Assembly (NCBI GenBank): GCA_903824045.1
Contig: CAIJVD010000001.1
Span: forward strand, 1 to 60,659
DNA length: 60,659 nt
Source of the DNA: an uncultured Chlorobiaceae bacterium
GTDB lineage: Bacteria; Bacteroidota; Chlorobiia; Chlorobiales; Chlorobiaceae
Reading direction: 5' to 3'
Shown piece after piece: positions 1-60,659 of the stretch (position 1 is its first letter; each line of letters starts with the position of its first letter). The position numbers were made by a program, and so were the translations under genes. Under the pieces are notes generated by a model. It saw nothing but the letters and a program-made list of their open reading frames with translations, did not search any database and was not told the DNA's origin.

Positions 1-123
1 CAAGGCGACACCAAGGAGCAGCGCTTCACCGCCCTTGCGGGCTGCCTTCTGCATCGACCGCTTTCGGGCGCTCACCACAAAGGTGCCCGATAGTGCCGTC
101 GTGCTCTTCTTCTCTTCCGTCAT
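1..123 (-). CDS. pstC: Phosphate ABC transporter permease, N-terminal fragment
   Basis: Partial gene running off the left edge; 41 codons are visible from an ATG at 123. The fragment starts MTEEKKSTTAL, continues with a basic stretch (SARKRSMQKAARK) and then enters a hydrophobic segment (EALLLGVAL), as expected for the cytoplasmic N-terminus and first membrane helix of a PstC permease. The main argument is position: it lies 72 bp downstream of pstS on the same strand, where pstC normally sits. PstC forms the inner-membrane channel with PstA. Too little is present to exclude another membrane protein. Confidence 0.55.
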   Translation of the reverse strand, partial: MTEEKKSTTALSGTFVVSARKRSMQKAARKGGEALLLGVAL

Positions 124-195
124 TGATCGTTCTGGTTGGTTGGCCTTGGGTTCGTCAGACAGCATCAATCGGGCTGCTGAAGAGTGGCCTGAAAA

Positions 196-1008
196 TCATG
201 GATTGATAAAGCCGGTTTCACTGATCATCTTTTTACCGACGGCTGTTTTACAGAGCCCGACAAACATTCCGACAGCTCCCGATGGCTCGCCGTCCGTATA
301 GAGATAGAGCGGTCTGGATACCGGATAGCTGCGATTTTTGACACTCTCCACGCCGGGAAGAACTCCGTTGACTGCAATTGCTCTAACCGATGAGTCGATA
401 TAGCCAAGTCCGATAAAACCGATGGCTGACGGGGTTGAGCTCACCCGGTTTTTTATTGCCCCGTTGCTTGACTGCGTTTCAGCACTCCCCTTGATGTAAG
501 CCCCCTTGCCAACAACCATAGACTTGAATGCCTCCTCGGTGCCGCTGTTTGATTCGCGCTGAATGACCACGATTTCCGCATTTGGACCGCCCACCTGCTT
601 CCAGTTGGTGATCGAACCCCGATAGATGGCCCCAAGCTGTGCCTTGCTCAGTGAACGCACAGGGTTAGCGGGATGAACAACAACGGCAAGCCCGTCAAGA
701 GCAACCACATGAGCGACCGGGTTTACCCCCTTTGCCCTTGCCGCAGCGATCTCCTTCTCCTTCATAGGTCGGGACATTGCTGCTATGGCACAGGCTCCGT
801 TGATCAGGCTTTTGGCGCCATTGCCGCTCCCCGACTCACTGACCGAGACCTGAACTCCATATTTTTTCGTGAAATATGCCGCAAAGGATTTCGCAATCGG
901 GCCGACAGTGGTGGATCCATCCAGAACAATAGCGCGATCAGCCGCGTCGGCACTGTCTGCTCCCGCAACAAAAAAAAGAGCGAAAAGCAGCAGAAGAGTT
1001 CTCATCAT
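196..1008 (-). CDS. pstS: Periplasmic phosphate-binding protein PstS
   Basis: 270 residues. A hydrophobic signal peptide spans about residues 3-22 (LLLLFALFFVAG, cleavage near ADA). The mature part has the PstS-family phosphate-binding segments: DGSTTV near 30-35, ESGSGNGAKSL near 58-68, SRPMKEKE, and RESNSGTEEAF near the middle. The family captures inorganic phosphate for the PstCAB importer. The length matches short PstS proteins of anaerobes. Two ATGs in tandem (1008 and 1005) are possible starts and neither has a clear ribosome site. The pstC start follows on the same strand. An imperfect inverted repeat lies upstream at about 1054-1083; no canonical Pho box was seen. Confidence 0.9.
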   Translation of the reverse strand: MMRTLLLLFALFFVAGADSADAADRAIVLDGSTTVGPIAKSFAAYFTKKYGVQVSVSESGSGNGAKSLINGACAIAAMSRPMKEKEIAAARAKGVNPVAHVVALDGLAVVVHPANPVRSLSKAQLGAIYRGSITNWKQVGGPNAEIVVIQRESNSGTEEAFKSMVVGKGAYIKGSAETQSSNGAIKNRVSSTPSAIGFIGLGYIDSSVRAIAVNGVLPGVESVKNRSYPVSRPLYLYTDGEPSGAVGMFVGLCKTAVGKKMISETGFINP

Positions 1009-1228
1009 GCGTTAACGGATGGGTTTGTTTGCGTCGAACGGAACCTGAGTGATGGTGGCGTTATACCGGTGAAAAACACCACCCTCGAATGCCGAAAGAT
1101 AAGATAGTGAGTGAAAAAGCAAGTGTGAAATTTTATCTGGCCACTTTCGCTCCAGTGAACCCTCCACTGGAACGCGCTCTGTCAAGCCTCTACCGAGATG
1201 TCAGGATGGTTAGGCAGTGGATTTTTCA

Positions 1229-1316
1229 CTGAGTTCGAAATGACAATGGCGCACGTTTGAAAAGAGAACAGTGTGCGTTTGAAACAAGAATGCTGCACGT
1301 TCAAGATGACAGGAGC
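1229..1316. repeat. Degenerate 22-bp tandem repeat, four copies
   Basis: Copies begin at 1229, 1251, 1273 and 1295, exactly 22 bp apart. Each has the form GYRCGTTTGAAAnnAGAAtG; the first and last copies are the most diverged (CTGAGTTCGAAATGACAATG, GCACGTTCAAGATGACAGGA). The strict period across four units argues against chance. There is no spacer structure as in CRISPR, and the repeat is not coding. Confidence 0.65.
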
Positions 1317-1413
1317 GGGGGTGAAAAGCGCATTGCTTTTGGATCGCTGCAGGTTTGTTTATATTGGCTGTACTGGCTTGTGCCTGTGACTCCTCCCCCC
1401 TCCCGGAACCCTG

Positions 1414-1431
1414 TCCCGATCGAAATCGGGA
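1414..1431. other. Hairpin in the leader of the C1 protease gene
   Basis: TCCCGAT-CGAA-ATCGGGA is a perfect 7-bp stem with a 4-nt loop, about 60 bp upstream of the protease start. No T run follows, so it is not a standard terminator. It may be an RNA structure or a dispersed palindrome; the function is unknown. Confidence 0.4.
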
Positions 1432-1490
1432 ACCCGGCTGCCGTCCGCAACTTGCCCAAACTCCCCCCTTAACACCAATAAAAAGGAGGA

Positions 1491-2408
1491 ATGATGAATC
1501 AGCTGACAGAAAAGTGCGGAATGGGATGGCTTCCAGACTATCCCGATTTCAGGGATTATACGGCCGAGCAAAGTGAGATCCCTGCAACCCTGCGCCGTCT
1601 TGGCCAGAAAGACTCCATCAAGGAGATGCTCGCAAAGACCGGGGTGTCTAAACCCGGAAGGAAGCTGGCTGCGTCGGCTGATCTCAGGGCGTGGTGCTCG
1701 CCTGTCGAGAACCAGCTCTCACTGGGCTCATGCACGGCACACGCCGGAGTTGGCGTTGTGGAGTATTTTGAAAGGAGGGCCTTCGGCAAGCATATCGACG
1801 CATCGCGGCTCTTCCTCTATAAAACCACACGAAACCTTCTGCACTGGACGGGAGACACCGGCGCACTGCTGCGGTCGACGATGGGCGCACTGGTGCTCTT
1901 CGGTGTACCGCCTGAAGAGTACGCTCCCTACGTGGTTGCCGACTTCGACAAGGAGCCCTCGGCCTTCTGCTATGCCTATGCACAGAATTTCCAGGCCATC
2001 AGCTACTACAGGCTCGATCCGGCCGGAACGGCAAAGGACGCTCTGCTGCAAACCATAAAAACCAATCTTTCGGCAGGCCTCCCCTCTATGTTCGGCTTTA
2101 CCGTTTACAGCTCCATCACTCAGGCAGACAAAACCGGCAGGATACCCTTCCCGACCACCGGAGAAAAAATTGAAGGTGGTCACGCCATTGTTGCCGTAGG
2201 ATTTGACGACACCCTGAAAATCAAAAACAGCGCACCGAAAGCTGTAGAGACTACTGGAGCGTTGCTTATCAGAAACTCCTGGGGAACCGGCTGGGGTGAA
2301 GGCGGCTATGGCTGGCTGCCTTATGAGTATGTGCTGAAGGGGCTGGCGGACGACTGGTGGTCGCTCCTCAAAAACGAGTGGATCGACTCTGGTATGTTCA
2401 AAGCCTGA
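1491..2408 (+). CDS. Papain-like cysteine peptidase (C1A family)
   Basis: 305 residues. The complete papain catalytic set is visible: Gln75 and Cys81 in ENQLSLGSCTAHA, His231 in GGHAIVAVGFDD, and Asn262 in IRNSWGTGWGEGGYGW. The N-terminal GWLPDYPDFRDY motif is typical of the bacterial and archaeal C1A branch. No signal peptide or long inhibitory propeptide is present, so the enzyme appears cytoplasmic and not made as a classical zymogen. An AAGGAGGA ribosome site abuts the first ATG (1491); the second ATG (1494) is spaced slightly better and may be the true start. The substrate is unknown. The gene stands alone, convergent with the patatin gene. Confidence 0.88.
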   Translation: MMNQLTEKCGMGWLPDYPDFRDYTAEQSEIPATLRRLGQKDSIKEMLAKTGVSKPGRKLAASADLRAWCSPVENQLSLGSCTAHAGVGVVEYFERRAFGKHIDASRLFLYKTTRNLLHWTGDTGALLRSTMGALVLFGVPPEEYAPYVVADFDKEPSAFCYAYAQNFQAISYYRLDPAGTAKDALLQTIKTNLSAGLPSMFGFTVYSSITQADKTGRIPFPTTGEKIEGGHAIVAVGFDDTLKIKNSAPKAVETTGALLIRNSWGTGWGEGGYGWLPYEYVLKGLADDWWSLLKNEWIDSGMFKA

Positions 2409-2489
2409 ACAAGAGCCGTTCATGCGAGAAGCCGCAAAGACCGGGCGCCCTCTCAGGCGTCCGGTCAATCTTCCCACTGGCACACCTCT

Positions 2490-3425
2490 TCAGCTGGTCA
2501 GCAGCTTGCAGATTGCATCAATCTCCCCTTCATACCTGGTGATAAGCCGCGAGGCTTCACCCTTGAGCTTCTCAAGGTTTGCTTTGGTCACATTGTCCAT
2601 GTCGTCAGATGCGACCGAGAGCGTGGTCTGGAGCCGAACATAGCGCTCGCCGAGAAATATCTCCATCTGGTAGTTCGATGCATCCGACATGCCGTCAAAC
2701 ATGCAGCTCATTACCGGAATGGCCCAGCCGGCCTTTCCCCACCCTTTAGCCTCATCATAGCCGATAGGACGGATCAGTTCTCCCGTCCCGAGAGAGAGAA
2801 GAAAAAAGTCGTTCTCATCCGGAAATATTTTTTTCGCTTCGGCGTAGGCTGAAACAGCCGGAGAGTTGATGAATACGCCCCCGTCGATCAGGGCCCTGAT
2901 TGCCCCCCCAATCGGGACAAGTGCGGGCTCAAAATAGGTCGGTGCTGCCGAGGTTGCACGGGCGGCATCCTTCATCAGCACTGCATGATGCTCCTTGCGC
3001 CAGCTCTTGATGAAGAGCGGCTCACGGTTCTGTATATCGTAGCAGGTAACCAGTGTGCGGGTTAACCCGTCACCGATCGGCTCCTCGCCAAAATACTCCT
3101 CGAGTATCGACTCGAGCCCCTGAACGGGATAGCGCTCATCCATCACCCCGTCGAGGGATACAATATCCTTCAAGAGAGAACGGGGAAAGATCTCCTCTGC
3201 GCGTTTCTCGTACATTCCGGCAAGATCCGCGGCGCTGTAGAGGGCTTTGCCTTCGCCGGAACTCCTGCTCAAACCCAGAGCAATGATGCCGCCGGTCGAG
3301 GTGCCGGCAATAAGATCGAAATCAAGCGCGGTCGGCCGACCGGTTTTCATCTCGATCTCGGCAAGAACAAGAGCCGGAATAATGCCGCGGATTCCACCGC
3401 CATCAATAGAGAGGATTTTCTTCAT
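2490..3425 (-). CDS. Patatin-like phospholipase / acyl hydrolase
   Basis: 311 residues from the ATG at 3425, chosen because AAGGAG lies just upstream and the patatin fold starts there (MKKILSIDGGGIRG). Family signatures are complete: the oxyanion loop GGGIRG at 9-14, the nucleophile elbow GTSTGG with Ser43, and the DGG motif with Asp181, forming the Ser-Asp dyad. KDAARATSAAPTYF at about 152-165 is the conserved stretch seen in bacterial patatins. Such enzymes hydrolyse phospholipids or other acyl esters. There is no secretion signal. A longer in-frame extension to 3530 exists but has no family similarity. Confidence 0.9.
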   Translation of the reverse strand: MKKILSIDGGGIRGIIPALVLAEIEMKTGRPTALDFDLIAGTSTGGIIALGLSRSSGEGKALYSAADLAGMYEKRAEEIFPRSLLKDIVSLDGVMDERYPVQGLESILEEYFGEEPIGDGLTRTLVTCYDIQNREPLFIKSWRKEHHAVLMKDAARATSAAPTYFEPALVPIGGAIRALIDGGVFINSPAVSAYAEAKKIFPDENDFFLLSLGTGELIRPIGYDEAKGWGKAGWAIPVMSCMFDGMSDASNYQMEIFLGERYVRLQTTLSVASDDMDNVTKANLEKLKGEASRLITRYEGEIDAICKLLTS

Positions 3426-3636
3426 AGCAGTCTCCTTTTGCTTAATGGTTGTAAACGGAGCCACGGCAAGCGGTTCAAAAGCCGGGGCGTCCGAAAAAGT
3501 AACCGTACAACAAGGAAATCCTGGGGGCAAGCTCCGTATAGCAGGGGGAAAACATGGTGACTTCCATGCGTAATAATACAGAAAAGATCAACAAACAGGA
3601 AAGCGCAGCCAAGAGAGGCTTGCGTTCGAGTCGTTT

Positions 3637-6066
3637 TTAGCCTGCCCACACGCTGCTGGCAGGGGATGCAGCAAGCATGTTCTGGACACTGATGCCGAGG
3701 GAGTGAAAGGTAAAGGGTTTTTGAATGAAGTTGACACCCTCCTCGAACTCAAGGTACGTTGAGATAACCTCACTGGTATAGCCGGACATGAAGAGGGTTT
3801 TCAGCCCCGGAGAGAGATCGGTCAGCACTCTGGAGAGCTCACACCCGTCCATTTCAGGAAGAACGACATCGATCAACAGCAGGTCAAAATGACTCCCTGG
3901 CTGTTTAGCAATAAAGAGCGCCTCTTTGGGAGTTGCAACGGCCTCAACGCTGTATCCGTTTTTTTCGAGCATAAGCCTGCAGAGCTGGAGAATGTCAGCC
4001 TCATCCTCCACAAGCAGTATCCTGCCCTTCCCCCTTGTACTGAGATACTCCTCCGGCGGACCGTAATCCAGCTCCATTTGATTGGTATAGAGCGGGATGT
4101 GGATCTTGATGGATGTACCTTTGCCTGGCTGGCTTTCGCACTCGATGCATCCATGGTTTTGCTCGACAATGCCATAGACCATGGAGAGCCCGAGCCCCGT
4201 ACCTTTGCCAACATCTTTGGTTGTAAAAAAAGGCTCAAAAATGTGGGGGATATCCTTTTTTTCAATACCACAACCGTTATCACTGACCGAAAGCGTCACA
4301 TGGTCGCCGGCATTAGCACCGGGAAAGTGTGGCTGGCCGGCCGGCCGGTGGTGGGACAGCCTCCCGGTCTCGATAACGATGCTTCCTTGACCCTTGATGG
4401 CATCACGGGCATTGATGCAGAGATTGACAAGAATCTGATCGAGCTGCGTCGGGTCGAAAAGTATCCGTGCACTCTCTTCAGATGGCTGCCAGGAAAGAGT
4501 GATCTCTTCGCCGATAAGCCGCCGCAGCATGCTGAGCATTCCTTCGACCATAGTGTTTAGATCAATGACTTTCGGCAGTATGGTCTGTTTTCGTGCGAAA
4601 GCGAGAAGCTGGTTTGTCAGGTCGGCCGAGCGGGATGCCGCCTTGAGAATTGCTTTGAGATCGATATATACCGATCGCGCCAGCCCATCCTGTTCGAGAG
4701 CCATCTCGCAGTGACCGAGGATCACACCGAGCATATTATTGAAATCGTGGGCAATCCCCCCGGCAAGCCTTCCAATCATCGCCATCTTCTGCAACTGGAT
4801 TACGGTCTCGTGCGCCTGCAGTTCAGAGTGCTCTGCACGCTTTCGGGCAACAATGTCGAGGGTGATATCGGCAATTATTTCCAGCGTACGGGAGTCTTCC
4901 GCGTCATAGTCCAAATGCTTGTTAAAAAGCCCGAACACCGCCACAAGATGCTCACCGTTCATAATCGGCAGCACAAGCTCCCTTTTTACAGCAGAATGAG
5001 AGGCTGGGGTCTTGTGAAAAGCCATGAGTTTGGCCTCATCATTGTTGACAACGATGCGCTTCTCTTTGAGGAGCTCCACCCATATATCGGGATCATGGAG
5101 CGATGGATGGGCTCGACTATACTCCTTCTGGCCGGCAAACTCTTGACGAGCCGAGAAAGACCAGACATGCAGGGCAGGCAGGCGGCTCTCTTCGTCCAGA
5201 AACTGGCAGAAAGCCGAGGAGCTCCCGGTATGGCGTTCAGCCTCACTGAGCGCAAAGCGCAGCAGATCCTCAATGGAGTGCTCCCGCGCCATTTCGTGCA
5301 GGCGAATATGAAATGCCCTTATTGCATCATAACGCTTGCATTCGGTGACGTCCCTGATGATGCTGTGAATCCTGGCGTTCTCGCCCGAATCGATCCTGTT
5401 GCTGAATACTTCAACATCGCGTATTGAACCATTGGCCTTCCGATGGCGGAAGAGAGCCTTGTTTTGCGGAGATTTTCTGAACCGGGCAAGATGACGCTCC
5501 ACCTCCGTTGGGCAAAGCACAGTAAGATCGTGGAGGTGCATCCGCCGAAGCTCATCGATCGACCAGCCGTAAAAGTCAGCCGCCGACTGGTTTGCATCGC
5601 TAATCACTCCTGTTTTTTCTTCAACAATAAGCTTGATGTCAGCATTGCTCTCGAACATCTGCCTGAACCGATCTTCGCTCTCGAAAAGCTTTTTCTCGAA
5701 AACCTTTCTCTCGCTTATGCTGTCGAAAACAGCAGCAAATCCATCACCCTTGAGAGGCCAGACCGAGAAGTCGAACCATAGATCCAGTCCATGGATATAG
5801 ATCTCGAAACATTCAGCACTGCCGGTCATGACCACCCTGCCGATGTTTTCGATCAGCCCGGAGTTGGACTCCAGGATGCCGGGAAGCATCTCGGAAAATC
5901 GCCGGCCCTCAACTTGCGAAAATCCGGTAAGCTTGTAAAATGAAGGGTTGACCGCATCAAAAATAAAATCAGCCGCGCCTCCCTCTTCAGAGAGTAGCCT
6001 GCAATAGGCGCATCCCTGCGACATATTTTCAAACAGGGCATCCTTATCGATTGCACAAAGCTTCAT
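3637..6066 (-). CDS. Hybrid sensor histidine kinase (PAS-PAS-GAF-HisKA-HATPase-REC)
   Basis: 809 residues, no membrane segment, so a cytoplasmic sensor. Two PAS domains lie at about 10-120 and 130-245 (the second with FYGWSIDELRR and a DVTECKR end). A GAF domain lies at about 260-410, and HisKA carries the phospho-acceptor His in GRLAGGIAHDFNNML near 438. The ATP-binding domain has NLCINARDAI, SDNGCGI and GKGTGLGLSMVYGI. A C-terminal receiver (RILLVEDEADI, phospho-acceptor Asp in LLLIDVVLPEMDG) would take the phosphate. The domain order resembles the two kinases at the right end, apart from the receiver. No output regulator is adjacent and the signal is unknown. Confidence 0.93.
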   Translation of the reverse strand: MKLCAIDKDALFENMSQGCAYCRLLSEEGGAADFIFDAVNPSFYKLTGFSQVEGRRFSEMLPGILESNSGLIENIGRVVMTGSAECFEIYIHGLDLWFDFSVWPLKGDGFAAVFDSISERKVFEKKLFESEDRFRQMFESNADIKLIVEEKTGVISDANQSAADFYGWSIDELRRMHLHDLTVLCPTEVERHLARFRKSPQNKALFRHRKANGSIRDVEVFSNRIDSGENARIHSIIRDVTECKRYDAIRAFHIRLHEMAREHSIEDLLRFALSEAERHTGSSSAFCQFLDEESRLPALHVWSFSARQEFAGQKEYSRAHPSLHDPDIWVELLKEKRIVVNNDEAKLMAFHKTPASHSAVKRELVLPIMNGEHLVAVFGLFNKHLDYDAEDSRTLEIIADITLDIVARKRAEHSELQAHETVIQLQKMAMIGRLAGGIAHDFNNMLGVILGHCEMALEQDGLARSVYIDLKAILKAASRSADLTNQLLAFARKQTILPKVIDLNTMVEGMLSMLRRLIGEEITLSWQPSEESARILFDPTQLDQILVNLCINARDAIKGQGSIVIETGRLSHHRPAGQPHFPGANAGDHVTLSVSDNGCGIEKKDIPHIFEPFFTTKDVGKGTGLGLSMVYGIVEQNHGCIECESQPGKGTSIKIHIPLYTNQMELDYGPPEEYLSTRGKGRILLVEDEADILQLCRLMLEKNGYSVEAVATPKEALFIAKQPGSHFDLLLIDVVLPEMDGCELSRVLTDLSPGLKTLFMSGYTSEVISTYLEFEEGVNFIQKPFTFHSLGISVQNMLAASPASSVWAG

Positions 6067-6331
6067 GGGGGCGGGTTAGGACTCTTCCTTGGGAGCCAGC
6101 GCCTGGATCTGGCCGGACAAAAACCGCTTTTATTGCGCCAAAAGTACGCTTCACTTATTTCATATATACAAAAAAGAGTATAAAATACCAAAGGGATATA
6201 GATAACACCAGAACAGGCAAGCAGGGACGGCCGGGATGGCAAAGAACACCTCCTGCCACTGAATGCAGTTTTGAGCTCTGCCCTGATTGTTTATTTTCAT
6301 TCATTACCTGACCACATTTTAATGAAACCAC

Positions 6332-7000
6332 ATGCCCGAAAGCTGGAACTCAACTGACAAATTCAACCGCGAGGCCCTGCTTTGGGATGAGGACCCGCGC
6401 CGCAGAAAACTTGCCCATGCCGCGGCAAGGGCGATCACTCCCCATGCCGGAGGGCTGAAAACAGTTAATGCTCTTGAATTCGGCTGCGGAACAGGGCTGA
6501 TTTCGCTTGAAATCGCACCTCTTGTCGTTAAGCTGAAGGCGCTCGACACCTCCCCCGAAATGCTTGCGGTGCTGCAACACAAAACAGAGGTGGCAGGGTT
6601 AAAAAATATCGACACCGCTTGCCTCGACCTTTCGGCCGACGGTTCAGGAGAGGGTGCGGGAGGCCTCTTCGGGCTGATCTATGGCAGCATGGCGCTGCAC
6701 CATATCGACGATACCGGCGGATTCCTGATGAGGCTCTCGGAGCTGCTTGCGCCAGGCGGCACCATCGCCATTGTCGATCTCGAAGAGGAGGACGGAACCT
6801 TTCATGATGACCCGCGTGAAAAGGTCCATCACGGATTTGAGCGCACAAAACTTGCCGGACTGCTCGAGAGCGCCGGACTGCTCAACCCCTTTTTCGAGAG
6901 CGTCTGCAGAATCGAAAAACCGAACAGTGAGGGAAAGCTCAGTTCATACCCCGTATTTATCGTCACCGCAAAAAAACCTGGAACCGCTTCAACCCCATGA
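6332..7000 (+). CDS. Class I SAM-dependent methyltransferase
   Basis: 222 residues. The SAM-binding motif I is LEFGCGTGLISLEIA at about 49-63, followed by the acidic motif II region (LKALDTSPEML) and motif IV around LIYGSMALHHI. LLAPGGTIAIVDLEEEDG is the post-motif strand. The family methylates small molecules, lipids or quinones; the substrate cannot be read from the sequence. The stop overlaps the ATG of the following HAD phosphatase gene by 4 bp (ATGA), so the two are probably translationally coupled. Confidence 0.88.
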   Translation: MPESWNSTDKFNREALLWDEDPRRRKLAHAAARAITPHAGGLKTVNALEFGCGTGLISLEIAPLVVKLKALDTSPEMLAVLQHKTEVAGLKNIDTACLDLSADGSGEGAGGLFGLIYGSMALHHIDDTGGFLMRLSELLAPGGTIAIVDLEEEDGTFHDDPREKVHHGFERTKLAGLLESAGLLNPFFESVCRIEKPNSEGKLSSYPVFIVTAKKPGTASTP

Positions 7001-7650
7001 GATATAATGCTGTAATTTTCGACCTGGACGGGACGCTCCTCGACACGCTTCAGGATATTGCCACCACCCTCAACACCGTTCTTGCCCGCCACGCTTACCC
7101 CATCCATACGCTCGACGAGTGCCGTATGCTGGTCGGCAGGGGCATGAAGGAACTGGTCAGGACGGCCATTCCCCAAAATGCACAGTCACCGAAGAACATC
7201 GAGATGCTGCTCGGTGAGCTCATGGAACACTACGCAGACAACTGGAATGTTCATACCCGCGCCTACCCCGGCATCAGCACGCTGCTCGACGCCATACAGG
7301 AAAGGGGAATAAAATCGGCCATTCTCTCCAACAAGGCCGATCGGTTCACCCGGCTCTGCGCCGAGTTTCAGCTCTCGGGGTGGAAGTTCAATGTCGTCAT
7401 GGGTCAGCAGAGCCCCATACCGCCCAAGCCGGATCCGGAAGGCGCGCTGCTGGTTGCCCGAAAGCTCGACCTGAACCCTTCGGAGATTCTCTATGTCGGG
7501 GACAGCGGCATCGACATGGAGACGGCAACAAGGGCTGGAATGTTCCCGCTCGGCGTCCTCTGGGGGTTTCGACCGGAGAGCGAACTGCTCGAATTCGGGG
7601 CAAAGGCGGTGGTCAGACGGCCCGAGGAGATTATCGACATGCTCGGCTGA
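6997..7650 (+). CDS. gph: HAD hydrolase, phosphoglycolate phosphatase-like
   Basis: 217 residues. HAD motif I is FDLDGTLLDT at the N-terminus, motif II is AILSNKADR, and motif IV is VGDSGIDMETATRAG. The four-helix cap (VGRGMKELVRTAI) lies between motifs I and II, as in the Gph/PGP branch of class IA HADs. Such enzymes dephosphorylate 2-phosphoglycolate or related sugar phosphates. The start overlaps the methyltransferase stop by 4 bp. The substrate is inferred from subfamily resemblance only. Confidence 0.85.
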   Translation: MRYNAVIFDLDGTLLDTLQDIATTLNTVLARHAYPIHTLDECRMLVGRGMKELVRTAIPQNAQSPKNIEMLLGELMEHYADNWNVHTRAYPGISTLLDAIQERGIKSAILSNKADRFTRLCAEFQLSGWKFNVVMGQQSPIPPKPDPEGALLVARKLDLNPSEILYVGDSGIDMETATRAGMFPLGVLWGFRPESELLEFGAKAVVRRPEEIIDMLG

Positions 7651-7670
7651 GAGCGCGAGGTCAGAATGGT

Positions 7671-8744
7671 TCAGGCTAGGAGATGAAGGCGTGAAAAAAC
7701 GTAGTCGAGGGAGTCCTCGTTGAGCACTATACGCGAAAAACCGGTCGCACCCAGCTCCAGCGGACGGTTGTCCCTGGAACTCATGAACTTGCGACTCTGC
7801 TTGCCGTTATACCAGTAAACAAGCCTGATCTTGCTCCCCTCGATCTCGATACAGGTAATGCCCCGCTTCCCGATTGCACAGCCGGAGTTGAAGACGCTCG
7901 GAATGGTAATATTGTTGTAGAGACCGCTGCGCAGTCCTATTCTCTTGCCTTTTGTGTAACAGGCGTCAAGCTCAATCTTTAAGGCACCGATTTTCCTCTT
8001 GATCTCTGAGCGCCGCTCTGTTTCGGCAAGAGGATAGGCACGACAGAGCTCCTCGATCCTGAAGTTCAGAAAATCCACTTTTGAGAGCGATTCAAAGAGC
8101 GGGCGGTGGGTATGGCCGATGATGGAGACTATTTTAGCCAGATTCGAGAACTCATAGATCGACTTCTCAATAGCGAAACGGCGCCGGCTGTTGTAGGCGC
8201 TCGAAAAATTCCTGATGCCGACGGGCTTGGCGATGTAGCGGAGAAAAAGAACGACTGCACGACTGACGGCCGGATAGCTCTCCCACAGCAGCACCGAAGC
8301 CTGGTGGCCGTGAAAAAGGAGCATCGTCTCCTCGCCGTACTGAAATTTAAGGGACTCGAGCATCGATGAGGCGAGCGGATAGTTCTTCTCTTCAAGCAGC
8401 TCGGCATCATGGTTCCCGTAGGTCTTCCAGAAAAAACCGTTCTTGCGGAAGCGGAGAAAGAGTTCGTAAAGCTCTCCCCACTGGGAAACCACACTCTCAA
8501 TGGGAAACTTCAGCAGCTCCTCAACATCACCATTGAGCACCATGCTGTACTTTTCAGGCAGATAGTAGTCGGCCAGCATTGTCTTCAACAGCTCGGCGTT
8601 CCGCTTGAACTCATCACGCCGGCCGCCATTGCCCATGTGCAGGTCGCTGACAATGAGCACCCTTGAAGAGTCGTCAATCCTCACCGGCTTTGCGGTTTTC
8701 AGCAGGCGGTCAAGCTGGGGATGTTTTCTGGTATGAAGCCTCAT
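7671..8744 (-). CDS. Calcineurin-like metallophosphoesterase
   Basis: 357 residues from the ATG at 8744, placed 11 nt after a strong GGAGGTGA. The longer GTG start at 8759 would overlap that ribosome site. Dinuclear metal-binding motifs are all present: VSDLHMGNG (D-x-H), NGDVEEL (GDxx), YGNHDAE (GNHD), FHGHQ and IGHTHRP (GHTH). The region between the last motifs contains several basic residues. The fold resembles UDP-2,3-diacylglucosamine hydrolases and larger uncharacterised phosphoesterases. No signal peptide is seen. It is convergent with the HAD phosphatase gene. Confidence 0.85.
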   Translation of the reverse strand: MRLHTRKHPQLDRLLKTAKPVRIDDSSRVLIVSDLHMGNGGRRDEFKRNAELLKTMLADYYLPEKYSMVLNGDVEELLKFPIESVVSQWGELYELFLRFRKNGFFWKTYGNHDAELLEEKNYPLASSMLESLKFQYGEETMLLFHGHQASVLLWESYPAVSRAVVLFLRYIAKPVGIRNFSSAYNSRRRFAIEKSIYEFSNLAKIVSIIGHTHRPLFESLSKVDFLNFRIEELCRAYPLAETERRSEIKRKIGALKIELDACYTKGKRIGLRSGLYNNITIPSVFNSGCAIGKRGITCIEIEGSKIRLVYWYNGKQSRKFMSSRDNRPLELGATGFSRIVLNEDSLDYVFSRLHLLA

Positions 8745-8987
8745 AGATAGTGAACTCACCTCCCGAGAGGTCTATAGTGTTGCCGCAACGTCAGATCCTG
8801 GCGTCCGCAACGCACCCTCCCCGTGAAGTCATGGTATCAAATACAGATATAGTCAAATTTTTCAACCCCCGCAACACTGACCCAATCAAGGCCCGGGAAC
8901 ATCACTGATTGAAGAAACCCGAAAAAATAGCTTTCTTGTAGAGCCGAACACAAATGAACCATGCTCACGAACCCATAGCAAGAACTC

Positions 8988-9659
8988 TTGATAGCCCCTG
9001 AACGATTCCGGAAAATCCGGCAGATGCTGCTCCATCGCCAGCGAGACCTGACAGTGGTCATGGACAATGTCAACAAAGCCCACAACCTCTCGGCCATTAT
9101 CCGCAGCTGCGACGTTGTTGGTATCGGCGAGCTCCACGCCATCTCCTATCGCAAGAGCATCCATACCCGCCAGGATGCCGCTGCGGGCGCAAGCCGCTGG
9201 ACCACGGTAAACCTCTACCACGATGTCGCCTCGGCCTACAGCCGCATGTCGGCTTCGGGGATGCAGATTCTGGTTGCAACAAACAAGGAGGGATGTGTGG
9301 ATTTCCGTTCGATCGACTATACACTGCCGACGGCCATTGTTGTCGGTGCTGAATGGGACGGCATTTCCGAAGCCGCACTCAGCGGGGCTGACCAGGCAAT
9401 CTGTATCCCCATGTTCGGCATGGTGGAGTCACTCAACGTCTCGGTAGCCACCGGAATCATCCTCTTTGAAGCGCAGCGCCAGAGGGCCGATAAAGGAATG
9501 TACAGCGCGCCTCAAATGAAGCAGGAGTGCTTTGAGCGGATGCTCTTCGAAGCAACCTATCCGCGTCTGGCAGGAGAGCTCAAGCAGAAAGGCGCTGCCT
9601 ACCCCTCACTCGACCAGAATGGGGAAATTCAAACCGGAAGCACTCCCCCGCAGCCATGA
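8988..9659 (+). CDS. trmH: tRNA (guanosine-2'-O-)-methyltransferase TrmH (SpoU family)
   Basis: 223 residues. The SPOUT knot motifs are NKAHNLSAIIRSCDVVG near the start, IVVGAEWDGIS in the middle and GMVESLNVSVATGIILFE near 145-162. TrmH 2'-O-methylates G18 in the D-loop of tRNAs. The N-terminus PERFRKIRQMLLHRQRDLTVVM aligns with E. coli TrmH from its first residues. This supports the TTG codon at 8988 as start: an in-frame TAG lies just upstream and the first ATG would remove conserved residues. There is no strong ribosome site. The stop overlaps the Nudix gene start by 4 bp. Confidence 0.9.
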   Translation: MIAPERFRKIRQMLLHRQRDLTVVMDNVNKAHNLSAIIRSCDVVGIGELHAISYRKSIHTRQDAAAGASRWTTVNLYHDVASAYSRMSASGMQILVATNKEGCVDFRSIDYTLPTAIVVGAEWDGISEAALSGADQAICIPMFGMVESLNVSVATGIILFEAQRQRADKGMYSAPQMKQECFERMLFEATYPRLAGELKQKGAAYPSLDQNGEIQTGSTPPQP

Positions 9660-10060
9660 ATCATTCCGGAACCAGCATCATCTTCCACAACGCGGCCCGA
9701 CAGGTACTGCTCGTGCTGCGCGACAGCATCCCCACAATTGCCTGCCCCGGCATGTGGGATCTGCCGGGAGGGCATATTGAAAAGGGCGAAACGCCCGAAG
9801 AGTGCATTGTAAGGGAGATGCAGGAGGAGATTGAAGTCGATGTCGCCAACTGCAAACTCTTCCGGGTCTACGAATTTTCAGACCGAAGAGAGTATGTGTT
9901 TCATCAGGAAGCGGAGTTTGAGCCCGAAAAGATGGTACTGCATGAAGGAGAGATGCTCCGCTGGTTCTCATCCGCCGAAACAGAAGCGTGTGAACTGGCC
10001 TACGGATTCAACGAGGTGCTGGCCGACTGGTTCAGCGTCCCTCAGTCCACTTTACGCTGA
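9656..10060 (+). CDS. Nudix hydrolase
   Basis: 134 residues. The Nudix box is clear: GHIEKGETPEECIVREM followed by QEEIEVD, giving G-x5-E-x7-RE-x2-EE. The usual Gly near the end of the box is Glu (EEIEV in place of EE-x-GV), a tolerated variation. Nudix enzymes cleave nucleoside diphosphates linked to another moiety; the substrate here is unknown. It overlaps trmH by 4 bp, so the two form an operon. It is convergent with trxB, and the intergenic stretch is only about 30 bp. Confidence 0.87.
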   Translation: MNHSGTSIIFHNAARQVLLVLRDSIPTIACPGMWDLPGGHIEKGETPEECIVREMQEEIEVDVANCKLFRVYEFSDRREYVFHQEAEFEPEKMVLHEGEMLRWFSSAETEACELAYGFNEVLADWFSVPQSTLR

Positions 10061-10093
10061 CGGTCGGGACGCCCCCCAATACTGAATCAATAC

Positions 10094-11029
10094 TCAGCGT
10101 ATAGTCTCCAGGAACCGCTCCGCATCGACCGCCGCCATACACCCTGTTCCGACGGCCGTAACCGCCTGGCGGTAGGTGAAGTCCTGTACATCTCCGCAAG
10201 CAAAGACGCCCGGCACCGAAGTCTCGGTCGATGATTTCTTGGTCAGGATATAGCCGTAGTCGTCCAGATCGAGCTGTCCCTTGAACAACCCCGAATTCGG
10301 CGCATGACCGATGGCCATGAAGACGCCGTCGCAAGGATGCTCGGTAAGCTCTCCGCTCACCACGTTTTTCAGCCGTATTCCGGTAACATGCAGGTCGTTG
10401 CCGAGAATCTCGTCGACCACCTCATTGAGCATCATGCTGATTTTTTCATTCTTGCGCACCCTGAGGCTCATGATTTTAGAGGATCTGAACTCCTCACGCC
10501 GGTGCACGAGCGTCACATGCGACGCAAACTTGGTCAGGTAGAGCGCCTCCTCCATGGCGGTATCGCCGCCGCCGACAACAAACACCTTGCTGTCGCGGAA
10601 GAAAAAGCCGTCACAGGTCGCACATGCCGAAACGCCCTTGCCTCTATATCGGTCTTCCGACTCAATACCGAGCCATTTGGCATTCGCCCCGGTAGAAATG
10701 ATGAGCGTGTGGGTGAGCAGCTCGCGTCCATCATCAAGCTGAAGGAGGAAGGGGCTTCTTGAAAGATCGGCATCGACAACGCTTCCCGGGATGAACTGCG
10801 CGCCGAACTTTGCAGCCTGCTCGCGCATCTTTGCCATCAGTTCAGGCCCGCGAATCCCTTCGGGAAAACCGGGAAAGTTCTCAATTTCCGTAGTGATCAT
10901 AAGCTGTCCGCCTGGCTGGATACCTTCGATAACGAGCGACTTGATATTTGCGCGCCCTGTATAGATGGCCGCCGTGTAGCCGGCAGGGCCCGTCCCCATG
11001 ATAATGAGATCATGCACTTCTCTTTCCAT
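10094..11029 (-). CDS. trxB: Thioredoxin reductase
   Basis: 311 residues, the standard length of low-molecular-weight thioredoxin reductase. The FAD motif is GTGPAGYTAAIYTGRA at about 12-27, the redox disulfide is CATC (ACATCDGFFFR) near 136-139, the NAD(P)H motif is GGGDTAMEEALYL, and the C-terminal FAD motif is GVFACGDVQD. The enzyme transfers electrons from NADPH to thioredoxin; the trxA gene lies just upstream on the same strand, 114 bp away. A 12-bp palindrome, GTTAACGTTAAC (11041-11052), lies directly upstream of the start. Confidence 0.95.
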   Translation of the reverse strand: MEREVHDLIIMGTGPAGYTAAIYTGRANIKSLVIEGIQPGGQLMITTEIENFPGFPEGIRGPELMAKMREQAAKFGAQFIPGSVVDADLSRSPFLLQLDDGRELLTHTLIISTGANAKWLGIESEDRYRGKGVSACATCDGFFFRDSKVFVVGGGDTAMEEALYLTKFASHVTLVHRREEFRSSKIMSLRVRKNEKISMMLNEVVDEILGNDLHVTGIRLKNVVSGELTEHPCDGVFMAIGHAPNSGLFKGQLDLDDYGYILTKKSSTETSVPGVFACGDVQDFTYRQAVTAVGTGCMAAVDAERFLETIR

Positions 11030-11040
11030 AATGGTATGCC

Positions 11041-11052
11041 GTTAACGTTAAC
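11041..11052. promoter_or_regulatory. GTTAACGTTAAC palindrome upstream of trxB
   Basis: A perfect 12-bp palindrome that is also a direct repeat of GTTAAC. It ends 11 bp before the trxB start codon. It could be an operator or a leader hairpin, but a 12-mer can occur by chance and no regulator is identified. Confidence 0.25.
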
Positions 11053-11143
11053 AAGTTAAGCCAGGGCTGTAATCTCAGGGGTGGAGGAAGGGCCCTGTCC
11101 CGGCTCCAAGGCCGGGTCAGCGGATGACAAGGCTGCTGTGTGC

Positions 11144-11473
11144 TCAGCCGATCTGATCGTCGATTTTCTTGGCGATCTGGTTCTTGGGAACTGCACCAAC
11201 AAGCTGGTCGACAACCTGGCCATTCTTGAAAATCAGCATGGTCGGGATGCTTCTGATACCGAACTGGGCTGCGGTTTTGGGGTTCTCGTCAACATTCAGC
11301 TTTGCAATCACAGCCTTGCCTGCATAGTCTCCGGCAAGCTCTTCGATGACAGGTCCCAGCATCATGCATGGGCCACACCAGGTTGCCCAGAAATCGACCA
11401 AAGCCACTTTATCTGAATCAAGAATTTCGACCTGAAAATTCTGGTCTGTGGCAGCAAGATATTTTCCGCTCAT
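11144..11473 (-). CDS. trxA: Thioredoxin
   Basis: 109 residues from the ATG at 11473 (MSGKYLAATD); a 40-codon upstream extension has no thioredoxin similarity. The active site is FWATWCGPCMMLGP at about residues 27-40, with the cis-Pro loop IRSIPTMLIFKNGQ and the C-terminal Gly motif. This is the general dithiol reductant, and trxB next door is its presumed reductase. There is no clear Shine-Dalgarno site. A GC-rich stem-loop (11099-11116) follows the gene but lacks a T run. Confidence 0.95.
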   Translation of the reverse strand: MSGKYLAATDQNFQVEILDSDKVALVDFWATWCGPCMMLGPVIEELAGDYAGKAVIAKLNVDENPKTAAQFGIRSIPTMLIFKNGQVVDQLVGAVPKNQIAKKIDDQIG

Positions 11474-11622
11474 TGTTATTTGTGTTTTGTTATTGAGTGA
11501 TGACCTAAAGGGAAAAATACAATGTGTTTGACAAGTATGTAAGTAAGCAAAGGTAACCAAAAAACAAACTAATGGCGGCTTAAAAAGCGGCAAAGAATCG
11601 AAAATTCATCATTCAGGAAAGG

Positions 11623-14600
11623 TCATCCCGAAATCCGCACATTGTCAGGACCCAGTATCTCCTCAAGCCTTGCGATCGTATCCTCCACCGGATCGATCGG
11701 CGTGCTGCGCGCAAAGATGGTAAGCATCTCGATATTCTCCCCCGACTGCGCCTTCACCTCAAAATCGACCGGGGTACCCCCGCGATGCTCTTCAAATACC
11801 TTCCTGACCTGCACAAGCTTTTCAAGCTGAAGCTGGTCGTCGGCATCGATCTTGAGAATGATCTTTTTGACCAGAGCCTCCCTGACCTTTTTAATCTGCA
11901 CAACCTCCCTGACAAGCAGCTTGAGCATCCCGCCGCTCACCTCACCCTCAGCCACAAGCATCAGCACCTCTTCAGGCTTGACGAGGTGCCCGTACTGCTC
12001 ATAGATGCTGGCAAACATCGTAAAGTCCGCCTTGCCGTTAAAATCCTCAATGCTGCCGAAAATCATCTGCTTCCCCTTCCTGTCCTGATAGGGCTTCACC
12101 GAAACGACCACACCGATCACCTTGTACTGCTTTGACCCAGTAACCTCCTTGGCATTAAGCTGCAGGGTCGAAAATGCCTGCCAGTCGCGCCTGTAGGGCG
12201 AAAGCGGGTGGCGGCTCAGGTAAAAGCCAACCAGTTTCTTTTCGTGCAGCAGCTTCTCCTGCTCCGGCATCATATCGGCCTGGTCCATATCAGGGTAGTG
12301 TTCATCTTCGAGTACCGCGCCCTCCGCAGCGGTAAAAAAGCCGCACTGGCCAAGCGTAACCGAACGGTTCTGCATCTGCCCGAATTTGATAGCCTTGTCG
12401 ACATTGGCAAGCAGGCGGGCGCGATGCTGGTCAATCTCGTCGAAAGAGCCGGAGAGGATGAGGCACTCAAGCGCCTTTCGGTTCATGACCCTCAAGTCAA
12501 CCGACGCCGCCAGGTCAAAGAGGCTCTTGTAATCCCGTTTCCTGCGCAGTTTGGCCGTAACAACCGCTCGCGCAGCTCCCCCGACCTGCTTGATGGCGCT
12601 CAGTCCCACACGGATTGATGAACGGCCGCCGGAATCCTCAACCGAGAAGAGCGCATCGCTCTTGTTGATCGAAGGGGGGAGGGTCGAAATGCCGAAGCTC
12701 TTTGCCTCGTCGGTCAGATGCTTCATGCGCTCGGTATCCCCGATTTCGCTATTGAGAATGGCCGTCATGAACTCGATCGTATAGTGGGCCTTCAGGTATC
12801 CGGTCCAGTATGCAAGCACGCCGTAAGCTGCCGAGTGGCTTTTGTTGAAGCCGTATCCGGCAAACTCCGCCATGAGCTCAAAGACCCGAGTGGCAAGCGT
12901 ATCATGAACTCCCTGCGCGACGCCACCCTTCACAAAATCGGCCTTGTACTTCTCCATGATCTCGGGCTTCTTTTTTCCCATCGCCTTGCGGAGATTGTCC
13001 GCCTTGGCCATCGAAAAACCTCCCATAACCTGGGAGATCTGCATCACCTGCTCCTGGTAGACAATGACGCCGTAGGTCTCCTTGAGGATCTCTTCGAGCA
13101 TCGGGTGCATGTAGTCGATCGCCTCCCGGCCGTGCTTCCGGTCGACAAAGAGATCAACGGCGTTGCGCCGCTCGTCGATGCGCGCATTGAGTGCACCGGG
13201 TCGGTAGAGCGCGCTCATGGCTATGATGTCGCCGATCTGTGTAGGTTGCAGACGGGTCATATAGCTCTGCATGCCCGATGACTCGAACTGGAAAATGCCG
13301 GCCATCTTGCCCTCCTGGAAGATCCTGAAGGTTTTCCGGTCGTTCATGGGAACTTTCTCAAGCTCAATATCGAGGTTGTGACGCCGCTTGATCATCCGGA
13401 GGGTCTCGTCGATAACGGCAAGGGTCTCAAGACCGAGATAGTCGATCTTCAGCAGTCCCGCGGTCTCAATCCAGTTCTTGTCGAACTGCGTAACCACCTG
13501 TTTCTCCTCGCTGCCATCCGCATTTTTCTCCTTTGCGTGATCCGGCTCGTCAAGATCGATCTCGTCGGCAAATTTGCGCACCTCGGTCTCGATCTTGTTG
13601 GAAACATAGAGCGGCACCTGCTCTTCGAGGTTGCCCGAGGTGATAACCACCGCGCCAGCATGCATCGAAACGTTTCGCGCTCGACCCTCAAGCGCCACGG
13701 CATACTGCATCAGCTCACGGTTTGCCGAGTTGCTTTCGGCAAACTGCTTCAGCTCCTTCACCTCATTCAAAGCCTTTTCGAGCGTTATGCCCGGCTTGGA
13801 GGGAACCAGCATTGCAAGCTTGCCGACCTCCTGAAGCGGAACCTCGAGCACCCTTCCGGCATCGCGAATCGCCGCCTTGGCACCGAGCGTACCAATAGCT
13901 ATGACCTTCCCGACGCTCTCGGTCCCGTATTTCTCAACGGTATACTCAAGAACCTTCTGCTTGCCGACAGGGGTAAAGTCGATGTCGATATCCGGCATCG
14001 ACAACCGTTCCGGATTCAAAAAGCGCTCGAAAAGCAGCTTGTATTTCAGCGGATCAATTCTTGTGATCCCGGTCAGATAGGCCACAATGCTCCCCGCCGC
14101 CGACCCTCGTCCGGGACCGACCGAATAGCCCATTCTGCGCGATGCATTGATAAGATCGCTGACAATGAGAAAGTAGGAGCTGAACCCCATGTTGCGGATG
14201 ACGCCAAGCTCAAGCTCGATGCGCGCCTGCACCTCCTCCTGTGTAATGCCGTCGGCCTCAGCCTCGGCATACTTCTCCCTGGCGCCCTCAAGGGTCAGGT
14301 GGCGAAGGTACTCAAACTCGTCATCAAAGCCTTCCGGCAGAGGAAAATGCGGCAGGACAGGCTCCTTCTGGCAGAAGCTGTAGGTACACTTCCCGGCAAT
14401 TGCAGTGGCGTTGGAAAGCTCCCGATATTCATCGCTGAAAAGTCGGCCCATCTCGTCGGAAGACTTCAGGTAGTGATCGTTGCCCGGCAGCGCCTGAAGC
14501 GTCTGGCTCGACAGCTTCTCCTTGGTGCGGATGGCAACCATCGCCCTGTAGCAGCCGGCATCCTTGCGTTCGAGGTAGTGCACATTGTTGGTAGCAACAA

Positions 14601-15192
14601 GCTCAACCCCGCAACGCCCGGCAAGCGCTATGGTCTCTCGATTGAGCTGTTCATCGAAAGGGGTGTGGTGGCGCTGAAGCTCAAGGTAGAAGTCATCACC
14701 GAAAAGCTCCTGGTAGTAGCGGCAGAAGCTCTCAGCCTCATCGACCGCTCCGGCAAGCAGCGCCCGGCCGATACGCCCGGAAGAGTATGCTGAAAGGCAG
14801 ACAAGCCCCTCATGACACTGCTCCAGCATTCTGCTTTCAACATGCGGCATCCCGTTGACAAACCCCTCCTTTGCCGCCCGCGACAGCAGAATGCAGAGAT
14901 TGCGGTATCCAGCCTCACTCTTGACCAGGAGAATCAGCGAAGGAGAGACCGGGTTGCGGCCGCTCTGATGAGAATCCGACTCGAGCAGAAGAATCTCGCT
15001 GCCGATGATAAGCTTGATGCCGGCATCCCTGGCATCGCTGAAGAGCTCGGGCATATTGAAAATTGCGCAGTAATCGGTAACCGCAACGCTCTTCATCCCG
15101 AACCGGACTGCCGCAGAAAACAGCTCACCCGGAAAGATCGGGCTGCTCTGCATCGAATAGTGCGTATGCACATGCAAATGAACGAAATCCAT
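11623..15192 (-). CDS. dnaE: DNA polymerase III alpha subunit
   Basis: 1189 residues, typical for DnaE. The PHP domain starts the protein (FVHLHVHTHYSMQSS). The C-family polymerase palm has PGRGSAAGS and the catalytic acidic motif PDIDIDF, followed by the fingers (YNPLA-type region with GYGFNKSHSAAYG) and the thumb. The C-terminus has an OB fold (IGVVVSVKPYQDRKGKQM) and a tail domain. It is the replicative polymerase of the chromosome. It stands alone, with 149 bp to trxA downstream and a short gap to the GH65 gene upstream. Confidence 0.97.
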   Translation of the reverse strand: MDFVHLHVHTHYSMQSSPIFPGELFSAAVRFGMKSVAVTDYCAIFNMPELFSDARDAGIKLIIGSEILLLESDSHQSGRNPVSPSLILLVKSEAGYRNLCILLSRAAKEGFVNGMPHVESRMLEQCHEGLVCLSAYSSGRIGRALLAGAVDEAESFCRYYQELFGDDFYLELQRHHTPFDEQLNRETIALAGRCGVELVATNNVHYLERKDAGCYRAMVAIRTKEKLSSQTLQALPGNDHYLKSSDEMGRLFSDEYRELSNATAIAGKCTYSFCQKEPVLPHFPLPEGFDDEFEYLRHLTLEGAREKYAEAEADGITQEEVQARIELELGVIRNMGFSSYFLIVSDLINASRRMGYSVGPGRGSAAGSIVAYLTGITRIDPLKYKLLFERFLNPERLSMPDIDIDFTPVGKQKVLEYTVEKYGTESVGKVIAIGTLGAKAAIRDAGRVLEVPLQEVGKLAMLVPSKPGITLEKALNEVKELKQFAESNSANRELMQYAVALEGRARNVSMHAGAVVITSGNLEEQVPLYVSNKIETEVRKFADEIDLDEPDHAKEKNADGSEEKQVVTQFDKNWIETAGLLKIDYLGLETLAVIDETLRMIKRRHNLDIELEKVPMNDRKTFRIFQEGKMAGIFQFESSGMQSYMTRLQPTQIGDIIAMSALYRPGALNARIDERRNAVDLFVDRKHGREAIDYMHPMLEEILKETYGVIVYQEQVMQISQVMGGFSMAKADNLRKAMGKKKPEIMEKYKADFVKGGVAQGVHDTLATRVFELMAEFAGYGFNKSHSAAYGVLAYWTGYLKAHYTIEFMTAILNSEIGDTERMKHLTDEAKSFGISTLPPSINKSDALFSVEDSGGRSSIRVGLSAIKQVGGAARAVVTAKLRRKRDYKSLFDLAASVDLRVMNRKALECLILSGSFDEIDQHRARLLANVDKAIKFGQMQNRSVTLGQCGFFTAAEGAVLEDEHYPDMDQADMMPEQEKLLHEKKLVGFYLSRHPLSPYRRDWQAFSTLQLNAKEVTGSKQYKVIGVVVSVKPYQDRKGKQMIFGSIEDFNGKADFTMFASIYEQYGHLVKPEEVLMLVAEGEVSGGMLKLLVREVVQIKKVREALVKKIILKIDADDQLQLEKLVQVRKVFEEHRGGTPVDFEVKAQSGENIEMLTIFARSTPIDPVEDTIARLEEILGPDNVRISG

Positions 15193-15352
15193 AACAATCG
15201 GGGCTCTTCAGCAATTTATTGGCAGGAGAGAAACAGGCCGGCGCCACGGCTCAAAGGGAGGGGGCCGAAGGGGAAAATAGTATAATTTTTCGGGAATAAA
15301 CGGCAAATGCGCGCAGAGGACAATTCATCAATTCCGCTCCCCCCGACCACGC

Positions 15353-17716
15353 TCACGAAGCACAGTAGGGAAAGCTCTCCAGCCGGTTCGTTGCGATCTG
15401 ATAGCTCTTTCTGTAGAGGCTCAGCGGCACAAAAATCTCCTCATCCGAATGGATCAGCACTGAAACGCTCTCATGGCGGACCGTCACCTCGACAACTCTC
15501 GAGCGCCACCGCACGCGGAACGAGAGGCTCTCCCATTTTTTCGGTAGCCAGGGTCTCAACACAAGACGGTCAGACTTGATCGAAAACCCCCCGAAACCGT
15601 AGACGACCGTCTGCCATGTCCCCCCCACTGCCGCAGCGTGGATGCCGAGCGCAGTATTTTCATGAAGGTTCTCAAGATCAAAGAGCGCGGTCTTCATAAA
15701 ATAGCTGTATGCCCTTGAGCGCCGTCCGGAGGCCAGACCCATCATGGCATGAATGCAGTGGCTCAGCGATGACTTGTGCGCCGTGCGCTTCTCATAAAAG
15801 TCGAAATTGGCAGCCTTCTCCTCATCACTGAAGGCGTGAGGAAAGAGCAGCATCATGATGAGCACATCGGCCTGCTTGATCAGACGGGTCGAGCTGATGT
15901 TCCGGTAGTGGACTCCGCGCGGTAGAACCGGCGCGCCCTTGCGGTCGAACCCCTCAATCACGTAGTCCCTGAGCCGGAAGTAGCCGTCGAACTGCTCGTA
16001 AAGCTTCGACTCCGGGTCGCGCGTGAGGCGGAGCTTCCGGCTTATCTCCATCCATAAATCGACCTCCGCCTGGTCGAGCTCCAGCGCAGCCGAAAGTTCG
16101 CCAAGAAGCGCCGTGTTGGTTCGGCCCATGTACTTGAAGAGCATTCCGGCAAGCCGCAGGTGCCACTTCACCATAAAATTGGTGTAGGCGTTGTTGTTGA
16201 CATGCTCGTGAAACTCATCCGGACCGATGACGCAGCGAATCTCGTACTCTGTGTTCGACCCAACCACCCTCGATGCCCAGAACCTTGCGGTCAAAAAGAT
16301 CATCTCAAGGCCGCACTCAAGAAGAAATCGTTCGTCTCCGGTGACCCGGAAATACTTTTCCACCCCGTAGATCACATCGGAAACGATATGATCCTCCTCG
16401 GTGCCGGTATAGATCAGCCTTATCGTCCGCTCAAGCTTGGAGGCGAAACGCGGAGTGACATCCTCACCGGTGGTCGCCGACTCCCAAGCGTACCTTGCAC
16501 CCCTGTAGCCCGCCTTCCGGGCGTTACTCATGGCACCCTCAAGCGTATGGTAACGGTAGAGGAGCATGTTCCGGGCGATATCGGGAAAATTGTAGATAAA
16601 GAACGGAAGGATGAAGATCTCGGTATCCCAGAAAACATGGCCAAGATAGCCCTCCGAGCTCAGGAACTTCGCCCCAACGCCGGCAGGCTTTGGGGGGCCG
16701 TTGATCAGAAGCTGGTAGATGTTGTAGCGCAGGGCGTGCTGCGCCTCCATGTCGCCCTCGATGACGATATCGGCCTGCCTCCACCGCTCATCCCATGCCT
16801 CAATATGGGCGGCAATTTCAGCCTCCGCACCCCGGCGGACAAACGATTTGAGCATGCAGATGGAACCCTTGAACATCTCGTCCGGCTTCATCTCCCGGCT
16901 GGTCGACACAACCGCCAGTTTTTCGAAAATATAGTTCTCCCCCTTCACGGCGTCGAGCGTAATTTCGCTGGCAAACTTCTCTCCGTATATCCTCGGCTCC
17001 CACTTGTGGCTCTGCATCGAAGGCAGAACAAGCTTCCATGAGGCCGCCTCGGCTATCCTTATGCCCCTCTCGCGGGTTTTCATCTCAAGGTACATGAAGG
17101 CCCTGCCTCGCTCGATACGTTCAAGTTGCAGGTGTTTGAGCTGTTCACGAGGAAAAAATCCCCGGTTGCTGATATCCCCGTTCAGGCCGCTGAGCACCCG
17201 TATCGGCCCCGAAAAATTGCGGGGGGTAATTTTGACAAGCATGTAGCCCAGATGCACATCGTGCATGGAGGCGAAGCGGATGGTCTCAAGAGAGAGAACC
17301 TTGCCAGACGGGCTCCGGAAGGTTGTCTTGCGGTGGAGCACCCCTTTTTTCATGTCAAGCACCTGCTCATGCCAGAGCGCCCTGCAGGTTGAGAGACAGA
17401 ACTTGACCCCTTCGCTCCACACCGAAACATCGGTCCACAAAGGGCATTTCACCAGCTCCTCAACATCGGCTTCCGACTTGTCATAGATACCGCTCAGGTA
17501 GATCCCTCCGCAATGACCCTGAGGCAGCTCCTCAAGGCTTCCGCGGATATTGAGATAGCCGTTTCCCAGCGTCAGCAGGGTCTCGTTTACCTGAATATGC
17601 TTTTCCTTTTTCCGGAATCCCCTGCGCCGCAGCAGCCACGCTTCGGGCGAAAGGAGAAGAAGCGATTCCGGGCCTGTCCCGGAAGCCGAATAGAGTGAAG
17701 ATGAACTGTCGCGCAT
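15353..17716 (-). CDS. Glycoside hydrolase family 65 disaccharide phosphorylase
   Basis: About 787 residues from the ATG at 17716; a 21-codon extension to 17779 is possible. The protein has the N-terminal beta-sandwich (NGYLNIRGSLEE), then the (alpha/alpha)6 barrel with FWDTEIFILPFFI and ARYAWESATTGED. The general acid Glu falls in GPDEFHEHVNNNAYTN, and KQADVLIMMLLFP is the phosphate-binding region. The C-terminal domain includes LRPWLPKKWESLSFRV. GH65 enzymes reversibly phosphorolyse maltose, trehalose, kojibiose or nigerose to beta-glucose 1-phosphate; which one is not resolvable here. No beta-phosphoglucomutase gene is adjacent. Confidence 0.9.
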   Translation of the reverse strand: MRDSSSSLYSASGTGPESLLLLSPEAWLLRRRGFRKKEKHIQVNETLLTLGNGYLNIRGSLEELPQGHCGGIYLSGIYDKSEADVEELVKCPLWTDVSVWSEGVKFCLSTCRALWHEQVLDMKKGVLHRKTTFRSPSGKVLSLETIRFASMHDVHLGYMLVKITPRNFSGPIRVLSGLNGDISNRGFFPREQLKHLQLERIERGRAFMYLEMKTRERGIRIAEAASWKLVLPSMQSHKWEPRIYGEKFASEITLDAVKGENYIFEKLAVVSTSREMKPDEMFKGSICMLKSFVRRGAEAEIAAHIEAWDERWRQADIVIEGDMEAQHALRYNIYQLLINGPPKPAGVGAKFLSSEGYLGHVFWDTEIFILPFFIYNFPDIARNMLLYRYHTLEGAMSNARKAGYRGARYAWESATTGEDVTPRFASKLERTIRLIYTGTEEDHIVSDVIYGVEKYFRVTGDERFLLECGLEMIFLTARFWASRVVGSNTEYEIRCVIGPDEFHEHVNNNAYTNFMVKWHLRLAGMLFKYMGRTNTALLGELSAALELDQAEVDLWMEISRKLRLTRDPESKLYEQFDGYFRLRDYVIEGFDRKGAPVLPRGVHYRNISSTRLIKQADVLIMMLLFPHAFSDEEKAANFDFYEKRTAHKSSLSHCIHAMMGLASGRRSRAYSYFMKTALFDLENLHENTALGIHAAAVGGTWQTVVYGFGGFSIKSDRLVLRPWLPKKWESLSFRVRWRSRVVEVTVRHESVSVLIHSDEEIFVPLSLYRKSYQIATNRLESFPYCAS

Positions 17717-17871
17717 GACGCCCCCCGGTATGTTGCCAACCACCCGGTTACAATGAGGGACACTGGTAAAAGCGAACAAAGAGTATCGCCAAAAAGTTTA
17801 CAATCTCTCGCTATCCGCCACTGCCGAGCACTTTCAATGGAGAGATACCGCTCCCAATTTTCCGGCGCGGT

Positions 17872-19167
17872 ATGGCGTTACCGCTTTTTTTCTTATCATT
17901 CATGAAAAACCCATCCTCAGCCCCCGGACTGTTTGTTATCCATAACATTAATTCTCGTAGCGCCTTGGAGCAGAACACCTATAACAAATGTCCAGTCTGC
18001 GGCTATCCCCTCACAGCCGACACTGCCGTATGCCCACGATGCGGAAATGACATACTCGAAGACATTTCATCCCTCGACCAGCAATCCATTGAAGTCCATC
18101 ACCAGAACATAGAAGAGAAAAAAGCCGCCTGGTATACCCGATCTCTTGCTGAAAAGCTCAACTGCAGCCCGGACCTGCCCGCAGGACCTTCAATTGAAAC
18201 CCTTCATCATGACCCCAAGGGGCACCACTACTGCCTCGACGAAGAGATCGAACACCTCCGCACCGTTACAAGATCGGAGCTGCTCAAGGAGAGCAGTGCA
18301 AGAAAAAAATGGTGGAACACCATGACCGAAGAGTGGCAAGAGATCGTCCGCACGACACTCAAAGTCACCAGGGAACCCTCCGACCATGAGCTGCTCGCTT
18401 TTCTCGACACAACCCATCTGCGCTGCGACAACCGCAGGATCCACGACCTCCTTCCTGTGCGGGTGCTCGAAAAGCTCCAGCAGCTGCGCTGCGACGAGTC
18501 GCCGGTAGAGAATCTCGACCCGGTTGCTCAGCTTGAAAAGCTCCAGCGCCTCTATGCTTTCGACTGCAATTTTTCCTCGCTCGAACCGCTCCGTAACCTC
18601 AAAAGCCTCAAGCTTCTCTGGATATCGAGCACGCAAATCACCTCTCTTGAGCCAATCAGCAACCTGCTGAGTCTCGAAGAGCTCTACTGTTCCGAAACCC
18701 AGATCGACACCCTTCTGCCCCTGCAAAAGCTCACGAATCTTGAAAAACTGAGCTGCTACAGTACACCAATCTCATCCCTCGAACCGCTGAGGCAGCTTGA
18801 AAACCTTATAGAGCTTGGAATCAACAACTCCTTTATTGCCGATCTCTCACCGCTCGAAGCACTCGACAATTTAGAGTATCTCCGCTGCAGCAAAACGGCG
18901 GTCGAAAGCGTCGAGCCGCTCAGATCGCTGCCAGGCCTGCGGGAACTGAGCCTCTCCTGCACCCCGCTCCTGACAATCGACGCCCTCGAGGAGCTCCCCT
19001 GGCTCGAAGAGCTCGACATAGCCAACACCATGGTCTCATCCATCGGGCCGCTCATGCACCTGGAACATCTCGAAAAACTCGAACTTTCCGCCGGCAGCAT
19101 CCCCCGCGAGGAACTCGAACGCTTTATCGAGCTCCACCCCTCCTGCGAGGTGCTCCTCCGTAAATAA
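17872..19167 (+). CDS. Zinc-ribbon, leucine-rich-repeat protein
   Basis: 431 residues, possibly 421 if the second Met (17902) is the start. A zinc ribbon at about residues 38-56 has two Cys pairs (CPVCGYPL and CPRCGND). A polar, Glu-rich linker follows. From about residue 195 to the end there are some ten leucine-rich repeats of about 22 residues, of the form LEPLxxLxxLxxLxxxxTxI. This resembles the internalin-type LRR class. No signal peptide or transmembrane helix is convincing, so it is probably a cytoplasmic protein-interaction scaffold. The partner and function are unknown. Confidence 0.75.
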   Translation: MALPLFFLSFMKNPSSAPGLFVIHNINSRSALEQNTYNKCPVCGYPLTADTAVCPRCGNDILEDISSLDQQSIEVHHQNIEEKKAAWYTRSLAEKLNCSPDLPAGPSIETLHHDPKGHHYCLDEEIEHLRTVTRSELLKESSARKKWWNTMTEEWQEIVRTTLKVTREPSDHELLAFLDTTHLRCDNRRIHDLLPVRVLEKLQQLRCDESPVENLDPVAQLEKLQRLYAFDCNFSSLEPLRNLKSLKLLWISSTQITSLEPISNLLSLEELYCSETQIDTLLPLQKLTNLEKLSCYSTPISSLEPLRQLENLIELGINNSFIADLSPLEALDNLEYLRCSKTAVESVEPLRSLPGLRELSLSCTPLLTIDALEELPWLEELDIANTMVSSIGPLMHLEHLEKLELSAGSIPREELERFIELHPSCEVLLRK

Positions 19168-19170
19168 TCA

Positions 19171-19200
19171 AACTCCGGGGTCAGGTCTTGTATTTTGACT
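19171..19200. repeat. Possible dispersed-repeat remnant
   Basis: The stretch ending in GGGGTCAGGTCTTGTATTTT looks like the conserved ends I associate with IS200-like/REP-associated elements in many genomes. Only one short copy is present and no transposase is adjacent, so this is recollection-based and weak. Confidence 0.25.
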
Positions 19201-19230
19201 TTTTGACGGATCTCACCTAACCGCTTGGGA

Positions 19231-19275
19231 ATAAAAAAAGGCCGCCTCATGTTTATCTATGAGACGGCCTTTTGC
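19231..19275 (-). terminator. Rho-independent terminator of the carboxyltransferase gene
   Basis: The stem is AAAGGCCGCCTCAT (19237-19250) against ATGAGACGGCCTTT (19259-19272), with one mismatch and an 8-nt loop. Read on the minus strand it is followed by a run of seven T, 22-25 bp after the stop codon of the gene ending at 19297. It may also stop plus-strand transcripts of the LRR gene weakly. Confidence 0.8.
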
Positions 19276-19296
19276 CGTTTTATGCCGTTCGGATGG

Positions 19297-21246
19297 TCAG
19301 CCGATATACATCATGACATCACCCATCCCCACCGTGCCCCCCTTGACGGAGATGATCGAGAGGATTTTGCCGGAACAGGGTGCCTTGACCGGGTTTTCCA
19401 TTTTCATCGCTTCGATGATGGCAACATCCTGACCTTCCTTGACCTCCTGGCCGACCTCAACCTCAATGGTATAGACGTTGCCCGGCATGACTGCCGTTAC
19501 GGGAGTACCCGTCTGGGCCGGAGGCGCAACGGCAACCGGGGCTGAAGAAACGGGAGCTGCCGGCTGCGGTGTGCCCTGCGGATTGATGGATGATCCTTCG
19601 GCAAATGAGACGGTAAAGGGCGCTCCATCGACATAAACGGTGAAGTTGCCCGCCATAGAGATGACCCTTGAGCCTGCCGGGGAGGCCGGAAGTGCCAGCG
19701 CCGGTGAGGGAGAGGGAATCTTTGAAAAGAGATCGACAAGCCGCTTGTTAACCTCTTCCTGATGCACGTCATGCTTGTGTGCCTCGTGGTAGGCCTTGAG
19801 GACCTCAGCACGCGGGGTGGCCTTGATTTCAACAGCGATATCAGCCTTGTAGCGAATACCGGTCGAGCAATCCCCTTTCAGGAATGCGATCCCCTTGGCG
19901 CCACAGGCCGCAGCGATAAAGATGTTCTCGTCGGTAAGGGGAAGCCCTTCCTTTTCGAGAAGCGAGCGGTTATAGGCAACACCGAGTTCGGGGTTGCGGT
20001 CGTTGATGTCATGGACATCCTCACTGGTCGGCTCGAGACCGAGCTGCCGGGATGCGAGTTTGACCACTTCAGGATCGGGCGTTGCGGGCGTCCGGCCGAA
20101 GTATCCGAGAACCATCTTGCCGTAGCCGTCGGTGATCTTCTTCCAGTGGCCCTGAATGGTGTTGGCAAATGCCTGCTGGAAGTAAAACTGCGAAACGGGC
20201 GTGACCGATGCGCCGAAACCACCCTTGACGACGACTTCACGCATGTTGTTGATGACTGCGGGGAAAAGATGAAGCGTGTTGTTGTCGCGCATCATCTGGG
20301 TATTGGCCGTGAGGGCTCCTCCTGGCATCGGCGAGAATGTGATGACCGGATTGACCGCAGTGGCCTCGGGGGGCATGTAGTACTTGTACATCTGGTCGGT
20401 GAAGAGCGCTTCGACCTCAAGATATTTCTCCTGGTCGATATCGAGGGTGTAGTCGGTACCCCTGAGCCGCTGCCACATGGTCAGAATATCGACCGCGGCC
20501 GTTCCGCCACTGACCGGGGCCATGGAGAGGTCGATAATGTCGGCTCCGCCCTGGATGGCGGCAAAGTTGCAGGCAACGCCCATCCCGGCAGTGTCATGGG
20601 TGTGGAACTGTATCTCGGTCTCCGGGGGAAGCATCTTTCGCGCCCCTTTGATGGTTTCGAAAACCACTGCCGGCGTGGTTGTGCCGGAGGCGTCCTTGAA
20701 GGCAACGCTATCGTAGGGAATTTTGGCATCGAGAATCTCCTGAAGCCTGTCGAGATAGAACTGCGGCGTATGGCAGTAGGTCTCGGTGAGGCCGGGCGGC
20801 AGGCCCATCATGGCAACAACCACCTGATGCTTCAGGCCGGCATTGTGAATGCACTGCCCGGAGTAGGCGATGTTGCGCACATCCATGAGCGCATCGAAGT
20901 TCCTGATGGTGCTGATGCCATGCTTCTTGAAGAGACGGGCATGAAGGTCGATGATGTCACGCGACTGGGATACCAGACCGACGACATTCGAGCCTCGCGA
21001 AAGAGTCTGGAGATTAATCTCCGGCCCGACAACTTTGCGGGCAGCATCCATCATGGCAAACGCATCCTCTTCGCAGTAGAAGTAGAGGCTCTGGAAACGC
21101 GCCCCGCCCCCTATCTCGAAGTTGTCGGTCCCTGCGTGAACGGCAGCCTCAAGCGCGGGCAGAAAATCCTCCGTCCTTACCCTCGCTCCGAAACAGGACT
21201 GAAACCCGTCACGGAAGGAGACGTCCATAAATCTTATTTTTTTCAT
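19297..21246 (-). CDS. Biotin-dependent carboxyltransferase (pyruvate carboxylase subunit B / oxaloacetate decarboxylase alpha type)
   Basis: 649 residues. The TIM-barrel carboxyltransferase domain starts with DVSFRDGFQS, a variant of the usual DxTLRDxxQS. It contains the catalytic Lys in VAFKDASGTT and the metal ligands in FHTHDTAGMG. A Pro/Ala-rich linker (about 540-580) leads to a C-terminal biotinyl domain with the biotin site IIEAMKMENP. The enzyme interconverts pyruvate and oxaloacetate. The biotin carboxylase subunit is not in this window. The gene lies 73 bp downstream of the class I fumarase gene on the same strand; together they link pyruvate, oxaloacetate and fumarate, consistent with (reductive) TCA metabolism. 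A good terminator follows. Confidence 0.9.
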   Translation of the reverse strand: MKKIRFMDVSFRDGFQSCFGARVRTEDFLPALEAAVHAGTDNFEIGGGARFQSLYFYCEEDAFAMMDAARKVVGPEINLQTLSRGSNVVGLVSQSRDIIDLHARLFKKHGISTIRNFDALMDVRNIAYSGQCIHNAGLKHQVVVAMMGLPPGLTETYCHTPQFYLDRLQEILDAKIPYDSVAFKDASGTTTPAVVFETIKGARKMLPPETEIQFHTHDTAGMGVACNFAAIQGGADIIDLSMAPVSGGTAAVDILTMWQRLRGTDYTLDIDQEKYLEVEALFTDQMYKYYMPPEATAVNPVITFSPMPGGALTANTQMMRDNNTLHLFPAVINNMREVVVKGGFGASVTPVSQFYFQQAFANTIQGHWKKITDGYGKMVLGYFGRTPATPDPEVVKLASRQLGLEPTSEDVHDINDRNPELGVAYNRSLLEKEGLPLTDENIFIAAACGAKGIAFLKGDCSTGIRYKADIAVEIKATPRAEVLKAYHEAHKHDVHQEEVNKRLVDLFSKIPSPSPALALPASPAGSRVISMAGNFTVYVDGAPFTVSFAEGSSINPQGTPQPAAPVSSAPVAVAPPAQTGTPVTAVMPGNVYTIEVEVGQEVKEGQDVAIIEAMKMENPVKAPCSGKILSIISVKGGTVGMGDVMMYIG

Positions 21247-21319
21247 CAGATCTTTTCTTTCAGATTAAACGCTTCAATTCTTCTGTCTTGATAGCCCCAA
21301 AGGGCCTAATGTTTCAATG

Positions 21320-22846
21320 TCACTGCCCGGAAAACTTTCCGAGCTTGCGGAAGGAGTCCTCATCAACCAGGCTGTGCAGGCTGTTGCCGTGCGCATCCAT
21401 GGTAACGATAGCCGGGAAGCCCTTCACCTCGAGATGCCACATTGCTTCGGGCACTCCCATCTCCTCGAGAAAATCGACGCCGGTGACTTTTTCAATGCAG
21501 CGTGCGTAGTACTGCGCGGCACCGCCGATGGCGTTGAGGTAGACCGCACCGTGATCCTTGAGCCCCTGAAGGGTTTTTGGACCCATGCCGCCCTTGCCGA
21601 TAACCGCCCTGAGGCCAAGCTTTTTGATAACGTCGGCCTGGTATGGCTCCTCGCGGCTCGAAGTGGTTGGCCCTGCTGCCGTCACCCTGTAACTGCCGTC
21701 CGGATTTTTGAGCACAACGGGTCCGCAGTGGAAGAGAACCCCGCCATCGATATCGACGCTCTCGGGAAGGTCGTGGTGCATGATGTAGTGATGGAAGGCG
21801 TCTCGACCGGTATGCATTGCGCCGTCGATGAGCACCATATCGCCGACCTTGAGGCTGCGAATCTCTGCTTCGGTGACGGGAGCCTTGAGGGTAACCTCAC
21901 GGCCGGTCAGCGGAATGCCCTCGCCTCTTGCCATACGCTTGATCTCATCCGAATCGCGGTACTGCCAGCCGGCAATCGAGCCGGTTTGGGGATCGAGCAG
22001 CACGCCAAGGCGGCGGTAGGCCCAGCAGTTGTAGGCAACAGAGACGTAAAAGCTTGCCGGAACCCTGTGCGACTTGCCGATCTTGCATCCAAGCAGGGTG
22101 GCTTTGCCGCCGAATCCCATTGGGCCGATCTCCATCGTGTTTGCTTTTTCGAGAATCTCCTGCTCAAGCAGGTCAAGCTCGCTGTCGGGGTTGCGATCGT
22201 CAATGCGTCGGAAAAGCTGCTGCTTGGCAAGATCAAATCCGCTGGTGCGGTCGCCGCCGATACCGACACCGATAAATCCGGGGCTGCACCCCTGCCCCTG
22301 CGCCTGATAGACGGCATGCAGCAGGCATTTACGAACACCATCAAGGTCACGCGAAGCGCTGCCGAGGCCTGCGATCTCCATCGGAAGCGAGTACTGGATA
22401 TTTTTGTTCTCGCACCCTCCACCCTTCAGAATCAGGCGTACTTCAATCTCATCTTTCTCCCAGGGCTCAAAATGGATGACGGGAAAATGGCAACCGAGAT
22501 TATTGCCCGAGTTTTTTCCAGTGATGGCATCGACCGCATTGGGACGTAGCTTGCCGGTTTTTGAGGCTTCAGCGACAGCCTCCTCTATCTCCTTTTTCAT
22601 CAGAAGCTGGTCGACCCCCCGCGGGGTGTGGATGAAGAAGGTCGGCATGCCGGTATCCTGGCAGATCGGGGAGACATTGTCGACAGCCATATCAATGTTG
22701 ACCGAGATGGTCGACATTGCAAGACCTGCCTGAGAGGAGGGATCCTCACTGTCAATGGCCTTTGAAATGGCACAGCGAACATCGCTCGGCAGATTGGCCG
22801 AGGTCTCGGTAATAAGGGCAAGTATCGATTCCCTGAAATTTTGCAT
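21320..22846 (-). CDS. Fumarate hydratase, class I (iron-sulfur)
   Basis: 508 residues, the length of fused class I fumarases with alpha and beta parts in one chain. The N-terminal half has the cluster region with Cys in SPICQDTGMP and QGCSPGFIGVGIGGDR. The C-terminal half has GREVTLKAPVT, GPTTSSREEPYQ and the catalytic stretch VIGKGGMGPKT. The enzyme interconverts fumarate and malate using an oxygen-sensitive [4Fe-4S] cluster, as expected in an anaerobe. The pairing with the carboxyltransferase gene just downstream suggests co-expression. The ATG at 22846 fits the family N-terminus. Confidence 0.93.
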   Translation of the reverse strand: MQNFRESILALITETSANLPSDVRCAISKAIDSEDPSSQAGLAMSTISVNIDMAVDNVSPICQDTGMPTFFIHTPRGVDQLLMKKEIEEAVAEASKTGKLRPNAVDAITGKNSGNNLGCHFPVIHFEPWEKDEIEVRLILKGGGCENKNIQYSLPMEIAGLGSASRDLDGVRKCLLHAVYQAQGQGCSPGFIGVGIGGDRTSGFDLAKQQLFRRIDDRNPDSELDLLEQEILEKANTMEIGPMGFGGKATLLGCKIGKSHRVPASFYVSVAYNCWAYRRLGVLLDPQTGSIAGWQYRDSDEIKRMARGEGIPLTGREVTLKAPVTEAEIRSLKVGDMVLIDGAMHTGRDAFHHYIMHHDLPESVDIDGGVLFHCGPVVLKNPDGSYRVTAAGPTTSSREEPYQADVIKKLGLRAVIGKGGMGPKTLQGLKDHGAVYLNAIGGAAQYYARCIEKVTGVDFLEEMGVPEAMWHLEVKGFPAIVTMDAHGNSLHSLVDEDSFRKLGKFSGQ

Positions 22847-22895
22847 ATCAGTAACTCTAATTATTTGTAAAACTTCTAACTGACTTCACACTCCC

Positions 22896-23324
22896 TCACT
22901 GAGATGCTGACTTGTCGCGGGAGTCCCGTTTGACCAGAAGAACGGGAATATCGGAAGAGCGGAAAACCTCTTCGGCGACGCTCCCCATCACAAGCCGCTT
23001 CAAGCCGCTACGGCCGCGGGATCCCATAATGATAAGATCGGCGCCCCATGTTGCCGCCTGTTCAATGATAACCGGTGCAGGCGCTCCCTTGAGCACGCGG
23101 ATGTCGGCATCAAGGCCCTTCTTTTTTTCAGCCATCAAAACGCTTGAAAAGCTTTCGGGAATCACATCATCCTCGTCCGGAACAGCAGCGCTGCCAGATG
23201 AGAGAATATGAATGAACCGGACATGTGCGCCGACCTTCCGCGCAAATTCAACCGCATAGCGCACCGCGTTATCTGAAGCTGCGGAGTAATCGGTCGGACA
23301 GAGAATTTTGGTGAGCTGTATCAT
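22896..23324 (-). CDS. Universal stress protein, UspA family
   Basis: 142 residues from the ATG at 23324 (MIQLTKILCPTDYSAAS), which is the usual Usp N-terminus; a TTG at 23360 gives a 12-residue extension without family support. The ATP-binding motif near the C-terminus is GSRGRSGLKRLVMGSVAEEV (G-2x-G-9x-G-S/T), so it belongs to the ATP-binding Usp branch. The general role is stress survival. It lies 49 bp upstream of the fumarase gene on the same strand and may be cotranscribed. Confidence 0.9.
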   Translation of the reverse strand: MIQLTKILCPTDYSAASDNAVRYAVEFARKVGAHVRFIHILSSGSAAVPDEDDVIPESFSSVLMAEKKKGLDADIRVLKGAPAPVIIEQAATWGADLIIMGSRGRSGLKRLVMGSVAEEVFRSSDIPVLLVKRDSRDKSASQ

Positions 23325-23581
23325 GAGTTCGATGTTACTCGTGAAGGGCACCTCTATCAAGCAGCTCCGCGCTTTCCCGACTATTCGGGACTTACGCTAA
23401 AAGACAGAAGTTCCCGAAAAGAATAGATGACACCGGCGCAAAGTCTTAATGTACAAAAAAAAACGATTTCGGGTTGATGCTGTAATGGGCTGACATGCCC
23501 ACCCACCCCCCAGTAGTCTTCAGCACGTTACTGTGTGTGATGGAACCCCGCACCGGCCAAAAAAAAACCTGACAAACATAG

Positions 23582-24037
23582 CTATTTGCCTTTGTAACCG
23601 GCAATAGCCTCTTTTAAATAGTTTACATAATTTTCGGCACCGCCATACTGATACCCTGATTTTAAGACAAATCCTCCATTTGGCGAGAACATGATAATCG
23701 TTGGATACCCTGTTACTCCATACTTCTTAGCCAACAGCTTGTTCCATGCCTTCTGTTCATCGCTCTGATACTTATCTTGTGGGAAATCAACCAATACACA
23801 GATAAGATTCTTTGCGGCATATTTCTTGAACTCAGGCTGACTAAACACTTCCTCTTCCAGTTTCATGCACCATGGACACCAGTCAGAGCCAGTGAAATCA
23901 ACCAGCACGTATTTGCCTGATGCCTTGGCTGTTTTTACTGCTTGTACCAAGTCAGTCTCCCATTCGGCGGCTTCAACTCTCACGCCAATACTCAACATCA
24001 AGAGTGCAAGCAAACCGGTAAGCAGAATTTTCCTCAT
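23582..24037 (-). CDS. Exported thioredoxin-fold protein (thioredoxin_7-like)
   Basis: 151 residues from the ATG at 24037, 8 nt after AGGAG; an ATG at 24043 is closer to the same site. A signal peptide (KILLTGLLALLMLSIG, cleavage near VEA-AE) sends it to the periplasm. The redox motif is SDWCPWCMKLEEEVF at about 54-68, and the cis-Pro loop is VTGYPTIIMFSP. The family reduces or isomerises disulfides, often alongside cytochrome c or envelope proteins. By inspection the gene is near 43% GC, well below its neighbours. It lies downstream of the DUF1566 gene, probably in one operon. Confidence 0.85.
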   Translation of the reverse strand: MRKILLTGLLALLMLSIGVRVEAAEWETDLVQAVKTAKASGKYVLVDFTGSDWCPWCMKLEEEVFSQPEFKKYAAKNLICVLVDFPQDKYQSDEQKAWNKLLAKKYGVTGYPTIIMFSPNGGFVLKSGYQYGGAENYVNYLKEAIAGYKGK

Positions 24038-24067
24038 ATACATTACTCCTGTTTTAGTTTTTTACAT

Positions 24068-24505
24068 TCATAACAGCACCTCACCGAAGTACTGGCCCCA
24101 GGCATAACCCTTTCTCTCTGTCGAACTCCAGTAATTGCCTTCCGTAAAACCTCCAACACCATCCTTTTGCTCAAAGAGTTGGTGTAACTCTACCTTGCTC
24201 GGCAAAAACCACTCTTGATACCCTCCTTCCCGAAAGTCCTGACATGATTTTTTTGCTGAATCCCAACCTAACTCCACGGGTATATCAGCTTTAGCGGCAA
24301 CAAGGCCGTGCTGGCCTGTAGCATCGACAGAAAAGACGATGCCGCCACCATAGTTGTCACCAATAACCACCGCAAAGGAGGGCGCTGAAAAGAAAACCAT
24401 GCTCATTGCAGTGAGCACGGCCATCATCCCCAGATGCCGAATGCATTCTTTTCCCATCAGCATCATCTCTTTACGAATGCGACGCCCTTTTTCCTTCTCT
24501 GTCAT
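24068..24505 (-). CDS. Exported DUF1566-like protein, apparently shortened
   Basis: 145 residues. After a basic N-terminus and one hydrophobic signal segment (LTAMSMVFFSAPSFA), the protein has a DUF1566/Lcl-type domain. Seen features are GDNYGGGIVFSVDATGQHGLVA, the WDSAKKSCQDF region, WFLPSKVELHQLF and YWSSTERKGYAWGQYFGE. It ends abruptly at GEVLL, where family members usually continue for about 20 residues to an RAVR-F ending. The C-terminus is therefore probably truncated or frameshifted. Base composition is AT-richer than the surroundings, as in the thioredoxin-like gene 30 bp downstream. The function of the domain is unknown. Confidence 0.7.
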   Translation of the reverse strand: MTEKEKGRRIRKEMMLMGKECIRHLGMMAVLTAMSMVFFSAPSFAVVIGDNYGGGIVFSVDATGQHGLVAAKADIPVELGWDSAKKSCQDFREGGYQEWFLPSKVELHQLFEQKDGVGGFTEGNYWSSTERKGYAWGQYFGEVLL

Positions 24506-24557
24506 CTCTCATATCTCCTTTTGGTTGAAGATATAAATTCTTCCCCTGTCGGTGAAA

Positions 24558-24567
24558 GGGGGGGGGG
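24558..24567. repeat. Ten-base poly-G tract
   Basis: A run of ten G lies in the 176-bp gap between the divergent DUF1566 gene and the phosphotransferase-ATPase fusion gene. It is 52 bp upstream of the DUF1566 start. Homopolymers of this length are prone to slipped-strand changes and could vary promoter spacing. Confidence 0.6.
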
Positions 24568-24681
24568 ATTTCAAACACGTGCAATGGAGGGGTGCTCGGG
24601 CCTGAATTGTTGGCTGCCGTTCAGGCTTCCACTATATTGAACCAAGGGCCGCACTTTTTCGTGAGAAACCAGAGAACTGCC

Positions 24682-26256
24682 ATGGAAGCGTTAGCCGAGG
24701 CGTTGAAACGTCCGGAAGCATACCCCCACGAAACCGGAACCATCGAGGTCGTCGAGACCCATATCTCGCTGATCTTCCTCACAGAGTCGTGGGCGTACAA
24801 GATTAAGAAGCCGGTCAACCTGGGCTTTCTGGATTTTTCTACGCTCGAGGCACGAAAGCATTTTTGCCATGAGGAGCTTCGCCTCAACCGGAGGCTCTGT
24901 GCCGACATCTACCTCTCGGTGGTGCCGGTGACGGTGTCTGAGGGCAAGCTCTATGTTGACCAGCCGGGAGAGATTGTCGACTATGCGGTCAAAATGGTCC
25001 GTTTCGACCGCTCGATGGAGCTCGACAGAATGATCGCCTCCGGGCGGCTTGAGCACCGTCATATCGATCTTGTTGCGGATATCATAGCCAGCTTTCACAA
25101 GAGCCTTTCCGCGGCCTCTGAGGAAAGCGGCTTCGGGCTTCCGGAAAATCTGATCAGGCCGATTGTGGAGAATTTCGACCACATGGAACCTGCCGCATCC
25201 GACGCCGGGGAGCATGAGGAGCTTGATGAACTGAAAATGTGGCTGCAGAGGGAGCACAAACGGCTCACTCCGCTCTTTCTCGAACGAAAACAGGCGGGGT
25301 TTATCCGGCAGTGCCACGGAGACATGCACACCGGCAATATGGTCTGGTGGAGAGAGCGCATCCTCATTTTCGACTGCATCGAGTTCAATGAACACCTGAG
25401 TTTTATCGACGTCATCAGCGACCTCGCCTTTCTCTTCATGGACCTCGAACACGCAGACAGAGCGGATTTCGCCTGGCGCATGCTGAACCGGTGGCTGCAG
25501 GCGACCGGTGACTACACGAGCCTCCGCCTGCTGCGCTTCTACTCGTTCTACCGGGCGATGGTGCGCTCAAAAGTCACCGCCATCCGCTACAGCCAGTGCA
25601 GTGAGCCAGCCGCGGCCGTGAGGGCGCTTGAGGAACACCGTTCATACCTCTACCTTGCACGCCGCTACTGCGTAAGGCAGCAACCGTTGCTGGTGATCAC
25701 CTGCGGAGTTTCGGGAAGCGGAAAGAGCCGGTGGTCCGCCCAACTCGCAGAGAGAGTCGGGGCAGTGCATATCCGTTCGGATATTGAACGAAAGCGTCTT
25801 GCGGGGCTCGAACCCTTGCAGCGAAGCAACAGAACCATTTATTCCGGGGAGATGACCCTGGCGACCTACAAGAAGATGCTAACTATCGCCGCGATCTGCC
25901 TGCAAGAGGGGTTTGCGGTCATCGCCGATGCAACTTTTCTCCACGCGTCCACCCGCCAGGAGTTTACCAGGCTTGCCGAAGATTGCGGCTGCCCATGCAG
26001 GATACTCCAGTTCGAAGCTCCGGTTGAGGTTCTTTCGGAACGGGTGGAAATGCGCTACCGCGAAGGTCTCGATGCCTCAGAAGCCAGTATGAGCGTCCTC
26101 TGCGGCCAACTTCAGCGGCGTGAAGCGCTCTCGGCCCGGGAGAAGGCAATCTCTATGACGATAAACACAGCGGAAAGGGTCGATATTGAGGCAGTTGCGT
26201 CCCAGCTGAACTGCCTGAGAACGATGCCCAGGCAGCCCAAAAACGAGGCACGCTAA
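24682..26256 (+). CDS. Aminoglycoside phosphotransferase-like / P-loop kinase fusion
   Basis: 524 residues from the ATG at 24682; a GTG at 24661 is an alternative. The N-terminal half is an APH-fold domain with the catalytic loop [12 protein letters not shown] and the following metal-binding IFDCIEFNE, preceded by the Lys-containing [15 protein letters not shown]. The C-terminal half (about 360-515) is a P-loop ATPase/kinase with Walker [11 protein letters not shown] and the helix [12 protein letters not shown], like zeta-toxin or gluconate-kinase-type enzymes. This two-domain protein is widespread but uncharacterised. Its 3' end overlaps the convergent VIT1 gene by 4 bp. Confidence 0.85.
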
Positions 26257-27125
26257 GCGGCGACGCCGACAAAGCGGAGGGCGTAGCCGGCAAGAAAACT
26301 CAGTGCGGCAACTGTAAAGCTCAAGCCCACCATCTCAAGGAAGCGGCTCCCGAAAGAGAGATCACGCGCAACGGAGATGTAGTAGTTGAATACTGCGATG
26401 ATGAGAACGGCTGTGCCGAATGCCAGACCAAGGCAGAAATAGAGGTCGGTAAAGAAGAGATAGGGCAGAATAAGGAGCACCACGGTGCAGATGTAGGCGA
26501 CACCGGTGTAGATGGCCGAGAGAAAGGGGTTTTTCCCGCCAGGCTCGGATTTTGTAGAGAGGTAGGCCGAGGCCGACATGGAGAGCGCGGCGGCAAACCC
26601 GGTGATGGCACCCGTCTTGGCCACAAGCGCTGAGTCGTTGAGCGCCAGCGTAAGGCCGGCGAGCACGCCCGTAAGCTCCACAAGCGCATCATTGAGGCCG
26701 AGCACGACAGAGCCTGTGTACCTCAGGCGATCTTCGTCGAGCAGTGCCATCAGCGCCTGCTCATGCTCCTCCTCGTCACGGATGATACCGTTGATCTCCT
26801 TGAATGAACCCGGAATACGGCTGTATGCGTCATGAGCGCCCTGCTCCCCCTTCTCCATCAGCTTGATGCCGAAGGTAAAGCCGAAAACAAGGCTGATGAC
26901 GGTATAGAACCAGATCCTCAGGCGGCTCGGGCTGACATCCTCCCTGGTATAGGTTTTCCAGACGTTGTAATGACGCATCTCGTCATCGGCAATCTGGGCA
27001 AGGATACGGCGGTTCTTGACCCCTTTTACCCGTCCGGCGAGGTTTTTGTAGATGTAGTGCTCGGTTATCTCATTTCTCTGAAAAACCTCGATAGCCCTTG
27101 AATCAAGATTCCGTCCCTGTTTCAC
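26253..27125 (-). CDS. Ferritin-like / VIT1-CCC1 family metal transporter
   Basis: 290 residues. The N-terminal 120 residues form a ferritin/rubrerythrin-like domain with a typical EITEHYIY...[10 protein letters not shown] pattern of Glu and His metal ligands and a second E-EEH-Q pair ([10 protein letters not shown]). The C-terminal half has VIT1-type membrane helices ([26 protein letters not shown], then three hydrophobic segments to the end). Fused ferritin-VIT proteins such as MbfA export iron or manganese. The gene starts 39 bp after the htpG stop on the same strand, suggesting cotranscription with the chaperone. Confidence 0.85.
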
Positions 27126-27164
27126 AGATTCACTGTTTAATGCGTTGTGGAAAAAACCGGTCGC

Positions 27165-29051
27165 TTATCGTGAGAGCGTTGCCGCCTCAATAAGCTCATT
27201 CATTCTCGATAGAAAAGCAGTCGTCGAATCAAGGCTGCCCTCAACAAGCAGTGCCCCTTCATAGAGCTGCCTGATGGCGGTAGCGATGAGCGGGTTATGC
27301 TCGTTGGTCATGATCATGCCGGAAAGGTTGCGAATGATTGGGTGCGAGCTGTTGACCTCAAGAACCCTTTTTGCGGCAGGCATGTCGCTCTGCATCATCT
27401 TCATCATCCGCTCCATCTGGCTGTCGAGGCCGTCCTTTCCGCTGACCAGCGTCACCGGAGAACTGACAAGACGGTGCGACTCGATGACATCCTCGACACC
27501 ATCTCCAAGCGTCTCCTTGAAGATCTTCAGCACCGGATCAAGCAGGGTTTCGGGAAGCGGTTCGGCGGCATCCTCCTTCTCTTTGGAAAAATCAATATCG
27601 GCTTTTTCAATCGATTTCAGCGGCTTTTTGTCGTACTCGTGAATCGAGGGAATGACAAAAACGTCGACCGGATCGCTCAGCAGCAGCACCTCGATCCCCT
27701 TCTGCTGGAAATACTCAAGGTTGGGATGAGCAAGCAGCTGCGCACGGCTGGAGCCCGAGTGATAGTAGATCTCCTTCTGGTCGGCGCCCATCCGTTCGCT
27801 GTACTCCTTCAGGGTCACGTATTCGCCTTCGACGGTTTTGGTGCTTTCGAACCGCAGGAGCTCGATAAGCTTGTCGCGGTTGGTGAAGTCGGTATTCAGG
27901 CCGATCTTGACTAGCGGACCGAACGACTTGTAGAAGGTCTTGAATTTTTCCGGCTGCTCCTTGGCAAGCGTCTCGAACCAGCCGAGAATCTTTCCGGTAA
28001 GGATCTGGCGGATTTTGGCCATGATCGGGCTCGACTGAACCACCTCTCTCGACACATTGAGCGAAAGGTCTTCGGTATCGACCACACCGGCAATAAAGCG
28101 GAGGTACTCGGGAAGAAGGTCGCGGCACTCGTTCTGGATCATCACCTTTTTTACATAGAGCTGCGGCCCGCGGTTTTCGAGCTCGCCCTGACGGTAGAGC
28201 AGCTCGGGCGGAGCTTCAGAGGGAAGAAAGAGCAGTGCCTTGAAGCTGACCATCCCCTCAACTGAGATCGGCAGATAGTCGAGCGGATCCCTGTAGTCGT
28301 TGGCAATGAATTTGTAGAACTCGTTAACCTCCTCCTCCTTCAGCTCATTTTTGGAGCGCTGCCAGAGGGCGGTGATGCTGTTGACCTGTTTTTCGGCGAG
28401 ATAGATCGGAAAATCAACGAAGTTTGAGTATTTCTTGACAATCTGCTCAACCCGGTACTCCTCGGCAAACTCCTTGAAATCCTCCTTGAGCTTGAAGGAG
28501 ATTTTCGTGCCGCGACCCGGCTTGTCGATCTGCTCGATAGTGTAGGTGCCCTGCCCGCTTGAACGCCAGCGATAGCCTTCCGCACCAGGCCTTGCGCTTT
28601 TTGTCTCAACCGTCACTTCATCGGTCACCATAAAGACCGAATAAAAGCCGACGCCGAACTGGCCGATCAGGTTCCCGTCAAGCTCCTTCTGCTGCTCCTT
28701 GAGCGCCTGCATGAAGCCGAGCGTCCCCGACTTGGCAACGGTGCCGAGATTTGCGATCAGCTCCTCCTCCGTCATGCCGATACCGCTGTCTTCGATGACG
28801 AAGGTCAGCTCCTTGGAGTCGATGGTGAGGCGAACGGCAAGCTCAGCTTCACGATCGGTTATCTCCTGGTCGGTCAGGGAGTCAAAACGCACTTTGCTCA
28901 AGGCATCGGAAGCATTGGAGACCAGCTCCCTGAGAAATATTTCCGGATGGGTATAGAGTGAGTGGACGATGAGATCGAGGAGCTGCTTCATTTCAGCCTT
29001 GTATTCGAACTCCTGTATTGGCGCGTTTCCGCTTTTTGGTTTCTTGCTCAT
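27165..29051 (-). CDS. htpG: Chaperone HtpG (Hsp90)
   Basis: 628 residues from the ATG at 29051, preceded by GAAGGA. The GHKL ATP-binding domain starts with [20 protein letters not shown] and carries [18 protein letters not shown] and [13 protein letters not shown]. The middle domain has [11 protein letters not shown], and the C-terminal dimerisation domain ends near the stop. This is the cytosolic ATP-dependent chaperone. A longer frame to 29123 lacks support. The VIT1-like gene follows closely. Confidence 0.97.
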
Positions 29052-29241
29052 GATATCCTTCGTGATTGGTATTGTGTGTAACAGACGCTGTTGCGGTCGC
29101 TGATGACCGCGGAACCTCCTCATCTTTCAAAACAAATGAGCCTTGAGGAAATTGACCGCTAAATTTAAGGGAGAGGAGCAAATATAACAAGCCTCGGGAT
29201 CAATATCGGAGGGAAGGGGGACGAATAAAAGGGGGCGGCAT

Positions 29242-29275
29242 AAAAAAACCGCCGGGAGTTGTGTCGTCCCGGCGG
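29242..29275 (-). terminator. Rho-independent terminator after the NeuB-like gene
   Basis: A perfect stem, CCGCCGGGA (29249-29257) with TCCCGGCGG (29267-29275), encloses a 9-nt loop. On the minus strand it is followed by seven T. It starts 18 bp after the stop codon of the gene ending at 29294. Confidence 0.9.
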
Positions 29276-29293
29276 CATCCTTTCGGCAGTTCT

Positions 29294-30163
29294 TCAGGAG
29301 CGGCGAAGCTTCTTGCGGGCAGCAGCCTCACCATCATAGACGCGCTTGACTCCGTCACCGAGAGATTTCTCGATGTCGCGGATGTTCGAAACAAGGCGCG
29401 ACATGCCGGAGATCTCAACGGAAGCGGCCTGGTCGGAACCCCACATGGCGCGGTCGAGCGTAACATGGCGCTCAACAAATGTCGCACCGAGTGCCACAGC
29501 TGCCCAGGTGGTGGAGAGACCAACTTCATGGCCGGAATAGCCAATCGGCACGGTGGGAAAAAGGTTCTTGTAGGTGGTGATCATTTTCAGGTTGAGCTCC
29601 TCGATCGGGCATGGGTAGGTCGAGTTGGTATGGGCAATGAGAAGCTTCTCAATGCCGAGCTCGGCAATTGCACTGTCGACCTCTTCCATGGTCGACATGC
29701 CTGTCGAGATGATGAGCGGCTTTCCGGTCGCGGCGGTTTTCTTCAGAAGCCCGAGATCGGTCAGTGAAGCAGATGCACCCTTGTAGCAGGGAGTGTCGAA
29801 CTGCTCCATGAAATCCACCGACTGCTCGTCCCAGCATGAGGCAAACCATTCAACGCCCTTCTCCTTGCAGTAACGGTCGATCTCCTGGTACTCCTCAAAG
29901 CCGAACTCGACCTTGTAGCGGTAGTCGATATACTTCATCCGGCCCCAGGGGGTATCGCGCTCGATGTCGCGCTGATCCTTGGGAACGCAGTGCTCCGGTG
30001 AGCGCTTCTGAAACTTGACGGCGTCACAGCCCGCAAGAGCCGCGCCTTCGATGAGTTTTTTTGCAACCTCCATCGACCCGTTGTGGTTGATGCCGATCTC
30101 TGCAATGACGAATACGGGATGTCCGTCGCCTACTGTCCTCTTCCCTATGGTTATTTCTGCCAT
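29294..30163 (-). CDS. NeuB-family sialic/nonulosonic acid synthase-like protein without SAF domain
   Basis: 289 residues. The TIM-barrel synthase fold is clear: FVIAEIGINHNGSMEVA near the start, DAVKFQKRSPE, FASCWDEQSVDF, KGASASLTDLGLL, LIISTGMSTMEEVD, IAHTNSTYPCP and the metal His in IGYSGHEVGL. NeuB-type enzymes condense phosphoenolpyruvate with an N-acetylated amino sugar. Usual members are near 340-350 residues because of a C-terminal antifreeze-like SAF domain, which is absent here. The KdsC-like phosphatase gene 99 bp upstream fits a nonulosonate or related 2-keto sugar acid pathway. No CMP-transferase gene is in the window. Confidence 0.83.
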   Translation of the reverse strand: MAEITIGKRTVGDGHPVFVIAEIGINHNGSMEVAKKLIEGAALAGCDAVKFQKRSPEHCVPKDQRDIERDTPWGRMKYIDYRYKVEFGFEEYQEIDRYCKEKGVEWFASCWDEQSVDFMEQFDTPCYKGASASLTDLGLLKKTAATGKPLIISTGMSTMEEVDSAIAELGIEKLLIAHTNSTYPCPIEELNLKMITTYKNLFPTVPIGYSGHEVGLSTTWAAVALGATFVERHVTLDRAMWGSDQAASVEISGMSRLVSNIRDIEKSLGDGVKRVYDGEAAARKKLRRS

Positions 30164-30262
30164 AAAAACACCTGTTGAAATGAAACGAACCGTGACAGAA
30201 TGCCCGGAATCGAAGTTATAAAAACCCTGCCTTACTGTAAACCTGATATGCCGTTAGCCCGC

Positions 30263-30781
30263 TCAGGATGCCCTGAGATCGATCAGCCACTCTGCGAAAT
30301 CCCTGAATGCGCCATAACCGCCATTGGCCTTGGCCCGGAAGTGGACCAGTGGCTCCACAAAAAACGTTGCATCACCGGGGCACCCAGTCAATCCGGCCTG
30401 CGATATCTCACAGAGAATGCCGACATCGTTGACGTCGTCGCCGATATAGGCAAGCTCATGAAGGTCGAGCCCGGTTTCGGCCACCACCTTTTCAAGCATC
30501 GCAACCTTGTCCTTGACGCCAAGATAGAGCCGTTTGATACCGAGCTTCTCAGCCCGCTTCATGATACTTGGCGACACCTCCCCTGTCATGATGCCGGTAT
30601 CGATGCCCGCGTCCCGCAACCGTTCGACGCCCATGCCATCCCTGATGGAGTAACGTTTCATCTCCTCGCCCCGCTCGGAGTAGTAGACACCGGTATCGGT
30701 AAATACACCGTCATTGTCGGAGATGACGAGTTTTACAGCCCGAGCCCTTGAAGCAAGCTCATCGCGAGTTAATATCAGCAT
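30263..30781 (-). CDS. KdsC/YrbI-family HAD phosphatase
   Basis: 172 residues from the ATG at 30781, where the family N-terminus begins; a frame to 30925 is spurious. HAD motif I is ISDNDGVFTDTGVYYS (DxD with Asn between), motif II is GIMTGE and motif IV is YIGDDVNDVGIL. The enzyme lacks a cap domain, as in KdsC (3-deoxy-D-manno-octulosonate 8-phosphate phosphatase) and in NeuA-associated phosphatases. The NeuB-like neighbour suggests it removes phosphate from a nonulosonate 9-phosphate or KDO 8-phosphate. The exact substrate is inference. Confidence 0.85.
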   Translation of the reverse strand: MLILTRDELASRARAVKLVISDNDGVFTDTGVYYSERGEEMKRYSIRDGMGVERLRDAGIDTGIMTGEVSPSIMKRAEKLGIKRLYLGVKDKVAMLEKVVAETGLDLHELAYIGDDVNDVGILCEISQAGLTGCPGDATFFVEPLVHFRAKANGGYGAFRDFAEWLIDLRAS

Positions 30782-31233
30782 AAAAGCAGGGGCGCAATGT
30801 TGAGATGACCGGCAAGAACCGGTAGACATTATCCGGCCAATATATGACTTTTCCGGCATTTCACAGGAAGAGAAAAAAAACATTCCGGAGAGCCTTTCCA
30901 GCAAAGGTTTTGCGGGGTTATCCACAGTATATCCACATCAGGATGGGAGGCCTGGCACGGCATCCTGACGGCAATCACTGGCGCGACGGCACAAGGGAAG
31001 AAAGCTGCTATTGTATTGTAAAAAAGAATCTTACGGAAATACACCAAACAGACTACCCTGAATACGCCATACCCTAAAAAGAGAGGGATGCCAATGAAAT
31101 CAACACTTTTCAACCTTTATTGAGAGAATTGAGGTACTGCTCCAGATAAAAAGAAAAAGGCGACCCTTGCATCCGCAAAAATCGCCCCATCTATCTCTCT
31201 TCACTGCTATGGCAAGCCCGTCACCGGGGATGC
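30782..31233. other. 452-bp intergenic region with DnaA-box-like sites
   Basis: No credible gene is seen between the KdsC-like gene and ppa, which are both on the minus strand. The region holds TTATCCACA (30918-30926), a perfect DnaA-box consensus, and ATATCCACA (30929-30937), one mismatch away and exactly 11 bp further. An AT-rich stretch follows at about 31005-31040. The rest looks unstructured. Confidence 0.5.
30918..30937 (+). promoter_or_regulatory. Pair of DnaA-box-like sequences
   Basis: TTATCCACA and ATATCCACA lie in direct orientation with starts 11 bp apart, one helical turn. The first matches the DnaA consensus TTATNCACA exactly. No dnaA or dnaN gene is near, so this is not evidently the chromosomal origin; a DnaA-titration or regulatory site is possible. 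Confidence 0.35.
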
Positions 31234-31767
31234 TTATGCGTAGACCTTTTTGTAATTGTCGATGGAGTGTGCCACGCACTGACGGGCGATTTCGGCATTC
31301 TGGAACTCCTCGACAAGAACGGTTTTCTGCTCGAGCGCCTTGTACTCTTCAAAAAAGTGCTGTAGCTCAGAACCGAAGTATGGCGGCAGCTGATCGATGT
31401 TGTGGATATTGCTGAGACTGACGTCATCTTCAGCAACAGCAATGATCTTGTCATCGCCTTCACCATGGTCGACCATGCGCATGACGCCGATAACCCTCGC
31501 TCTAACCATGCACATCGGCACGATATCGCACTGCGAAATAACAACGATGTCAAGCGGATCGTGGTCGTCACCAAGCGTTTTTGGAATAAATCCGTAGTTG
31601 GCAGGATAGAAAATCGAGGAAAAAAGCACACGATCAAGCTTCAGCATTCCGGTTTTCTTGTCCAGCTCATACTTCGTCTTGCTGCCTTTCGAGATCTCGA
31701 TAATAGCTGTAACGATATTCGGCTGATCCGGCCCTATCTCTACATCATGCCAGGGATTGAAATTCAT
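31234..31767 (-). CDS. ppa: Inorganic pyrophosphatase (soluble, family I)
   Basis: 177 residues, the usual bacterial length. Family I signatures are [32 protein letters not shown] and the metal-binding [10 protein letters not shown] (DxDPxD), then [19 protein letters not shown]. The enzyme hydrolyses pyrophosphate and drives biosynthetic reactions to completion. It is a single-gene unit with long gaps on both sides. Confidence 0.97.
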
Positions 31768-31988
31768 GGTGGTGGCGTCGTTATGTTTTAAGGAACAAAA
31801 TGCTGTGCTATTATAGCATTTTTTTTAAAAACGCAAAGGAGAAAAGGTGCGTTTCGAGTCTGGCGGGATGCCAAAAAACGCTTTAAAAACGGAGATTCTT
31901 CGTATCTTGGGCGGCAACTCTCCGGCGCATGAGCGACGGATGAAAAACCAGTTATTTCACCGCAAAGAACGAGTCGAAAGAATCAGCA

Positions 31989-33602
31989 ATGGATCTCATA
32001 AAGGAAACCGCCAAAAGAAAGACATTCGCCATCATCAGCCACCCTGATGCCGGCAAAACCACGCTTACCGAGAAGTTCCTGCTTTTCGGCGGTGCAATAC
32101 AGACCGCCGGCGCCGTCAAGAGCAACAAGATCCGCAAAACGGCGACCAGCGACTTTATGGAGATCGAGAAGCAGAGAGGCATTTCGGTGGCAACATCGGT
32201 GATGGGGTTCGAGTATGCGGGCAAACGGGTCAACATCCTCGACACTCCCGGCCACAAGGACTTTGCAGAAGACACCTACCGCACGCTGACAGCAGTCGAC
32301 AGCGTCATCCTCGTCGTCGATTGCGTCAAGGGGGTCGAGGAGCAGACCGAGAAGCTGATGGGGGTCTGCCGGATGCGCCATACCCCGGTCATCATCTTCA
32401 TCAACAAAATGGACCGCGAAGGGCGTAACCCCTTCGAGCTGCTCGACGAACTTGAAGAGAAGCTTGAAATAAGTGCCCGTCCCCTGACCTGGCCGATCGG
32501 GCAGGGACAGAGCTTCAAAGGCGTCTACAATCTCTACCAGAAGGGGCTCAACCTTTTCGAGGCAAATACCACAAGAATCAGCGAAAGCATCATCAGGGTG
32601 AGCAACCCGGAGGACCCTGAGCTGGAGAAATGGATACCGGAGAGCTTCTGCAAACGGCTTCGTGAAGACGTCGCCCTGATTGAAGGGGTCTATGAGCCTT
32701 TCGACAAGGGGCTCTACCGTGACGGCCTGCTCGCACCCGTATTTTTCGGCAGCGCCATCAACAACTTCGGCGTCAAGGAGCTGCTGGAGACCTTCCTTGA
32801 GGTCGCTCCGAGCCCCGACAAGCGAGAGGCGATGGAACGCACCGTCAAGGCTTCTGAAGAGACGATGACGGGATTCGTCTTCAAGATTCACGCCAACCTC
32901 GACCCGAACCACCGCGACAGAACCGCGTTTTTCAGGATATGCTCCGGGCGCTTCGAACGCAACAAGTTCTACCACCACACCCGTCTGGATAAAAAGATAC
33001 GCTTCTCGAGCCCGACCCACTTCATGGCCAACGAGAAGAGCGTCATCGACGACGCATGGCCGGGAGATGTCATCGGCCTCTACGACAACGGTTCGCTGAA
33101 AATCGGCGACACCCTCACCGAGGGAGAGAATCTTCACTTCAGAGGCATTCCGAGCTTTTCGCCGGAGATCTTCAAGTCGCTCGAAAACCGCGACCCGATG
33201 AAAAGCAAGCAGCTCGACAAGGGTATACGCCAGCTGACCGAGGAGGGTGTGGCGCAGCTCTTTATCCAGCCCGGCAACCGCAAGATTATCGGAACCGTCG
33301 GAGAGCTGCAGTTCGACGTCATCAAGTTCCGTCTGGAGCACGAGTACGGCGCGCAGTGCGACTTCACCCCTCTGCGCTACCACAAGGCCCTCTGGGTAAC
33401 CGGAACCGACAAGGAGATGCTCGAAGAGTTCCTCCGCCGCAAATGGACCGCCATCGCTCACGACAAGGAGGAGCACCCTGTATTTCTTGCAGAGAGCGAA
33501 TGGATGCTCAAGGTCGCCAGAGAGGACTACCCCGCTCTCGAGTTTCACACCACTTCAGAGTTCAAGACAGAGAGCGAGCAGCAGAGCAACGGTATTCATT
33601 GA
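31989..33602 (+). CDS. prfC: Peptide chain release factor 3
   Basis: 537 residues. The GTPase domain has G1 SHPDAGKTT, the switch region with [12 protein letters not shown]3 LDTPGHKDF and G4 NKMDRE. The [16 protein letters not shown] stretch and the C-terminal [13 protein letters not shown] region are typical for RF3 and distinguish it from EF-G. RF3 recycles RF1 and RF2 after termination. It is monocistronic. A 521-codon open frame on the opposite strand is a codon-bias shadow. Confidence 0.97.
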
Positions 33603-33647
33603 GGGGAACCAATACTGACGTATCCGGGTAGTGATAGGGTGTGGCGC

Positions 33648-33677
33648 TTGGGAGACTCCGGCTCCCGGTGTTATATT
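33648..33677 (+). promoter_or_regulatory. Candidate metal-responsive promoter of the copper operon
   Basis: TTGGGA (33648-33653) and TATATT (33672-33677) have -35/-10 character with an 18-bp spacer. A dyad, GGGAG (33650-33654) and CTCCC (33662-33666), overlaps the -35 and lies in the spacer, an arrangement like MerR/CueR-type promoters. It is 34 bp upstream of the HMA-SafE start. No MerR gene is nearby, so the regulator is unknown. Confidence 0.4.
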
Positions 33678-33710
33678 GTTTGACCGTATCCACCAACCCC
33701 TCAGACAACG

Positions 33711-35087
33711 ATGAACAAACGATATACCTATAGCGTAGAAGGGATGCATTGCGCCTCCTGTGAAGCAATCGTCGAAGAGAGGCTTCTGGAGTCCGGGCGC
33801 TTTAGTAAGGCCGAGGCCTCGATGGCTGATGGCACGGTAAGCATCGAGTGTGAAGGCGTAAAACCGAAGGCCCTGGAGCTGAACCGCCTCTTTGAAAGCG
33901 GCGCCTATACCTTTTCCGAGAGCAGTACCGCTCACCGCAGCACCCCAAAGGAGCTGCTGAAGGCGGCGGCCATTGCATCAGCCATCATCATCCTGATTGC
34001 CGGACTCTCCTCTTCCGGCCTGCTTCCAAACGTCGCCATAGAGAGTGCCAGCTCCCTTTCGGCGTTCTTCCTTTTCGGACTTCTTGGCGGCATATCGAGC
34101 TGCGCCGCGCTTGTCAGCGGCATAGTACTCTCGCTCTCCTCCCGCTGGATGGAACAGCATGGAGAGAAAAGTTCCTCGCTTGAAAGAGTGAAACCCCATC
34201 TCTTTTTCAATCTGGGCCGCATTGCCATCTACTCCCTCGCCGGCCTCTCCTTCGGCCTTCTGGGCAGGACAATCAGCCTTTCGCCGGCGGTAACCACCAT
34301 AATGATTGTCATGGTCTCCGCCCTGATGATTGTCCTGGCGCTTCAGATGCTTGGCGTGGAGTTCTTCAACCGCTTCAGGATTGCGCTGCCGAAAAAACTC
34401 GCACTGAAATCCCTTGCCGGCAGCAAGAGGTCAGGCTCCGTTCACCCTCTGACGACAGGGATGCTGACCATTCTGCTCCCCTGCGGCTTCACCATGGCTG
34501 TGGAAGGAGTTGCCATACTCTCAGGCAGTCCGTTGCGGGGCATGCAGGTCATGCTCGCGTTCGTTCTCGGCAGCACCCTCCCACTCCTGGCTATAAGCCT
34601 TTCAAGCCTGAAGCTTTCTGGCAAAGCGAAAAGCAGCGCACTCTATCAGCAGTGCGCCGGGCTCATCATCATTGTTTTTTCGATCTATACGCTTAACGAG
34701 ACACTCAACCCAGCCGGTCATCTCGCAGCGTTGGACTCCGGCCACTCTGCAGCATCGGATACCGCGTTTGCCGCACTCACCCCAGGTTCTGTGAGCACCC
34801 CTGCTGCGTCAAACACAGCCACACTGAAAACCGTCTATACCCTTCAGAACGACATCGTGCCCTCAACCTTCGAGGCCAAGGTCGGCAACAAAGTCCGCCT
34901 CGTGGTGGACTCTCGCGATAACGGCACCGGATGCATGAGCACCATCATGATTCCCGGCCTCTGGGAGAAACCTCTTCTCCTGGAAAAAGGAAAGACCCTT
35001 GTTATGGAGTTCACCCCGACCAAGCCGGGGCCCTATAAAATCACCTGTGCCATGGGCGTGCCCCGCGGAGTGATCAACGTCAAGTAA
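33711..35087 (+). CDS. HMA - SafE/DsbD-like membrane - cupredoxin-like fusion protein
   Basis: 458 residues with three parts. First, an HMA metal-binding domain (about 1-65) carries the Cys pair GMHCASCEA. Then comes a SafE/TauE-like or DsbD-like membrane block (about 85-350) of six or more helices, including ISSCAALVSGIVLS and TILLPCGFTMAVEG, where the Cys-containing LPCG resembles the redox/metal helices of that family. Last is a C-terminal cupredoxin-like beta domain (about 370-458) with late Cys, Met and Pro residues (NGTGCMSTIMIPG, ITCAMGVPRG). Similar fusions occur with copper export genes. DUF305 and copA follow at 22 bp and at a 4-bp overlap, so one copper operon is likely. Its direction of action is not proven. 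Confidence 0.82.
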   Translation: MNKRYTYSVEGMHCASCEAIVEERLLESGRFSKAEASMADGTVSIECEGVKPKALELNRLFESGAYTFSESSTAHRSTPKELLKAAAIASAIIILIAGLSSSGLLPNVAIESASSLSAFFLFGLLGGISSCAALVSGIVLSLSSRWMEQHGEKSSSLERVKPHLFFNLGRIAIYSLAGLSFGLLGRTISLSPAVTTIMIVMVSALMIVLALQMLGVEFFNRFRIALPKKLALKSLAGSKRSGSVHPLTTGMLTILLPCGFTMAVEGVAILSGSPLRGMQVMLAFVLGSTLPLLAISLSSLKLSGKAKSSALYQQCAGLIIIVFSIYTLNETLNPAGHLAALDSGHSAASDTAFAALTPGSVSTPAASNTATLKTVYTLQNDIVPSTFEAKVGNKVRLVVDSRDNGTGCMSTIMIPGLWEKPLLLEKGKTLVMEFTPTKPGPYKITCAMGVPRGVINVK

Positions 35088-35109
35088 TCAAACACCACCC
35101 TGTAACCTC

Positions 35110-35691
35110 ATGCAGAAAATCTCGCTCTCGCTCGCCGTATCACTGGCAATCGTCATGCTGGTGGCCGGCATTGGCGTCGGATACTGGCTGACCCCGCAGT
35201 ACTCGCTCTCGATGTACGACAAAAACACCATGGACCTTGGCCAGCCCGACAAGTGGGTCGACCTGCGCTACATCGACGGCATGATTGCCCATCACCGTGG
35301 CGCCATTCTGCTTGCTGAGGAGGCCGCGCTCTCCGAAAGGGCCGAAATCAAAAGCCTTGGCGCCGATATACGCAAAAACGAACCTGTCGCCATCGCGGAG
35401 CTCTACCAGATGAAAAAGGAGTGGTACGGCGATCGGAGAACAGTGCGCGACCCCCAGGTACCGAAGCTCGGCAGTTACGACAAGAGCTTCGACCTCCGCT
35501 TTCTCAACGCCCTTATTGCCCATCATGAAAACGGCATCCGCATGACCCGCGACATCCGCCTCAAGTCGAGCCGAGCCGAAATCATCGACAATTCGGACGC
35601 CGTTGAACAGTTCCTCAAAGGGGGAATTGCAATGCTCAGGGGCTGGAGAAAAGCATGGTATAACGTTATCGATCCGAGCCCCAGCCTATGA
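35110..35691 (+). CDS. DUF305 family exported or membrane-anchored protein
   Basis: 193 residues. An N-terminal hydrophobic segment (SLAVSLAIVMLVAGIGVGYWL) is a signal or anchor. The DUF305 domain has two His-pair motifs: DGMIAHHRGAILLAEEA near 57-73 and NALIAHHENGIRMTRDI near 137-153. The ferritin-like helical fold and paired His, Met and Glu residues suggest metal binding. DUF305 proteins often occur with copper-resistance genes. Here the gene lies between the HMA-SafE fusion and copA, overlapping copA by 4 bp, which supports a role in periplasmic copper handling. Confidence 0.85.
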   Translation: MQKISLSLAVSLAIVMLVAGIGVGYWLTPQYSLSMYDKNTMDLGQPDKWVDLRYIDGMIAHHRGAILLAEEAALSERAEIKSLGADIRKNEPVAIAELYQMKKEWYGDRRTVRDPQVPKLGSYDKSFDLRFLNALIAHHENGIRMTRDIRLKSSRAEIIDNSDAVEQFLKGGIAMLRGWRKAWYNVIDPSPSL

Positions 35692-37964
35692 CGACGAGAA
35701 GCTACACGGTCAAGGGGATGCACTGCGCAAGCTGCGCGGCGGTCATCACCAAAAAGCTCTCCCTTGTGGAGGGCATAAAACAGGTTGATGTCAACCTTGC
35801 AACCGAAAAGGCAAAGATTGAGTTTGACGGCAGCGCAATCGGTGCCGAGATGCTCAACGAGGTTGTCGCGAAATACGGTTACGGGCTTGCGGCCGAAGAG
35901 AGCACTGTGAGTGCCACCTCGCCTTCAATCACCGCCGCATCGGCTTCCGCAAAGCTGAAAGAGGAAAAACAGCGGGAGCTAGACGAACAGCTTTCGAAAG
36001 TGCAGTTTGCCCTTCCCGTTGCCATGCTCGTCTTCCTGCTGATGATGTGGGATATCGGGTCGCGGCTCTTCAGCTGGATGCCGAACCTCCCCATTCCCAT
36101 GGAGCTCTTCAACATCATCTCCATGGTTCTCGGCACCTGGATGGTCTTCCGCATCGGCGCCCCCTTCCTGCACGGCATCACCATGTTCATCCGGAGCGGT
36201 GCGGCGAGCATGGATACCCTTATCGGCATCGGTACACTCACCGCCTACACCTACAGCGCCATCGTGACGCTCATTCCCTCGGTTCGCCAGCTGCTGCGCC
36301 TCCCCGACTACACCTACTTCGACGTCACCATCGTCGTCATCGGCTTCGTCCTTCTCGGCAAGTACCTTGAGGCCCGCTCGAAGCTGAAAACCGGCGAGGC
36401 CATTGAAAAGCTGATCGGCCTGCAGGCAAAATTCGCACTGGTGCTGCGAGGCGGGCTTGAGGTCGAGATCCCTATCGAACAGGTTGTCAAGGGGGACTTC
36501 ATCATCATCAAACCGGGCGCCAAACTGCCGGTCGACGGCACCATCATCGAAGGCTTCTCATCAATCGACGAGTCGATGGTGACGGGAGAGCCCGTGCCGG
36601 CGGACAGGAAGCCGGGCGACACGGTGATTGGCGGCACCATCAACAAGCAGGGCTCATTCACCTTCAAGGCCTCCAACGTCGGGGCCGACACGCTCCTTGC
36701 CCGCATCATCCGCATGGTCGAGGATGCCCAAGGCTCGAAAGCGCCGATTCAGGCAATCGCAGACAGGATTGCCGGGGTCTTTGTTCCGGCAGTGCTGGTT
36801 CTTGCTGCTGCCACCTTCATCATCTGGCTGACGGTCGGTTACTCGTTCCTCGGCTTTTCCCTTGCGCTCTCCTACGGCATCATGGGGCTTGTCGGCATTC
36901 TGGTGATCGCCTGCCCCTGCGCGCTTGGCCTGGCCACGCCGACGGCAATCATTGTGGGCATCGGCAAGGGCGCCGAATACGGCATTCTCATCCGCAACGC
37001 CGAAAGCCTTGAAAAGCTCAGCACCGTCGACACCGTGGTGTTCGATAAAACAGGAACCATCACCGTCGGCACGCCAAGGGTCACCGACATAGAGCTTCTT
37101 GGTGAGGGCAAAACCGTGGAGGATATTCTGCAGATTGCCGCAAGCATAGAGAGCCGCTCAGAGCATCCGCTGGCCAACTCGATTGTCGAGGTGGCAGAGG
37201 AGCGAAAGCTTGCGCTTCTTGAGGTCACCGGGTTCGTCGCGCTGGAAGGGATGGGTGTCGCCGGAGTAATCGGCACGACTCCCGTAAAGGTCCGCAAGCC
37301 TTCTGAAAGCGAAAAAGGGAATGCAAAGGTTAACGCGCTGCAGGAAGAGGGGAAAACGGTCGTCATGCTTGAAGAGAACGGCATCGCTGTGGGCCTGATT
37401 GCCCTCAGCGATACCGTCAAGAGTGAGGCAAAAAGCGCTGTAGCCGCGCTCCACAAAAAGGGACTCAAGGTCATCATGCTGACCGGTGACAACCGTTCCG
37501 CAGCAAACTACATGGCCCGACAGGTCGGCATCGACGAGGTTATCGCCGAAGTGCTCCCCCACGAGAAGGCGGAGAAGATCAGGGAGCTCCAGAAGCAGGG
37601 ACGAAAAGTTGCCATGACCGGAGACGGCATCAACGACGCACCGGCCCTCGCTCAAGCCGAGGTCGGCATCGCCATGGCCACAGGAACCGACGTCGCCATT
37701 GAATCGGCCGGCATCACCATCCTCAACGGCGACATCAGCAAAGTCGCCCAGGCATTCACCCTCTCCCGCGCAACCATGCGGGTCATCCGCCAGAACCTCT
37801 TCTGGGCCTTCATCTACAACATCATCGGCATCCCGCTCGCCGCCGGGGCACTCTACCCCCTCTTCGGCATCTTCCTCAACCCGGTATTCTCAGGCCTCGC
37901 CATGGCCGGAAGCAGCGTCTCGGTAGTAAGCAACTCGCTCCGATTGAAAACCAGAAAGCTTTAG
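35688..37964 (+). CDS. copA: Copper-exporting P1B-type ATPase
   Basis: 758 residues. One N-terminal HMA domain has GMHCASCAAV. A His-free linker leads to the membrane helices with the transmembrane metal site CPCALGLATP (CPC). The actuator loop is MVTGEPVP, the phosphorylation site is FDKTGTITVG, the nucleotide-domain HP motif is SEHPLANS, and the hinge is MTGDGINDAPALAQAE. These features identify the Cu(I)-type subgroup. Length is normal for single-HMA CopA. The ATG overlaps the DUF305 stop, so translation is coupled. Metal specificity is inferred from the CPC motif and operon. Confidence 0.95.
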   Translation: MTTRSYTVKGMHCASCAAVITKKLSLVEGIKQVDVNLATEKAKIEFDGSAIGAEMLNEVVAKYGYGLAAEESTVSATSPSITAASASAKLKEEKQRELDEQLSKVQFALPVAMLVFLLMMWDIGSRLFSWMPNLPIPMELFNIISMVLGTWMVFRIGAPFLHGITMFIRSGAASMDTLIGIGTLTAYTYSAIVTLIPSVRQLLRLPDYTYFDVTIVVIGFVLLGKYLEARSKLKTGEAIEKLIGLQAKFALVLRGGLEVEIPIEQVVKGDFIIIKPGAKLPVDGTIIEGFSSIDESMVTGEPVPADRKPGDTVIGGTINKQGSFTFKASNVGADTLLARIIRMVEDAQGSKAPIQAIADRIAGVFVPAVLVLAAATFIIWLTVGYSFLGFSLALSYGIMGLVGILVIACPCALGLATPTAIIVGIGKGAEYGILIRNAESLEKLSTVDTVVFDKTGTITVGTPRVTDIELLGEGKTVEDILQIAASIESRSEHPLANSIVEVAEERKLALLEVTGFVALEGMGVAGVIGTTPVKVRKPSESEKGNAKVNALQEEGKTVVMLEENGIAVGLIALSDTVKSEAKSAVAALHKKGLKVIMLTGDNRSAANYMARQVGIDEVIAEVLPHEKAEKIRELQKQGRKVAMTGDGINDAPALAQAEVGIAMATGTDVAIESAGITILNGDISKVAQAFTLSRATMRVIRQNLFWAFIYNIIGIPLAAGALYPLFGIFLNPVFSGLAMAGSSVSVVSNSLRLKTRKL

Positions 37965-37977
37965 GATTCACAGGACC

Positions 37978-37999
37978 AATAGGAGCCATGGGTTCTATT
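37978..37999. repeat. Imperfect palindrome between convergent copA and the permease gene
   Basis: A 22-bp imperfect palindrome centred on CCATGGG with flanking AATAG/CTATT arms (two mismatches). It closely resembles the palindrome at 39695-39714. It may serve as a bidirectional transcription stop or be a dispersed repeat. Confidence 0.45.
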
Positions 38000-38003
38000 C
38001 CTC

Positions 38004-39086
38004 CTAATGCGAATGCGAAGGATCGCTACCAACAAGGAACGAGCGCACAACCAGAACCGTGAGCAGCGCCGAGGCGGCAATCGAGAGTACACCGGCCTCC
38101 TCAGGGGCGCTCACGCTCACCCAGTGCCGGATATCGAAGCCAAGCCAACCGTAGAGCGCATTGATGAGCAGGCCGCCAAGCAGCGACATGACGACGATGA
38201 CACCCAGATAGACCAGCGTCGAGCGCTTGCCAAGCATCCGCGAGATGACCGTCAGCGAGGCCACGTTGGTGGCGGGGCCGGCAAGCAAAAAGACGAGCGC
38301 AGCACCGGGAGAGAGCCCCTTGAGCGCAAGGGCTGCAGCCACAGGGGTTGAAGCGGTGGCGCAGACATAGAGCGGGCCCGAGGCCACCAGCATCACCAGC
38401 ATTGAAAGGAAATCGTTCGAAGCGACCGCTGAAACCATCTCCTGCGATACAAATATCGATATCAGCCCCGCAAGAAGAATTCCGAAAAAGAGCCAGCCAC
38501 CCACATCCTTCAGAAGCTCCCCGAAGGCAAAATGCATGCCCTCTTTGAACTTCCCGATGGCACCGAGCTTCGCCGGCTTATGGTGACTGCAACTGCAAGA
38601 AGATGCACAGCCGCCACCTTCGGACAGCAGCTCGCCAGCTGCCACCGATGCACTGTCGCCATTGCGCTCCGACCATGACACAGCAAGGCCAGCCGCCATA
38701 GCCGTCAAAATCCCGGCCAGCGGCCGAAAAACGGTCATCAGCGGATCGAGCAGAGCGTAGGTGACAGCAATGGAATCCACCCCTGTTTCTGGCGTTGAGA
38801 TAAGGAACGAAGCGACTGCCCCATTTCCTGCACCCTGCTTCTTCAGACCGGCCGCTGCAGGAACCACCCCGCAGCTGCAGAGTGGCACCGGGATACCGAG
38901 CGCCGCCGCCTTGAAAATGCTTTTGATTCCACTCCCGCCCAGGTGCGTGGAGATAAAATCATCCGGCACATAGGCCTTGAGCAGACCGGCAACAAAAAAA
39001 CCGAGCAGGGCCAGTGGGGCCGACTCAAGCAGCACATCCCAACATGCCAGAAGGATACGGGTTAAAACAGCAACAATCTCATGCAT
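38004..39086 (-). CDS. SO_0444-type metal efflux permease (DUF318/ArsP-like)
   Basis: 360 residues with about eight to ten membrane helices. The family core is ALGIPVPLCSCGVVPAAAGLKKQGAGNGA, containing the CxCG motif near residue 70, and the matching second half CATASTPVAAALALKGLSPG with PATNVASLTVISRMLG. A central soluble loop (about 155-175) is rich in Cys and His (CASSCSCSHHK), a likely metal site. Members are annotated as Cu/Zn efflux transporters or organoarsenical permeases. The upstream ArsR-family gene and operator-like site support metal-regulated export. The metal itself is not determined. Confidence 0.87.
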   Translation of the reverse strand: MHEIVAVLTRILLACWDVLLESAPLALLGFFVAGLLKAYVPDDFISTHLGGSGIKSIFKAAALGIPVPLCSCGVVPAAAGLKKQGAGNGAVASFLISTPETGVDSIAVTYALLDPLMTVFRPLAGILTAMAAGLAVSWSERNGDSASVAAGELLSEGGGCASSCSCSHHKPAKLGAIGKFKEGMHFAFGELLKDVGGWLFFGILLAGLISIFVSQEMVSAVASNDFLSMLVMLVASGPLYVCATASTPVAAALALKGLSPGAALVFLLAGPATNVASLTVISRMLGKRSTLVYLGVIVVMSLLGGLLINALYGWLGFDIRHWVSVSAPEEAGVLSIAASALLTVLVVRSFLVGSDPSHSH

Positions 39087-39123
39087 ACGAATTGAACTCC
39101 TTTATCACTCTATTACAGTCTTG

Positions 39124-39141
39124 TATGATTATGTATTCATA
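39124..39141. promoter_or_regulatory. ArsR/SmtB operator-like dyad in front of the permease gene
   Basis: TATGA (39124-39128) and TCATA (39137-39141) form a dyad with TGA-N8-TCA spacing, as in known SmtB/ArsR-family operators. It lies 38 bp upstream of the permease start and downstream of the arsR stop codon. This suggests the permease has its own metal-controlled promoter. Confidence 0.55.
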
Positions 39142-39158
39142 TATCAAGACAAAAAAAA

Positions 39159-39524
39159 CTACTTCCCCTCAACCACATGCTCGGAACCAAGCTGAATAAG
39201 ACCTGAAACATGGCTGTCGTCGAGGCTGTAGAGCACCTTCTTCCCCATCTTTACCGATTTAACGATCTTGGCATCCCGAAGCACGCGAAGCTGATGCGAA
39301 ACCGCCGACTGATTCATCCCGAGAATCGAGGTCAGATCGCAAACGCAAAGTTCACTCTGGTAGAGTGCGTTCAGGATTCGAATGCGAGTATGGTCACCCA
39401 GCACCTTGAACAGCTGCGCCAGATCCTGCTGCAGCGGCTCCCCCGGCATCTGACCGCGGACACGAGCAACCACATCGGGCCGGAAACACTCCTCACGGCA
39501 AAGCTCTTGATTCTCTTCATCCAT
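39159..39524 (-). CDS. ArsR/SmtB-family metal-sensing repressor
   Basis: 121 residues from the ATG at 39524, 8 nt after AGGA. The winged helix-turn-helix has LFKVLGDHTRIRILNAL, the metal-site helix ELCVCDLTSILG with the CVC pair typical of alpha3N/alpha3 sensors, the recognition helix MNQSAVSHQLRVL and the wing KMGKKVLYSLDD. Additional N-terminal Cys (ELCREECF) may complete an alpha3N site, as in CadC/AztR-like sensors for soft metals. It should repress itself and the permease until metal binds. TGA-N8-TCA dyads precede both genes. Confidence 0.9.
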   Translation of the reverse strand: MDEENQELCREECFRPDVVARVRGQMPGEPLQQDLAQLFKVLGDHTRIRILNALYQSELCVCDLTSILGMNQSAVSHQLRVLRDAKIVKSVKMGKKVLYSLDDSHVSGLIQLGSEHVVEGK

Positions 39525-39538
39525 AATCGTCATCCTGA

Positions 39539-39560
39539 TATATGAGCACCCATTCATATA
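39539..39560. promoter_or_regulatory. ArsR/SmtB operator-like dyad in front of the arsR gene
   Basis: TATATGA (39539-39545) and TCATATA (39554-39560) are perfect 7-bp inverted arms with an 8-bp spacer, giving TGA-N8-TCA. It lies 15 bp upstream of the arsR start, as expected for autoregulation by the encoded repressor. Confidence 0.65.
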
Positions 39561-39610
39561 ATAACCAATCGGGGCGGTTTTGCAAAAACGCAGCTGGTCT
39601 TAATTCTTTT

Positions 39611-39714
39611 ATGGGACCAATAGACCATTACTATTAAAAAGATCATTTCTGCAGGAACTCTGCTGAGACTGCCAGAATTGATCTTAGCTCCTCCATAGGC
39701 CCCATGGGTCCTAT
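39611..39714. repeat. Palindromic repeat cluster between arsR and the response regulator gene
   Basis: ATGGGACCAATAGACCAT (39611-39628) is related to the near-perfect palindrome ATAGGCCCCATGGGTCCTAT (39695-39714). A third related palindrome lies at 37978-37999. The set brackets the permease-arsR pair. Confidence 0.45.
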
Positions 39715-39719
39715 ATTCT

Positions 39720-40463
39720 TCACTCAGTGGTAATGTCGGCCATAAAGGCGTAGCCGACGGCGTGAGCTGTTTGGATGGGTGAGGTGATGGCATGAGCTTT
39801 TATCTTCTCCCGCAGACGGTTAATGAGCGCCTGCAACGAATGATTCCCGGATTCCGTATCGAAGTATCCAAGCTTATTCAACAGTTCCTGTCGTGTCACG
39901 ACTGCGCTGGGGACGGAAGCAAGCCGCACCATCAGGTCAAGCTCTTTGGGGGTAAGTTTGATACGATCGCCCTCGGGGGTCTGAAGGGTCCATTGCGTGC
40001 TGTGGAGTTTCCACCTTTCAGATGGTTGTGGCGAGCGCGTTTCGGCGGCGGGAGGTGGAGGCACGGGAGTGTCGGCAAGGCGACTGAGCAGCGTTGCTAT
40101 GGAAGCCGAAAGCCGTCGAAAGTCGACCGGTTTGACAAGATAGATATCAGCACCTGCCCGGTGACCTGCAAGCTGGTCATCAAGAGTGACATGGGCGGTA
40201 AGCATGATGATGCGCATATTGGTGTTCTTCCGAACGTATTCGGAAAGGACCAAACCGTTCTGATCGGGCAGACCAACGTCAAGAATGGCAACATCATAGT
40301 GCTCCGAATAAATCTGTTTATAGAACTCATGGGCTGTACCCGCCCCGGTGACTTCGTATCCGTCAAGGGTAAGGTATTTTACAGCGCTTTTGAGCAGCGG
40401 CAGGTCATCTTCAACAATGATTATCCTGCCCTTACTGCTGCCATGTGGGATATCCTGTAGCAT
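39720..40463 (-). CDS. OmpR-type DNA-binding response regulator
   Basis: 247 residues. The receiver domain starts at IIIVEDDLPLL and has the phospho-acceptor Asp in VAILDVGLPDQNG, the Thr in LTAHVT and the Lys in YLVKPVD. After a Pro-rich linker, the winged-helix domain has KLTPKELDLMVRLAS and a final beta-hairpin (AHAVGYAF). It controls transcription when phosphorylated, presumably by the 7TMR-DISM kinase encoded 56 bp upstream on the same strand. Targets are unknown; the adjacent metal genes are candidates. Confidence 0.9.
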   Translation of the reverse strand: MLQDIPHGSSKGRIIIVEDDLPLLKSAVKYLTLDGYEVTGAGTAHEFYKQIYSEHYDVAILDVGLPDQNGLVLSEYVRKNTNMRIIMLTAHVTLDDQLAGHRAGADIYLVKPVDFRRLSASIATLLSRLADTPVPPPPAAETRSPQPSERWKLHSTQWTLQTPEGDRIKLTPKELDLMVRLASVPSAVVTRQELLNKLGYFDTESGNHSLQALINRLREKIKAHAITSPIQTAHAVGYAFMADITTE

Positions 40464-40519
40464 AATCGAATAAGAATTGTTCTGAGTAGTGAATTACGCG
40501 GTGGTTATCATGCTCACAG

Positions 40520-42556
40520 CTACTCTGCGAGGGGCAGGCATACTGTCGCAATAATGAACGGGCTCTTGCTATGGAGCCACACCCTGCCGTTATGCTGCCC
40601 GATGATTTGCCGGACAAGCCAAAGTCCAACACCGGCGCCTCCTTTATCGCTGCAGTTCTTGCCTCGAGTGTATTTATCAAAAAGCTCTTCAGCATCTTCC
40701 CTCTTGATGGGATCAGCGTGATTTTTAATCGTGATGACGACTTCTCCCCCTTCAATATGGCTTTCGACATCAACGGGTGTGCCGGGTAAAGCGTATTTGC
40801 GAGCATTGTCCAGGAGGTTGAACAAAGCTGTTTTGAGCGTATTGGAGTCCCCGACAACGGGCTGGAGTTCGGACGCCTCAGTATAGGCAAAGGCTTGAAG
40901 AGGCCACATTGCCCGCATGAGTTCAACCTTTGAAGAGAGAAAAGGTTCCATCGCCATACGCTCCATCCCGCCTTGTATGCCAGGCTCTGAGAGGCGGCTG
41001 CGTTCCAGGGAGACATCCATGACCTCTACCAGCCGGTCAACAGCATGATGCATGGCGGTAAGCTCTTCCTCATGTCCGCATTTTATTCTGGCTTCCTGAA
41101 TATCAATGATGTCGAGGTTGGCGCTGATAACGGCAAGGGGGGTACGATATTCGTGAGATAACATGGAGAGAAATCGGTGCTGGAGTTCGAGCGACTGCCG
41201 TTCAGAAGCGAGCACCACTTCCAGCTCTGTCTTGCTGTTGCGAAGTTCAAGCGTCATATCATTGGCAAGTGCAACTGCCTTTCGCTCAGTATCTTTGGCT
41301 GCCTCGAGCTCTCGCTGGGCAAGATTGATAAGCACTTTTTCAGACATCCTGATCCGCTCCGAGAGCGCTACGGATATGAGGGTCATGTGAACCAGCGAAG
41401 TAAACTGCAGCGTATTCATATCCCATAAAAAGCCCAGCGGCAACACGCCCATAAGACGCAGAAGCATATGAAAATAACCCAAAGAACTAACACCAAAGGC
41501 GATCACAATAAAGACTCCTGTTCCGGGCAGATGGCGAAGCATCCTGTGGCTCAACACCATCTGGATGACCACCAGAGTTAACATGCCGATAAAAGCAAGC
41601 TGTGCAACAAACGGATAGAACCCCAAAGGGACTGCTGCGATAGTCAAAAATCCCAGCAGCGACAAAAAGCGCATGTAACGAAGGCTCCATTTACCAGCAA
41701 CCGCAATAAAAAGCTTGCGGGAGAACTCGCTGTAAACAAGAATATTGGCACCGATTCCCCCGTAGATAAGGTAATCGGAGAGCCTGTGCACCATTGATGG
41801 GAACAGAAGGGTCAAAGATCCCTCGGCGGCAAAATTAAACACTATTCCCGCAAGCAGGTAGAGCGAGTAATAACCGAACAGGGAGTCGCGGACGGAGATA
41901 TAAAAAATCAGGTTTATGATAAGGAGCGTAAGCATAACTCCGAGAAAGGCCGACTGCATGATGACATGGCGGTTGGTAGCATCACGCAGGTCGTCAGCAG
42001 TGTGCATCTGCCCCGCAAAGCTGATTGAGCTATGAGAGAAGACCCTCGCATAGATGACCATTGGCTTGGACGCCGGCATATCGATCGGGACGACAAAGTC
42101 CGGATTGAGCACGGGACGCTGAAGAGCCGGAAGATGGTTGCCGAGAAGCACTGTACGGTAGGAAGAGGCGAGCGCAGGATCCTTGCCGGGGATCTGGATA
42201 TAGAGCGTCAGCTCATTGATGTAGTTCGGCTTGAGGCGGAGCCATCCCGTTTCAGGGAAAGAGGCGTTCCGTTCAACAGTGAATCGAACCCAGCAGGCTT
42301 CACGCTTATAGCCGTTATTGAGGTTCCCCTCAAGCTGTCGGAATCGACCAGACTCCCCCGCTTTCAGGATGTCAGCAAACCCCAGCCTGAGGGATGGATC
42401 CTTAAGCACCTCCATATGCCCCGTCAGCTCATACGAGCTCCGCTCACCAAGCATAAGCGGCGTAGCCCATCCCCGTGATGAAACAAGAAGAAAAAGCAGG
42501 ATAACGATGCCGCCAAAAAGTCGACGCAAAATAATGTAGGGGGAACGACTATGCAT
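40520..42556 (-). CDS. 7TMR-DISM sensor histidine kinase
   Basis: 678 residues from the ATG at 42556, which places a signal peptide (LFGGIVILLFLLVSSRGWA) at the start; a longer frame to 42595 exists. The periplasmic 7TMR-DISM extracellular domain (about 40-185) is followed by seven hydrophobic helices (about 195-395), a short coiled coil, HisKA with the phospho-acceptor His in FLSMLSHEYRTPLAV, and an ATPase domain ending GGAGVGLWLVRQIIGQH. The receptor class senses small ligands, often carbohydrates, through its outer domain. The response regulator gene follows 56 bp downstream. The signal is unknown. Confidence 0.9.
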   Translation of the reverse strand: MHSRSPYIILRRLFGGIVILLFLLVSSRGWATPLMLGERSSYELTGHMEVLKDPSLRLGFADILKAGESGRFRQLEGNLNNGYKREACWVRFTVERNASFPETGWLRLKPNYINELTLYIQIPGKDPALASSYRTVLLGNHLPALQRPVLNPDFVVPIDMPASKPMVIYARVFSHSSISFAGQMHTADDLRDATNRHVIMQSAFLGVMLTLLIINLIFYISVRDSLFGYYSLYLLAGIVFNFAAEGSLTLLFPSMVHRLSDYLIYGGIGANILVYSEFSRKLFIAVAGKWSLRYMRFLSLLGFLTIAAVPLGFYPFVAQLAFIGMLTLVVIQMVLSHRMLRHLPGTGVFIVIAFGVSSLGYFHMLLRLMGVLPLGFLWDMNTLQFTSLVHMTLISVALSERIRMSEKVLINLAQRELEAAKDTERKAVALANDMTLELRNSKTELEVVLASERQSLELQHRFLSMLSHEYRTPLAVISANLDIIDIQEARIKCGHEEELTAMHHAVDRLVEVMDVSLERSRLSEPGIQGGMERMAMEPFLSSKVELMRAMWPLQAFAYTEASELQPVVGDSNTLKTALFNLLDNARKYALPGTPVDVESHIEGGEVVITIKNHADPIKREDAEELFDKYTRGKNCSDKGGAGVGLWLVRQIIGQHNGRVWLHSKSPFIIATVCLPLAE

Positions 42557-42692
42557 AATTGGCGGAAATATATCCAAAGAGGACGTTAGTGGCAAATGTG
42601 CACTATAGGATGTCCCCTAACCGACCTGTCGGGAGATGGCGGAATGGGGGGCTCGCTCGGTTCCAGGAGCTTCATCCATGGCTTGCAGGATT

Positions 42693-43589
42693 TCAGGTTA
42701 TGCGCTCGTCTCCTCGGAGGGTGTCGCAGAGGAGCGGGGAGAGAGGGTCGCTGGCACGCATGGCTGCGCTGGCGACGGGGTGGCTTGCGACGGCGTAGCA
42801 GTAGCGGCAGCCGTGCGCACAGGAGTTGTAGCTGCCGATGTCGCGGCTCTCGATGCAACTGCATTGATGACGCTGACGGCTGTCTTTTTTTACACGCTGA
42901 AGCTTTCTTCCGGAGATACGTTCAACGAGATCGCCGTCGATGCAGCGACTGTGTGCAATGCCCTGAAGAGAGAGGTCAATGTCGTGGCTGCAGGTTGCGA
43001 TCGATATGCCTCGGACTCGTGCCGCATCGGCAAACATGCCGGCGAGATCTCCCATCTGCTGCTTGTCCGGCAGAATGTAGGGAATCTGCGCCATCCGGCG
43101 TTGCTGCTTGCGGTACTCATCGAGAAAGCTTATGATGCACTGCTCCGTATAACCGGAAAGCCTTTCGGCAAGCCTGAGAAACTCCCCGGCATGCCAGGCA
43201 GGCGTGCAGCGGTCGGTGATGATAACGGGATCGTATCGCCAGACCACTCTTTCAGGGCCAAGCCGCCTCGAGAGCTCCCGGAAACTCTCAAAAATCGATT
43301 CCTTGTCGGGCACGCAAGGCTCAAGCTCCCGGTCGTAGGGGTTAAGAGTAAAGAGAAAATAACAGGCGTAGCCGAGTCCGGCGATTTCGGGCAGAAAAGG
43401 AATCAGGTTTGCCGGGTTCTTTGTCCAGAATACAATGGCGTCGACCGACTCCGGAGCGAGTGAAATCCTGCTCACCTGGCGATAGTTCATGGGGTTGCGC
43501 ACCAGCACCTCCCCCGCTCTCAGGCGGTTCACAAACCACTCGCCGTAAAATGCCGGGATGTCGGTTCTTCTGCTTGCGCTGATAATCAC
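42693..43589 (-). CDS. DUF1848 family protein with C-terminal cysteine cluster
   Basis: About 298 residues from the GTG at 43589, where the family N-terminus begins (VIISASRRTDIPAFYGEW); starts at 43676 (ATG) or 43682 (GTG) are alternatives. The barrel-like body contains VFWTKNPANLIP, VVWRYDPVIIT and ISFLDEY. The C-terminus has a cysteine-rich site, CSCIESRDIGSYNSC then CRYCYA, consistent with an iron-sulfur cluster like those of radical-SAM relatives. The biochemical role of DUF1848 is not established. The gene is divergent from the Rap1a/Tai-like gene. Confidence 0.83.
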   Translation of the reverse strand: MIISASRRTDIPAFYGEWFVNRLRAGEVLVRNPMNYRQVSRISLAPESVDAIVFWTKNPANLIPFLPEIAGLGYACYFLFTLNPYDRELEPCVPDKESIFESFRELSRRLGPERVVWRYDPVIITDRCTPAWHAGEFLRLAERLSGYTEQCIISFLDEYRKQQRRMAQIPYILPDKQQMGDLAGMFADAARVRGISIATCSHDIDLSLQGIAHSRCIDGDLVERISGRKLQRVKKDSRQRHQCSCIESRDIGSYNSCAHGCRYCYAVASHPVASAAMRASDPLSPLLCDTLRGDERIT

Positions 43590-43816
43590 AAGGTCACCGT
43601 TTACTCGTTGGCGGAAAAAGAGTCGATCGAACTGGTAATATAGCCCAGGGGAAAGATTGGCCTGCACCGGTTGCATCAGCACTACAAGATTTTCGTTTCC
43701 CTGTCGTCAAACAGGGTGAACGCATTGTCATGCACCCGGGTTTTACAATGCACTCTTTGTAACCTGCGGTTTATTCTGCAATTTCATCACGATAATCAAC
43801 AATCAGGGAGCAGATC

Positions 43817-44182
43817 ATGAAAAAACTTTTGATGGCAGTTGCCCTTTTCCTTTTTGGATTCTCCTCAGCTCATGCAGAGTTCAAGAGCGGAAACGGCCTG
43901 CTCTCTTCGTGGCGGGAGTACTCGAAAGCCACTCTTGGCCAGCCATACAGTGCCAATGATGACGGGTTCTACACCGGCTACGTCGCCGGGGTGTGCGACT
44001 CCAAAATGCACATCCTCTTCGAGATCCCTGAAGGCGCAACAATCGGTCAGGCATGCGATGTGGTGGGCCGCTGGCTCGACCGGCATCCGGAGGAGTGGAA
44101 CAAACCTGCAGAACAACTCGTGATCAATGCACTAAAAGAGGCCTTTCCCCTGCCGAAGAGAGCAACAAAAAAAAGCAAATGA
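43817..44182 (+). CDS. Exported Rap1a/Tai-like protein
   Basis: 121 residues. An AGGGAG ribosome site precedes the ATG. The signal peptide is MKKLLMAVALFLFGFSSAHA. The mature part, with FKSGNGLLSSW, GFYTGYVAGVCDS, the Cys of IGQACDVVGRWLD, the NKPAEQLVINALKEAFPLP ending and a basic tail, matches the Rap1a/Tai fold known from type VI secretion amidase immunity proteins and from many orphan periplasmic proteins. No effector gene or type VI component is nearby, so an immunity role is not supported here. Confidence 0.7.
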   Translation: MKKLLMAVALFLFGFSSAHAEFKSGNGLLSSWREYSKATLGQPYSANDDGFYTGYVAGVCDSKMHILFEIPEGATIGQACDVVGRWLDRHPEEWNKPAEQLVINALKEAFPLPKRATKKSK

Positions 44183-44299
44183 GATGAGCAGCAATTTCCC
44201 GTTAACCGTATTTTGATTATACTTCAGACGTGGTAACTATGGAGTATAATCGGACAACCTTACTAACGGCCTGAAAAGATTAACAACCAGGGGAGAGCC

Positions 44300-44767
44300 A
44301 TGAACACTGTGAAACCTTTACTGAGAAGCCTTATCATCCCGGCCCTGTTTTTTATGGGCGCATGCAGTAGCGAAAAGAGTTTCGTTGAAGCACCGCCACC
44401 ACCTCCGCCACCCAAACCAGCACCAGCCATCGTGCTGCCAGGTATGGCCGACCTCTTCTTTGATTTTGACAAATCGGAGCTTCGTACGGATGGCCGGGAA
44501 CAGTTGCAGACAAATTCAAAATGGCTGCAGGCAAACACCTCTAAAAAACTCATTATTGAAGGGCATTGCGACGAAAGGGGCACCAATGAGTACAATCTGG
44601 CTCTTGGCGAACGCCGTGCAAACAGTGCAAGAGAGTATCTCATCAAACTCGGAATAGAGCCCGCGCGCATCAACACCGTGAGCTACGGAGAGGAGCGGCC
44701 GTTTGCAGCGGGGCACAACGAAAAGGCTTGGGCCCAGAACAGAAGGGACCACTTTGTTGCTGAATAG
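44300..44767 (+). CDS. pal: Peptidoglycan-associated lipoprotein (OmpA-like)
   Basis: 155 residues. The lipobox FFMGAC makes residue 22 the likely lipidated Cys. A Pro-rich linker (PPPPPPPKPAP) leads to the OmpA C-terminal domain with FDFDKSELRTDG, IIEGHCDERGTNEYNLALG and the peptidoglycan-binding RANSAREYLIKLGI. Pal tethers the outer membrane to peptidoglycan as part of the Tol-Pal system; tol genes are not in the window. A strong terminator follows directly. Confidence 0.92.
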   Translation: MNTVKPLLRSLIIPALFFMGACSSEKSFVEAPPPPPPPKPAPAIVLPGMADLFFDFDKSELRTDGREQLQTNSKWLQANTSKKLIIEGHCDERGTNEYNLALGERRANSAREYLIKLGIEPARINTVSYGEERPFAAGHNEKAWAQNRRDHFVAE

Positions 44768-44790
44768 AAGGGAGTGGACTTTTGATCCAA

Positions 44791-44827
44791 AAAGGGCAGG
44801 CAGCGAGTAGTGCCTGCCCTTTTTTTA
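44791..44827. terminator. Bidirectional terminator between pal and tatA
   Basis: The stem AAAGGGCAGGCA (44791-44802) pairs perfectly with TGCCTGCCCTTT (44811-44822) around an 8-nt loop. Plus-strand T run TTTTTTT follows; on the minus strand the stem is followed by TTTTT. It serves the convergent pal and tatA genes. Confidence 0.92.
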
Positions 44828-44855
44828 TTACCGGCAACCCGACACGATGGGGGCA

Positions 44856-45098
44856 TCAGGAGAGTTTCGCTGAACCGGCAGACTCAGTTGCCGCCGTAAC
44901 GCTCTCTGCAGGTTGTTTCTTCGGTGCTGGTGAATCAACGGCCTTGTTGATTTCATCTTCCAAATCGGCCTGCGCTTTCTTGAACTCACGCATTCCCTTG
45001 CCGAGGCCTCGCATCAGTTCCGGCAGTTTTTGAGGGCCGAAAAAGAGCAGCACAACAAAAAGTATAAGAAGCAGTTCCTGTCCGCCAAGTCCAAACAT
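44856..45098 (-). CDS. tatA: Sec-independent protein translocase TatA/E
   Basis: 80 residues from the ATG at 45098, with GGGGAGAG just upstream. A single N-terminal membrane helix ([28 protein letters not shown]) shows the F-G-P-x-K-L-P hinge of TatA. It is followed by an amphipathic helix ([21 protein letters not shown]) and an Ala/Pro-rich tail. It forms the pore component of twin-arginine export. tatC is not in the window. Confidence 0.92.
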
Positions 45099-45234
45099 CT
45101 CTCTCCCCTTCAGGTTAGTTTTATTATAAGTGTGGCGCTCGTCAAATATACAAATGGGAGCTTCCGTTTGCACAAAATAAGATGTTGTTCACGCCGCATC
45201 AACAGGGTCGGCGGCAGCGAAAACCGGTTTACCT

Positions 45235-47301
45235 TCACTTGACAGCCGGCAGAGCCCTCTCCGCCTGAGAGCCGGTCTGGGCCTTGATATTGCCGAGATC
45301 CATGACAATGCCTGCAGAGTGCTGGAGCAGCACATCCTTCTCGATGTTGGCAGCAGTTGACGGACTCTGGATCCACAACTTTTCGATCTTCTTTATTGAC
45401 TCAATATCCGACTTGAAGTCTGTATCCTGAAGCGATACCGACTTCTTGCTGCGGATCCCTTCAAGGGTAGTCAAGTCGCGCCTGTAATCGAGGAAGAGGG
45501 GGCTTTTCGACGAACGATCCTGCTCTTTCTGGCGCAGAATCGCTATATCTTCAGGCTTGACGTCATTGAGCGGCTCGAAAGGGGCTCTGACAATGGTCGT
45601 CCATGGTAGACTGCTGGTATAGGTATCCTCACCGATGGTCGCCGGATCGATCATTGAGGGCATGGCGATATCCGGAACAACCCCCTTGTGCTGGGTGCTG
45701 CCGCCCGATATCCGGTAAAACTTCGCCATCGTCAGCTTGATCTGGCCAAGATCAGAGCTCTTGCCTTTAAGTTCAACCGGCCTGAAGAGCCTGATGATGC
45801 TCTGAACTGTCCCCTTGCCGAAGGTCCGCTCGCCGACGATCACTCCGCGGCCGTAATCCTGTATGGCGGCCGCAAAGATCTCGGAGGCCGATGCGCTGTA
45901 ACGGTTCACCAGCACCGCAAGCGGCCCGCTGTACTGCTCGCGGCTGTCTTCATCATTCAGGACAATGCTTCTGTCCTGAGAGTTGCTCACCTGTACCACC
46001 GGACCGCTTGGAATGAACAACCCTGTCACATAGACCGCCTCCTCGAGCGACCCGCCGCCATTGTTGCGCAGATCGATGACTATGCCGGCAACCTGCTCCG
46101 CTTTGAGCTCATCAAGGATCCGGGCAACATCACGGCTGGTGCTCGTATAGTTGCCGGTGTTCTGCTGCTGGCCCGCAAAATCGAGGTAGAATGAGGGGAT
46201 GGTTATCACGCCGATCTTCTTGCCGTTCTGCAGGATAATGCTTTTCTTGGCAGCCTGCTCCTCCAGGGTCACCTTGTCGCGCACAATCTCGAGCGTCTTG
46301 GCCGGACCCCTTCCGCCCTGGCTCGCTGGCAATACCTTCAGTCGAACAATGCTCCCCTTTTTACCGCGAATCAGCTTGACCACATCGGTAATCCTCCAGG
46401 CCGTCACGTCCACGATCTCGCCTGCCTTGCCCTGGCCGACGCCGATGATCTTGTCACCCTTTTTCAGCAGGTTGCCCCTGAAAGCAGGCCCGCCGGGAAT
46501 GATTTCGTTGACAACCGTGTTCTCACCCTCTGTCTGCAGCTTGGCGCCAATCCCTTCCAGCGAGCGGCTCATGTCGATCCGGAAGTTTTCGTACTCATCG
46601 GGCGAAAAGTAGCTGGTGTGGGGGTCGAAGGAGGTCGTAACCGCGTAGGTATAGACCTGGAAGGCATCCTCCGGCTTAATCCGGTTCAGCAGGTTCAGCC
46701 GGCTCGTAAAGCTTTTGGCAAGTGCAGCACGAATCGCCGTACCGCTCTCTCCGGAATATTTCTGGTTGAGCCACTGGTACTTCAGCTCCTTTCTCCAAAG
46801 CGCAGTCAGCTGCGCCTTGTCGGCAGGCCAGGGATCACTCTTGCGATCGAGCTCAAAGCTCTCCGGTTTCGAAAAATTGAATTTGACAGTATCGGCCGTC
46901 GCCTTCATGAAGCGCATCTTCTCTTTGGCACGCTTCAGAAAGAAGTTATAGATAGAAAAGCCAGCATTCGTCTTGCCGGCGAGAAACTCATCGTCGAGAG
47001 TTGTGCCATAGAGCTTTCGAAGAGAGTCGAGTTCGCTTGCAACGAAGTAGCTGCGGCTGCCGTCGAGGTTGTCGATGTAGCGCTTGAATATCTGCAGGGA
47101 GAGCGAATCGTTCACCGAGATCTTCCGGTAGTGGTTCCTCAGAAGATATTGGCCGATATGTTTTGTAGCCTCCTCCTCCGCCTCGGTCGCCCGGAGCGTG
47201 ACGACGGCAGGAACGACTGCTTTCGGCTTCAGCTTTGCAGCAAGCAGAGGCGAAATGCCCAACAACAGGAAAACAATGAGAAGCAGGCTTTTTCTGAACA
47301 T
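45235..47301 (-). CDS. prc: Tail-specific (C-terminal processing) protease, S41 family
   Basis: 688 residues, the length of Prc/Tsp. A signal peptide (LLLIVFLLLGISPLLAA) precedes a helical N-terminal domain. A PDZ domain lies at about 240-325 (IDMSRSLEGIGAKLQTEGEN, NEIIPGGPAFRGNLLKKGDKI). The S41 catalytic region has VIDLRNNGGGSLEEA and the nucleophile Ser and Lys in YSASASEIFAAAIQDYGRG and GERTFGKGTVQ. A C-terminal helical domain follows. It cleaves proteins from their C-termini in the periplasm, with roles in envelope quality control. Confidence 0.93.
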   Translation of the reverse strand: MFRKSLLLIVFLLLGISPLLAAKLKPKAVVPAVVTLRATEAEEEATKHIGQYLLRNHYRKISVNDSLSLQIFKRYIDNLDGSRSYFVASELDSLRKLYGTTLDDEFLAGKTNAGFSIYNFFLKRAKEKMRFMKATADTVKFNFSKPESFELDRKSDPWPADKAQLTALWRKELKYQWLNQKYSGESGTAIRAALAKSFTSRLNLLNRIKPEDAFQVYTYAVTTSFDPHTSYFSPDEYENFRIDMSRSLEGIGAKLQTEGENTVVNEIIPGGPAFRGNLLKKGDKIIGVGQGKAGEIVDVTAWRITDVVKLIRGKKGSIVRLKVLPASQGGRGPAKTLEIVRDKVTLEEQAAKKSIILQNGKKIGVITIPSFYLDFAGQQQNTGNYTSTSRDVARILDELKAEQVAGIVIDLRNNGGGSLEEAVYVTGLFIPSGPVVQVSNSQDRSIVLNDEDSREQYSGPLAVLVNRYSASASEIFAAAIQDYGRGVIVGERTFGKGTVQSIIRLFRPVELKGKSSDLGQIKLTMAKFYRISGGSTQHKGVVPDIAMPSMIDPATIGEDTYTSSLPWTTIVRAPFEPLNDVKPEDIAILRQKEQDRSSKSPLFLDYRRDLTTLEGIRSKKSVSLQDTDFKSDIESIKKIEKLWIQSPSTAANIEKDVLLQHSAGIVMDLGNIKAQTGSQAERALPAVK

Positions 47302-47482
47302 GTTTCTGAGGCGAAAAGTTATGAGCTGTCAGCCGCGAGAGGGTCTCGCAGTTCTTGAAAAGAGTACTATGAATAATGCCTTTTGCGAAAAAAAGGTTCA
47401 ACTCACAAGGATAATGCGCAATTATTACTCCAGAACCTCATAAACCAGGCACCGCAGGTCGAAAGAAAATGCGCAACGCCCT

Positions 47483-49024
47483 TCACTGCCGGGCATCGCC
47501 AAGTTCTGCTTTTGCTTTCGCCAGAGGATCGTCCGTCCATCCTCCTCCAAGGGCGGCGAAAAGCGCTGCACTATCCTGCAACTGGCGGGCCTCTGCCTGC
47601 AGGTAGCCGATGCGTGCCTGATGATACTGTATATCGGCAGTGAGCACCTGCAGGTAATTGACCATCCCCGCCTGATAATTTGCCTTGACAAGATCCATGG
47701 AGAGGCGGGCGTCCTGCACGGCACGAACTTCAATCGCTGTAACCTCGGCATCGTGCTCCAGAGCGCGCACAACATCTGCCACCTCTGCAAAAGCTGCCAG
47801 CAGGGTCTGGCGGTAGAGAGCCAGGCTCTGCTGATACGCATCAACAGCGGCCCTGCGGCGCCCGGAAAGGGTTCCGCCATTGAACAAGGGGGCAAGAGCA
47901 CTCCCACTGATCCCCCAGAGCGTGCTGCCACTATCCGTCAGCGTACTCATCATCCGGCTGTTGCGGCCATAGCTTGCGTTCAGGGTAAAACTCGGAAAAA
48001 GTGCGGCCGTGGCAACGCCAATCTCGGCGCTGGCTGCATGCAGGCGGGCCTCTGCAGCCAGAATATCAGGGCGCTGGCGAACGAGTTCAGAAGGCATGGA
48101 GAGCGGAAGCCGGCGCGGAAGCTCGAGCTCAGCCAAGCTGATCACTGGCGCCTGAAATTCGGCCGGCAGTTTGCCCTCAAGAGTGGCAAGAAGATGCTCA
48201 GCCTGGCTCAGCCTCTGCCGCAAAGGCGGAAGCGAGGCTTCAAGAGCGGCCTGCTGGGTGCGCAGAGCGAGCACGGCGCCATAGAGCGTCAGACCCGACT
48301 GATACTGTTTTTCGGCAATGGCAATCTGATCTTTCTCAAGGGCAATCATCTCTTCCACCGCCTCAATTTCATCATGATAGGCCGCGATGGCAACACAGGT
48401 ATTGACGATGTTGCCGGAGAGCATCATGTAGGTTCCAAGAGTGAGCGCCCTTTGCTGGTCGACCTGTGCAGAGAGGCCCTCTACGGCACGGCGCTGGCCG
48501 CCAAAAATATCAAGCGCGTAGCTGACAGAGGCCGAAAGCGTCGTCAGATTGAAGATCGTGGCTGGAGCAGAGCTTCCTATGGCTGCCGGAGAACTTTTCT
48601 GCCTCGACTGGCTGAAAAGAGCCCCTGCCTGGGGAAAAAATATTCCGGAACCTGCCCTCAGGTTATCCTGACTCTCGCGCAGGCTCGCCTGCGCCGCCTG
48701 CAAGCCGGGATTTAGGGCAAGAGCGTCGGCAACAGCGGCATCAAGCTTTGGGGAGTTGAAGAGGTGCCACCAGTTCGCAACTGCACTTGCACCGCTCTCA
48801 AACTGCTGGGAGTGGCCATTCACCGGCACGGTTTCTCGGGGATCGCCGCTGTTGTTGTAGTACTTTCCTCCCGGCGCTTCGGGGCGGACAAAATCAGGCC
48901 CGGCCGAGCATCCCGGCAAAATCGCCAGGAAAAGCGCCAGTGCTGCTCGCCAATGAGCGCGCCACACGGGGCGAATGCTTGAGCTATTTGCCAAGAGTGC
49001 CGCTCTCTTCACCAATGTAGACAT
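47483..49024 (-). CDS. NodT-type outer-membrane efflux lipoprotein (TolC family)
   Basis: About 513 residues from the ATG at 49024; a GTG at 49012 is also possible. A signal peptide with lipobox (ALALFLAILPGC) gives an outer-membrane lipoprotein, and two OEP repeats of TolC-type helices and strands follow (ANWWHLFNSPKLDAAVADAL, then MVNYLQVLTADIQYHQARIG near the C-terminus). It should form the outer-membrane channel for the ABC-HlyD exporter encoded just upstream; its start overlaps the end of the adaptor gene by about 40 bp. Confidence 0.88.
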   Translation of the reverse strand: MSTLVKRAALLANSSSIRPVWRAHWRAALALFLAILPGCSAGPDFVRPEAPGGKYYNNSGDPRETVPVNGHSQQFESGASAVANWWHLFNSPKLDAAVADALALNPGLQAAQASLRESQDNLRAGSGIFFPQAGALFSQSRQKSSPAAIGSSAPATIFNLTTLSASVSYALDIFGGQRRAVEGLSAQVDQQRALTLGTYMMLSGNIVNTCVAIAAYHDEIEAVEEMIALEKDQIAIAEKQYQSGLTLYGAVLALRTQQAALEASLPPLRQRLSQAEHLLATLEGKLPAEFQAPVISLAELELPRRLPLSMPSELVRQRPDILAAEARLHAASAEIGVATAALFPSFTLNASYGRNSRMMSTLTDSGSTLWGISGSALAPLFNGGTLSGRRRAAVDAYQQSLALYRQTLLAAFAEVADVVRALEHDAEVTAIEVRAVQDARLSMDLVKANYQAGMVNYLQVLTADIQYHQARIGYLQAEARQLQDSAALFAALGGGWTDDPLAKAKAELGDARQ

Positions 49025-49931
49025 CAACAAGTTGACCAGGATATATTGAAAGACCCTTCGGGGGTTCAAAGCTGAAAATGACCGGCAGAACACGCACATC
49101 GACCCGTTCGGCCCTCTGGCTGGAGAGTTCGATCTTGGGAGAGACGTTGGGCTGTATCCTTACAAATTTCAGAGGGAGGCTGATGGTTGTGCCGTGAATG
49201 AGCATACGGGCAGTGATACGTGAAGGGTCGGGAATGCGGTGAATCAGAATCTCATCGACGTAACAGCGCACAGCATACCCTCCGTTGAGGTTCCCCATGA
49301 CCAGTACCGGCTTGAAGCCGCCAGTATAGGTATCGTAGACGCCCAGGCTGGAGATGAAGCTGCCTACCGCTGTGTTGATGGAGAGAATCGAGCCGTCAGC
49401 GACAGCTTTGACTGCATATTTTCCAAGAATTGCGTTCGAGGCCTGATACTGCTTCTGTGCAAGCTGCAGGGTTGCCGAAGCGCCCTTTACCGCGTTTTGG
49501 GAAGTATCGAGCGCATCACGGCTAACCGATCTCGGATCGAGCGCCGATGAGGCCTTCAGCTTGCCATACTGGTCCTGAAGGCTTTTGAGGGTCGCCTTTG
49601 CCACATCAATCTGCGCGGCCGCAGACTGGGATGCGGCCCGCTGCACCGAGTCCTCCAGAATGAAGAGCGGCGTCCCCGCCTTAACCCGTTGACCTTCAAC
49701 CACCGCTATTTTAATGACCGTACCGGCGACTTCGGGATAGATGTTAACATTTGCCCCGCTGGTCTGAGCCGTCTCGATGATGCCGTTGGCGTAAATGCCC
49801 TTTTCATAGGGGTTCGACGCCGGCTTGAATGCCGGAGGCTGAGGCTTGGGCTGTATGCCGAGAATGTAGGCACTTGCGGAGCCGAGCACAATACCGATGA
49901 GGGCAAGCGTGATCAGGATTTTATTTCTCAT
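48984..49931 (-). CDS. HlyD/DevB-type membrane fusion protein
   Basis: 315 residues. One N-terminal membrane helix (ILITLALIGIVLGSASAYIL) is followed by a biotinyl-lipoyl-like half motif (VNIYPEVAGTVIKIAVVEGQRVKAGTPLFILED). A coiled-coil hairpin (about 95-165) and the second half with VADGSILSINTAVGSFIS come next, then a beta-barrel domain. It bridges the inner-membrane ABC transporter and the outer-membrane channel. The start overlaps the ATPase stop by 4 bp (ATGA). The cargo is unknown. Confidence 0.9.
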   Translation of the reverse strand: MRNKILITLALIGIVLGSASAYILGIQPKPQPPAFKPASNPYEKGIYANGIIETAQTSGANVNIYPEVAGTVIKIAVVEGQRVKAGTPLFILEDSVQRAASQSAAAQIDVAKATLKSLQDQYGKLKASSALDPRSVSRDALDTSQNAVKGASATLQLAQKQYQASNAILGKYAVKAVADGSILSINTAVGSFISSLGVYDTYTGGFKPVLVMGNLNGGYAVRCYVDEILIHRIPDPSRITARMLIHGTTISLPLKFVRIQPNVSPKIELSSQRAERVDVRVLPVIFSFEPPKGLSIYPGQLVDVYIGEESGTLGK

Positions 49932-50641
49932 GCAACTACTCCTTTCTGCGTGCCGTTTCTTTCGACGCGGGTAATTTTTCCATCTTCCATTCTCATTATG
50001 GTATCTGCATATTCATAGATCCTGCTGTCGTGGGTGACAATGATAATACATCGCTTCTCATTGAGAATGTTTGTTTTGACAAACTCGACAATCTTCCGGC
50101 CCGTATCACCATCCAGAGAGGCCGTTGGCTCATCAAATATAAGAATATCAGGATTGCTGGCTATGGCCCGGGCAATTGCCACCCGCTGCTGCTCGCCGCC
50201 GCTCAGCTTTACCGGCTGCAGCTCTGCCCGGTCCTTGAGCCCGACAATCTCCAGATAGTGAAGGGCAACCTTCAGCGCCTCATCCCAATCCATTTTTTTC
50301 AGAATCAGGGGAATCGCCACATTTTCAGCCGTGGTCAGCCGGGAAAAAAGATGATAGTCCTGAAAGACAAACCCGATCTTGTTCAGACGAAGATCGGCGA
50401 TATCGTCACCAGCCATCTTCCAGAGATCCTTCCCGTCGACAACAACATCTCCCGCGTCAGGCTTGAGAATCCCGGAAATCATGCTCAACAGCGTCGTTTT
50501 GCCGCTTCCTGAAGGGCCGACGATGTAGAGTATCTCTCCATACACAGCCTCAAAACTCGCATTGCAGACTGCGGTTTTTCTTGCCTCGCCCTCACCGAAC
50601 CACTTGCCGAGACCCGTTGTCCTGACTGCCACACTTGCCAT
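49928..50641 (-). CDS. ABC transporter ATPase, DevA/MacB type
   Basis: 237 residues from the ATG at 50641, 1 bp after the permease stop; GGGG lies just upstream. Walker A is [11 protein letters not shown] near 39-49, the Q-loop lies near [15 protein letters not shown], the signature is [16 protein letters not shown], Walker B is [12 protein letters not shown], and the switch His is in IIVTHDSR. It powers the DevC-like permease in export. The pattern fits the lipoprotein-translocase/DevA branch. Confidence 0.93.
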
Positions 50642-50642
50642 A

Positions 50643-51785
50643 TCAGCCCCTGAAAATTTCAAAGGGTTGGATCCTCAGCACTTTACGCACGCCGATATAG
50701 CTCGAAAAACCGGCGATAACGAGGACCATCACAAAAGCAAAACCGAGAATGGGAAAGGATATCTGGGCCGCATAGTCCGGCATGCGCAGTTTAGCCAGAA
50801 TCATGAAGGTCGAAGCCAGCCCGACGCCCAGCCCATAACCGATAACGGAGGTGAATAAAGCCTGAAAAAGAATCATTGAAACCAGCTCGCCCCCCTTGGC
50901 GCCAATAGCCTTCAAGGCTCCGAACTTCTCAAGATTTTCAAGAATGAAGGTGTAGAAGGTCTGGCCTGAAATTGAGAGCCCTACTACAAAACTGATGGTC
51001 GTCATGAGCAGCACGTTCATGCCCAGCCCGGTCTTGAAGGTATAAAAATCGGTAATCTTGCTGACAAACTGCTCTCTGGTAAGCGCCTGATAGCCAAGCT
51101 TCTTTATCTCCTGCTGAATAAACGGAGTATCCGCATCGTTTTTCGGTTCTATCAGTATGAAGGATGTGGTATATCGCGCTGAGGGAATATAGCTGATGGC
51201 CCGGCTGTAGGTCGTGTAGAGTGTGGGAACGCCAAACAGCCCGGAAGAAGCGGCCTTTGCAATACCAACGACAACTCCCCTGTTGTCGTTGATCTCGAAT
51301 TCCGAGCCTACCGCCGGTCGGTCAAGCTTGCTGAATTCAGCGTCCTTGACCACCAGAAAGGCATTTTCTGCAAAAATATCCTCAATGTTTCCCTCAATCA
51401 TTTCGGGCCGGCCAAAAAGTGTCGCGTCATCCAGACCCACAACCGTCGCCGCCTGATAGGAGCCGTTTTTGAGCTTGACCAGTGCGCCGCCGAAATAGAG
51501 CGGCACGGCATATTTCACCCCGTTGATGCTTCTTGCCGACGAGAGCACGTAATCCGGCATCGGAATGCTGCTGGTGGCATTGTTGACCGCCGGATCCATG
51601 ACCCAGATTTTTGCACCGATGTTGAGCACCGATGATGAAGAGCGCTTGAGAATGCCCGAAAACATGGACATCATCATCACCATGAGAAACACGGCAAAGG
51701 TGATGCCCAACAGAAGCGCAAGAAACTTGCTCTTGTCGTTGATAAGAAGCTTAAGCGCTATTCTCAGAATTCCCGGCACCCGCAA
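50643..51785 (-). CDS. ABC exporter permease, DevC/FtsX family
   Basis: 380 residues. The N-terminal helix (KFLALLLGITFAVFLMVMMM) is followed by a large periplasmic domain (about 45-255) and three C-terminal helices with FtsX-like LEKFGALKAIGAKGGELVSMILFQALFTSVIGYGLG. This topology (1+3 helices) matches DevC and MacB-type permeases. It is the first gene of the permease-ATPase-HlyD-TolC operon. DevBCA systems export glycolipids in cyanobacteria; whether the cargo is similar here is unknown. Confidence 0.88.
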   Translation of the reverse strand: MRVPGILRIALKLLINDKSKFLALLLGITFAVFLMVMMMSMFSGILKRSSSSVLNIGAKIWVMDPAVNNATSSIPMPDYVLSSARSINGVKYAVPLYFGGALVKLKNGSYQAATVVGLDDATLFGRPEMIEGNIEDIFAENAFLVVKDAEFSKLDRPAVGSEFEINDNRGVVVGIAKAASSGLFGVPTLYTTYSRAISYIPSARYTTSFILIEPKNDADTPFIQQEIKKLGYQALTREQFVSKITDFYTFKTGLGMNVLLMTTISFVVGLSISGQTFYTFILENLEKFGALKAIGAKGGELVSMILFQALFTSVIGYGLGVGLASTFMILAKLRMPDYAAQISFPILGFAFVMVLVIAGFSSYIGVRKVLRIQPFEIFRG

Positions 51786-51823
51786 TTACCCGTTTATGTT
51801 ACTGTTTAAACTGCCAAACCCGC

Positions 51824-52300
51824 TCACTGCGCTTTGCGGGAGCTGTCATTGCCCTCGCCGCTGTCGGGCGAACTGCTGTTCCTGTCATCACGATGGCCTG
51901 CGCTTTTCGGCAGATCGGTGTCACGCAACTCCAGGTCATGCGACCGCCTTATCTCCTCCATCCGCTGCTTCCTGACGGTCTCGGGAAGAGACTCCTGTGT
52001 GACGACAACCCATGGACCGCTGTAATAGGAAGAGCGGTACCAGACGCTGTCATTGTACAGGTAGTAGAGGTTGTTATAATATAGTATATCATAAGGACTT
52101 CCCACGGCTGCGGGATAACCGTAGTTCGGCATGGCAACATAATTCGGCCGGGTATCGATCACAAAAGAGAGACCGCCCCACCCCCGGTAAGGCCTGCCCC
52201 ATCCGCGGCCATGATGCCACCCGTCAGCCCTGACCTCCATTGAAAGCGTGCCAAGAACTGCTCCGGCGATTGCGGCTGAGAGCAAAATCTTATGTCTCAT
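51824..52300 (-). CDS. Exported Tyr/Gly-rich protein of unknown function
   Basis: 158 residues. A signal peptide (KILLSAAIAGAVLGTLSMEVRA) precedes a Gly/His/Trp-rich stretch (WHHGRGWGRPYRGWGG) and a Tyr-rich region (YYNNLYYLYNDSVWYRSSYYSGPWVVV) followed by LPETVRKQR. The last 40 residues are highly polar and disordered in appearance. Similar Tyr-rich WYRSS-GPW proteins are scattered through gram-negative genomes without known function. It is 38 bp upstream of the exporter operon on the same strand and could be cotranscribed, so it may be an envelope component of that system. Confidence 0.7.
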   Translation of the reverse strand: MRHKILLSAAIAGAVLGTLSMEVRADGWHHGRGWGRPYRGWGGLSFVIDTRPNYVAMPNYGYPAAVGSPYDILYYNNLYYLYNDSVWYRSSYYSGPWVVVTQESLPETVRKQRMEEIRRSHDLELRDTDLPKSAGHRDDRNSSSPDSGEGNDSSRKAQ

Positions 52301-52576
52301 CGTTATGCTCCTATAAAAAAGGTTGAATGCCGGGAGAGCATGAAGGTGGGTGATTTCACCATGTCAACCGCCAAGCACTCTCGTCCATGGAGTTTGACGA
52401 CCTATTGCCAAATTTCCAGCATTAGAAACGATAAGCAACTTTTTTTTGAAAAACGCATGCTTTACCCGAGGAAAATCTTACGTTATAACTGCTATCGAAG
52501 CAATGAGTAACGACTCTCGTCAAGATCCTCTGAGCTTGCAGCGCATGATCTTTGCGGGCAATAACACAAAATAACA

Positions 52577-53212
52577 ATGAAGGTAATTGCAATAAACGGA
52601 AGCCCCCGCAAAGAGGGCAACACCTTTAACTCACTCTCGACAGTCGGCAAAGAGCTTCTGCAAAGCGGCATCGACTTTGAGATCATCCATGTCGGCGGCC
52701 AGGCCGTAAGGGGGTGCATGGCTTGCGGAACCTGCGCCAAAAACAGGGACGAACGGTGCACCATATCCAGCGACCCGGTGAATGAGTGGATTCAAAAGAT
52801 CAAGCCTGCTGACGGACTCATTCTCGCCTCGCCGGTCTACTATGCCGGCATTGCCGGTACCATGAAATGTTTTCTTGACCGTGCATTCTACGTCGCAGGT
52901 GCCAACGGCGGCATCTTCCGCCAGAAGGTTGCCGCAGCGGTTGTGGCCGTGCGCCGGACAGGCGGCTCCTCCACCTTCGACAGCCTCAACCACTATCTGA
53001 CATACTCGGAAATGATTCTGGCAACATCCACCTACTGGAACGTCACCCACGGAAGAGCTCCGGGCGAGGTCGAGCAGGACGGCGAAGGCGTGCAGACCAT
53101 GGAGGTGCTCGGACGGAACATGGCCTGGCTGCTCAAGATGCGCGAAGCGACAAAAGCGACGCTCCCTGCTCCGGAACCTGTCGAAAAGGTATGGACACAC
53201 TTCATCCGCTGA
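52577..53212 (+). CDS. Flavodoxin-fold NADPH-dependent FMN reductase
   Basis: 211 residues. The FMN phosphate loop is AINGSPRKEGNT at about 4-15. A cysteine set (GCMACGTCAKNRDERC) near 48-63 is typical of the flavodoxin-like family related to iron-sulfur flavoproteins. SPVYYAGIAGTMKCFLDR is the conserved flavin-contact loop. Members reduce FMN or small molecules in anaerobes. It lies 32 bp before the DUF1847 gene on the same strand, so an operon is likely. The substrate is unknown. Confidence 0.88.
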   Translation: MKVIAINGSPRKEGNTFNSLSTVGKELLQSGIDFEIIHVGGQAVRGCMACGTCAKNRDERCTISSDPVNEWIQKIKPADGLILASPVYYAGIAGTMKCFLDRAFYVAGANGGIFRQKVAAAVVAVRRTGGSSTFDSLNHYLTYSEMILATSTYWNVTHGRAPGEVEQDGEGVQTMEVLGRNMAWLLKMREATKATLPAPEPVEKVWTHFIR

Positions 53213-53244
53213 AATCAAGCGATGCCTGAAACGAAACCTTGAGT

Positions 53245-53925
53245 ATGGCCAAAAAGAAGCAACCAAAAGAACAAGATGCGCCCGCGCTGAGCTGTGCTGA
53301 GTGCGGCATCCTGAACTGTTACCGACAGAGTAGCCGCTTCCCGGAATTCTGCCTTACTGAAGCGGTCGAGCCTTCGGAACTCGACGAGATCACCAGCCAC
53401 TACAGAGGAGAGGGTATCGATGCGAGGATAGCAAGAGCATCGGCCGAAGTAGAGGGCACCTATTACGGCAAACTGACCCGCGTCGAGGAGATCATCGCCT
53501 TTGCAAACCGCATCGGAGCAAAGAAGATCGGTCTTGCAACCTGTATCGGCCTTTCGGAAGAGTCGCGCATCTTCATCAAGGTGCTGAAAGCCAATGGTCT
53601 CGAGCCATACTCGGTAATCTGCAAGGTCGGTTCCGTGGACAAATGCGAAGCCGACATACCCGACGACCTTAAAATCCAGAAGGGCACCCATGAATCCATG
53701 TGCAATCCGATCCTGCAGGCAAGGCTGCTCAATGGAGAAAAAACTGATCTGAACGTCATCATCGGCCTCTGCGTAGGCCACGACTCCCTCTTCATCAAAT
53801 ATTCCGACGCCCCCGTCACCACCCTCATCACCAAAGACCGCCTGCTCGGCCATAACCCCGCAGCAGCACTCTACACAAGCGGCTTCTACTACAAACGCCT
53901 CATGGAAGAGGGCCGCAATCTATAG
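53245..53925 (+). CDS. DUF1847 metal-binding protein
   Basis: 226 residues from the ATG at 53245; a TTG two codons earlier is less likely. The N-terminal CAECGILNC motif and further Cys at ICKVGSVDKCEAD, CNPILQA and GLCVGHDSLF are characteristic of DUF1847 proteins, which are thought to bind metal or an iron-sulfur cluster. The function is unknown. It follows the FMN reductase gene closely, and the two may form a redox pair. Downstream there is a 130-bp gap to the sulfate-binding protein gene. Confidence 0.85.
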   Translation: MAKKKQPKEQDAPALSCAECGILNCYRQSSRFPEFCLTEAVEPSELDEITSHYRGEGIDARIARASAEVEGTYYGKLTRVEEIIAFANRIGAKKIGLATCIGLSEESRIFIKVLKANGLEPYSVICKVGSVDKCEADIPDDLKIQKGTHESMCNPILQARLLNGEKTDLNVIIGLCVGHDSLFIKYSDAPVTTLITKDRLLGHNPAAALYTSGFYYKRLMEEGRNL

Positions 53926-54055
53926 GAGCGCAGACGGCATACCATCCTTACGGTATTTTTAGGGGATATGCTTGGAAACGCACCCGATATTGAGCTTTAT
54001 AGAGCTTTGTCACTACAAAAACAGAGCCTGTCCGCTCAATATTCAGGAGAATTTC

Positions 54056-55072
54056 ATGCGCCGTGTCTTGAAAAACAGATCATTCCTCTCTGCCCTCTTT
54101 ATTATCGCAATCATGCTACCCGGAGCTCTTGCCGAGGCCGCAGAGAGCATATCGCTGCTCAACGTCTCCTACGACCCGACCAGAGAGCTCTACCTGAGCG
54201 AAAATGCGGCATTTGCAAAGCAGTGGAAAAATAAAACCGGGCAGAGTGTTGTCATCAACCAGTCACACGGCGGATCGGGAAAACAGGCCCGCGCCATCAT
54301 CGACGGCCTTGAGGCGGATGTCGTCACTCTCGCGCTCGCCAATGACATCGACGCCATCGCCGACAGCAAGCTGCTTGCCCCCGACTGGCAGAACCGGCTC
54401 CCCTACAATAGCACCCCCTACAGCTCAACGATTGTCTTTGTTGTCCGCAAAGGAAACCCGAAACATATAAAGAGCTGGGAAGATGTGGTCAAGCCCGGCG
54501 TATCGGTTGTCACGCCAAACCCGAAGACCGGAGGCGGTGCCAGGTGGGTCTACCTTGCTGCGTGGGGATACAAGGAGAAGCAGAGCAAGTCCAAAGAGCA
54601 GGCAAAGATTTTTGTCAGGGCTCTCTACAAGAACGTCCCTGTGCTCGACACCGGTGCCCGAGGTTCAACGATGACCTTTACGCAGCGTGGGATAGGCGAC
54701 GTCCTTCTGGCATGGGAGAACGAAGCTCACCTGATTCTCAAAGAGATGGGATCGGACAAGTATGAGATCGTCCTTCCGCCTATAAGCATCCTGGCAGAAC
54801 CGCCGGTTGCCGTTGTGGATAAAAACGTCGAGAAACATGGCACCCGCAAAATCGCCGAAGCCTACCTGAACTTCCTCTATACCCCGGAAGGCCAGGATAT
54901 TATCGGCAAAAACGCCTACCGCCCCCGCAGCCATGCAGCACTGAAAAAATATGCTGCAAACTTCCCGCCAATCAAGCTCTTCACGCTCAAAGAGGTGTTT
55001 GGAGACTGGCGCACCACCCAGAAGATCCACTTCGCAGACGGAGGGATTTTCGACCAGATCACCGCGCCCTAA
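54056..55072 (+). CDS. sbp: Sulfate/thiosulfate-binding periplasmic protein
   Basis: 338 residues from the ATG at 54056, 6 nt after CAGGAG; a frame back to 53972 lacks support. The signal peptide is [20 protein letters not shown]. Family motifs are [13 protein letters not shown] near the mature start, [43 protein letters not shown] and the final NAYRPRS. It captures sulfate for an ABC importer, normally with CysT, CysW and CysA. None of these is adjacent; the next frame is a decayed permease of another subfamily. A terminator follows at 55111. Confidence 0.93.
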
Positions 55073-55110
55073 TGATTACCACGTAACAGTCAGAATCGGT
55101 CAGTACAGAG

Positions 55111-55146
55111 AAAAGCCATCCATTTCGGGGTGGCTTTTTCTTTTTT
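55111..55146 (+). terminator. Rho-independent terminator after the sulfate-binding protein gene
   Basis: AAAAGCCATCC (55111-55121) pairs with GGGGTGGCTTTT (55127-55138), with one wobble, followed by TTCTTTTTT. It lies 39 bp after the stop codon. Confidence 0.82.
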
Positions 55147-55219
55147 GGTACAATCAACAAATGGTACTCATACCGTAATCAAGGGGCAAAACATAGCGTA
55201 AAGAGGCGATTGTGGAGAC

Positions 55220-55882
55220 CTGAATCAATAGCAATAATTTGTCGCTGCTGTATCAAGCGGAGAACTTCTGTCGCGCAGCGCAGTGACCATGAAAGTGCTC
55301 TCGATGGGGTACATCGGAGGCATAGCCGCTGCAGCTATCCTCTCCGCCCTGGCTCTGGGCTCCCGTCTCGCTTCCGATCTTCTCGACACCCTGACATCCA
55401 TGTTCAATCTGCTCCCCGCAATCGCCCTGCTTCCGCTGTCTCTGCTCTGGTTTGGGCTGGGCACACCAAGCATTCTCTTCGTCCTGGTTCACGCCGTGGT
55501 CTGGCCTATGGCGCTCAATACGCTTGCGGGTTTTTCGGCTATCAGCCCCACATTAAGGCTTGTGGGGCGGAACTACGGGCTCCAGGGGCCACGATATATC
55601 CTTCTTATTCTTATCCCTGCCGCGCTTCCAAGTATCCTGACCGGTCTAAAAACAAGCTGGGCATTTGCCTGGAGAACGCTTATTGCCGCCGAGCTGGTTT
55701 TTGGGGTCAGTTCAGGATCGGGCGGTCTGGGGTGGTTTATTTACGAAAGGAAAAATCAGCTCGAAACCGACGATGTCTTTGCCGGGCTCTTTGCAATAAT
55801 CCTGATAGGCATTCTCTTCGAAAACCTCATCTTCAGGACCATTGAACGCCAAACCGTCTTTCGCTGGGGAATGAGATCATGA
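55220..55882 (+). pseudogene. Truncated ABC transporter permease (SsuC/TauC-like)
   Basis: The open part (55283-55882, 199 codons from GTG) contains the core of a NitT/TauT-type permease: membrane helices, LPAIALLPLSLLWFGLG, the EAA-like loop (SPTLRLVGRNYGLQGPRYIL, LPSILTGLKTSWAFAWRTLI) and a normal C-terminus. The usual first 50-60 residues are missing. In the same frame upstream, FVAAVSSGELLSRSAVTM still resembles the family pattern before the first helices. It is preceded by LNQ-stop-Q-stop, with TAG at 55229 and TAA at 55235. The gene therefore appears degraded at the 5' end. No matching ATPase gene follows. Confidence 0.65.
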
Positions 55883-55938
55883 AATGACCACTTGGAGCCC
55901 GATCCACTCGAAGGGTTCACCATTCTGCAATCAAACGA

Positions 55939-56316
55939 TTAAGCCCCGAGGAGAGGAATCGTAAAGGTAAAGGTCGCACCGCCTTCAGGGAGGGTGAGGG
56001 CAGTGATTGAGCCCTTGTGTTTGTTGACGATGATGTCGTAGCTGATGCTCAAGCCGAGTCCGGTTCCCTTGCCCAGCTCCCTGGTGGTGAAAAATGGCTC
56101 GAACACCCTGTTTACCACCTCTTCAGGAATTCCCGGTCCATCGTCAGTGACGGAGCAGAAGAGGCTCTCACTCGTTACCCATGTTTTGATCGTGATTGTG
56201 CCCGGAGAGTTGCGCTGTTGTGACTTGATTGCGTGGGCGCTGTTGACAATCAGGTTAAGGAGCACCTGGCTGACCTGTGTAGAGTCGCACATGACTTTCG
56301 GCAACTCTTCAAGCTG
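55939..56316 (-). pseudogene. ATPase domain cut off from the upstream sensor kinase by an amber codon
   Basis: In frame with the 818-codon kinase gene upstream and separated from it only by TAG at 56317-56319. It encodes the rest of the HATPase domain: [38 protein letters not shown] and [21 protein letters not shown]. Alignment with the neighbouring paralog (58977-60488) continues across the stop, whose position matches a Leu there. Independent translation could start only at a TTG (56304), and there is no ribosome site. It is probably a nonfunctional fragment unless the stop is read through or is a sequencing error. Confidence 0.75.
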
Positions 56317-58773
56317 CTACTCAACGGCTGCAACATCGCGATATTCGTTCCTGGCTAAAAGGAGGGACTCACTGATCACCTTGTTGAGGTCACTCGACAT
56401 CAAGGCCCCCTTCTCATTACTGAAGGAGTAGTTGCGCATGCTTTTGGTGATAGCGGTAATGCGCCCGACGCCCTGCTTTGTCAGTTCAAGTGTTTTGGGG
56501 ATGTTGCTGAGCAGATAGTCGATATCGAGGTCGCGTTCTTTATTGCGGAGCCGTATAACCTCTTCGACATCAGCGCTTACTTCGATGTATTTGTCAATGA
56601 TCTCGCGGTAGTCGGCTACCATCTCCTGCAGATCGTGGAAATCAGTCTCCTGATTGCTCTGATTGATGGCGATGAAGTTGAGCGGATTGTTGATCTCATG
56701 AGCGATGCCTGCGGCAAGCTGCCCGATCATCTCCATTTTTGCGGCCTGCTGAAGCTGGTCGGCAAGTTTTTTCTTCTCTTCACTCTCAAGCTTGCTCTCA
56801 ATGAGATCCCATGCCTGGTCGGCAAGTTCGCTGACCCAGGCGATCTCCTCCTCTTGATAATCGCTCTTTTTGTTGCCGACGCCGAACAAGGCAACAACTT
56901 TATTATCGCGTATGACCGGTACGGAGAGCTCTCTCTGAATCTCAACATGACCATCAGGCATTTTGGAGTCACGCATGAGTGATAGAAAATCGTTGTGGAT
57001 GACCGCCTGGCGCTTCCTCACCGCATCAGCCCATAAGCCGGCACTGCTGAGAGGATAGTCCTCACCTTTTTTCCGGACATTTCCGTTATTCAAAAGGGTG
57101 CTGGTCGAGTAGGTCTCGCGGGTAAAGGAGGACTGGTTCTCCCCGACAAAAAACGCGAACGCAAGGGAGCTCTCTGTCAGCCACTCCAATTCGTCGGTGG
57201 TCGCCTGCAAGAGTTCCTGCACCGTCATTCTGGATGCAAAATTGAGGAGACGGATGCGCATCTGGGAGACGCTTTCAAGACGGTTGCGCTGCGTGACGTC
57301 ATGCACAATATCAAAGACAAGATCCTTTCCGTTAATCCTGATTTTCTTGCCGAATATCTCAACATCCCGGATGGAACCGTCAGCTTTCAGATGTCGGGAT
57401 TCCAGATGTATCGCCTCATGAACTCTCCATCCCTCCAGCTCATTGCGCAGCTTTTCAGGGGATGCGGCAGTAAGATCGGTTATCTTCATCGTCCTGAGCA
57501 CCTCAACCGGCAGCCCGTAAAACTCAGCTGCCGACCGGTTGGCATCATCGATTCCGGCAGTTTCAGGATCGAGGAGTATCATGATGGCGGAGTGGTCCTC
57601 AAAAAGTGAGCGGAAGCGATGCTCACTCTCCATGAGAGCGGTTGCCATATGGGTGCGCTCAGTAACATCCTGAACAATATGGTAGAGCACCTCCCTTCCG
57701 CCGTAACTGACCAGACTCGTAAACACCTCGACATTGACCAGCGAGCCATCTTTTTTGACATGAACAAAACTGAACTTCTGCTGCGCTGATGTTCGCATTT
57801 TCAGCAGATTGCCCTTAACGGCTTCAGCAGTTACCGTCGTAATCTTCAGGATATTCATCGCTCCGAGTTCGTCGACTGAATAACCATAAAAGTCGGCGGC
57901 GGCCTGATTGGCATTGAGGATATCGCCAGTGTAGGGATCAAGGAGGATTTTCATCGCACTGTGTTTTTCAAACAGTGTCCTGAAACGCTCCTCGCTCTGC
58001 AGCAGCTCCTCTTCAGCCCGCTTGCGATCAGTGATGTCGACCCCGACACCGACAACACAGGGAGATCCATCGATCATGACCCTTTTGCCTGTCATGAGAC
58101 GCCACTGAACGAGAGTGCCGCAGCTGCGCAACACCCTGAACTCGTCAATCAGCTCCGTGTCATTAGTGATGATATCCTGCATCTTTTCAAGCACACGCGT
58201 TCGATCATCAGGATGGATGGAGTCTGTGGCAAAACTTCCCGACATCTCCTCCTCGGTCTTGCCAAAGGCTGAAACGCGCAGCTCGTCATTCCATGCAACA
58301 AGCCTTGCATTTGCATCAACGATATAAAAAGTTCCAGGGATGGCATTGATGATCTCCCGGGTGAAGAGCTGCTCTTTTTTCAGCAGCTGCCCGATATCGG
58401 TGATATCCTGCGCGATGACCAGTATCCGGTCGACACTGCCATCTATTGATTTGAAGGGATAGAGCGTATGGCGGATGAACCGGCCATTGGCTTTATCGTC
58501 GAAGGTAAAGGGCTTGGCGGTTCTAACACTCTCCCGGAACATTTTCTCTCGATCGGCCACAGAGTCCTTCGGCAGCAATTCGAAAACCTGAGCGCCCAGA
58601 CACTCCTTGAGGGTTTTATTGTGCCGGCGAGAAAAGGCTTCATTGGCATCAAGAACAATCCCCTCGGGGGAGACAAGCAGAACCGAATCCGGAAAGGAGT
58701 GAAATAAACTCAGGAGTGTGGACTCACCGTCTATTCTGGTTACTCCGTCTGGAGCTATGGTATAGAGAGGCAT
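56317..58773 (-). CDS. PAS/GAF sensor histidine kinase, prematurely terminated
   Basis: 818 residues, soluble. Four PAS domains are visible at about 20-130, 135-250, 260-375 and 385-500; several end in DITDRKR- or DVTERT-like sequences and the last two have FYGYSVDELGAM and FYGLPVEVLRTM. A GAF domain follows at about 505-660, and HisKA carries the phospho-acceptor His in GQLAAGIAHEINNPLNF near 690. The protein then stops at an amber codon (TAG, codon 819), just before the ATPase domain, which continues in frame. Without it the kinase cannot bind ATP. The gene is paralogous to the kinase at 58977-60488. Confidence 0.85.
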   Translation of the reverse strand: MPLYTIAPDGVTRIDGESTLLSLFHSFPDSVLLVSPEGIVLDANEAFSRRHNKTLKECLGAQVFELLPKDSVADREKMFRESVRTAKPFTFDDKANGRFIRHTLYPFKSIDGSVDRILVIAQDITDIGQLLKKEQLFTREIINAIPGTFYIVDANARLVAWNDELRVSAFGKTEEEMSGSFATDSIHPDDRTRVLEKMQDIITNDTELIDEFRVLRSCGTLVQWRLMTGKRVMIDGSPCVVGVGVDITDRKRAEEELLQSEERFRTLFEKHSAMKILLDPYTGDILNANQAAADFYGYSVDELGAMNILKITTVTAEAVKGNLLKMRTSAQQKFSFVHVKKDGSLVNVEVFTSLVSYGGREVLYHIVQDVTERTHMATALMESEHRFRSLFEDHSAIMILLDPETAGIDDANRSAAEFYGLPVEVLRTMKITDLTAASPEKLRNELEGWRVHEAIHLESRHLKADGSIRDVEIFGKKIRINGKDLVFDIVHDVTQRNRLESVSQMRIRLLNFASRMTVQELLQATTDELEWLTESSLAFAFFVGENQSSFTRETYSTSTLLNNGNVRKKGEDYPLSSAGLWADAVRKRQAVIHNDFLSLMRDSKMPDGHVEIQRELSVPVIRDNKVVALFGVGNKKSDYQEEEIAWVSELADQAWDLIESKLESEEKKKLADQLQQAAKMEMIGQLAAGIAHEINNPLNFIAINQSNQETDFHDLQEMVADYREIIDKYIEVSADVEEVIRLRNKERDLDIDYLLSNIPKTLELTKQGVGRITAITKSMRNYSFSNEKGALMSSDLNKVISESLLLARNEYRDVAAVE

Positions 58774-58976
58774 GGGGGGCCTTTGTCTTCAATGAGTATT
58801 ACAGAAAACCCCGGAAAAGAAACGGAGGAATATCTTTCTTTGTTGGTCCCGGAAATCAGGGGTTTCGAGAGATTGTTCAGACCTGTAAAGCCTCCCGCTT
58901 CCATGGCCGGCTGCGTCGCGTAACTCAATGTACAAACAGGACTATACATATCCTATTTTTCGTTTCCATTATTTTC

Positions 58977-60488
58977 TCACAGCGTATCGGCATTGGGCAA
59001 CGGAAGCGTGAAGGTGAATGAGGCTCCACCCGCTCTTGATGATGGATCAAGAGTGATGCTGCCATGATGCTGGGTGACAATGATGTCGTAGCAGATGCTC
59101 AGGCCGAGCCCAGTCCCCTCTCCAATTGCTTTGGTGGTGAAGAACGGCGAGAAAACCTTGTCGCGTATTTCATCCGGAATTCCCGGCCCGTCATCGGTAA
59201 CAGAACAATAGAGGCTCCCGTCGGCACTCCATGTCTCTATGGTGACGGAGCCGGGCTCGCGCCTCTTTTGCGACTTTATGGCTCCGATACTGTTCAAGAC
59301 AAGGTTAAGAAGCACCTGGTGGATCTGCGAGGGGTTGCATCTGACCATCTCACGGCTCTCGAGCTTGAGATGAATTGCCGCGCTGGAGGCATATTCGTTT
59401 TTTGAAATGGCAAGAACTTCCTTGACCGCTTTATTGATATCAAAGAGAACCAGGGAATCTGAAATCCCCTTATAGCTATAGCCTCTCATGCTTTTGGTGA
59501 TTTCCGATATGCGCTCAAGCCCCCCTTTCTGCACCTTCAGTATACCGGGAATCTCTTCGAGAAGCGTGTCAAGGGCAAGGTTTTTCTCTTTCTCCCTGAT
59601 CAGCTGAAGATCACTTGAAAGATCGGCGGCTGATTCCGCTTTTTCGATCGTACTCCGGTAGGAGTTCACAAGCTCGGAGATATCATCGAATGCCGAGAGC
59701 AGGTTCCCGTTGTCGATCAGAAGAAAGCTGAGCGGATTGTTTATCTCATGGGATATGCCTGCAGCAAGCTGGCCGACCATCTCCATTTTCTTTGCGTGCT
59801 CAAGCTGCACCTGCAGCTGCTTCTGGTTCTCCTCGGCCATCTTTTTGGCAACAATATCCCATATCTGGTTGGCAAGCATCTCGACCAGCTTGACATCACC
59901 GCTATCATAGAGCGTAGGCTTGTTGCCAATTCCGAAAATAGCCACCGCCTTACTGTCGCGTAAAATGGGGACGACCAGCTCACGAGTCACCACGGCATGG
60001 CCTTCCGGCATCCCCTTGCGATTGGGGAGCACAGCATAATCATTATGGATGACCGTTTTCCGCTGCCGCAACGCATCCGCCCATACACCTGCCTGGTCAA
60101 GGCTGTAGTGTTTTGATTCTTCATCCGCCGTGCACATGCGCCGGAGGGTATTGGTTGACCATGCCTGCATCACGAGCCTCTCCTGGTCTGCATCGACAAA
60201 GTGACAGAAGCCGATAGAGCTCTCCGTTATCTTTTCGGCCTGGTCAAGCGTCTTCTGCAAAAGCTCCCTCACCGAATGGGTCTCTGCCATATGAATCAGT
60301 CGAAGCCTGAAGGTATTGACCAGTTCGAGGCGTTTGCGTGTGGTGATGTCATGGACGACGTCATAGACAAGATCCCTGCCGTCGAGCCGTATCTTCGTGC
60401 CGAAAATCTCGACATCACGGATGGAGCCGTCAGCCCTCCGGTGGCGAAATGACATGATGCGCCGAGAGCGCGACTTCCATTTCATCAT
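58977..60488 (-). CDS. 5'-truncated sensor histidine kinase disrupted by an IS element
   Basis: 503 residues from tandem ATGs at 60488. It begins inside a PAS domain ([17 protein letters not shown], ending [12 protein letters not shown]), continues with GAF (about 60-200), HisKA with His in [17 protein letters not shown] near 235, and a complete HATPase domain ([38 protein letters not shown]). In the same frame upstream of 60488, SSDALEGE still matches the PAS domain of the downstream paralog. That similarity stops at about 60524, where an IS-like end starts. The original gene was therefore longer and has lost its N-terminal sensor part. Confidence 0.85.
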
Positions 60489-60523
60489 CTCACCCTCGAG
60501 GGCATCTGACGATTTGACATTAA

Positions 60524-60659
60524 GAGCTTATTCGTAAATAAATTGATCGATACTGGGAAAAACGTTATCTTTCTTCCAAAGGCAAATCATTATTATGGGA
60601 GAAGATGATGGCGAAAACAAAGTCATGGGAAGTATCTGATTCGTTTTGGGGAAAAGTAG
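60524..60659 (+). mobile_element. Left end of an IS5-like insertion sequence (partial)
   Basis: The element seems to start near 60524 (GAGCTTATTCGTAAATA), directly after the point where kinase-like coding ends and next to a TTA(A) sequence that could be the target. An 80-bp AT-rich leader leads to the transposase start at 60605. The right end and the second inverted repeat lie outside the window, so the boundary is an estimate. Confidence 0.6.
60605..60659 (+). CDS. IS5-family transposase, N-terminal fragment
   Basis: Eighteen codons are visible from tandem ATGs (60605, 60608), with GGGAGAAG immediately upstream. The peptide MAKTKSWEVSDSFWGKV matches the conserved start of IS5-family (IS427/ISL2-like) transposases, which typically read K-WEVSDEFW-KVEPLIP. 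The gene runs off the right edge. Codon use is AT-richer than the kinase it interrupts. Confidence 0.7.
   Translation, partial: MMAKTKSWEVSDSFWGKV

Follow-up and report, generated by a model that had tools for sequence, protein, structure and literature searches.

What passes through a membrane core that is joined, in one polypeptide, to an HMA domain at one end and to a cupredoxin at the other: metal or electrons? The question is raised by a three-gene operon in a window of 60,659 nucleotides from an uncultured Chlorobiaceae bacterium (GenBank assembly GCA_903824045.1, contig CAIJVD010000001.1, positions 1 to 60,659), and each answer would matter for bacterial copper homeostasis. In the ORF list, the fusion gene is followed on the + strand, after a 22-bp gap, by a DUF305 gene that overlaps copA by 4 bp, and these coordinates confirm the order and spacing of the original prediction. 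Pfam bears out the predicted sequence of a CxxC-containing HMA head, a SafE/DsbD-like core and a cupredoxin tail: HMA (E 2.1e-5, barely over its cut-off, 25.2 versus 24.8 bits), DsbD_2 (E 1e-29, residues 118-326) and Cupredoxin_1 (E 8.8e-8) all exceed their gathering cut-offs, and no other domain is found (Table 1).

Table 1. Features of the copper operon and its neighbours, with positions counted from the first nucleotide of the window
Feature	Position	Strand	Basis or remark
Promoter-like site TTGGGA-18-TATATT	33648..33677	+	Upstream of fusion; consensus match only
HMA - DsbD_2 core - CupA-like cupredoxin fusion, 458 aa	33711..35087	+	ORF, Pfam
HMA domain, GMHCASC metal site (C14, C17)	33726..33863	+	Residues 6-51; predicted cytosolic
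Extra transmembrane helix ahead of core	33945..34013	+	Residues 79-101; AlphaFold2 helix, loop charges, hydropathy peak
DsbD_2 core, six predicted transmembrane helices	34062..34688	+	Pfam, models, hhalign to E. coli DsbD
Cys131	34101..34103	+	Next to where core helix 1 is broken; hhalign pairs it with precursor Cys182 of DsbD
Met206	34326..34328	+	Core helix 3
Cys258	34482..34484	+	In LPCG, where core helix 4 is broken; hhalign pairs it with precursor Cys304 of DsbD
Met281	34551..34553	+	Core helix 5
Ala/Ser/Thr-rich flexible linker	34713..34808	+	Residues 335-366; pLDDT <50
CupA-like cupredoxin tail	34794..35075	+	Residues 362-455; candidate ligands C408, C446, M448
DUF305/CopM-like protein	35110..35691	+	N-terminal hydrophobic segment, two HH motifs
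CopA, Cu(I)-type P1B ATPase	35688..37964	+	Pfam, NCBIfam
SO_0444-family Cu/Zn efflux permease	38004..39086	-	Convergent with operon; NCBIfam
ArsR/SmtB-family regulator	39159..39557	-	Pfam, NCBIfam

The HMA domain is predicted to be inside because the extra transmembrane helix precedes the core. Loop charges give an N-in/C-out topology in all 45 sequences, with a mean K+R of 14.6 inside versus 3.2 outside, in loops of about 79 and 59 residues, respectively. Stand-alone cupredoxins of the relatives have signal-like leaders in 17 of 17 cases, judged by eye, and on the basis of both the loop charges and these leaders the tail is placed outside. The predicted topology, with the HMA domain inside and the cupredoxin outside, agrees with the original proposal.

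Conservation was read from an alignment of 98 ORFs in which HMA and the core were both hit; loci L091 and L120, whose hits lie in different ORFs, were left out. Core residues were not part of the search patterns for relatives, but the HMA CxxC and a tail motif were. Cys131 and Cys258 are each present in 98 of 98 rows. C14 and C17 of the HMA domain are as well, partly through a selection effect, since every row had to carry an HMA hit and the choice of loci favoured the CxxC motif. The only Cys, Met or His columns of the core that are more than 80% conserved are those of the two cysteines, Met206 and Met281. Position 206 is Met in 90 of 98 rows, I, V and V in three paralogues and F in DsbD; position 281 is Met in 93 of 97 rows, M, L and L in the paralogues and L in DsbD. 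DsbD and the three paralogues keep both cysteines but are missing Met206, and hydrophobicity alone may explain why the two methionines are conserved. In addition, structure alignment A3 takes in 44 of 47 candidate loci besides the window (L064, L081 and L086 were omitted for length), and A4 takes in 63 of 78 besides the window.

The closest solved match of the tail is pneumococcal CupA, which ranks first by sequence profile (E 3.3e-13), by Foldseek and by VIA-align (Z 14.3, rmsd 2.2, 96 aligned). C408 and C446 align with its Cu(I)-site cysteines C74 and C111 (numbered as in the available text of PMC5646241). All 68 aligned rows that have a tail carry C408, C446 and M448, the sole other letter at column 408 belonging to L088, a locus without a tail; for C446 and M448 this conservation is partly a selection effect, because the tail motif was among the search patterns. 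Of the S2-site residues M113 and M115 of CupA, the first is retained as M448, while the second is Val in the window and Met in 49 of the 68 rows. A tail without metal binding, which would count against the original prediction, finds no support in these conserved candidate ligands. CupA of Streptococcus pneumoniae (copY-cupA-copA operon; PDB 4F2E, 2MRY) thus shares with the tail the cupredoxin fold, a gene beside CopA, both copper-site cysteines and, in the CxMxM motif, the first Met. However, CupA is anchored in the membrane on the cytosolic side, where it loads the cytosolic domain of CopA, whereas the fusion tail is predicted to lie outside and is joined to an HMA domain and a DsbD-type core. 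Passages of PMC5646241 and PMC7558416 describe CupA as confined to a few streptococci; the relatives extend CupA-like domains far beyond these, with a predicted location on the outer side of the membrane.

Downstream, the operon encodes DUF305 and CopA. DUF305 is matched in two stretches (Pfam E 7.7e-16), both of the HH motifs originally noted are found (IAHHRG and IAHHEN, the first in an MxxHH context), and the profile match to CopM has an E of 1.9e-14, even though the protein misses the NCBIfam CopM equivalog cut-off (41.9 versus 90 bits). It shares DUF305 repeats, MxxHH in the first copy and a copper operon with CopM of Synechocystis sp. PCC 6803, a periplasmic Cu(I) binder according to the text available of PMC4335983, but differs in being encoded with CopA rather than CopRS. 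It may be exported like CopM, given its N-terminal hydrophobic segment, although no clear cleavage site is visible by eye. CopA has HMA, E1-E2 ATPase and HAD hydrolase domains and a CPC motif, passes the copper-translocating ATPase model TIGR01511 (591 bits, cut-off 397) and is the only close Cu(I) ATPase found in this genome. It misses the equivalog PRK10671.1 (619.9 versus 1316 bits), whose cut-off is set for the E. coli type of CopA with two HMA domains.

A complete fusion occurs in 19 of 86 Chlorobiaceae genomes, and all 19 show the order fusion-DUF305-CopA, which is kept in every one of the 19 Chlorobiaceae loci readable downstream. These full-length homologues in the same order rule out an assembly or annotation artefact. 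DUF305 is present in 19 of 20 genomes with the fusion and in 5 of 66 without it (Fisher test, odds ratio 232, p 1.4e-13, with the relatedness of genomes ignored). In this count, one genome (G367), whose contig stops at that point, was scored as positive for the fusion and negative for DUF305, and another with a decayed fusion (G130) was scored as lacking the fusion.

The fusion is not unique to the Chlorobiaceae lineage, since a scan of genome contigs confirmed at least 187 relatives. The best 80 of these (loci L041-L120) comprise 4 from Chlorobiaceae and 76 others, mostly Patescibacteria. Among these 76, CopA lies within 4 kb in 68, a CsoR-like repressor gene lies within 3 kb in 51 and a cupredoxin is fused or near in 70, but DUF305 is found in just 7. 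The predicted coupling to DUF305 and CopA is supported, with one change: DUF305 belongs to the Chlorobiaceae version as an accessory, and the constant unit is HMA, core, cupredoxin and CopA. The counts of CsoR-like genes and separate cupredoxins rest on profiles built from the same loci, with Pfam run on samples: 15 of 15 CsoR-like proteins match Trns_repr_metal above the cut-off, and all five separate cupredoxins tested match Cupredoxin_1, four of them above the cut-off. Five CsoR-like proteins compared with NCBIfam match the copper sensor RicR, far under its cut-off.

The unit has three arrangements. All three domains are fused in Chlorobiaceae and others; an HMA-core protein is accompanied by a nearby separate cupredoxin gene in 24 of the 76 loci (from the best 80 of at least 187), these 24 lacking a fused tail; and a core-cupredoxin protein has a separate HMA gene just downstream, as checked by Pfam, in Streptomyces sp. 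F12, Deinococcus sp. QL22 and Ca. Chlorohelix. Fused or split, HMA, core and cupredoxin are probably one functional unit, which the split forms of Deinococcus and Streptomyces open to tests in hosts that can be cultured. At L054, L059 and L066, which also hold a fused tail, the separate cupredoxins resemble other cupredoxin types. Eight of 11 plasmid relatives are labelled as a "sulfite exporter" (TauE/SafE), and neither domain content nor neighbourhood contains any pointer to sulfite. The readings below give this widespread membrane family a testable function.

The reading preferred here, with a confidence just short of even, is that the fusion is a transmembrane Cys/Met relay for Cu(I) within a copper-detoxification unit around CopA. 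Cu(I) would be taken up by the cytosolic HMA domain, would cross the membrane via the intramembrane Cys131/Cys258 site, perhaps with Met206 and Met281, and would be held outside by the CupA-like tail at Cys408, Cys446 and Met448. The CopM-like DUF305 protein, putatively exported, would then buffer copper as a sink, while CopA would pump in parallel, driven by ATP; the relay may also pass copper to CopA inside and receive copper from it outside. The fused and split arrangements, the CopA, CsoR and cupredoxin neighbours, the conserved Cys and Met of the core, the CupA-like tail, the N-in/C-out topology, the co-occurrence of fusion and DUF305 in the 86 Chlorobiaceae genomes and the DUF305 match to CopM all argue for it. 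The domain order, the predicted topology, the conserved ligand residues and the linkage among HMA, core, cupredoxin, CopA and DUF305 are computed results; from them we infer Cu(I) as the moving species, its direction and the hand-over steps. The metal relay of the original prediction is thus supported in part.

Several observations argue against a copper relay. The nearest relatives of the core with a known function, DsbD and CcdA, carry electrons, and a relay that is passive for Cu(I) lacks an energy source and could allow copper to leak inward. Many congeners do without a relay and use an exported cupredoxin and CopA: in 12 of 16 congener regions lacking the fusion, CopA has a stand-alone cupredoxin gene next to it. 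In one lineage the fusion has decayed, whereas CopA is retained. Met206 is missing in 8 of 98 rows and Met281 in 4 of 97, and the low RicR scores leave copper sensing unproven. With merB and a MerR-type regulator a few kb from the Deinococcus relative, mercury or another soft metal is possible. No metal transport by this core is reported in the literature examined. The more specific proposal, that a DsbD fold has become a Cu(I) conduit in which an intramembrane Cys2Met2 site joins the cytosolic HMA domain to an external CupA-type acceptor, is made tentatively, as a possibility well below even. If it is true, a well-known electron-transfer fold would provide a copper export route additional to P-type ATPases and RND pumps. 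This route would occur in Patescibacteria, Chlorobiaceae and other phyla, in which relatives carry the sulfite exporter label.

A close rival, because the core is homologous to the electron carrier DsbD and keeps both of its intramembrane cysteines, is a thiol relay in which cytosolic reducing power passes through Cys131-Cys258 to Cys408/Cys446 of the tail. The exported CupA-like domain could then bind Cu(I) or reduce Cu(II), no metal would move through the core and CopA would do all of the transport. By hhalign, the two core cysteines fall exactly on those of E. coli DsbD (E 2.2e-5, probability 76%), and Pfam DsbD_TM is a further match of the Acetoanaerobium relative (E 3.2e-9). According to sections of PMC5646241, CupA reduces Cu(II) via C74/C111 and the source of its re-reduction is unknown; if electrons move through the core, they may provide a reductant of the sort missing from CupA-type sites. 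Part of the CopM paper (PMC4335983) relates Cu(I) binding in an oxidizing periplasm to a lack of cysteines, so that a site built on Cys and exported would require a reductant. The core model alone has no Foldseek match in the PDB at E ≤0.001; its VIA rows are headed by the sodium/iodide symporter (Z 8.9) and include Rnf (8.1) and Nqr (7.6) subunits and CcdA (5vkv; 6.8, 189 aligned), but nothing is built on them, because chance alone can give helical bundles Z values of this size, and that of CcdA is not decisive. Against a thiol relay, the HMA domain is a metal-binding and not a thioredoxin domain and accompanies the core, fused or adjacent, in the loci read (in part because of how they were selected), DsbD lacks both of the conserved core methionines, and many congeners have stand-alone exported cupredoxins without the core. 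On balance, this alternative is possible but somewhat doubtful.

It is unlikely that the core is mainly an anchor for a two-ended partner of CopA, with the HMA domain as a tethered CopZ that loads CopA and the tail collecting Cu(I) at the exit. The adjacent CopA in those 68 of 76 loci, the cupredoxin genes beside CopA in the congeners and the occurrence of split forms suit such a partner, but a mere anchor would not need two invariant cysteines at DsbD positions, and separate cupredoxins often bring their own N-terminal hydrophobic segment or leader. A main role in mercury, silver or general thiol stress, with the copper context arising by chance, is very improbable: merB and the MerR-type regulator near the Deinococcus relative, the ArsR-type regulator and Cu/Zn permease beside the operon and the sub-threshold RicR matches would fit, but the CsoR-like genes, the CupA-like tail and the Cu-type CopA speak against it.

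Several known systems resemble the fusion or its operon in part. Soft metal is exchanged between HMA domains and membrane-helix cysteines in the MerT/MerP/NmerA mercury relay, as proposed for the fusion, although in the opposite direction and with a different membrane part; this is an analogy only, and the sole sign of a MerT-like system is an HMA hit to MerTP that falls far under the cut-off. The fusion shares Pfam DsbD_2, a predicted six-helix core and the two intramembrane cysteines in core helices 1 and 4 with DsbD/CcdA. It differs from DsbD in its two added methionines and in having no thioredoxin-like domain by Pfam, with HMA inside and cupredoxin outside instead, and it fails the NCBIfam DsbD subfamily PRK00293.1 (18.4 bits, cut-off 330). 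The description of the system as incompletely described holds for its function, but HMA and DsbD_2 have already been tied to copper in print: PMC4938975, in the portion available, places proteins with HMA, DsbD_2 and DUF2318 (COG2836) in a predicted CsoR regulon of gut Firmicutes. These have DUF2318 instead of a cupredoxin, and nothing beyond a chaperone-like role is proposed in that portion, as a prediction only. The curA operon of Myxococcus xanthus, also a copper operon, encodes a Cupredoxin_1 protein and has a DUF305 lipoprotein gene immediately ahead of copA; this operon differs in having nine genes, a multicopper oxidase and a two-component system, and an HMA-DsbD_2 core is not among the genes tabulated (PMC3707914, Table 1, in the text available).

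In a tree of 94 rows, from which the duplicates L023 (= L042), L153 (= L043), L154 (= L044) and L156 (= L041) were dropped, the 20 Chlorobi rows form one clade (100/99) among mostly Patescibacteria rows, and single Synergistaceae and Atribacteria rows adjoin it (92/93). L070, from Shapirobacteria, has the order CsoR-fusion-DUF305-CopA as in Chlorobi, on a long branch that is not sister to the Chlorobi clade. A recent transfer between Patescibacteria and Chlorobi, in either direction, may be considered.

Upstream of the fusion, the promoter-like site, with a GGGAG/CTCCC dyad inside its spacer, is no more than a lead; inspection by eye showed no motif shared by every stretch upstream of the fusion, and the window contains no Rfam match at the gathering threshold and no tRNA. 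Downstream, a metal cassette that was absent from the original prediction adjoins the copper operon in convergent orientation. It consists of the ArsR-type regulator and the Cu/Zn permease, which passes the SO_0444 NCBIfam equivalog (408.6 bits, cut-off 300).

The original prediction had placed three genes in succession, for the HMA-DsbD_2-cupredoxin fusion protein, a DUF305 protein and CopA, and open reading frames for all three are found where it had put them. CopA of the window scores 591 bits against TIGR01511 (NCBIfam cut-off 397). No other close copper ATPase was found in the genome, where the next-best hits are partial and fall on another P-type ATPase. Two neighbouring genes are convergent with the operon (NCBIfam): one for a Cu/Zn efflux permease of the SO_0444 type, the other for an ArsR-type regulator. 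Directly beyond the ArsR gene, on the minus strand, are genes for an OmpR-type response regulator and a 7TMR-DISM histidine kinase (window 39723-42595; Pfam).

Genes of the copper operon in the window
Feature	Position	Strand	Description
Fusion, 458 aa	33711-35087	+	HMA, DsbD_2 and Cupredoxin_1 by Pfam and NCBIfam
DUF305 protein	35110-35691	+	22 bp after fusion; DUF305 in two stretches (Pfam/NCBIfam)
CopA	35688-37964	+	4-bp overlap with DUF305; copper-type P1B ATPase (Pfam/NCBIfam)

The HMA head, the DsbD_2 core and the cupredoxin tail probably constitute a single functional unit, the strongest argument being that they occur in both fused and split arrangements. In one arrangement, all three are in a single protein. 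In another, an HMA-core protein is followed by a separate cupredoxin gene, whose product starts with a hydrophobic segment. The third, a core-cupredoxin protein followed by an HMA gene, occurs in Streptomyces sp. F12 pFRL6, Deinococcus sp. QL22 and Ca. Chlorohelix allophototropha; DsbD_2, Cupredoxin_1 and HMA are above the Pfam cut-off in all three, and each record labels the core-cupredoxin product a sulfite exporter TauE/SafE family protein. In Acetoanaerobium noterae the fusion is complete, its cupredoxin scoring 24 bits (Pfam cut-off 27), and a P-type ATPase gene follows it. On the Deinococcus sp. QL22 plasmid, merB and a gene for a MerR-type regulator are found a few kb away from the split pair, a context hinting that relatives of the fusion may handle mercury.

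Outside the Chlorobi, the matches listed in a scan of genome contigs are mainly from Patescibacteria; isolated records bear the titles Spirochaetes, Synergistaceae, Atribacteria, Anaerolineae, Actinobacteria and Woesearchaeota. Among the 76 non-Chlorobi loci within the best 80 of at least 187 relatives, where some absent neighbours fall at contig ends (e.g. L084 and L107), 68 have CopA no more than 4 kb away and 51 have a CsoR-like gene no more than 3 kb away; an ArsR-like gene is found in 5 and DUF305 in 7. The cupredoxin is fused in 46 of these 76 loci and encoded by a separate gene within 2.5 kb in 30; one form or the other is present in 70, and 24 have the separate form alone. All 15 CsoR-like proteins tested were confirmed by Pfam, and five compared with NCBIfam match RicR, far under the cut-off. 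The five separate cupredoxins tested all match Cupredoxin_1 in Pfam, that of L108 just under the cut-off. A Candidatus Shapirobacteria contig (L070, 1184-5438) carries CsoR, fusion, DUF305 and CopA consecutively, which is the window operon order plus CsoR. Upstream of a Paceibacterota fusion is a protein that combines an ArsR-type HTH with a YHS domain (L054, 6485-6964).

Within the Chlorobiaceae, the complete fusion is present in 19 of 86 genomes, and in one further genome, G367, it is cut by the contig end. DUF305 of the operon type is found in 24 of the 86: in 19 of the 20 with the fusion (the 19 complete and G367) versus 5 of the 66 others. The order fusion-DUF305-CopA is kept in all 19 loci readable downstream. 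In genome G130, where only a fusion remnant with frameshifts and an internal deletion is left, DUF305 was not found, while CopA is intact and the permease cassette is kept. Based on this pattern of co-occurrence, including the decay in G130, the fusion and DUF305 tend to persist or vanish jointly. The G130 genome consists of one contig and belongs to the same family as that of the window; its decaying fusion lies between prfC and CopA (L166, 7100-8600). In the five genomes with DUF305 and without the fusion, DUF305 is still directly upstream of CopA, and three of them have a separate cupredoxin gene upstream. A first survey of 20 congener regions gave the full fusion with DUF305 in 4, a stand-alone cupredoxin in 13 (CopA adjoining in 12) and CopA with neither fusion nor stand-alone cupredoxin in 3; DUF305 was seen in none of the 16 regions without the fusion.

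The AlphaFold2 model of the fusion (mean pLDDT 82, pTM 0.72) has six helices in the core and one preceding it, with HMA predicted to be inside and the tail outside. Lys and Arg are more frequent in the predicted-inside loops in all 45 fusions compared, averaging 14.6 per fusion inside (about 79 loop residues) versus 3.2 outside (about 59). A search of 21 regions gave 17 stand-alone tail homologues, all of which have N-terminal signal-like leaders as judged by eye, some only from an inner start. These leaders argue that the tail would act extracytoplasmically, and the loop charges agree.

The closest solved relative of the tail is CupA, followed by the N-terminal domain of pneumococcal CopA (profile, VIA-align). 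One study describes CupA as binding Cu(I) at C74/C111, passing it to CopA and being able to reduce Cu(II), with the re-reductant of its cysteines given as unknown (PMC5646241); a review restates that CupA is confined to a few streptococci (PMC7558416). The DUF305 protein resembles CopM, described as periplasmic, with high Cu(I) affinity, its loss giving greater copper sensitivity (PMC4335983). The first DUF305 repeat keeps an MxxHH motif, which has been investigated as a Cu(II) site (PMC11836926). A Myxococcus copper operon is reported to have a DUF305 lipoprotein gene upstream of copA and also to encode a cupredoxin (PMC3707914), and an account from 2016 places COG2836 proteins that combine HMA, DsbD_2 and DUF2318 domains in a predicted CsoR regulon (PMC4938975). 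Among the open-access titles and abstract openings retrieved, none describes an HMA-DsbD_2-cupredoxin protein, which is weak evidence since subscription journals are mostly outside that scope. Searches of the open-access literature likewise gave nothing linking the TauE sulfite exporter with copper and cupredoxin, or treating copper, cupredoxin and P-type ATPase together in Patescibacteria. The domains, the pump and the operon class are already known; no account of the function of their combination was found in the open-access literature searched.

In an alignment of 98 rows (94 distinct loci), preselected for an HMA match, C14, C17, C131 and C258 are invariant, and C408, C446 and M448 are present in all 68 tail-bearing rows. 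The only Cys, Met or His columns of the core above 80% are C131, M206, C258 and M281. These four and the three tail residues are all kept in a seven-row alignment (A5) that includes the Streptomyces, Deinococcus, Chlorohelix and Acetoanaerobium proteins. The core matches E. coli DsbD (hhalign E 2.2e-5, probability 76%), with C131 aligned to C182 and C258 to C304 in precursor numbering. In the mature protein these are C163 and C285, the redox-active cysteines within the membrane. DsbD differs in having Phe and Leu in place of M206 and M281. Three paralogues from relatives (L018, L019 and L020), a small control in which L018 and L020 are similar, are presumably COG2836-like, judging by motifs; they keep both core cysteines, with I/V/V at 206 and M/L/L at 281.

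The evidence is compatible with a relay of electrons as well as of copper. Electron relay, a possible but less probable role, is favoured by the homology of the core to DsbD with its exact cysteines, by the reductant that an exported cysteine site would require and by the consideration that a passive route for copper would have nothing to drive it. Tentatively, at somewhat under even confidence, we favour copper relay, since the head is a metal-binding HMA domain instead of a thioredoxin, the predicted external acceptor is one for Cu(I), CopA and CsoR-like genes form the context and a Met pair joins the Cys pair of the core.

DsbD_2 proteins may be linked to metal ATPases beyond the fusion family as well. 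In two loci of window-genome relatives (L019 and L020), a DsbD_2-type protein with HC-x-MC and LPC motifs adjoins a P-type ATPase; that in L019 is also near an apparent cytochrome bd subunit, identified by eye.
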